A stretch of DNA of 26,531 bases. Origin: Clostridia bacterium (GTDB taxonomy: Bacteria > Bacillota_A > Clostridia > Christensenellales > Aristaeellaceae). Below are positions 1-26,531 of the stretch, in pieces. The stretch's first letter is position 1, and each line of letters opens with the position of its first letter. The translations under genes and the position numbers were made by a program. The notes below the pieces were generated by a model. That model was not told where the DNA came from, did no database searches, and saw only the letters and a list, made by a program, of their open reading frames with translations. Location of the stretch: NCBI GenBank assembly GCA_017938645.1, contig JAGBBE010000087.1, positions 1 through 26,531 of the forward strand. The letters run 5' to 3'.

Positions 1-273
<273 letters not shown>

Positions 274-286
274 CGGAAGGGGACGC

Positions 287-364
287 AAGGAGGCTCTGCC
301 TCCTTGACCTCCGCCAAAGGGCTTTGCCCTTTGGAATCCCACAATCGGACAGCTGCGCTGTCCG
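287..364 (+). repeat. Array of three hairpins between pheS and pheT
   Basis: Three perfect inverted repeats lie in tandem, each with a three-base loop: 287-294 with 298-305 (8 bp, AAGGAGGC/GCCTCCTT), 314-322 with 326-334 (9 bp, CCAAAGGGC/GCCCTTTGG), and 346-353 with 357-364 (8 bp, CGGACAGC/GCTGTCCG). None is followed by a T-run, so they do not look like ordinary terminators. Similar GC-rich triple stems recur between genes in some Clostridia as I recall, so this may be a dispersed intergenic repeat family. They could also set the pheS/pheT transcript ratio by mRNA processing or protection. The inverted repeats are seen directly; the role is inference. Confidence 0.8.
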
Positions 365-390
365 AAGGATATAAGTGAGGAGATTGAAAA

Positions 391-2781
391 ATGAAACTTG
401 CTATGAATATGCTCAGGCAGTACGTGGACATTCCTGTCACGCCTGAGGAATACAGCGAACGCATGATCATGACCGGCACTGCCGTCGAAGGCGTTGAAGA
501 CATCGCCGGCGGCATGGAAAAGGTCGTTGTCGGCCGCGTGCTCACCTGCGAGGACGTGGAAGGCACCCATCTGCACCAGTGCACCGTGGACGTAGGCGGC
601 GAGGAGCCCCTGCACATCGTCTGCGGCGCGCCCAACGTGAAAGCCGGCGTGCTGGTTCCGGTCGCTCTGGATGGAGCAAAGCTCCCCGGCGGCATCAAGA
701 TCAAGAAGGGCAAGCTGCGCGGCATGGTGTCCGAAGGCATGCTGTGCGCTTCCACTGAGCTCAAGATTCCCCAGGAGCTCTATCCCAGCGTCGGCGACGA
801 GGGTCTGCTCATTTTCAACGAGGACTATCCCGTTGGCACCGACGTGCGCGGCATCGTTGGCATCGACGACACCGCCGTTGATTTCGAAATTCTGGCCAAC
901 CGCCCCGATTGCCTGTGCGCGCTGGGCATCGCCCGCGAAACCGCAGCGGCTCTGGGCACCGAATACAAAGCTCCCGTGGTCACCGTGAAGGAAGCCGGCG
1001 GCGACATCCGCGACGAGGTGAAGGTGTCCGTTGAGGCTCCTGACCTCTGCCCCCGCTATGCTGCCCGCGTCATCAAGAACGTGCGCATCAAGGAAAGCCC
1101 CCTGTGGCTGCGCAAGTACCTGCACGGCGCCGGTCTGCGCGCGATCAACAACATCGTTGACATCACCAACTATGTCATGATCGAGTACGGCCATCCCATG
1201 CACGCCTTCGACCTCAGCAAGGTCCGTGGCCGTGAGATCATCGTCCGCCGCGCTCACGAAGGCGAAATGCTCACCACCCTCGACGGCAACGAGCATCAGC
1301 TCCGCACCGAGGACCTCGTGATTTGCGACAAGGAGCGCGCCACGGGTCTGGCCGGCGTTATGGGCGGCGAAGAGAGCGAAATCATCGAAGGCACCACCGA
1401 CGTGATGTTCGAATGCGCCGTGTTTGACCGCACCGCCATCCGTCTCACCGGACGCGCCCACGGCATGCGCACTGAAGCCAGCGGCCGTTTCGAGCGCGGC
1501 GTATCCTGCGGCACCGTGATGGACGCCCTCGACCGCGCCTGCCAGCTGGTCAACGAGCTGGACGCCGGCGACGTTGTTTCCGGCTGCTACGACTTCTATC
1601 CCAACCCCAAGCCTCAGCAGGTGATCACCGCCAGCGTTGAGCGCATTCAGGAGCGCGCCGGTGTGGACATTCCCGCCGACGACATGGTTGCCATTCTTAA
1701 GAAGCTGCAGTTTGGCTGCGAGCGCGACGGCGACACCCTCACCGTGACCGTTCCCGCCTACCGCGAGGACATGGACGGCGAGGCTGATGTATGCGAAGAA
1801 TGCCTGCGCATCTACGGCTACGAGCACATCGGCGCGACCAATCTGCGCGGCGAAACCACGCAGGGCGGCGTGAGCCCCATGAAGGCGCTCAAGGATCGCA
1901 TCATGCGCATCCTGACCGGTTTGGGATATCTGGAGATCATGAACTTCTCCTTCACCGGCGTTTCTGAAATTCAGAAGCTGGGTCTGCCCGAGGACGATCT
2001 GCGCAACCAGCCCATGCCCATCCGCAACCCGCTGGGCGAAGACACCGCTGTGATGCGCTCCACCCTCGTGTGCGACATGATGCGCACCCTCGCCTTCAAC
2101 CAGAACCACTCCACCGAAACCGCTTGCCTCTACGAAATGGCAGCTGTGTTCGATCATCATCATCCCACCGAGGAAGGTCTGCCCAACGAGACCCAGACCC
2201 TCTGCCTCGGCGCTTACGGCCCCGATGTGGACTTCTACACCGTGCGCGGCGCGCTGGAAGCGATCCTGCGCATGTGCGGCATCAGCTGCGAAGTGGAAGT
2301 CGGCGGCGACTGCTACTATCATCCCGGCCGCAAGGCGAAGCTGGTTCGCGGCAGAGACGTCTTTGCTCAGCTGGGCGAAGTGCATCCCGCTGTGCGCGAG
2401 AAGTTTGACATGCCCAAGCGCGCCATCGTGGCGGAACTGAATCTGCAGACGCTCCTCACCTACGCCAAGCCCATGGGCGAAATGAAGCCCCTGCCCCGCT
2501 TCCCCGCCATGCAGCGCGACCTTGCGCTCGTCATGGAAGAAACCGTGGCGGTTGGCCCCCTCATGAGCGATATGCGCAAGGCTGCCGGCAAGCTGCTTGA
2601 GTCCATCGAAATGTTCGACGTCTACCGCGGCGCTCAGGTCGGCGAAGGCAAGAAGTCCGTCGCCTTCTCCCTCACCTTCCGCGCTTCCGACCGCACCCTC
2701 ACCGACGACGAGGTCATCAAGGCCATGGACAAGGTGCGCAAGGTCTGCGACGAAAAGTACAACGCTCAGATCCGCGGTTAA
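391..2781 (+). CDS. pheT: Phenylalanyl-tRNA synthetase beta subunit
   Basis: 796 residues, the usual length for bacterial PheT, the beta subunit that binds tRNA-Phe and edits mischarged Tyr-tRNA in the PheST tetramer. The domain order is standard. An EMAP-like tRNA-binding domain lies near residues 40-150 (HIVCGAPNV, KGKLRGMVSEGMLCA). The B3/B4 editing region follows (roughly 210-390, with NNIVDITNYVM and HPMHAFD), then B5 (about 405-475) and a catalytic-like core. A C-terminal FDX-ACB anticodon-binding domain fills the last ~95 residues (FPAMQRDLALV). The ATG at 391 is preceded by GAGGAG. It is cotranscribed with pheS unless the hairpins in the gap cut the message. No T-box leader is visible here; one would sit upstream of pheS, outside the window. 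Confidence 0.97.
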   Translation: MKLAMNMLRQYVDIPVTPEEYSERMIMTGTAVEGVEDIAGGMEKVVVGRVLTCEDVEGTHLHQCTVDVGGEEPLHIVCGAPNVKAGVLVPVALDGAKLPGGIKIKKGKLRGMVSEGMLCASTELKIPQELYPSVGDEGLLIFNEDYPVGTDVRGIVGIDDTAVDFEILANRPDCLCALGIARETAAALGTEYKAPVVTVKEAGGDIRDEVKVSVEAPDLCPRYAARVIKNVRIKESPLWLRKYLHGAGLRAINNIVDITNYVMIEYGHPMHAFDLSKVRGREIIVRRAHEGEMLTTLDGNEHQLRTEDLVICDKERATGLAGVMGGEESEIIEGTTDVMFECAVFDRTAIRLTGRAHGMRTEASGRFERGVSCGTVMDALDRACQLVNELDAGDVVSGCYDFYPNPKPQQVITASVERIQERAGVDIPADDMVAILKKLQFGCERDGDTLTVTVPAYREDMDGEADVCEECLRIYGYEHIGATNLRGETTQGGVSPMKALKDRIMRILTGLGYLEIMNFSFTGVSEIQKLGLPEDDLRNQPMPIRNPLGEDTAVMRSTLVCDMMRTLAFNQNHSTETACLYEMAAVFDHHHPTEEGLPNETQTLCLGAYGPDVDFYTVRGALEAILRMCGISCEVEVGGDCYYHPGRKAKLVRGRDVFAQLGEVHPAVREKFDMPKRAIVAELNLQTLLTYAKPMGEMKPLPRFPAMQRDLALVMEETVAVGPLMSDMRKAAGKLLESIEMFDVYRGAQVGEGKKSVAFSLTFRASDRTLTDDEVIKAMDKVRKVCDEKYNAQIRG

Positions 2782-2798
2782 TTGTGGAGTTGAGATTT

Positions 2799-2840
2799 GC
2801 GAGAGGGGATCTTCTTTTGAAAAAGAAGATCCCCTCTCGC
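2799..2840 (+). repeat. Perfect 20-bp inverted repeat after pheT
   Basis: The arms 2799-2818 and 2821-2840 are perfect reverse complements (20 bp) separated by two bases, so the middle folds as TTTTGAAAA. It begins 18 bases after the pheT stop. The run of T at the end of the left arm lies inside the stem rather than after it, so this is not a textbook terminator, although it could still stop or protect the pheST transcript. The polypurine/polypyrimidine composition resembles dispersed intergenic repeats of Clostridia; that link is from memory. Confidence 0.8.
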
Positions 2841-2888
2841 GCTCTCCCCTAAGAAAACCGGGTTGGGTGTTGGGTAGATTATGTGAAA

Positions 2889-2925
2889 AAACAGTCTCTT
2901 TCCGTGAGTTGGAAAGAGACTGTTT
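2889..2925 (-). terminator. Intrinsic terminator between convergent genes
   Basis: A 15-bp stem (2889-2903 with 2911-2925, arms AAACAGTCTCTTTCC and its complement) has a 7-base loop. Read on the minus strand it is followed by TTTTTT within and just after the stem, and it begins two bases after the stop of the minus-strand gene at 2928. It therefore terminates that gene and may also stop read-through from pheT. Confidence 0.88.
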
Positions 2926-2927
2926 GT

Positions 2928-3563
2928 TTATCTCATGTTATCGAGGAAGTAGGCCATGAGCTTGACAGCGTTATCGGTGTTGCCGCCGTTGACGAGCAGG
3001 CCCATCACTTTGCCCGCAGGATCGACGTGCAGGTCGAGCAGGCCTTCGAGGCTGTCCGTGGGAATGCCCACCAGCATTTTTTCACCGGTTTCCTGGTCGA
3101 TCTTGTAGTAGTCATCCACGTTGATGCCGTCGATGTTGAGCGTTCCATCCTCCACATAGGGCAGGAGATTGGCCATCACGCCGTTGCCGATCATGGAGGA
3201 ATAGCTCTCCTCCTTGAGCATGTACAGATCGCCCTGACCTGCCACGCTCCACACCATCAGCTGCATCTCGCCGTACTGGTCATCCATGCCCACCAGCGCA
3301 AACGTGACTTCCTCCATATCCGGGAAGAGCTCCGGCGTGACTTCTTCAAGGAACGCCGCAGTGCGGGCATCCGTTTCACTGGAGGTACTGCCTTCGTAAT
3401 ACCATTCGATTTTGAGATGTTCAGGACTCTGGTAGCGGGTGGTGGTATAAATGAGGTTCCAGCCCAGAATGGCGGCCAGCACCAGCACCATGTACTGCCA
3501 CCAGAAATAATGGAAATGATTTCGGATTCTCTGCTTTGTAATTTTCAGTTCCGGAGCAGCCAT
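2928..3563 (-). CDS. Membrane-anchored protein of unknown function, 211 aa
   Basis: The product has a short basic N-terminus (KITKQRIRNHFHYF), one hydrophobic helix at about residues 21-39, then a roughly 170-residue acidic, soluble region. The topology would place the C-terminal domain outside the cell with the helix as an uncleaved anchor. I do not recognise a named family. The acidic external part (EEVTPELFPDMEEV, LPYVEDGTLNIDG) shows no catalytic motif that I can identify. The ATG at 3563 is preceded by AGGAGG six bases upstream, so the start is well supported. A promoter-like sequence lies at 3615-3643 and a terminator follows immediately, so it appears to be a single-gene unit. It may be related in role to the next membrane gene, but the terminator between them argues for separate transcription. 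Confidence 0.85.
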   Translation of the reverse strand: MAAPELKITKQRIRNHFHYFWWQYMVLVLAAILGWNLIYTTTRYQSPEHLKIEWYYEGSTSSETDARTAAFLEEVTPELFPDMEEVTFALVGMDDQYGEMQLMVWSVAGQGDLYMLKEESYSSMIGNGVMANLLPYVEDGTLNIDGINVDDYYKIDQETGEKMLVGIPTDSLEGLLDLHVDPAGKVMGLLVNGGNTDNAVKLMAYFLDNMR

Positions 3564-3614
3564 AGTGTCCTCCTGCGCAGGCCGTCATCAAAACCGGCCT
3601 TTTTTAACCGAATC

Positions 3615-3643
3615 AGTATAACACATCCGTCTTTGGTTTTCCA
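3615..3643 (-). promoter_or_regulatory. Predicted sigma-A promoter for the 211-aa membrane protein
   Basis: On the minus strand, TGGAAA (3638-3643), a 17-base spacer and TATACT (3615-3620). The -10 is preceded by TGT, giving an extended -10 (TGnTATACT). It lies about 50 bases upstream of the ATG at 3563. Confidence 0.55.
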
Positions 3644-3681
3644 CCGCTGAAGTGTAAACGTATCGTGAACTTTTCATTTGA

Positions 3682-3714
3682 AAAACGAGTCTGCTTATGA
3701 GGCAGACTCGTTTT
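3682..3714 (-). terminator. Intrinsic terminator overlapping the 3' end of the 513-aa membrane protein gene
   Basis: The 13-bp stem 3682-3694/3702-3714 (AAAACGAGTCTGC and its complement) has a 7-base loop that contains the TAA stop codon (3695-3697). On the minus strand the second arm ends in TTTTT. The right-hand arm thus doubles as the last codons of the gene (ENESAS), an economical overlap of coding and termination signals. Confidence 0.85.
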
Positions 3715-5236
3715 CAGCGTTATAGAACAGTTCGAAATACCACTTCATATAGCGAACCCGGCCATAGATGCCCTGGAACGGCAGGCGGTCGCGCTTGAAC
3801 ACATAGGGCTGCGACCCCAGCGGCTGCACAGCCACGACGTCGCTGTCGGTTACGCGGATGTATTCCTGACGCTCCGCCATATCCGCGCGGAACTGCGCCG
3901 CCTCGCCGGTTACGAGGGATTTGAGGGCGCTGACGGAAGAAGTATTCATGATGGTGAATTCGAATCCGCCAAACGCAGTCAGCGCGATGACAAGCGCAAG
4001 GAAAGCCGCGGAGAAGCGTTTGCCAAGGCCTTCCGTCGCCTTGAGCAGATGGGCAGCCTCCTCCTTTTGGCTGGATTCCAGCTTACGGATCAGCCAGCCC
4101 TCAGCATAGACCGTGCTTCCGGCTGCAAAGAGGAGGAAGTACAGATACACGGCGTTGAAATAGCGGCCGGAGGCGTACTCGGTCTGGGTATAGATTGCGG
4201 GAGCAATCGTTGCAGAGAACAGACCGTAGAGCATGATGAACACCCAGAAAGGATGTGCGAAGCGGAAAGAGCTTTCCTTCAGCGGCTTCCACAGTGCCGC
4301 AGTGATCAGCAGAAGCATGGCCAAAAGATGCGGAGAAAGCAGGCGGCCGGTGACGTCAAAGGAATCCAGCACAGCGGTGATGACTGTGGAAAGCGGCGAA
4401 AGCATTTCGCCCGTGCGATCCATACGTACCAGGTTGCCGGGTGCAGATACGCTGATGATCATGCCCAGCACGCAGCCGATACAGGCAGCGAGGCAGAAGG
4501 TACGGCTGCGGCTGCGGGTAAAAAAAGCATATACTGTAAGCATAAAGAAAAATACAAGAGCGCCCAGCATAGGACCGAAGCTTCCGCCCCCAAGCATCAT
4601 CCCCAGCAAAAACAGCACTGCGTACCGCCACACGGCAGAGAAGCCGCTGTATCCGTCAATACAGCGGATGAGGATGCCAAGGGCCAGGAAAAGCCAGCAG
4701 ACCGGAGCCGTATACACCGTGCCGGTATGCCACATGATGCCATCGCTGACGGACGGCATAAACTGGATAACCAGAATCATCAGGGCGGTGTACACAATCC
4801 AGAAAACCTGACGGCTCGCCTGAAGAAGTCTGCAGACAATGCCCTTGACAAGATACGCCGCCGTAAGGCAGAGTTCAAGCATGATGCCCCAGTTGGCAAT
4901 GAAATACAGGTTCTGGTTAAAGATCATCGGCGACATGGAAATATGCGCCGTACCCGAAAAGTTGCCCTGCCAGGTGGTGTACATCTCGCGGTTTTTCTCC
5001 AAAACTGCCTTGAACACCTCACCCAGCGAACCCGTCTGCACCCATGCGGTGGCTACAGGCAGCACGAAGCCGAAGTCATCATCGGCAGGATAGTTGTACA
5101 GCGCAATCACAAACAGCGGCACCATCATGCCAATCATCAGCACCATGCAGATGCGTGAGAGCTGTTTTTGAGAAATGGATTTGGAAAAGAGGCGGGAAAC
5201 AAGTCCGCAGAATTGTTCGTAAGCCTTGACGATCAT
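3695..5236 (-). CDS. Polytopic membrane protein, DUF6056-like, possible GT-C-type glycosyltransferase
   Basis: 513 residues with about ten to twelve hydrophobic helices. Just after the first helix, at residues 48-56, is NYPADDDFG, an acidic cluster on the predicted outer face. GT-C membrane glycosyltransferases have a comparable Asp/Glu motif after TM1. The general layout (TM1, acidic loop, many helices, short soluble tail of about 70 residues at the C-terminus) resembles the family I recall as DUF6056, of unknown function. That name is from memory and needs a profile search. If it is a GT-C enzyme, it would move sugars from a lipid carrier to a cell-surface acceptor. The ATG at 5236 is preceded by GGAAGG. 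It has its own extended -10 promoter and terminator, so it is probably monocistronic. Confidence 0.85.
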   Translation of the reverse strand: MIVKAYEQFCGLVSRLFSKSISQKQLSRICMVLMIGMMVPLFVIALYNYPADDDFGFVLPVATAWVQTGSLGEVFKAVLEKNREMYTTWQGNFSGTAHISMSPMIFNQNLYFIANWGIMLELCLTAAYLVKGIVCRLLQASRQVFWIVYTALMILVIQFMPSVSDGIMWHTGTVYTAPVCWLFLALGILIRCIDGYSGFSAVWRYAVLFLLGMMLGGGSFGPMLGALVFFFMLTVYAFFTRSRSRTFCLAACIGCVLGMIISVSAPGNLVRMDRTGEMLSPLSTVITAVLDSFDVTGRLLSPHLLAMLLLITAALWKPLKESSFRFAHPFWVFIMLYGLFSATIAPAIYTQTEYASGRYFNAVYLYFLLFAAGSTVYAEGWLIRKLESSQKEEAAHLLKATEGLGKRFSAAFLALVIALTAFGGFEFTIMNTSSVSALKSLVTGEAAQFRADMAERQEYIRVTDSDVVAVQPLGSQPYVFKRDRLPFQGIYGRVRYMKWYFELFYNAENESAS

Positions 5237-5267
5237 AATGCGCCTTCCTTTGAAAAGTCTTCGTCTG

Positions 5268-5296
5268 ATTATATCACAGCTGTTTCAGCCATACAA
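5268..5296 (-). promoter_or_regulatory. Predicted sigma-A promoter for the DUF6056-like gene
   Basis: On the minus strand, TTGTAT (5291-5296), a 17-base spacer and a consensus TATAAT (5268-5273), preceded by TGA to give TGATATAAT, an extended -10. It is about 30 bases upstream of the ATG at 5236. Confidence 0.7.
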
Positions 5297-5386
5297 TCCC
5301 GGCTATGTTTTCTGCTTTTCACTTTTATGTCCCATTTTCATTTTTGTGTCTGATTTTGCTTTTTACTTTTTTAATCTGAAAGAATT

Positions 5387-5395
5387 TGTTATGAT
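5387..5395 (+). promoter_or_regulatory. Predicted extended -10 promoter for the URO-D/GPH/PIG-L operon
   Basis: TGTTATGAT (5387-5395) matches TGnTATAAT at all but one position. It lies within a T-rich stretch (about 5315-5375) and 43 bases before the ATG at 5439. There is no good -35 at 17 bases (only a T-run), consistent with dependence on the extended -10. Confidence 0.55.
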
Positions 5396-5438
5396 AGAAA
5401 TAGTTGACAACCTTATCATCACCAAAGGAGCGATATCG

Positions 5439-6665
5439 ATGTCCATTTCCGCAAAAGACCGTTCCATTCTGCGCGAGCTTGCCGCACGGCAGATGGAACT
5501 GGCTCATTCTTCCCGCAACCAGCAGCTTTACCAGGACTGGATTCAGTACGGCAAAAGCAAAAGCAGCTTCCGTCCCATGATCCGCATTGAAATTGAGACC
5601 TTTGAGCACCAGCTTCTGCCCGGTCTGATGCGCTGCGAGGGCGAAGAGGCGCGTGAAATCGAAAAGCGCATGCTGCGCCCCATCGTCAACTTCACCCGTT
5701 TTGAGGATGACACCCTTGTGCCCGCCTATTATCCCGTCTATCTGCACAAACGCTTTGTGCCCTTCGGGTTGGAGGTGCGCAGGCAGGAGAGCGGCAGCCT
5801 CGGGCATCACTTTATCCCGTATATTCATGATCTGGAGGAAGATGAGCATCTGCTGGGCGACTCCGTCTATTCCGTGGATGAAGAAGGCACCCGCCGGGAA
5901 GAGGAGCAGGCGCAAGAGATTTTCGACGGTATTCTGCCTGTGAAGCGCGTGACGGAATGCATGGGCTGCTGTCCCACGCAGGACATCGTGCACATCATGA
6001 ACATGGACGACATGTACATCGCCATGGTGGATGACGAAGATCGCTTCCACGCCATGATGCGCCGCCTGACGGATGATTATCTCGCCTTCTTCCGTCTGCA
6101 GGAGGAAAAAGGTCTTTTGAGCTCGCACGCGGATATGCAGCGTCTGGCGCAGGGCAGCTACTGCTTTACCGACGAGCTGACGGATGGCATCTCGCCTGCA
6201 AAGCTGTCCGATCTGTGGCTGTTCATGGATTCGCAGGAGACTGCGGGCATCTCGCCTGATATGTACGCCGAGCTTGTGTTCCCGTACTATGAGGAAATGA
6301 TGTCGCATTTCGGTCTGGTCAGCTACGGCTGCTGCGAGGCCTCGCATCCCATCTGGGATAACTGCCTGTCCAGAGTGCCCAATCTGCGCAAGGTGTCCAT
6401 TTCCCCATGGTGCGATGAAGCCTTTATGGGTCAGCGCCTGCAAGGCACGGGCGTCACCTATCTGCGCAAGCCCCCTGCAACGCTTCTGGGCATGGATACG
6501 CCCACGCTGGAGGAGGATGCTGTGCTGGACTGCTTCCGCAAAACCGCGCAGGCTGCAAAGGGCTGCAAGATCGAGATTGCCCAGCGCGACGTGTACATGG
6601 TGGGCGGATCAGCCGAAAAGGTGCACAGGTTTGTGGAACTGGCCCGCAAGGGACTGGAAGGATGA
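5439..6665 (+). CDS. Uroporphyrinogen decarboxylase (URO-D) superfamily protein
   Basis: 408 residues from the ATG at 5439, chosen because AAAGGAG lies eight bases upstream. The frame stays open back to 5226, but those bases hold the promoter. The second half resembles URO-D-fold proteins that are common in gut Clostridia: MDDMYIAMVDDEDRFHAMM, the YGCCEASHPIWD segment with paired cysteines, then the VPNLRKVSISPWCD segment. This superfamily includes HemE and the corrinoid methyltransferases MtaA and CmuA. It is unlikely to be HemE, because no haem gene is nearby and the N-terminal HemE signature is absent. The Cys/His/Glu cluster could bind zinc, as in the methyltransferase branch. The substrate is unknown. 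It is the first gene of a tight operon with a sugar-type symporter (15-base gap) and a PIG-L deacetylase. A catabolic role on an imported small molecule is inference. Confidence 0.85.
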   Translation: MSISAKDRSILRELAARQMELAHSSRNQQLYQDWIQYGKSKSSFRPMIRIEIETFEHQLLPGLMRCEGEEAREIEKRMLRPIVNFTRFEDDTLVPAYYPVYLHKRFVPFGLEVRRQESGSLGHHFIPYIHDLEEDEHLLGDSVYSVDEEGTRREEEQAQEIFDGILPVKRVTECMGCCPTQDIVHIMNMDDMYIAMVDDEDRFHAMMRRLTDDYLAFFRLQEEKGLLSSHADMQRLAQGSYCFTDELTDGISPAKLSDLWLFMDSQETAGISPDMYAELVFPYYEEMMSHFGLVSYGCCEASHPIWDNCLSRVPNLRKVSISPWCDEAFMGQRLQGTGVTYLRKPPATLLGMDTPTLEEDAVLDCFRKTAQAAKGCKIEIAQRDVYMVGGSAEKVHRFVELARKGLEG

Positions 6666-6680
6666 CGGAGGGATTCCGCT

Positions 6681-8162
6681 ATGGATGAGAAGAAACGCAA
6701 CCGGATCAATCTGTGGATGTTCCCGCTGGGCACAGTGGGACGCGATATGCTCTATTCGCTGTTCAACAGCTTTCTGTTTACCTATGTGCTCTTCACCCGC
6801 ACGCTTTCGGCGGCGCAGCTGAGCGCCATCACGGTAATCATGGTGGCTGCGCGCGTTTTTGACGCGCTCAACGATCCCATCATGGGCAATATCATCGAGC
6901 GTACCCGCACGCGCTTTGGCAAGTTCAAGCCATGGCTGGTCATCGGCATTCTTGCCACCATCGTGGTGGAATACCTCGCCTTCAACAGTGACCTGCAGGG
7001 CTGGAGCTTCGTGGCCTTTTTCGGCGTGATCTATTTCCTCTACAGCATCGCCTACACCATGCACGACATCTCCTACTGGGGCATGGTGGCGTCGCTGAGT
7101 TCCAACGCCGATACGCGCAATCAGCTCACCAGCCGTGCAACGCTGTTTGCAGGCATTGGCGGCACGCTGGCCAGCCTGGTGATTCCCATGTTCACCACCG
7201 GCGGGCTGGCGCTTGGCGGAAACGCCATGACCGCCTATGGCCGCATCGCGCTGGTCTTCTGCGTGATTGCGCCGCTGTTCATGTGCTTTACCGTATTCGG
7301 CGTGCGGGAGCGCGAACAAAAAGCATACGAGCAGGCGCCGCCCATCAGCTTCAAAAAGATTCTTTCTACCATCACCGGCAACGACCAGCTGATGTGGATC
7401 GCCATCATCTTCCTCATCCAGCAGATCGGCAACAACCTCGCCGTGCACGGTCTGGGCGCGACGTACATCTATCTGGAGTTCGGCTATGCAGGCGGATTGT
7501 ACTCGCTGTTCAACACCATCGGCGTACTCGCCACCGCCTTCCTGATGCTGTTCTATCCCGTCATCAGCCGCAAAATCCAGCGCAAGCGCCTGATGAAGAT
7601 CATGATGATCATCAGCACCGCCGGCTATGGGGCCATGCTTCTGTCAGGATTGCTGATGCCCTCCACCATGGTCAAGTTCTGGCTGATCACCCTGAGCTAT
7701 ATGGCGGCCAACTTCGGTATCTACAGCTTCTATCTGGTCATGATGATTTCCATCATCAACACCGTGGAATACAACGAATACAAGCACGGTGTGCGCGACG
7801 AGGCCATCATCGCGTCGCTGCGCCCGTTCCTGACCAAGCTGGCCTCCGCGCTGGTAGCTGCGCTGACCTCGCTTGCCTACATCCTCTTTGGCGTAACCGG
7901 CACCACCAACCAGATTTCCTCCTTTGAAAACGCTGCTGCCAGCGGCGCGATCACCGAGGCGGAAAAACTCGCAGGCATCAGCAGCGTCATTGACGCCGTT
8001 GCGCCTTCGCAGAGCATCGGACTGTTTCTTTGCATCACGGTATTGCCGTTTGTGATGATGCTGATCGCCTACGTGCTTTATCAGAAGCACTACAAGCTGG
8101 ATGAGCCTGAGTACGACCGCATCTGCATGGAGCTTGCCAAACGGAAGGAGCTGGGCGCATGA
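6681..8162 (+). CDS. GPH-family cation:sugar symporter (MFS, MelB-like)
   Basis: 493 residues, normal length for the glycoside-pentoside-hexuronide:cation symporter family, with about 12 membrane helices. The N-terminal signature is clear: GRDMLYSLFNSFLF, then FDALNDPIMG and RTRFGKFKPW in the cytoplasmic loop between helices 2 and 3. The segment TMHDISYWGM around helix 4 is also typical. Members import glycosides, pentosides or hexuronides with H+ or Na+. The ATG at 6681 has GGAGGG upstream. It lies 15 bases after the URO-D-like gene, and its stop overlaps the start of the PIG-L gene (ATGA), so all three are likely translated together. The cargo cannot be read from sequence; the neighbours suggest a substituted sugar or glycoside. 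Confidence 0.93.
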   Translation: MDEKKRNRINLWMFPLGTVGRDMLYSLFNSFLFTYVLFTRTLSAAQLSAITVIMVAARVFDALNDPIMGNIIERTRTRFGKFKPWLVIGILATIVVEYLAFNSDLQGWSFVAFFGVIYFLYSIAYTMHDISYWGMVASLSSNADTRNQLTSRATLFAGIGGTLASLVIPMFTTGGLALGGNAMTAYGRIALVFCVIAPLFMCFTVFGVREREQKAYEQAPPISFKKILSTITGNDQLMWIAIIFLIQQIGNNLAVHGLGATYIYLEFGYAGGLYSLFNTIGVLATAFLMLFYPVISRKIQRKRLMKIMMIISTAGYGAMLLSGLLMPSTMVKFWLITLSYMAANFGIYSFYLVMMISIINTVEYNEYKHGVRDEAIIASLRPFLTKLASALVAALTSLAYILFGVTGTTNQISSFENAAASGAITEAEKLAGISSVIDAVAPSQSIGLFLCITVLPFVMMLIAYVLYQKHYKLDEPEYDRICMELAKRKELGA

Positions 8163-8923
8163 GTCTGACCCGGCTTGCCCTGCGCTTTGCCGCGCCGGTT
8201 CCGAAGGTGGAAGGCTTTGAAAGGTACCTGTTTGTCGGTCCGCATCCGGACGACATCGAAATCGGCGCAGGAGCCACCGCAGCGAAACTGGCGGCGGCAG
8301 GCAAAAAGGTCTGCTTCCTCATCTGCACAGACGGCCGTTACGGCGACGGACACACCGACAAAAAGGGCGACGCTCTGGTCCATGTCCGTCAGCAGGAATG
8401 CATTCGTTCGGCAGAAATGCTGGGCGTAAGCGACGTTCGCTTCCTTGGCCTGTCGGACGGCGGCTTCTATGCCATGGACGATCTCCTCCGCGGTATCGCA
8501 CAGACGATTGCGGATTTTCAGCCGGACATTCTCTTTGCGCCTGATCCCTGTGTGAAAAGCGAGGCGCATCCGGATCATCTGAGCGTTGGTGAAGCTGTGC
8601 GCCGCCTCGCCTGCTTCGCTCCGTATGAGGGCATCATGGCGCAGTACGGAGCCAGCTCCGCGCCTGTCAAAGCGGCGGCTTTCTACATGACTGCGCGCCC
8701 CAACCGATACGTCAGAACCGTTGGATATGTTCCCCGGCAGCTGGACGCCGTGTTCAAGTGCCATCTCAGCCAGTTCCCGGAAGGCAGCGCCGATGCAGGC
8801 CAGATCGCGCTGTATCTGAAGCTGCGCTCCATCGATTTCGGCCTTCGCAGCCTCAAAGGACAGGCTGAAGGCTTCCGCGTGCTGGGTGCGCTGCACATGC
8901 ATTGCATGCCGGAAAGCGAGTGA
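8159..8923 (+). CDS. PIG-L/LmbE-family N-deacetylase
   Basis: 254 residues, typical for the family of zinc-dependent hydrolases that remove N-acetyl groups from GlcNAc-containing small molecules (PIG-L, MshB, BshB). The zinc motif is intact: HPDD at residues 29-32 within VGPHPDDIEIGAG, and the second motif HPDH with H137, D139 and H140. No signal peptide is seen, so it acts in the cytoplasm. The ATG overlaps the symporter stop by four bases (ATGA), implying translational coupling. The context suggests that an imported N-acetylated sugar or glycoside is deacetylated inside the cell. It is not clearly BshB, since no bacillithiol genes are next to it. Confidence 0.92.
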   Translation: MSLTRLALRFAAPVPKVEGFERYLFVGPHPDDIEIGAGATAAKLAAAGKKVCFLICTDGRYGDGHTDKKGDALVHVRQQECIRSAEMLGVSDVRFLGLSDGGFYAMDDLLRGIAQTIADFQPDILFAPDPCVKSEAHPDHLSVGEAVRRLACFAPYEGIMAQYGASSAPVKAAAFYMTARPNRYVRTVGYVPRQLDAVFKCHLSQFPEGSADAGQIALYLKLRSIDFGLRSLKGQAEGFRVLGALHMHCMPESE

Positions 8924-8928
8924 CACAA

Positions 8929-8961
8929 AGCCGCCCCGATCCATTTGGAATCGGGGCGGCT
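8929..8961 (+). terminator. Intrinsic terminator of the URO-D/GPH/PIG-L operon
   Basis: A 12-bp GC-rich stem (8929-8940 with 8950-8961, AGCCGCCCCGAT and complement) with a nine-base loop, followed by GTTTTTTC. It starts five bases after the PIG-L stop. The convergent MATE gene ends at 8968, so it may also slow transcription from that side. Confidence 0.93.
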
Positions 8962-8967
8962 GTTTTT

Positions 8968-10359
8968 TCAGTTTTCAAACCCGGCCTTTTTGATCGACCT
9001 CTTGAGCCATCCGCCCTTGAGGTAGTACACGATGAACAATACCGACGTAACCGTCCAGGTCAGCGGGTAGCAAAACAGAACCATGTTGAGGGTGCGGTTG
9101 AAGGGCACCACGCCCAGCAGCCAGATGATACGCAGCGCACACACGCCGGACAGCGTCAGAATGGAGGGCAGAAGCGCATCGCCGGTTCCGCGAAGCGCGC
9201 CGGAGAGCACCTCAATGCAGACATAGAGGATGAACACCGGAGCCAGCTGCCAGAGCATCTGCATGCCAATTTCGATAACCTGCGCATCGTCGGTAAACAG
9301 GTGGTACAGCGGCTTTCCGGCCAACAGCAGGAAGCAGCTGAGAAGCAGCGTGCCGGCCGCCGTCATGGCCAGACAAACCTTCACGCTCTTTTTGACGCGG
9401 TCGTACTTCTGCGCGCCAAAATTCTGACCCACAAAAGTCGTGATGGACACGCCGAACGCATTCTGAAGCATCCAGTTGAAGGCGTCGAGCTTGCCGTAGG
9501 CGGTATAGGCGGCCATGACATTGGTGCCGAAGCCGTTGATGGAGGCCTGCACGATGGTGTTGGACACATTGTAGGCCATGGACTGCAGACCGGCGGGCAG
9601 GCCGATGGTGATGATGCGCTTGAGGTGGTTGGCATGGAAGCGGATCTTTTTGAGCTCCAGACGGTAGGAGGTGTGAGAGCGCATGAGGGTCACAATGATC
9701 AGCGCAGCGCTCACCGCCTGAGAAAGGATGGTCGCCAGCGCAGCGCCGGCCACATGCATCTCAAAGCCCACGACGAATACCACGTCCAGCACGATGTTGG
9801 TCACGCACGCAACAATCAGAAACAGGAGCGGACGGCGGGAATCACCCACAGCGCGCAGGAGGCCGGAGCCGATGTTGTAGATGAGGGACGGAATCATGCC
9901 CATGAAATAGATGCGCATGTAGCTGAGGGAATAGCCGATCAATTCCTGCGGCGTATCCAGCAGATTGAGCAGCATCGGCGACAGCCACAGTCCCAGCGCC
10001 ATGATGAGCAGGCCTCCGGCCACGGCCATGGCCATGGCTGTGTGCACGGTTTCGCTGACTTCCTTGTGCTTGCGTCCGCCGTAGTACTGCGACAGGATCA
10101 CCGTAGCGCCGGAGGACAGGCCCACAAAGAATCCCACGATCAGGTTGATGATGCTGCCCGTGGTTCCGCCGACAGCCGCCAGCGCTTCCTTGCCCACGAA
10201 TTTGCCCACGATGATCGCGTCAATGGTGTTGTACATCTGCTGGAAGAACGTGCCCAGCAGAATCGGGAAGAAGAACGAAAGCAGGTTTTTCCAGATCACG
10301 CCTTCGGTGATGCTGTTTTCCTGATAGGGAGCAGCCTTGCGTTTCATCGGCCATGCCAT
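8968..10359 (-). CDS. MATE-family multidrug/cation antiporter
   Basis: 463 residues with about 12 helices, the usual size for MATE exporters, which expel drugs or metabolites using Na+ or H+ gradients. Characteristic parts are LLSFFFPILLGTFFQQMYNT near the N-terminus, DAIIVGKFVGKEALAAVG, and the second-half counterpart with NGFGTNVMAAYTAYGKLDAF. The ATG at 10359 is preceded by AAGGAG eight bases upstream. It is last in the purC operon, 24 bases after the GNAT gene. The substrate is unknown. Its place after a nucleotide-sugar enzyme might suggest export of a modified sugar compound, but MATE genes are common and this may be chance. Confidence 0.94.
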   Translation of the reverse strand: MAWPMKRKAAPYQENSITEGVIWKNLLSFFFPILLGTFFQQMYNTIDAIIVGKFVGKEALAAVGGTTGSIINLIVGFFVGLSSGATVILSQYYGGRKHKEVSETVHTAMAMAVAGGLLIMALGLWLSPMLLNLLDTPQELIGYSLSYMRIYFMGMIPSLIYNIGSGLLRAVGDSRRPLLFLIVACVTNIVLDVVFVVGFEMHVAGAALATILSQAVSAALIIVTLMRSHTSYRLELKKIRFHANHLKRIITIGLPAGLQSMAYNVSNTIVQASINGFGTNVMAAYTAYGKLDAFNWMLQNAFGVSITTFVGQNFGAQKYDRVKKSVKVCLAMTAAGTLLLSCFLLLAGKPLYHLFTDDAQVIEIGMQMLWQLAPVFILYVCIEVLSGALRGTGDALLPSILTLSGVCALRIIWLLGVVPFNRTLNMVLFCYPLTWTVTSVLFIVYYLKGGWLKRSIKKAGFEN

Positions 10360-10383
10360 AGATTGTTTCTCCTTTTCGCTTCG

Positions 10384-11172
10384 TCAGTACAATCCCCACG
10401 AATCATAGGGACCAGCTTCGATATATCCGAATTTTTTGGCCAGACGGACGGATTCCTCGTTGGCCGCATCCCAGCTGGGATACAGGTTTTTATCAAGGCA
10501 GCGAAGAATCAGCTGCGCGCCGCAGGCCGTGGCCACGCCTCGTTTCTGACAGTCTTCGCGCGTCTGGATCTGAATTTCAATGCCGCGGCTGTAGACCGCA
10601 TAGGAGGACGCTCCGCCGATGAGCTCGCCGTTTCTGAGGGCAGCCACGCCCGTGCCGCGTGTGAGGAAATCCTGCGCGTTTTCAAACTGGCTGCAGAAGT
10701 CCCGCGACCATTCGTATTTGAGCGCCTCATGATAGAGCGCTTCGTCAAAGGGTCTGAGCGTGAATTCCAGCGGAAGCTGCTTGACGAACCCTTCGAGTTT
10801 TTCGCGGTTGAAGCATTCGCCGCCTTTTTGGAAGGCGTACCGCACCCAGCGTTTGGCTTCCTCGCCGAAAAGCTCCCGGATCATGTCCGCACAGCGCGGA
10901 TCATCGGGCACCAGAATGATGAACTGCCCGGCCCGCTCGTTTCGCCATGCTTCCAGAAGCAGACGGGTTTCCATTTCCTCTGCGCTTCCGGCCAGAAAGA
11001 GGAAATCCGCGTTTTCGCACAAGGCCGCCTTCGGCCTCTCCTCAATCGTCCAGATTCGCCCCATGCCGCCTTCCAGCGCCGACCAGACCATCGTCTCCTG
11101 CCAGTTTGCAAAAAGGGGCGCGGCACTTTGCAGCGCCTCCGCCCCAACGGCCTGAATCAGGCGTTTTCCCAT
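10384..11172 (-). CDS. GNAT-family N-acetyltransferase (two-domain, Bacillota type)
   Basis: 262 residues. The C-terminal half has the acetyl-CoA pyrophosphate loop CQKRGVATA (residues 208-216) followed by the typical DAANEESVRLAKKFGY segment. The N-terminal ~120 residues are the less conserved cap seen in the Bacillota family I recall as GNAT_acetyltran (PF12746). The acceptor is unknown. The gene overlaps the upstream dehydratase gene by 16 bases and precedes the MATE gene by 24 bases, so it is in the same transcript. With a CapE-type enzyme before it, acetylation of an amino sugar is conceivable, but the family is too broad to say. Confidence 0.85.
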   Translation of the reverse strand: MGKRLIQAVGAEALQSAAPLFANWQETMVWSALEGGMGRIWTIEERPKAALCENADFLFLAGSAEEMETRLLLEAWRNERAGQFIILVPDDPRCADMIRELFGEEAKRWVRYAFQKGGECFNREKLEGFVKQLPLEFTLRPFDEALYHEALKYEWSRDFCSQFENAQDFLTRGTGVAALRNGELIGGASSYAVYSRGIEIQIQTREDCQKRGVATACGAQLILRCLDKNLYPSWDAANEESVRLAKKFGYIEAGPYDSWGLY

Positions 11173-12185
11173 TTGGCCAGCTCCTCCTGAATATAGCTCA
11201 GGCTCAAAAGCTTCTGTTTAACTTCGTCCACGGTGAGCAGACGGGTGTTGTTGGAATTGAACTCGGTGAGGACGTTGCGTTCTTCATTACCCTCGACAAA
11301 ATACTTGTCGTAGTTGAGATCGCGGCTGTCGGACGGAACGCGGTAGAAATCGCCCATATCCACAGCATGCGCGCACTCCTCGTTGGTCAGAAGCGTCTCA
11401 TACATCTTTTCGCCGTGACGGATGCCGATGACGCGCACGGGGTTGTCTGCGTGGAACAGCTCCCTCACCGCCTGCGCCAGAACGCCCACGGTGCAGGCCG
11501 GAGCCTTCTTGACGAGGATATCGCCGCTGTGCGCATTTTCAAAGGCGAACAGCACCAGCTCGACCGCCTCTTCCAGGCTCATGATGAAGCGGGTCATCTC
11601 CGGATGGGTCACGGTGATGTCCCTGCCGGATTTGATCTGATCGATGAACAGCGGAATCACCGAGCCGCGGGAGCACATGACGTTTCCGTAGCGCGTGCCG
11701 CAGATCAGCGTGCGGTCAGGAGAGACGTTGCGGCTCTTGGCCACAAAGACCTTTTCCATCATCGCCTTGGAGGTACCCATGGCGTTGACCGGATAGGCCG
11801 CCTTATCGGTGGACAGGCAGATCACCTTGCGTACCCCGGCCTCGATGCAGGCGGTGAGCACGTTGTCGGTGCCCAGCACATTGGTCTTGACCGCCTCGAT
11901 GGGGAAAAACTCGCAGGAAGGCACCTGCTTGAGCGCGGCGGCATGGAACAGATAATCCACGCCGTAGATGGCGTTTTTCACGCTGGAGAGATCGCGCACA
12001 TCGCCGATGTAGTACTTGATCTTGTCGGTCTGATAGCGGTGGCGCATATCATCCTGTTTTTTCTCGTCGCGGCTGAAAATGCGGATCTCACCGATATCGG
12101 TGTCCAGGAAGCGCTTGAGCACTGCCTCGCCGAAGGAACCGGTGCCGCCGGTGATCATCAGCGTTTTTCCGGAAAAGCTGCCCAT
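11157..12185 (-). CDS. UDP-GlcNAc 4,6-dehydratase, CapE/WbjB/FnlA type
   Basis: 342 residues of an extended short-chain dehydrogenase. The NAD(P) loop TGGTGSFG is at residues 12-19. The segments RIFSRDEKKQDDMR, FHAAALKQVPSCEFFP and LSTDKAAYPVNAMGTSK are those of the CapE/FnlA group, which turns UDP-GlcNAc into a 5-epimerised 4-keto-6-deoxy sugar on the way to UDP-L-FucNAc. The catalytic-site Tyr of the normal YxxxK is Met here (M136, K140), as I recall for CapE. That supports this subgroup over PseB. It normally acts with CapF and CapG homologues, and neither is in the window. The start codon abuts the purC stop (TAAATG), and the 3' end overlaps the GNAT gene. Confidence 0.9.
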   Translation of the reverse strand: MGSFSGKTLMITGGTGSFGEAVLKRFLDTDIGEIRIFSRDEKKQDDMRHRYQTDKIKYYIGDVRDLSSVKNAIYGVDYLFHAAALKQVPSCEFFPIEAVKTNVLGTDNVLTACIEAGVRKVICLSTDKAAYPVNAMGTSKAMMEKVFVAKSRNVSPDRTLICGTRYGNVMCSRGSVIPLFIDQIKSGRDITVTHPEMTRFIMSLEEAVELVLFAFENAHSGDILVKKAPACTVGVLAQAVRELFHADNPVRVIGIRHGEKMYETLLTNEECAHAVDMGDFYRVPSDSRDLNYDKYFVEGNEERNVLTEFNSNNTRLLTVDEVKQKLLSLSYIQEELAKWENA

Positions 12186-12923
12186 TTAGTCTTCCTCCTC
12201 GTTATTCTTCAGTACGTTGCCCGTAAGCCTGTGCAGAAGCTCGCGGTAGGCCTCGGCCACGTCGCCCAGGTCGTGACGGAAGCGATCCAGATCCATGGGT
12301 TCGTGGGTCTGGGCGTCCCAGAAGCGGCAGGTGTCGGGCGACACCTCATCGGCCAGCAGGATTTCGCCGTTGCAACGGCCAAACTCCAGCTTGAAGTCAA
12401 TGACCTCGACGCCGATTTCGCGCATGCAGTCGGAGAGCACCTCATTAACCCGGTAGCTGAGCTCTTCCATGCGGCGCACCTCTTCCGGCGTGGCCAGCTG
12501 CATGGCGGTGATGTGGGTGATGTTGACCATATACTCCTCGAGCTCGGGATCCTTGAGGTTGAACTCGATAACGGTGTTGCGCAGCTTGGTTCCGTCGGGA
12601 TAGCCGATGCGCTTGGCAAGGCTTCCGGCGGCAAAGTTGCGCACAGTTACCGTGAAGGGAATGATCTCCACGCGCCTGATCAGGGAGCAGCGGTTATCGA
12701 TGCGCCTGATAAAGTGGTTGGGGATGCCCTTTTCGGTCATCAGGGTAAAAATGTATTCGCAGATCAGGTTGTTGATCTCGCCCTTGCCGATGATGCGGCC
12801 GCGCTTGAGACCATGGAAGGCAAATGTTTCATCGCGGTAGTAAACCACGCATTCTTCGGGGTTTTCAGTGGCGTACAGCCGTTTGCCCCTGCCCTCGGCG
12901 ATCATATCGGTGATGTTGCTCAT
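12186..12923 (-). CDS. purC: Phosphoribosylaminoimidazole-succinocarboxamide synthase (SAICAR synthetase)
   Basis: 245 residues, standard for bacterial PurC, which joins aspartate to CAIR using ATP in purine synthesis. Diagnostic segments are EGRGKRLYAT near the N-terminus (nucleotide binding), FHGLKRGRIIGKG, IPFTVTVRNFAAGS, and VIDFKLEFGR with LADEVSPDTCRFWD. The ATG at 12923 is preceded by GAGAGGAAG. It is the first gene of the operon that continues with the dehydratase, GNAT and MATE genes; its TAA directly touches the next ATG. No other pur gene lies nearby and no purine riboswitch is visible in the 90-base leader, so regulation may differ from a main pur operon. Confidence 0.96.
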   Translation of the reverse strand: MSNITDMIAEGRGKRLYATENPEECVVYYRDETFAFHGLKRGRIIGKGEINNLICEYIFTLMTEKGIPNHFIRRIDNRCSLIRRVEIIPFTVTVRNFAAGSLAKRIGYPDGTKLRNTVIEFNLKDPELEEYMVNITHITAMQLATPEEVRRMEELSYRVNEVLSDCMREIGVEVIDFKLEFGRCNGEILLADEVSPDTCRFWDAQTHEPMDLDRFRHDLGDVAEAYRELLHRLTGNVLKNNEEED

Positions 12924-12970
12924 GCAGTCTTCCTCTCACTCAAAAGCACTTTCCATAACAGGTTCGCCCT

Positions 12971-12999
12971 ATTTTAGCACGGTTTATGCGCGTGTGCAA
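12971..12999 (-). promoter_or_regulatory. Predicted promoter of the purC operon
   Basis: On the minus strand, TTGCAC (12994-12999), a 17-base spacer and TAAAAT (12971-12976), with TGC before the -10 (extended -10). It is 47 bases upstream of the purC ATG and just downstream of the beta-CASP gene stop. Confidence 0.6.
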
Positions 13000-13017
13000 G
13001 AATAAGCCTTGCCTGAC

Positions 13018-14685
13018 TCACTTTCCGAAGCGCTTGATGATCTGGTGAATCTGCTTGGTCATGCGATGCTGGTCGCCTGCGGAACGCTTGTTCATGCGCT
13101 CGGCAAGGCTCATCAGCCGCTCGGCGGCGGTGAGAAGCTGACCGTAGGCGCTGGAGATATCCACGTCGGTCTTCTTCCGGCTGGCGTTGTGCGGCGGCTG
13201 CTTTTGGGGCAGCGTATCCATAGCGGCAGCTTCCTTTTTGGGCTTCTTCAGCCGCACCTGGTTTCCGTCCGCCAGCTTTTCAAGCGGAGTGAGGCTCCAG
13301 CTTTCGCCGTTGTAGGGTGCGTTGGCGCTCAGACCAAGCTCGTTGTGAAGACGGTCGGCAAATACGCCTGCGACCTCGTCGTCGCCGTGAACGACGAACA
13401 CATGCGCAGGCTTGGGATCGAAGCTGGAAATCCATCTGATCAGACCCCGGTTGTCGGCATGGCCGCTCTTGCCGGCCAGCTGCTGGATGCTCGCGGCCAC
13501 CTGAATGGTTTCGCCAAAGAGCTTGACCTTTTTGGCACCATCCACAAGGCTGCGTCCCAGCGTGCCGACGCTCTGATATCCCACGAACAAAACCGTGCTT
13601 TCCGGCCGCCAGAGGTTATGCTTGAGGTGATGGCGCACGCGGCCCGCGTCGCACATGCCGCTGGCGGAGATGATGACCTTGGGCTCAGGATCCTCGTTGA
13701 TGAGCTTGCTTTCATCCGCCGTGCGCGCGATGACAAGCCCGTCAAAGCTGATGGGATTCACGCCCTGACGGATGAGCGCAGCGGTTTCCTCATCAGCGCA
13801 TTCGAGGGTGTTTTCGTTGAAGATGTTTGTGGCCTCGATGCCAAGCGGGCTGTCCACATAGACGCGGAAGCCGTCGTGGCCCTTGACGAGCCCTTTTTGC
13901 TTGATCTCGCGGATAAAGTAGAGCATCTCCTGCGTGCGGCCCACCGCAAAGCTGGGAATGATCACATTGCCGCCGCGGTCGAAGGTTTCCTGCAGCGTCC
14001 GCGTGAGCGAGCCCACATAATCGGGCTGCACATCGCCGTGGCTGCGGTCGCCGTAGGTGGATTCCATCACCACGAAATCGGCGCGCTGCATATACTGCGG
14101 ATCGCGCAGAAGCGGCTGATTGATGTTTCCGATGTCGCCGGAAAAGACGATGATCTTTTCTTCGCCATCTTCGGTAATGGTCAGTTCGATGGAGGCCGAG
14201 CCCATCAGATGGCCCACGTCCACCATGCGCACCATCACGCCCGGACAGAGCTCAAAACGCTCGCCGTAGCGCGCGGAGCGGAAGAGCTCATGCGTTTTGA
14301 GCGCATGCTCCTGCGTGTAGACCGGCTCCACCGGCGGCAGGCCCTTGCGCTCGTTCTTGCGGGTTTTCCATTCCGCATCGCTTTCCTGAATGTGCGCGGA
14401 GTCCAGCATCATGATTTTGCAAAGATCAGAGGTGGTTTCCGTGGTGTGGATGGTGCCGCGGAAGCCGTTTTTGTAAAGCAGCGGCAGATAGCCGCTGTGG
14501 TCGATGTGCGCGTGGGTCAGAAGCACATAATCGATTTCACTTTCCAGAATGGGCAGCGCGGCGTTTTCAAACAGGTTCACGCCCTGCTCCATGCCGTAGT
14601 CGATCATGATGTTTTTTCCGCAGGCCTGAAGCAGAAAACGGCTTCCGGTCACTTCGCGCGCGGCGCCTAAAAAGGTAAGCTTCAT
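13018..14685 (-). CDS. MBL-fold beta-CASP ribonuclease (CPSF/Ysh1-like)
   Basis: 555 residues. The metallo-beta-lactamase zinc motif HAHIDH is at residues 58-63, with the further ligands in VDVGHLMGSAS and FSGDIGN. The beta-CASP part follows (STYGDR, then IIPSFAVGRTQEML and IISASGMCDAGR) and ends with the SGHAD motif. This combination marks RNA-processing nucleases of the CPSF73/archaeal aCPSF1 type, which act in the cytoplasm. It differs from RNase J by lacking the C-terminal RNase J domain. The last ~80 residues are a Lys-rich, low-complexity linker and a predicted basic helix (AERLMSLAERMNKR), possibly an RNA-binding tail. The ATG at 14685 has AGGAGGAG upstream. It lies 16 bases after the YwlE-like phosphatase gene in the same operon. 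Confidence 0.92.
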   Translation of the reverse strand: MKLTFLGAAREVTGSRFLLQACGKNIMIDYGMEQGVNLFENAALPILESEIDYVLLTHAHIDHSGYLPLLYKNGFRGTIHTTETTSDLCKIMMLDSAHIQESDAEWKTRKNERKGLPPVEPVYTQEHALKTHELFRSARYGERFELCPGVMVRMVDVGHLMGSASIELTITEDGEEKIIVFSGDIGNINQPLLRDPQYMQRADFVVMESTYGDRSHGDVQPDYVGSLTRTLQETFDRGGNVIIPSFAVGRTQEMLYFIREIKQKGLVKGHDGFRVYVDSPLGIEATNIFNENTLECADEETAALIRQGVNPISFDGLVIARTADESKLINEDPEPKVIISASGMCDAGRVRHHLKHNLWRPESTVLFVGYQSVGTLGRSLVDGAKKVKLFGETIQVAASIQQLAGKSGHADNRGLIRWISSFDPKPAHVFVVHGDDEVAGVFADRLHNELGLSANAPYNGESWSLTPLEKLADGNQVRLKKPKKEAAAMDTLPQKQPPHNASRKKTDVDISSAYGQLLTAAERLMSLAERMNKRSAGDQHRMTKQIHQIIKRFGK

Positions 14686-14701
14686 GGTTTTCTCCTCCTG
14701 T

Positions 14702-15115
14702 TCAATGGTTCAAAAGCTGCGGAAGCTGACGGGCGATGTCATTTGCAGCTCGCTCGTAGGCCGCGTCGTCTCCGCCGTAGGGATCGCTCACCGGCGGATC
14801 ATCCAGCGCCGTCATGGGCGTTTTGCAATTCGGGTACATCATTTTCAGCTGCATGATATGGTTTGCGCTCATGCCGACGATGAGGTCGACGCTTTCCAGC
14901 AGCGTCAGCGTGACTGCGCGGGAGCGGTGACTTTCCACAGAAAGCCCCCGGCGCTGCATGGCGCGCTTTGCGCCTTCGCTTGCAGGCGCGCCGCTCAAGG
15001 CATAGACGCCGGCCGAAAGCGCCTCGTATTGTCCTTCAGCCAATGCGCTAAACATGCATTCCGCCATGGGACTGCGGCAGGTATTGCCCGTGCAGACAAA
15101 CAGGACTCTCTTCAC
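14702..15115 (-). CDS. Low-molecular-weight phosphatase, YwlE-type (likely protein-arginine phosphatase)
   Basis: 137 residues from a GTG start at 15115, chosen because GGAGG lies nine bases upstream; an open frame runs further upstream to 15202 but crosses the promoter and has no ribosome site. The catalytic loop is CTGNTCRS, with nucleophile C8 and R14, and the general acid is D111 in SDPYGG. In Bacillus YwlE the Thr in CTGNT selects phospho-arginine over phospho-tyrosine, where true tyrosine phosphatases have a bulkier residue. The same Thr (T12) and the GG after DPY are present here, so protein-arginine phosphatase is favoured. No McsB kinase or ClpC gene is in the window. It is cotranscribed with the beta-CASP nuclease gene. 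Confidence 0.9.
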   Translation of the reverse strand: MKRVLFVCTGNTCRSPMAECMFSALAEGQYEALSAGVYALSGAPASEGAKRAMQRRGLSVESHRSRAVTLTLLESVDLIVGMSANHIMQLKMMYPNCKTPMTALDDPPVSDPYGGDDAAYERAANDIARQLPQLLNH

Positions 15116-15149
15116 TTCTGACCGCCTCCGGCTGTGATGGATTTTGTTC

Positions 15150-15178
15150 AGTATACCACACTCGAAACTTTTTTGCCA
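15150..15178 (-). promoter_or_regulatory. Predicted promoter of the phosphatase/beta-CASP operon
   Basis: On the minus strand, weak -35 TGGCAA (15173-15178), 17 bases, then TATACT (15150-15155) with TGG before it (extended -10). About 35 bases upstream of the GTG start. Confidence 0.55.
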
Positions 15179-15195
15179 TCTTTCCATGCCAATAC

Positions 15196-15224
15196 TTGCC
15201 AAGCGGAAGATTATGCTCTACAAT
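15196..15224 (+). promoter_or_regulatory. Predicted sigma-A promoter for the aldo-keto reductase gene
   Basis: TTGCCA (15196-15201), a 17-base spacer and TACAAT (15219-15224); each hexamer matches consensus at five of six positions. It is 42 bases upstream of the ATG at 15267 and back to back with the phosphatase promoter. Confidence 0.75.
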
Positions 15225-15266
15225 ATAGAAGATTATTGATCTTTCTTTACAGGAGGAACATTTACG

Positions 15267-16400
15267 ATGCAATACCGCAAATTCGGCAACACCGGCGTGA
15301 ATATCTCCGCTCTGGGCTTCGGCTGCATGCGCCTGCCCGAAATCGAGCAGCCCGACGGCAGCTTCGTGGTCGATCAGGAAAAGACCGACGCGATGCTTCG
15401 CCATGCCTATGATCTGGGCGTGAACTATTTCGATACCGCCCTGTTCTACTGCCACACCAACAGTGAAATCGCCGTGGGCAAGGCGCTCAAGCCCATCCGC
15501 GAGAAGGTGTACATCTCCACCAAGTGCCCCATGGAGAAGGTGAACAGCCGCGAGGACTTCCGCAAGACGCTGGAGTTGAGCCTGAGCAAGCTGGATACCG
15601 ACTATGTGGACTTCTATCACTTCTGGGCCATCAACCAGAAGGTGTTTGACGAAAAGATCATCCCTCTGGGCCTGATTGAAGAAGCCAAGCAGCTCAAGGC
15701 CGAGGGCAAGATCCGCCATATCTCCTTCTCCTTCCACGACACCCCCGAAGCGCTCAAGCACATCATCGACAACGCGCCTGAGATGGAATCCATGCTGGTT
15801 CAGTACAACCTGCTTGACCGCGCCAACGAAGAAATGATCCAGTACGCAGCCTCCAAGGGCCTTGGCGTTGTGGTCATGGGTCCCGTGGGCGGCGGACGTC
15901 TGGCGGCTCCCACGGAGCTGGTGAAGAAGCTGGGCGGTGAGAACCTGAACACCTACGAGCTGGCGCTGCGCTTTGTGCTGGGCAACCCCGGCGTAAGCTG
16001 CGCCCTCAGCGGCATGCAGACCTACGAGATGGTCGATCAGAACGCCGCCGTTGCCTCCCTCGAGTCTCCCATGACCGAGAAGGAATGGCGCGAGGTCGGC
16101 GAGAGCCTGGAAAACCTCAAGAAGTTCTCCGAGCTCTACTGCACCGGCTGCGGCTACTGCCAGCCCTGTCCCAAGGGCATCGTGATCCCCAAGATCTTCC
16201 AGGCGTTCACCTATCACAACGTCTACGGCCTGCACGAGCTGGCCAAGAAGACCTACGACAACTACCTCAACAACGAAAAGGCTCCCGGCGTCACCTCCGA
16301 TGCATGCATCAACTGCGGCTTCTGCGAGCGCAAGTGCCCGCAGCATCTGAAGGTGCGCGAGCTTCTCAAGAAGGTCGAAGGTGTGCTGGGTAGCCTGTAA
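15267..16400 (+). CDS. Aldo-keto reductase with C-terminal 2[4Fe-4S] ferredoxin domain
   Basis: 377 residues. The N-terminal ~280 residues are an aldo-keto reductase barrel with the catalytic tetrad D56, Y61, K86 and H118. The C-terminal part has two four-cysteine clusters, C292/C295/C298/C301 followed by Pro and C347/C350/C353/C357 followed by Pro, which should hold two [4Fe-4S] centres. This fusion is frequent in anaerobic Clostridia; the clusters may pass electrons between ferredoxin-type carriers and the reductase site. The physiological substrate is unknown. The ATG at 15267 follows AGGAGG (15251-15256). It stands alone, with its own promoter and a strong terminator, and is divergent from the phosphatase operon. 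Confidence 0.94.
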   Translation: MQYRKFGNTGVNISALGFGCMRLPEIEQPDGSFVVDQEKTDAMLRHAYDLGVNYFDTALFYCHTNSEIAVGKALKPIREKVYISTKCPMEKVNSREDFRKTLELSLSKLDTDYVDFYHFWAINQKVFDEKIIPLGLIEEAKQLKAEGKIRHISFSFHDTPEALKHIIDNAPEMESMLVQYNLLDRANEEMIQYAASKGLGVVVMGPVGGGRLAAPTELVKKLGGENLNTYELALRFVLGNPGVSCALSGMQTYEMVDQNAAVASLESPMTEKEWREVGESLENLKKFSELYCTGCGYCQPCPKGIVIPKIFQAFTYHNVYGLHELAKKTYDNYLNNEKAPGVTSDACINCGFCERKCPQHLKVRELLKKVEGVLGSL

Positions 16401-16407
16401 TCACATC

Positions 16408-16449
16408 AAAAAGGAGCGGAACCCGTTTTTTCGGGCTCCGCTCCTTTTT
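16408..16449 (+). terminator. Strong bidirectional terminator after the aldo-keto reductase gene
   Basis: A 13-bp outer stem (16408-16420 with 16437-16449, AAAAAGGAGCGGA and complement), one A/C mismatch, then a 4-bp inner stem CCCG/CGGG around a TTTTTT loop. T-runs end the stem on both strands, so it can serve both the aldo-keto reductase gene and the convergent small gene at 16452. Confidence 0.93.
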
Positions 16450-16451
16450 CA

Positions 16452-16604
16452 TTACTGCGCCTGATTCATCTTGGCTTTTTCGGCCTTCATGATCGGCCAC
16501 CATTCCTTGAAAGCGATCACAATCGGCACGCCGCAGCCGAAGATGGACATCAGCAGACAGTTGATAAATTCTTTCTTGGCTTCACGGTATTCCTGAGTGG
16601 GCAT
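16452..16604 (-). CDS. Small single-pass membrane protein, 50 aa
   Basis: A short open frame encodes 50 residues: a charged N-terminus (MPTQEYREAKKE), one hydrophobic helix at residues 13-32, then a Trp pair and a basic, alanine-rich tail (KEWWPIMKAEKAKMNQAQ). The ATG at 16604 is preceded by GAGAGG at nine bases, an ideal distance. An in-frame ATG at 16613 (53 residues) touches the ribosome site and is less likely. The stop lies against the bidirectional terminator. I do not recognise the family. The good ribosome site, clean helix and adjacent terminator make it a believable gene that minimum-length filters would miss. It lies 103 bases downstream of the secreted-protein gene on the same strand and could be in its transcript. 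Confidence 0.65.
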   Translation of the reverse strand: MPTQEYREAKKEFINCLLMSIFGCGVPIVIAFKEWWPIMKAEKAKMNQAQ

Positions 16605-16707
16605 GGCATTCATCCTCTCACAGATCTGCTCTGCGGCCCTGCCGCATCACAATCCATGATAAGCTGAAAGCCCGCTAATTGTCCGTCAACGTCTTGTCAA
16701 GATTCTG

Positions 16708-17745
16708 TTAAAAACCCGTCAGGCGGAAAACGCGGTCAATGGGATTGACCGACGGATTCTTGGGATCCATGTACTTCTGCGCCGCCGACTCAAACAGCAC
16801 ATACACCTCGTCGCCGATGGTCACAAGGCCCTCGGTCATAGGCGGAGCAGACAGCGCGCCGGTCTTGACGCCGCTGTCGAGGCACCAGATGGGGATGGTT
16901 TTGCCGTTGATCTCAGCCTCAGCGTCGGGCGCATTGCCCAACACATTGGAATAGCGCCACAGAAGCGAGGCGTTCTTGCGGCCATAGGACTGGCTTAGAT
17001 AGATCTGGTCGCGGCTGACGGTCATGCCCTGAATGCGTTCAGTCACGGAGAGGATGTAGTCCGGCGTGATCACCGAACCCGCGAACGCCTCGGCTTTGAT
17101 CTCGTTTTCGGCATTCTGGTCGAGAAGATAGCCGCAGGTCCAGGCCTTGAATCGTCCGTCCTTGCTCTTGACCTTGTGGCTTGCGTCGGTCTTGTACTCG
17201 CCGCCGTACTGGAATTCGCCCACCCACAGGATACCCTCGGCATAGGCGCAGTAGGAGGCGTTGACAGGCACGGGAATCTCCTCTTCAAAGGCGCACTCGG
17301 AGGCCGGAGGCAGCGCACGGAAGGTTTCCAGCGAAATCCGGTAGAGCTTGCTGGCATTGGAAATAAAGATGTTCTTTTCCGTCACGCAGACGCCGCCGGC
17401 ATGTCCGGTATAGACGCTTTCGTCCATGTTGATGAGATAAACTTCCTTGACAACCTCGTTGGATTTGCGGTCAACGGCGATAAGCGCGCTGTGTCCGCCG
17501 TCGGAACGGTAGCCGCTGAAGAGCAGCCAGTCCTCCTGGGGCAGATAGGCGATGCCCTGCGGAATGATGCCTTCGGCAACGCCCGGCGTAGGCGCATCCA
17601 GCTCGCCGCTGGCGTAGAAGTTGTCGTACAGCGAGCTGGTGCTCGCGCTGTCGGTTACAGAGGCGGTGGAATAAAGAAATTCCCCGGCGCAGGCCGTGCC
17701 GGTCAGCATCACGAGCACAAGCAGAAGCAGAATAGCTCTTTTCAT
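16708..17745 (-). CDS. Secreted protein, probable beta-propeller fold, unknown function
   Basis: 345 residues with a clear signal peptide: MKRAILLLLVLVMLTGTACA, with a signal peptidase I site expected after ACA. The mature part contains repeated short beta-rich segments of the type found in propeller proteins: IPQGIAYLPQEDWLLFSGY, HSALIAVDRKSNEVVKEV, HAGGVCVTEKNIFISNASKLYRI, IQGMTVSRDQIYLSQSY, and EGLVTIGDEVYVLFES. These read like successive blades that test and display a value, but I see no catalytic motif. It acts outside the membrane. The ATG at 17745 is preceded by GGAAAGG at about 11 bases. It has its own promoter and is divergent from the GH2 gene, with which it may share regulation. 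Propeller assignment is by pattern only. Confidence 0.85.
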   Translation of the reverse strand: MKRAILLLLVLVMLTGTACAGEFLYSTASVTDSASTSSLYDNFYASGELDAPTPGVAEGIIPQGIAYLPQEDWLLFSGYRSDGGHSALIAVDRKSNEVVKEVYLINMDESVYTGHAGGVCVTEKNIFISNASKLYRISLETFRALPPASECAFEEEIPVPVNASYCAYAEGILWVGEFQYGGEYKTDASHKVKSKDGRFKAWTCGYLLDQNAENEIKAEAFAGSVITPDYILSVTERIQGMTVSRDQIYLSQSYGRKNASLLWRYSNVLGNAPDAEAEINGKTIPIWCLDSGVKTGALSAPPMTEGLVTIGDEVYVLFESAAQKYMDPKNPSVNPIDRVFRLTGF

Positions 17746-17784
17746 CGAAAACGCAACCTTTCCATAAAAATCAGATGTATCACC

Positions 17785-17813
17785 GTTATATCACATTCAT
17801 GTACAAAAAGCAA
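17785..17813 (-). promoter_or_regulatory. Predicted promoter for the secreted propeller-like protein
   Basis: On the minus strand, TTGCTT (17808-17813), a 17-base spacer and TATAAC (17785-17790), preceded by TGA (extended -10). It is about 40 bases upstream of the ATG at 17745, in the divergent gap shared with the GH2 gene. I see no equally good promoter for GH2 on the plus strand. Confidence 0.55.
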
Positions 17814-17891
17814 AGGCTTCTGAAAGGGAAAGCGCATCCGAAGCGCGAATCCTTCCTGCAGCTGAAAAACCACCGAAAAGGAGTGGCTGAT

Positions 17892-19592
17892 ATGATTCCC
17901 CGCCCTGAATATCCCCGTCCGCAGTTTGTGAGGACGGGCTGGATGAACCTAAACGGTTCCTGGCAGTTTGAAATCGACCACGGTGCGTCCGGACGCGCGC
18001 GCGGTCTGGTCGAAAAAAATCCGCTTGCGCAGACCATTCTCGTGCCCTTCTGCCCGGAGAGCGAGCTTTCCGGCGTAGGATACAAGGACTTCATGGCCGC
18101 CGTCTGGTACCGCCGCACCTTTACCCTGAGCGAGGAGGCCAAGGGCAAGCGCGTGCTTCTGCACTTCGGAGCGGTGGACTACAAGTGCGAGGCATGGGTA
18201 AACGGCCAGTCCGTCGGCGTGCACGAGGGCGGCTACGCCTCCTTCTCCTTTGAGATCACCGACGCGCTCACCGATGGCGAAAACACCCTCGTCGTCTGTG
18301 CGGATGACGATCTGCGCCACGGCCGTCAGCCCTTTGGCAAGCAGTGCTACCGCTATCATTCCTTCGGCTGCAGCTACACCCGCACCACCGGCATCTGGCA
18401 GACGGTATGGCTGGAGTTTGTGCCTCAGACCTACATCGAATCCGTCCGTATGATTCCCGACGCCATGAACGGCACGCTGTACCTCGACGCGCTTGTCAAC
18501 GGCGATGCGAAGGATCTTTCGCTGCAGCTTGCCGCCTCCTTTGAAGGTACGCTGCAGTCCGACACATGCGTCAAGGTGGACGGAAATCATGCCAAAGCCA
18601 CGCTGAAGGTGAAGGACACTCATCTGTGGAACGCGGGCGAGCCGAATCTCTACGATCTCACGCTTACGCTGGGCGAGGATATGGTAACGAGCTACTTTGC
18701 CCTGCGCACGATTTCCTTCGAGGGCAAAAAGTGCCTGCTGAACGGAAAGCCCGTCTTCCAGCGTCTGGTGCTGGATCAGGGCTTCTATCCCGATGGCGTA
18801 TACACCGCGCCCAGCGACGAAGCCCTCCGTCATGACATCGAAATGTCCATAGCCATGGGCTTCAACGGCGCAAGGCTGCATCAGAAGGTCTTTGAACAGC
18901 GCTTCCTCTACTGGGCGGACAGGCTCGGCTATCTCTGCTGGGGCGAAATGCCCAGCTGGGGCATCGAACCCGCTCATCCGCACACAATGAGCATCTTCCT
19001 GCGCGAATGGCTGGAAGTGGTTCAGCGCGACTTCAACGCGCCCTGCATCGTGGGCTGGTGTCCCTACAACGAGGTCTGGGGAGAGAGCAACGACGGCCTG
19101 CGCGAGCTGACCCTGCAGATGACCTATCGCGCCACCAAGGCTGTCGATCAGACCCGTCCGGTCATTGATGTCAGCGGCGGCTTCCACGTGGAAACCGATA
19201 TCTACGACACCCACGACTACGCCCAGAGCGTCGAACTTTTCTCCGAGCGCTACGCGCCCGGACAGGAGCTGTACGAACCCTTCCCGGGCAAGGAGAAGTA
19301 CGACGGAAAGCTTCCCATGTTTGTCAGCGAGTACGGCGGCATCCGCTGGACGGACGACGAATCCGGCTGGGGCTACGGCGAAGGGCCCAAGACCGAGGAG
19401 GAATTCCTCGCCCGCTACAAGGGGCTGACCGAGGCGCTGCTTGCCAATCCCGAGCACATGGGCTTCTGCTACACCCAGCTGACCGACGTCGAGCAGGAGC
19501 AAAACGGCCTGTACACCTATCAGCGCAAGGCCAAATTCCCGCCGGAAATCATCAAAGCCATCAATTCGCAGAAGGCCGCGATTGAAGAATAA
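17892..19592 (+). CDS. Glycoside hydrolase family 2 enzyme (beta-galactosidase/beta-glucuronidase type)
   Basis: 566 residues from the ATG at 17892, chosen because AAAAGGAG lies eight bases upstream; the frame is open back to 17775 without a better site. The N-terminal sugar-binding domain has WYRRTF, the AWVNGQSVGVHEGGY stretch and the NTLVVCADDD stretch. An immunoglobulin-like domain follows, then the barrel. The two catalytic glutamates are visible: acid/base E394 in CPYNEVWG and nucleophile E480 in FVSEYGG. The protein is short for GH2 and ends soon after the barrel, without the large C-terminal domains of LacZ. There is no signal peptide, so it works on imported oligosaccharides. Exact specificity (galactosidase, glucuronidase, mannosidase or other) cannot be decided. 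It appears monocistronic with a shared terminator downstream. Confidence 0.92.
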   Translation: MIPRPEYPRPQFVRTGWMNLNGSWQFEIDHGASGRARGLVEKNPLAQTILVPFCPESELSGVGYKDFMAAVWYRRTFTLSEEAKGKRVLLHFGAVDYKCEAWVNGQSVGVHEGGYASFSFEITDALTDGENTLVVCADDDLRHGRQPFGKQCYRYHSFGCSYTRTTGIWQTVWLEFVPQTYIESVRMIPDAMNGTLYLDALVNGDAKDLSLQLAASFEGTLQSDTCVKVDGNHAKATLKVKDTHLWNAGEPNLYDLTLTLGEDMVTSYFALRTISFEGKKCLLNGKPVFQRLVLDQGFYPDGVYTAPSDEALRHDIEMSIAMGFNGARLHQKVFEQRFLYWADRLGYLCWGEMPSWGIEPAHPHTMSIFLREWLEVVQRDFNAPCIVGWCPYNEVWGESNDGLRELTLQMTYRATKAVDQTRPVIDVSGGFHVETDIYDTHDYAQSVELFSERYAPGQELYEPFPGKEKYDGKLPMFVSEYGGIRWTDDESGWGYGEGPKTEEEFLARYKGLTEALLANPEHMGFCYTQLTDVEQEQNGLYTYQRKAKFPPEIIKAINSQKAAIEE

Positions 19593-19599
19593 CGCAAAA

Positions 19600-19629
19600 A
19601 AGGCTCCCGACGGAAGTGTCGGGAGCCTT
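19600..19629 (-). terminator. Bidirectional terminator between GH2 and ABC exporter genes
   Basis: A perfect 12-bp stem (19600-19611 with 19618-19629, AAGGCTCCCGAC and complement) with a six-base loop. On the minus strand it runs into TTTTTTGCG, a good terminator for the ABC exporter operon ending at 19636. On the plus strand it follows the GH2 stop by seven bases but has only a weak T-tract. Confidence 0.9.
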
Positions 19630-19635
19630 GCTTTG

Positions 19636-21441
19636 TCAGTGCATCAGACCCTGTTCCTGCGCCTGTGTGGTGTAGAGCTGATAGTACAGCCCCTTCTTTG
19701 CCATCAGTTCGTCGTGGCTGCCCTGTTCCATGATGCCCTTGTTGCCGATGTACAGGATGCGGTCGCAGTTTTTGATGGTGCTCAGGCGGTGCGCAATGAT
19801 GAAGCTGGTGCGTCCCTTGAGCATTTCGTTGATGCCTTCCTGCAGGAGCTTTTCGGTCTGGGTGTCGATGGAGGAGGTCGCCTCGTCGAGGATCAGGATC
19901 GCCGGATCGCTCAGAAGCGTGCGGGCAAAGGCCACCAGCTGCTTCTGTCCCTGCGAGAGATTGCCGCCGCGCTCCTTGACCTCGGTGTTGTAGCCCTGCT
20001 TGAACTGGCTGATGAAGTCGTCAGCGCGCACGCGCCTGGCGGCCTGGCGCACTTCCTCGTCGGTGGCGTCGAGGCGGCCGTAGCGGATGTTGTCCATCAG
20101 GGTACCGGCGAAGATGAAGCTGTCCTGCAGCATGATGCCCAGCTGGCTGCGCAGGCTGTGGAGCGTGACTTCGCTGATGTCATGCGTGCTGCCGTCTTCG
20201 CCGTGGAGCAGGATCTTGCCGCCATTGAGGTTGTAGAAGCGGCACAGAAGGTTGACCACGGTGCTCTTGCCGGCGCCCGTGGGGCCGACCAGCGCGATGC
20301 TCTCGCCCGCCTTCACATGCAGATCGACGTTTTCGAGGATGTTGATGCCCTCCTCGTAGGCGAAGGTTACGTCTTTGAACTCCACCTCGCCGGTGATGTG
20401 CGGCAGATCCTTCGCGCCGGGAACGTCGTCTACCACCACAGGCTCGTCCATGGTTTCAAAGATGCGTTCGAGATAGGCGATGTTGTTGACAAAGGAGTTG
20501 TAGATGTTGGCGAGGTTGGTAATGGGCTGCCAGAAGCGGCTGACATACTGGCTCATAGCCAGAATCACGCCGAAGGAGACCATTTCTCCGCCGGCCATCC
20601 AGTACACGCCGGCCACGTAGAGCAGCGTCATAACCACCTGCGTGAGGGTTTCGGAGCTCAGCCACACGGAGTTGCTCAGATAGATGGCCTTCGTCCACGC
20701 CTTGCGGCAGGCGGAGGCGAGCTTTTCCATGATGCCAAGGTTGACTTCCTGACGGTCGAACAGCTGGCTTACGCGCACGCCGTCGATGGACTCCGCCAGA
20801 TAGGCGTTGTAGTTGGAGTTCTTGTTGCTCTGCTCCTGCCATGCCCTGCGCTGACGGGGCTTGATCATCATGATGATAAAGATGAACACCGGCAGGCCGG
20901 AGAGGATCACCGTGGCCAGCATCGCGTCGGTGGAGTACATAAAGATGACGATGAAGACCAGATTGATGATCTCAAGGATCATGTTGATGATGCCGTTGGA
21001 GAGGATATCGGATACGGAGTTGACGTAGTTGATCACGCGCACGAGGATCTTGCCCGCCGGGCGGCTGTCGTAGTAGCTGAAGGGCAGCTTCTGCAGATGG
21101 GCGAAGAGATCCTTGCGGATGTCATAGATGATTTCCTGGCTGACATGCGCCATGGTGCGGGAGCGGATGGTGGTAAAGACGATGCTGAGCAGAATGATGC
21201 CCACAAACATCGCGGCCATCTTGCCGATCATCGCGGTGTCCTTGTTGGGAACCGCCACGTCCAGCACCCATTCCGTGATCTTGGGAATGAAGAGCGATGC
21301 GACGCTGGCCAGCGAGCTCAAGATGAGCGCAATGATCATCTGCCACTTGTGCTTGCCAATATATGCGCCTGCGCGCTTGAGGTGCTTCCATTGAAATGGG
21401 GTTTCGAGCTTCTCGTCAACGTCAAACTTGTTGCGTGCCAT
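19636..21441 (-). CDS. ABC exporter half-transporter, catalytically competent partner
   Basis: 601 residues: a six-helix transmembrane domain (about 40-340) fused to an ATPase domain (about 365-600). ATPase motifs are Walker A GPTGAGKST, signature LSQGQ, Walker B LILDE with catalytic E520, and switch H551 in AHRLS. Thus its own Walker/switch residues are complete, whereas its signature deviates from LSGGQ. Together with the 580-residue gene it should form a heterodimeric type IV exporter of the BmrCD/LmrCD/TM287-288 kind, which usually moves drugs, lipids or peptides out. The start follows the partner's stop by one base (TGA-A-ATG), with AGGAGG inside the partner's last codons, implying coupled, equimolar synthesis. 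The cargo is unknown. Confidence 0.95.
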   Translation of the reverse strand: MARNKFDVDEKLETPFQWKHLKRAGAYIGKHKWQMIIALILSSLASVASLFIPKITEWVLDVAVPNKDTAMIGKMAAMFVGIILLSIVFTTIRSRTMAHVSQEIIYDIRKDLFAHLQKLPFSYYDSRPAGKILVRVINYVNSVSDILSNGIINMILEIINLVFIVIFMYSTDAMLATVILSGLPVFIFIIMMIKPRQRRAWQEQSNKNSNYNAYLAESIDGVRVSQLFDRQEVNLGIMEKLASACRKAWTKAIYLSNSVWLSSETLTQVVMTLLYVAGVYWMAGGEMVSFGVILAMSQYVSRFWQPITNLANIYNSFVNNIAYLERIFETMDEPVVVDDVPGAKDLPHITGEVEFKDVTFAYEEGINILENVDLHVKAGESIALVGPTGAGKSTVVNLLCRFYNLNGGKILLHGEDGSTHDISEVTLHSLRSQLGIMLQDSFIFAGTLMDNIRYGRLDATDEEVRQAARRVRADDFISQFKQGYNTEVKERGGNLSQGQKQLVAFARTLLSDPAILILDEATSSIDTQTEKLLQEGINEMLKGRTSFIIAHRLSTIKNCDRILYIGNKGIMEQGSHDELMAKKGLYYQLYTTQAQEQGLMH

Positions 21442-21442
21442 T

Positions 21443-23185
21443 TCACATCGCCTCCTCTTGCGGCAGGTCGTTTTGCAAAGCGTAGGTCTGATAGTAATAG
21501 CCGCGGAGCTTCACCAGCTCCTCATGAGTGCCGCGTTCGATGATGCGTCCGTCCTTGATGACGAGGATCAGATCCGCGTCACGCATGGAGGAGATGCGCT
21601 GAGCCACGATGAACTTGGTGCATTCAAAGGGAAGCTCGCGCAGCTGCTGCTGCATGTAGCGCTCGGTTTCGCTGTCAACAGCGGAGGTGGTATCGTCCAT
21701 AACGAGGATGGAGGGGCGAACCGCCAGCGCGCGTGCCAGCGCGATTCTCTGTCTCTGGCCGCCGCTGAGGCCAACGCCGCGCTCGCCGATGATGGTATCA
21801 TAGCCATCCGCCAGCTTTTCCACAAAGTCATGCGCTGCCGCGCGGTTGGCAAAGTCCTTGACCTCGTCCAGCGTCAGCTCCTGATCGCCGAAGGCCACGT
21901 TGCCTTCAACGGTGTCCGAAAAGAGGAACACGTCCTGCGTGGCGGTTCCGATGCCGCCGCGCAGCTGCTGGAGCTTCCATTTCTTCACGTTCACGTCGTC
22001 GATGAGCACTTCGCCCGCGCTTACGTCGTAGAAGCGGCTTAAGAGGTTGATCAGCGTCGTCTTGCCGCCGCCGGTGGGGCCCATGACGGCCACGGTCTGT
22101 CCGGCTTCCACCACGAAGCTCACATCATCGATCACCTTTTTGGTGTCGAAATTGAAGCTCACGTTGCGGAACTCAATCTTGCCCTTCATGCGGCCATGAT
22201 CCACCGCGTCCGGCGCGTCCACAATCTGCGGATTGGCGTAGTAGAGCTCCTGCACCTTGGCGGCCGAGGTGGAAAAGCGCTGCAGTTCGTTGAGCAGGTT
22301 GCCAAGCTCGCGCATGGGGTTGGAAAGCGCCCAGCTGAGGCTGGTGAAGATCGCCAGTTCGCCCGGGGTGATCTCGCCCCAGATGATGAACACACCGCCT
22401 ACGAAAACGGTGATGAGCATCATGGCGTTGGCGAGCAGCTCGATGAAGGGATAGAAGGTCAGCCACAGCTTGTTGATGCGCAGGTGGCTCTGCTTGAAGG
22501 CTTCGTTCTTTTCGTCGAAGCGTTCCTTTTCGTATTCCTCGCGCGCGAACGCCTTGACCACACGGTTGCCCGCGATGTTCTCCTGCGCGGCGGCGTTCAT
22601 CTCGCTCAGGCGGTCGCGCATGGCCACAAAGCGCGGGCGCACATGACTGGAATAGAGCTTGGTGATGAGCATCAGAACCGGCGTTACAAAAATCAGGAGA
22701 CTCGTAAGCTTCCAGTTGACGCTGAACAGATAGATGCAGGTAAACAGGAAGATACACGCGCTGTCGAGCAGGCGGTAGTTGATGAAGCTGACAAAGTGGC
22801 GGCACCAGTCCAGGTCGGCCGACATACGGGTCATCAGGTCGCCTGCGCGGTGCTTGTCAAAGTAGCGCATGTCGTTGTACTGCAGCTTGGAAAACAGCTT
22901 CAGTCTCAGGTTGTACATCACATTCTGGCCGTCTTTTTCCATGAAGATGACCATCATATACCTGAGCGCCTCGCGGCCCAGCTTTACCACAAGCATCACC
23001 GCAAGGATGCCCATGAGCGGCTCAGCGTTCTGGGCAACGATGACCTCGTCCACCAGCCGCTGCGTCAGCGCCGGATTGACCAGCGTGAGCGCCGCTGTGA
23101 AAACGCTGATGCACAGCGCGATAATATGCCGTTTGTGATACTTTGCGTCCATGTTCTCCCAGAGCCATCGGATTTGGTGAATCAC
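21443..23185 (-). CDS. ABC exporter half-transporter, degenerate-site partner
   Basis: 580 residues with the same membrane-ATPase layout. The start codon is GTG (23183-23185) with AAGGAG ten bases upstream. Walker A is GPTGGGKTT and the signature is a perfect LSGGQ. However, the catalytic glutamate after Walker B is aspartate (D498 in LVMDDTTS), and the switch histidine is glutamine (Q529 in VAQRIS). These two changes mark the degenerate half of heterodimeric exporters such as TM287. In the dimer, this LSGGQ completes the working site with the partner's Walker motifs. The degenerate site pairs D498/Q529 with the partner's LSQGQ. The gene is first in the two-gene operon, behind a promoter with a palindromic operator-like site. 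Confidence 0.95.
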   Translation of the reverse strand: MIHQIRWLWENMDAKYHKRHIIALCISVFTAALTLVNPALTQRLVDEVIVAQNAEPLMGILAVMLVVKLGREALRYMMVIFMEKDGQNVMYNLRLKLFSKLQYNDMRYFDKHRAGDLMTRMSADLDWCRHFVSFINYRLLDSACIFLFTCIYLFSVNWKLTSLLIFVTPVLMLITKLYSSHVRPRFVAMRDRLSEMNAAAQENIAGNRVVKAFAREEYEKERFDEKNEAFKQSHLRINKLWLTFYPFIELLANAMMLITVFVGGVFIIWGEITPGELAIFTSLSWALSNPMRELGNLLNELQRFSTSAAKVQELYYANPQIVDAPDAVDHGRMKGKIEFRNVSFNFDTKKVIDDVSFVVEAGQTVAVMGPTGGGKTTLINLLSRFYDVSAGEVLIDDVNVKKWKLQQLRGGIGTATQDVFLFSDTVEGNVAFGDQELTLDEVKDFANRAAAHDFVEKLADGYDTIIGERGVGLSGGQRQRIALARALAVRPSILVMDDTTSAVDSETERYMQQQLRELPFECTKFIVAQRISSMRDADLILVIKDGRIIERGTHEELVKLRGYYYQTYALQNDLPQEEAM

Positions 23186-23257
23186 AGTCCAGTCACTCCT
23201 TCTTGTGTGTCCGTCGTTGGGAGCGGCGCTGACCCATTTGCGCCTGAGTGTCTTAGG

Positions 23258-23286
23258 ATAATAGCACTTGCGAAAATCAAATGCAA
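23258..23286 (-). promoter_or_regulatory. Predicted promoter of the ABC exporter operon
   Basis: On the minus strand, TTGCAT (23281-23286), a 17-base spacer and TATTAT (23258-23263), preceded by TGC (extended -10). It is about 72 bases upstream of the GTG start. Confidence 0.6.
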
Positions 23287-23292
23287 TCCTCG

Positions 23293-23304
23293 GAAACCGG
23301 TTTC
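23293..23304. promoter_or_regulatory. Perfect 12-bp palindrome, LacI-type operator candidate
   Basis: GAAACCGGTTTC is a perfect palindrome with a central CCGG, a form typical of LacI/GalR-family operators. It sits six bases upstream of the -35 of the ABC exporter promoter, in noncoding DNA. No LacI-family gene is in the window, so the regulator would be encoded elsewhere. The palindrome is observed; the operator role is inference. Confidence 0.5.
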
Positions 23305-23343
23305 ATGTAAATAAAGTGTGTATAAAAATTTCTTCGAAGCACA

Positions 23344-23382
23344 AAACCGGCTGTTCCGCAGAAGAAGCGGTACAGCCGGTTT
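23344..23382 (-). terminator. Terminator of the GH78 gene
   Basis: An 11-bp stem (23344-23354 with 23372-23382, AAACCGGCTGT and complement), a T/T mismatch, then 4 bp of CCGC/GCGG around a seven-base loop. It begins three bases after the GH78 stop on the minus strand and continues into GTTTTGTGC. The T-tract is short but the stem is strong. Confidence 0.8.
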
Positions 23383-23385
23383 GAT

Positions 23386-25539
23386 TTATGCGGTAATCAG
23401 CGTGTGGATGCGTCCATCCTCCGCAAAGGCCACCTGCATGCCTGCGGGCGCTTCGACGCTGACGGAGGCATTGTCCATTTCGACCGACAGTCTGCCAAGG
23501 GGCGTCATCAGACTGCCGGAAACCGTTTTGCCATCCGGCAGGGTGCAGGGCTGGATGATCACGTCCTGATAGCCCGCTGTGCCTTCACGCTGGTGAATCC
23601 CCAGCACGCCGGTAAACAGCTGCCTTGCGCCTGCGGCAAACATCGGGTGGTTGTGCGATTCCGCGCCGTTCCAGTTTTCCCAGATCGTGGTCGCGCCGCG
23701 ATCCTTCATATACAAATAGGAGCCCAGCTCACGGCTTTCCAGCAGCCGAATGGCCGTGTCGGCATGGCCGTGGGTGAAAAGCACCTCCAGAAGCACGTCG
23801 GTTCCGACAAAGCCGGTGTCGAAATGGCCGAGTCCGTCGTAAAAAGCGGCAACCTGTGCAGCCTTTTCCGCACCTTCGAGGCCGCACCACACGGCATAGG
23901 CGTCCGCCCCCTGATCTCCTGCGTCGTAATGTCCGGTTCCAGGGTTGAAGAAGCGCCTGCGGATGGCTTCCTGCGCATCCGCTTTGAGACTGTGCAAGTG
24001 CGCAAGCGTCTCCGTTCTGCCAAGAAGCTGCGCGATGTCCTCCATCGCCGTCAGCATCCGGACAAAGCAGCAGGTGTTGACGTAACTGGTTGAAATACGG
24101 ATCTTTTCCAGCGTACACCAGTCGCCAAGGCACCATCCGCCCTCTTCCTCACGCACGATCAGCCCGTCCTCCATGCGCGTGGTCAGGTAGCCGATCCACT
24201 TCATCATCGGTTCAAAGCAGGTTTTCAGCATGTCCCGGTCGCCGTACTGACGGTAATAGGCATACGGCACCGTGATGATCGCCGCGCCCCACACGCCCGG
24301 GCCGCCGCCTCCGCCCATGAGCGGCGCCGTGTGCTGCACATGGCCGGTACGCCGGTCCTGACAGTCAAGGATGTCCTGAATCCATTTGCGGTAGAATTCG
24401 CGGCAGTCCAGCGTCATCATTGCGGCGGGCGCGCACACCTGACCGTCGCCCGTATATCCGAGCCGTTCGCGGTGCGGACAGTCAGAGGGATGGCTGCCGT
24501 GCATGTTGCCAAGCTGCGTACGAACAAAGCCGTCGTAGAGAAACTGCAGTCCCTCCAGATCGGATCGGAAGCTTGACGTCACAGGCGTGTCGCTGTGAAT
24601 GACGCAGACCTCCACCTGATCAAACGGCCCTTCCACCTCAAAATACCGGAAGGCATGCCACACAAACCGCGGCGCAAACACGCGCGCTTGACCGTCGGTG
24701 ACGAACACGTCTTCCATGATCTGCGGTTTTCCGGACGAACTCACATGCGCGCAACCCGTGGAGGCAAAATCCAGCGTCAAATCCTGCCGGATTTCCTCCG
24801 CAAAGCGCAGAACGTTCTTCGTGCCTCTGGGCGCGCTGGTGGTAAGCCGCACGATGCCGGTCAGGTTTTCGCCCGCATCAAACAGTTTCTTGCCATCCTT
24901 TTCGCCCAGCAGCAGCGGCTTAACAGTGCGGATGATCCTGTCAGGCGTGCCGATGGCCGGACTGAGCAGCGTTTTGGGCGCGGGCAGCACCAAAACCGGC
25001 TTTTCATCCGCAAGATCAGCGGTATAGTCGATCACTTCGCCATGGAAGAGGTTATGATCGCGGATTTCGCTGTCGCGCTGGGTTTCGCTGCCATCGCTTT
25101 GGATGCACACCGTGCCATCAGCCGTTTCTGCATCCAGTCGGTAGATGGTTTTGAGGATGCTTCCGAAAAAGGTCGGGCCCTCGCAGCAGCGTTCCGTCTG
25201 GCGGTAGAAGCCGTTGCCCAGACGGATTTCCAGCACGTTTTCGCCGTCGTGAAGAAGCGGCGCGACGTCGAATTCATAGCAATAGATGCGGTTTTGCGTC
25301 TCGTCCTTCAGCGGATAGAGAAACGCTGTGAGATCACGTATCTCATAGTCGCTGACCACCGGCAGGAAGTACTGATCCGTAACCGGCAGGCCATTGATCC
25401 GCGCTTCAAAATAGCCCAGACCCGTCAGCGTGAGCGCAGCCTCCTTCACGCCCCGAAGCACAAACCGGCGCGTGATCACAGGCGACGAATACAATTCATC
25501 TGCGCCGATCCATACGGCGTTTTCCAGCGTATATTTCAT
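23386..25539 (-). CDS. GH78 alpha-L-rhamnosidase-like glycoside hydrolase
   Basis: 717 residues. An N-terminal beta-rich region (about 1-300) has GYFEARINGLPV, LEIRLGNGFYRQ and HGEVIDYTAD. It leads to an (alpha/alpha)6 barrel. The GH78 hallmark is seen at DCPHRERLGYTGD with E358 as the probable catalytic acid, and the second glutamate E621 is in TTIWENWNG. A C-terminal beta domain follows (PLGRLSVEM). These enzymes release L-rhamnose from plant glycosides and pectins. The protein is shorter than many GH78 enzymes (about 900-1,000), consistent with fewer accessory domains. There is no signal peptide, so it should act in the cytoplasm. It has the strongest promoter in the window and is divergent from an SGNH esterase gene, a partnership that suits acetylated rhamnose-rich glycans. 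Confidence 0.9.
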   Translation of the reverse strand: MKYTLENAVWIGADELYSSPVITRRFVLRGVKEAALTLTGLGYFEARINGLPVTDQYFLPVVSDYEIRDLTAFLYPLKDETQNRIYCYEFDVAPLLHDGENVLEIRLGNGFYRQTERCCEGPTFFGSILKTIYRLDAETADGTVCIQSDGSETQRDSEIRDHNLFHGEVIDYTADLADEKPVLVLPAPKTLLSPAIGTPDRIIRTVKPLLLGEKDGKKLFDAGENLTGIVRLTTSAPRGTKNVLRFAEEIRQDLTLDFASTGCAHVSSSGKPQIMEDVFVTDGQARVFAPRFVWHAFRYFEVEGPFDQVEVCVIHSDTPVTSSFRSDLEGLQFLYDGFVRTQLGNMHGSHPSDCPHRERLGYTGDGQVCAPAAMMTLDCREFYRKWIQDILDCQDRRTGHVQHTAPLMGGGGGPGVWGAAIITVPYAYYRQYGDRDMLKTCFEPMMKWIGYLTTRMEDGLIVREEEGGWCLGDWCTLEKIRISTSYVNTCCFVRMLTAMEDIAQLLGRTETLAHLHSLKADAQEAIRRRFFNPGTGHYDAGDQGADAYAVWCGLEGAEKAAQVAAFYDGLGHFDTGFVGTDVLLEVLFTHGHADTAIRLLESRELGSYLYMKDRGATTIWENWNGAESHNHPMFAAGARQLFTGVLGIHQREGTAGYQDVIIQPCTLPDGKTVSGSLMTPLGRLSVEMDNASVSVEAPAGMQVAFAEDGRIHTLITA

Positions 25540-25571
25540 GTTTCATTCCCTCACATACGGATGATATTACT

Positions 25572-25600
25572 ATTATAAATTCCGGCTGAAAGCATGTCAA
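25572..25600 (-). promoter_or_regulatory. Perfect-consensus sigma-A promoter for the GH78 gene
   Basis: On the minus strand, TTGACA (25595-25600), exactly 17 bases, then TATAAT (25572-25577). Both hexamers and the spacing are ideal. It is 32 bases upstream of the ATG at 25539. Confidence 0.9.
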
Positions 25601-25679
25601 CACACGCTGACAGACAGGATTTCCGCCATCCGAAAGCGAATCTCTACCATACCAACACGACCGCAAGGAGCGAAAAAAC

Positions 25680-26321
25680 ATGAGCAAACTGATTCTCTTC
25701 CAGGGCGACTCCATCACCGACGCCCTGCGCGCCCGCGACAGCGAAATGTTCCCCGGAAACGGCTATCCCACGCTGGTCAGCGCCCGTCTGGGCTATGACG
25801 CGCCCGGCGAATACACCTTCCTCAACCGCGGCATCTCCGGCAACCGCATTGTGGATCTCTACGCCCGTATCAAGATTGACCTGATCAACTTAAAGCCAGA
25901 CGTATTGAGCATCCTCATCGGCGTCAACGACGTCTGGCATGAAATTCCCAACAAAAACGGCGTCGACGCTGAAAAGTTCGAAATGGTCTATGATCTGCTT
26001 CTCAGCGAGGTCAAGGCTGCGCTTCCCGGAATCCGTCTGATCATTCTGGAGCCCTTCGTCCTGCCCGGCTCCGCCACTGAAAGCACCGAGGAGGCGCCCG
26101 GCCGCTGGGAATACTTCCGCGACGAGGTGCCGCTGCGCGCCGCCGCCGCAAAGCGTCTGGCCGAAAAGCACGGCGCAGCCTTCGTGCCGCTGCAGGAGCG
26201 CTTTGACGAAGCCTGCAAAAAGGCCGATCCTTCCTACTGGCTGTTTGACGGCGTGCATCCCACCTCCATGGGTCATGAGCTCATTGCCCGCGCATGGATG
26301 GAAGCATTCAACCAGGAATAA
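25680..26321 (+). CDS. SGNH/GDSL-family hydrolase, probable carbohydrate acetyl esterase
   Basis: 213 residues, typical of single-domain SGNH esterases. All four blocks are present: block I FQGDSIT with nucleophile S11, block II in NRGISGNR (G51-G54), block III GVND with N83, and block V DGVHPT with D190 and H193. The family includes esterases that remove acetyl groups from rhamnogalacturonan and xylan. No signal peptide is seen, so it acts on imported oligosaccharides. The ATG at 25680 is preceded by AAGGAG. It is divergently placed from the GH78 gene with 140 bases between starts, suggesting common control. Its own promoter is less clear than the GH78 one. Confidence 0.92.
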   Translation: MSKLILFQGDSITDALRARDSEMFPGNGYPTLVSARLGYDAPGEYTFLNRGISGNRIVDLYARIKIDLINLKPDVLSILIGVNDVWHEIPNKNGVDAEKFEMVYDLLLSEVKAALPGIRLIILEPFVLPGSATESTEEAPGRWEYFRDEVPLRAAAAKRLAEKHGAAFVPLQERFDEACKKADPSYWLFDGVHPTSMGHELIARAWMEAFNQE

Positions 26322-26330
26322 GCGCACAAA

Positions 26331-26360
26331 AACGCCGCAGATGATTTCATCTGCGGCGTT
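26331..26360 (-). terminator. Terminator shared by the SGNH gene and the former tRNA-Arg gene
   Basis: A perfect 14-bp inverted repeat (26331-26344 with 26347-26360, AACGCCGCAGATGA and complement). On the minus strand the second arm ends in GTTTTTG, the position expected for a terminator just after the tRNA 3' end at 26363. On the plus strand it follows the SGNH stop by nine bases but lacks a T-run. Confidence 0.8.
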
Positions 26361-26362
26361 GC

Positions 26363-26407
26363 TGGCGCGCCTATCGGGATTCGAACCCAAGGCCTACCGC
26401 TTAGGAG
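26363..26407 (-). other. 3' half of tRNA-Arg(CCU), putative attachment-site remnant
   Basis: On the minus strand the 45 bases read as the anticodon loop CTCCTAA (anticodon CCT, 26401-26407), the 3' side of the anticodon stem GCGGT, a five-base variable loop AGGCC, a complete T-arm (TTGGG, loop TTCGAAT, CCCGA), the 3' acceptor strand TAGGCGC, discriminator G and an encoded CCA (26363-26365). The expected 5' side of the anticodon stem (ACCGC) is not present at 26408-26412, and no GCGCCTA acceptor strand or D-arm is found in the remaining 120 bases. The gene is therefore a fragment, broken exactly at the anticodon loop, the favourite crossover point of tyrosine integrases. It is most simply an att remnant. 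Confidence 0.8.
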
Positions 26408-26531
26408 CACAAAAAATCGTCTGATCCATGCTGTATTGCGATGTTATGCCGTGTTCTTGAAACCCTTGAAATACAAGGCTTTCAGGCGAATCTCATGCTT
26501 TCGAGTGGTATCCCGTTTTGTCCCGTTATTC
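26408..26531. mobile_element. Probable end of an integrated element beyond the tRNA fragment
   Basis: No gene is evident in these 124 bases. Near the right edge two copies of TCCCGTT lie ten bases apart (TATCCCGTTTTG then TCCCGTTATTC), resembling arm-type integrase sites. A small inverted repeat CCTTG-AAATA-CAAGG lies at 26464-26478, next to a related CTTGAAA at 26457-26463. Together with the tRNA break at 26407 this looks like the noncoding attachment flank of a prophage or integrative element that continues outside the window. No integrase gene can be seen here, so the assignment is inferred. Confidence 0.5.

What the first reader, a model, noticed from the sequence alone, without database searches (positions are those of the whole stretch)
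5439..8923. URO-D-like protein, GPH symporter and PIG-L deacetylase form a compact uncharacterised operon
A 15-base gap and an ATGA overlap tie the three genes together between one promoter and one terminator. Import by a glycoside symporter, removal of an N-acetyl group and processing by a URO-D-fold enzyme with Cys/His/Glu residues would make a short pathway that I do not recognise. The URO-D branch includes methyltransferases, so a methylated, N-acetylated sugar or glycoside is a testable guess. This is the best candidate for a new system here.
Basis: partly seen in the sequence, partly recalled or inferred. Interest (0 to 1): 0.7.

Follow-up and report, generated by a model that had tools for sequence, protein, structure and literature searches.

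The report
Candidate anaerobic methyl-sugar demethylase operon
A gut-type bacterium carries an unnamed enzyme, whose relatives sit with vitamin-B12 methyl-transfer genes and sugar genes, in one operon with a sugar importer and a deacetylase, which hints at a way to strip methyl groups from sugars without oxygen; the sugar substrate is not yet shown.

Summary
The three genes are real, tightly packed and end at a strong terminator. As a trio they were not found again: none of 83 loci of the URO-D-like family has the symporter or PIG-L in the flanks held, and none of 23 close symporter places in 22 genomes has the URO-D-like gene. Two modules have been joined. Symporter plus PIG-L is a conserved pair (10 of 13 genomes; 4-base overlap kept in 9 of 11). 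The URO-D-like gene belongs to an unnamed clade: of 18 loci at 60% identity or more, 13 lie near a corrinoid protein (12 with a MtaA-like protein, 11 with the activator RACo), one sits with a pterin methyltransferase, MTHFR and EtfAB, two close a rhamnose operon. RACo is in 45 of 50 genomes with the family, 45 of 200 without. The model has the URO-D fold. Best reading: a corrinoid methyltransferase I that takes O-methyl groups off a sugar or glycoside, here tied to import and deacetylation. Anaerobic sugar demethylation is called unsolved in print (PMC12316285, passages).

The parts
5439..6665 (+). Gene 1: URO-D-fold protein, proposed corrinoid-dependent O-demethylase methyltransferase I (408 aa)
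   Evidence: activity inferred
6681..8162 (+). Gene 2: GPH (MelB-like) sugar:cation symporter (493 aa)
   Evidence: TIGR00792 above cut-off, PF13347, melibiose permease 8t60 E 3.2e-36
8159..8923 (+). Gene 3: PIG-L/LmbE-type N-deacetylase (254 aa)
   Evidence: PF02585; diacetylchitobiose deacetylase 8bgn E 3e-29 over residues 18-253; HPDD at 29 and HPDH at 137
8929..8968 (+). Rho-independent terminator: hairpin 8929-8961 and T run 8963-8968
   Evidence: z -6.95
5237..5438 (.). Divergent intergenic region expected to hold the promoter; no site above chance

Best explanation
Gene 1 is the substrate-binding methyltransferase (MT1) of a corrinoid-dependent O-demethylase. It moves a methyl group from an O-methylated sugar or glycoside to the Co(I) corrinoid of a small B12-binding protein encoded elsewhere in the genome. 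A second methyltransferase passes the methyl on (a MtaA-like or a pterin-binding one in relatives), probably towards tetrahydrofolate, and RACo reactivates the corrinoid. In this organism gene 1 stands in front of an independent two-gene unit: a MelB-like symporter that imports an acetylated sugar and a PIG-L enzyme that removes the N-acetyl group. Import, de-N-acetylation and O-demethylation would together make a decorated (amino)sugar usable. Shown here: gene anatomy, families, the predicted fold, the corrinoid and sugar settings in relatives, co-occurrence with RACo. Inferred: MT1 activity (about 0.85), a sugar as methyl donor (about 0.6), that the three genes act on one substrate (about 0.5).
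For: Model pLDDT 95.1; Foldseek's first hit is the methylcobalamin methyltransferase 4ay8, E 3.8e-7; profile match to the neighbouring MtaA-like proteins, probability 92, E 6.7e-7, with Cys298 on their motif Cys227. 13 of 18 close homologues near a corrinoid protein, 12 with a MtaA-like protein, 11 with RACo, and 0 of 15 GPH/PIG-L control loci. L069: gene 1 with MTHFR, EtfB, EtfA and a methyltetrahydrofolate:corrinoid methyltransferase above its cut-off. RACo in 45 of 50 genomes with the family against 45 of 200 without. Sugar settings: GH35 and ABC permeases (L001), GH2 (L006), RhaB-RhaA-RhaD (L007, L008), aldolase and sugar kinases (L069). Here: sugar symporter and PIG-L.
Against: No corrinoid gene in the 26.5 kb window. 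The trio was not found elsewhere. Ten homologues at 43-57% identity have no corrinoid gene nearby, and only 3 of 40 loci at 24-36% have a corrinoid protein and RACo. No RACo was found in G008 (rhamnose locus) or G471; in G007 RACo is on another contig with no corrinoid protein or MT2 matched in 14 kb. Five of 50 genomes lack RACo. The His of the MtaA zinc motif is Tyr296 here. Co-occurrence was not corrected for kinship. No activity data.
Confidence: 0.55

Rival explanations
1. Gene 1 is a corrinoid methyltransferase I, but for a donor that is not a sugar: a methoxylated aromatic (perhaps as a glycoside), methyl thiol, methylamine or methanol.
For: UroD-superfamily MT1s known in print act on methoxylated aromatics and haloalkanes (PMC13222342, passages; PMC8630106, passages). 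Corrinoid contexts do not name the donor.
Against: Sugar-catabolic genes in several different settings around close homologues and beside gene 1 in the window; a Rha operon has no obvious link to aromatics.
Confidence: 0.25
2. The trio is an accident of gene order: gene 1 was inserted in front of the GPH/PIG-L pair and does not work with it.
For: No recurrence; the pair stands alone in 10 of 13 genomes and those 13 lack RACo; the spot beside the 2928-3563 gene varies within the genus.
Against: 15-base gap, overlap and one terminator make one transcript likely; gene 1 homologues elsewhere also stand directly beside sugar transporter or sugar enzyme genes.
Confidence: 0.35
3. Gene 1 is a uroporphyrinogen decarboxylase (HemE).
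Against: No hemE or URO-D match for the protein; 9-14% identity to the UROD structures listed at E 0.001 or better; family-specific invariant YGCC and Glu379; up to 4 family members per genome; corrinoid contexts.
Confidence: 0.02

Closest known systems
Three-component corrinoid O-demethylases (MtvB, OdmB, VdmB, MtoB) and CdmB
   Same: UroD-superfamily MT1 working with a corrinoid protein, an MT2 and an activator (PMC13222342, PMC8630106, passages); the same kinds of partner lie near 13 of 18 close homologues of gene 1
   Different: Those act on aromatics or haloalkanes; gene 1 relatives sit with sugar genes; no sequence comparison with those proteins was made here; in the window the partners are absent
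MtaA/CmuA methylcobalamin methyltransferases
   Different: HxC...C motif not kept: Tyr296-Gly-Cys298 and invariant Glu379 instead; no match to TIGR01463
Cytochrome P450 demethylation of 6-O-methyl-galactose
   Same: Removes an O-methyl group from a sugar (PMC10033563, passages)
   Different: Oxidative, gives formaldehyde; the system proposed here would need no oxygen
Diacetylchitobiose deacetylase (Dac)
   Same: PIG-L family, full-length similarity to gene 3 (8bgn, E 3e-29)
   Different: In T. kodakaraensis it acts with an exo-beta-D-glucosaminidase in chitin use (PMC4101496, passages); no such gene is next to gene 3
MelB / GPH symporters
   Same: TIGR00792 above cut-off; melibiose permease E 3.2e-36
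   Different: MelB equivalog cut-off not reached (205.8 against 456 bits), so the sugar is open

Membership tests
Corrinoid O-demethylase MT1 | URO-D fold | tested here: met
   AF2 pLDDT 95.1; Foldseek and VIA-align
Corrinoid O-demethylase MT1 | Cognate corrinoid protein, MT2 and activator in the genome | tested here: inconclusive
   Near 13, 12 and 11 of 18 close homologues; none in the window; the window's genome is not held
Corrinoid O-demethylase MT1 | Transfers methyl from an ether to Co(I) | not testable with these tools
   Needs an enzyme assay
Corrinoid O-demethylase MT1 | Zinc site (present in some members, absent in others: PMC13222342) | tested here: inconclusive
   Cys298, Cys299, Glu379 invariant; geometry not measured
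Uroporphyrinogen decarboxylase HemE | Match to the hemE equivalog TIGR01464 | tested here: not met
   0 NCBIfam families at E 0.001
MtaA/CmuA methyltransferases | HxC...C motif and TIGR01463 match | tested here: not met
   Tyr296 at the His position; 0 NCBIfam families
GPH symporters | TIGR00792 above cut-off | tested here: met
   255.2 against 231.35 bits
PIG-L/LmbE deacetylases | PF02585 above cut-off, with the HPDD and HxxH metal motifs (motif names recalled) | tested here: met
   106.3 against 28.2 bits; HPDD at 29, HPDH at 137
Diacetylchitobiose deacetylase | Deacetylates GlcNAc2 | not testable with these tools
   Sequence nearest to 8bgn/8bgo among solved structures
A recurring three-gene system | All three genes together in other genomes | tested here: not met
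   0 of 83 family loci and 0 of 23 symporter places, within the flanks held

The most novel reading that the evidence does not exclude
The gene 1 clade is the missing oxygen-free route for demethylating sugars: a corrinoid methyltransferase I family that removes O-methyl groups from mono- or oligosaccharides (methyl-rhamnose, methyl-galactose or methylated amino sugars, judged by context) in gut Clostridia and sends the methyl to tetrahydrofolate; here it is wired into one operon with sugar import and de-N-acetylation.
Probability: 0.45. Interest if true: 0.8.

Novelty: new variant of a known kind. Interest (0 to 1): 0.6.

Why it matters
Some plant and algal polysaccharides carry O-methyl sugars. 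For 6-O-methyl-galactose the known route is an oxidative P450 system (PMC10033563, passages), and a 2025 paper on porphyran use in the gut says that demethylation in anaerobes has not been elucidated and is 'a mechanism to be discovered' (PMC12316285, passages). A defined protein clade with its corrinoid partners makes that question directly testable and would link glycan breakdown in the gut to B12-dependent one-carbon metabolism.

Tried and rejected
HemE: rejected. Recurrence of the trio: not found at the depth searched. Contig-length matching of the protein lists (read by eye; best 120 hits each): the GPH and PIG-L lists share 4799, 8007, 21609, 64507, 99975, 133244 and 175264; the URO-D list shares none of these; it shares 2886 with the GPH list (P0096, P0167) and 1357 with the PIG-L list (P0115, P0244), which I take as chance for such short contigs, so a trio on a 2886-base contig is not excluded. 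Rfam RNA in the window, such as a cobalamin riboswitch: none at gathering threshold. PDB by sequence with gene 1 or its profile: no relevant match. Reading the GH35 of L001 as a glucosaminidase that would pair with the PIG-L: not upheld; a beta-galactosidase scores best (E 3.7e-34), the glucosaminidase 5gsm 7.2e-17, and the NCBIfam glucosaminidase cut-off is far off (81.7 against 1500 bits). Paper searches for a corrinoid sugar demethylase (listings only): none seen; two searches returned no paper. Other prokaryotic gene clusters with UroD-superfamily methyltransferases (PMC10418091, outline and passages) are assigned there to methyl-sulfur or methyl-selenium; no mention of sugars, RACo or PIG-L was found in that text. 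Metal geometry in the model could not be measured, as I had no coordinates.

Full report
Anatomy. Three genes on the + strand (5439-6665, 6681-8162, 8159-8923) are separated by 15 bases and a 4-base overlap and end at a strong hairpin with six T. A promoter cannot be told from chance. Upstream and divergent is a DUF6056 protein (3695-5236), downstream and convergent a MATE transporter. Gene 2 is a GPH symporter above the curated cut-off; gene 3 is a PIG-L protein whose nearest solved relatives are diacetylchitobiose deacetylases. Gene 1 matches no Pfam or NCBIfam family by itself.

Context of gene 1 in relatives. 18 loci carry a homologue at 60% identity or more: L001-L013, L067-L069, L194 and L195. 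Flanks reach about 8 kb but are shorter where contigs end. In 13 of 18 a corrinoid protein lies within 7 kb, in 12 of 18 also a MtaA-like URO-D protein, in 11 of 18 also RACo; eight have an AraC-type regulator on the opposite strand upstream. L069 has instead MTHFR, EtfB, EtfA and a methyltetrahydrofolate:corrinoid methyltransferase in one run, next to an aldolase and two sugar kinases. L007 and L008 have RhaB, RhaA and RhaD followed by gene 1, with a 4-base overlap in L008 and a LacI-type regulator and RhaM upstream in L007. The remaining two, L003 and L012, show nothing: L003 ends 209 bases after the gene and L012 is 3.2 kb long. In L003's genome, AraC, corrinoid protein, MT2 and RACo lie together on another contig (L211). 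In L001 a GH35 gene stands 12 bases upstream and two ABC permeases follow; in L006 a GH2 gene is upstream. Fifteen PIG-L loci of the same taxonomic family (198,239 bases, most with GPH) hold no corrinoid protein, MT2 or RACo match.

Co-occurrence. Among 250 genomes drawn from that family, RACo is found in 90 and gene 1 relatives at E 1e-20 in 50; 45 have both (odds ratio 31, Fisher p 6.5e-19). I take the draws to be the same 250, as the handles agree. Kinship was not corrected for and completeness is not told, so the p value overstates. In nine further genomes with gene 1 relatives, 7 have RACo; G008 and G471 do not. In G007 (rhamnose locus) RACo is on another contig, without a corrinoid protein or MT2 match in the 14 kb held.

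More distant relatives. Ten homologues at 43-57% identity (L070-L073, L196-L201) have no corrinoid gene nearby. Of 40 loci at 24-36%, three (L143, L158, L164) have a corrinoid protein and RACo. GH109-like proteins lie near members of the 35-37% branch in L075, L079 and L080, with a glucosamine-6-phosphate isomerase family protein in L075. So the corrinoid link is firmest in the window protein's own branch.

The GPH/PIG-L pair. PIG-L at 56-70% identity is found in 13 of 250 genomes; two more have it at 32-34%. In 10 of the 13 the symporter is next to it, and the two distant ones have a 22-25% symporter relative beside theirs. Among the 11 pairs seen in the symporter search the 4-base overlap is kept in 9. 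None of the 13 has RACo. In L106, L107 and L110 another gene follows the symporter; the two tested (L106, L110) match the carbohydrate esterase 2 N-terminal domain. A symporter paired with one or another deacetylase points to an acetylated sugar (inference).

The trio. None of 83 loci of the gene 1 family (L001-L013, L067-L086, L129-L168, L194-L203) has a GPH or PIG-L match in the flanks held, and none of 23 GPH places in 22 of 308 genomes has gene 1 within 1.5 kb. Neighbouring genes tie the window to the genus of G243 (PheT 92%, the 2928-3563 gene 68%). There 2 of 17 genomes have gene 1 relatives, while G243, G239 and G168 have the pair. Beside the 2928-3563 gene, G003 has the corrinoid block, G243 an unrelated gene, and the window DUF6056 and the trio: a variable spot, perhaps a trace of how gene 1 came here (inference).

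Mechanism and novelty. UroD-superfamily MT1 enzymes demethylate methoxylated aromatics or dehalogenate haloalkanes through corrinoid proteins, with or without zinc (PMC13222342 and PMC8630106, passages). Gene 1 fits that role by fold and by its relatives' partners. The sugar neighbours, of different kinds in different genomes, make an O-methyl sugar the likeliest donor, but nothing here shows it. PMC12316285 (passages) says that demethylation of methyl-galactose in anaerobes has not been elucidated. My searches listed no corrinoid sugar demethylase; the library lacks most subscription journals. I rate it a new variant of a known kind, of high interest if the substrate is confirmed, and not a recurring three-gene system.

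Noticed in passing
window 23386-25539 (-) and 17775-19592 (+): An alpha-L-rhamnosidase (PF17389) and a GH2 protein lie 9-17 kb from the trio; two close homologues of gene 1 close rhamnose operons, so methyl-rhamnose is worth a test.
   Followed up: no
L211:2055-7515 (G003): AraC, corrinoid protein, MT2 and RACo stand beside the homologue of the window's 2928-3563 gene, which flanks DUF6056 and the trio in the window.
   Followed up: partly
window 2928-3563 (-): An unnamed gene (Pfam not run on this frame) that is kept in 16 of 17 genomes of the G243 genus.
   Followed up: partly
L106:3022-4065 and L110:3004-4047: The slot after the symporter holds a CE2_N/GDSL carbohydrate esterase in place of PIG-L.
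   Followed up: partly
L075, L079, L080: GH109-like proteins near 35-37% homologues of gene 1, a hint at amino-sugar chemistry in that branch.
   Followed up: no
L144, L158, L164, L166, L167, L168: A second kind of URO-D-like protein (21-31% to L078:6228-7319) directly beside distant homologues of gene 1.
   Followed up: no
L011:8001-9226: The gene 1 homologue of G011 is matched in two overlapping frames: a frameshift or an assembly error.
   Followed up: no
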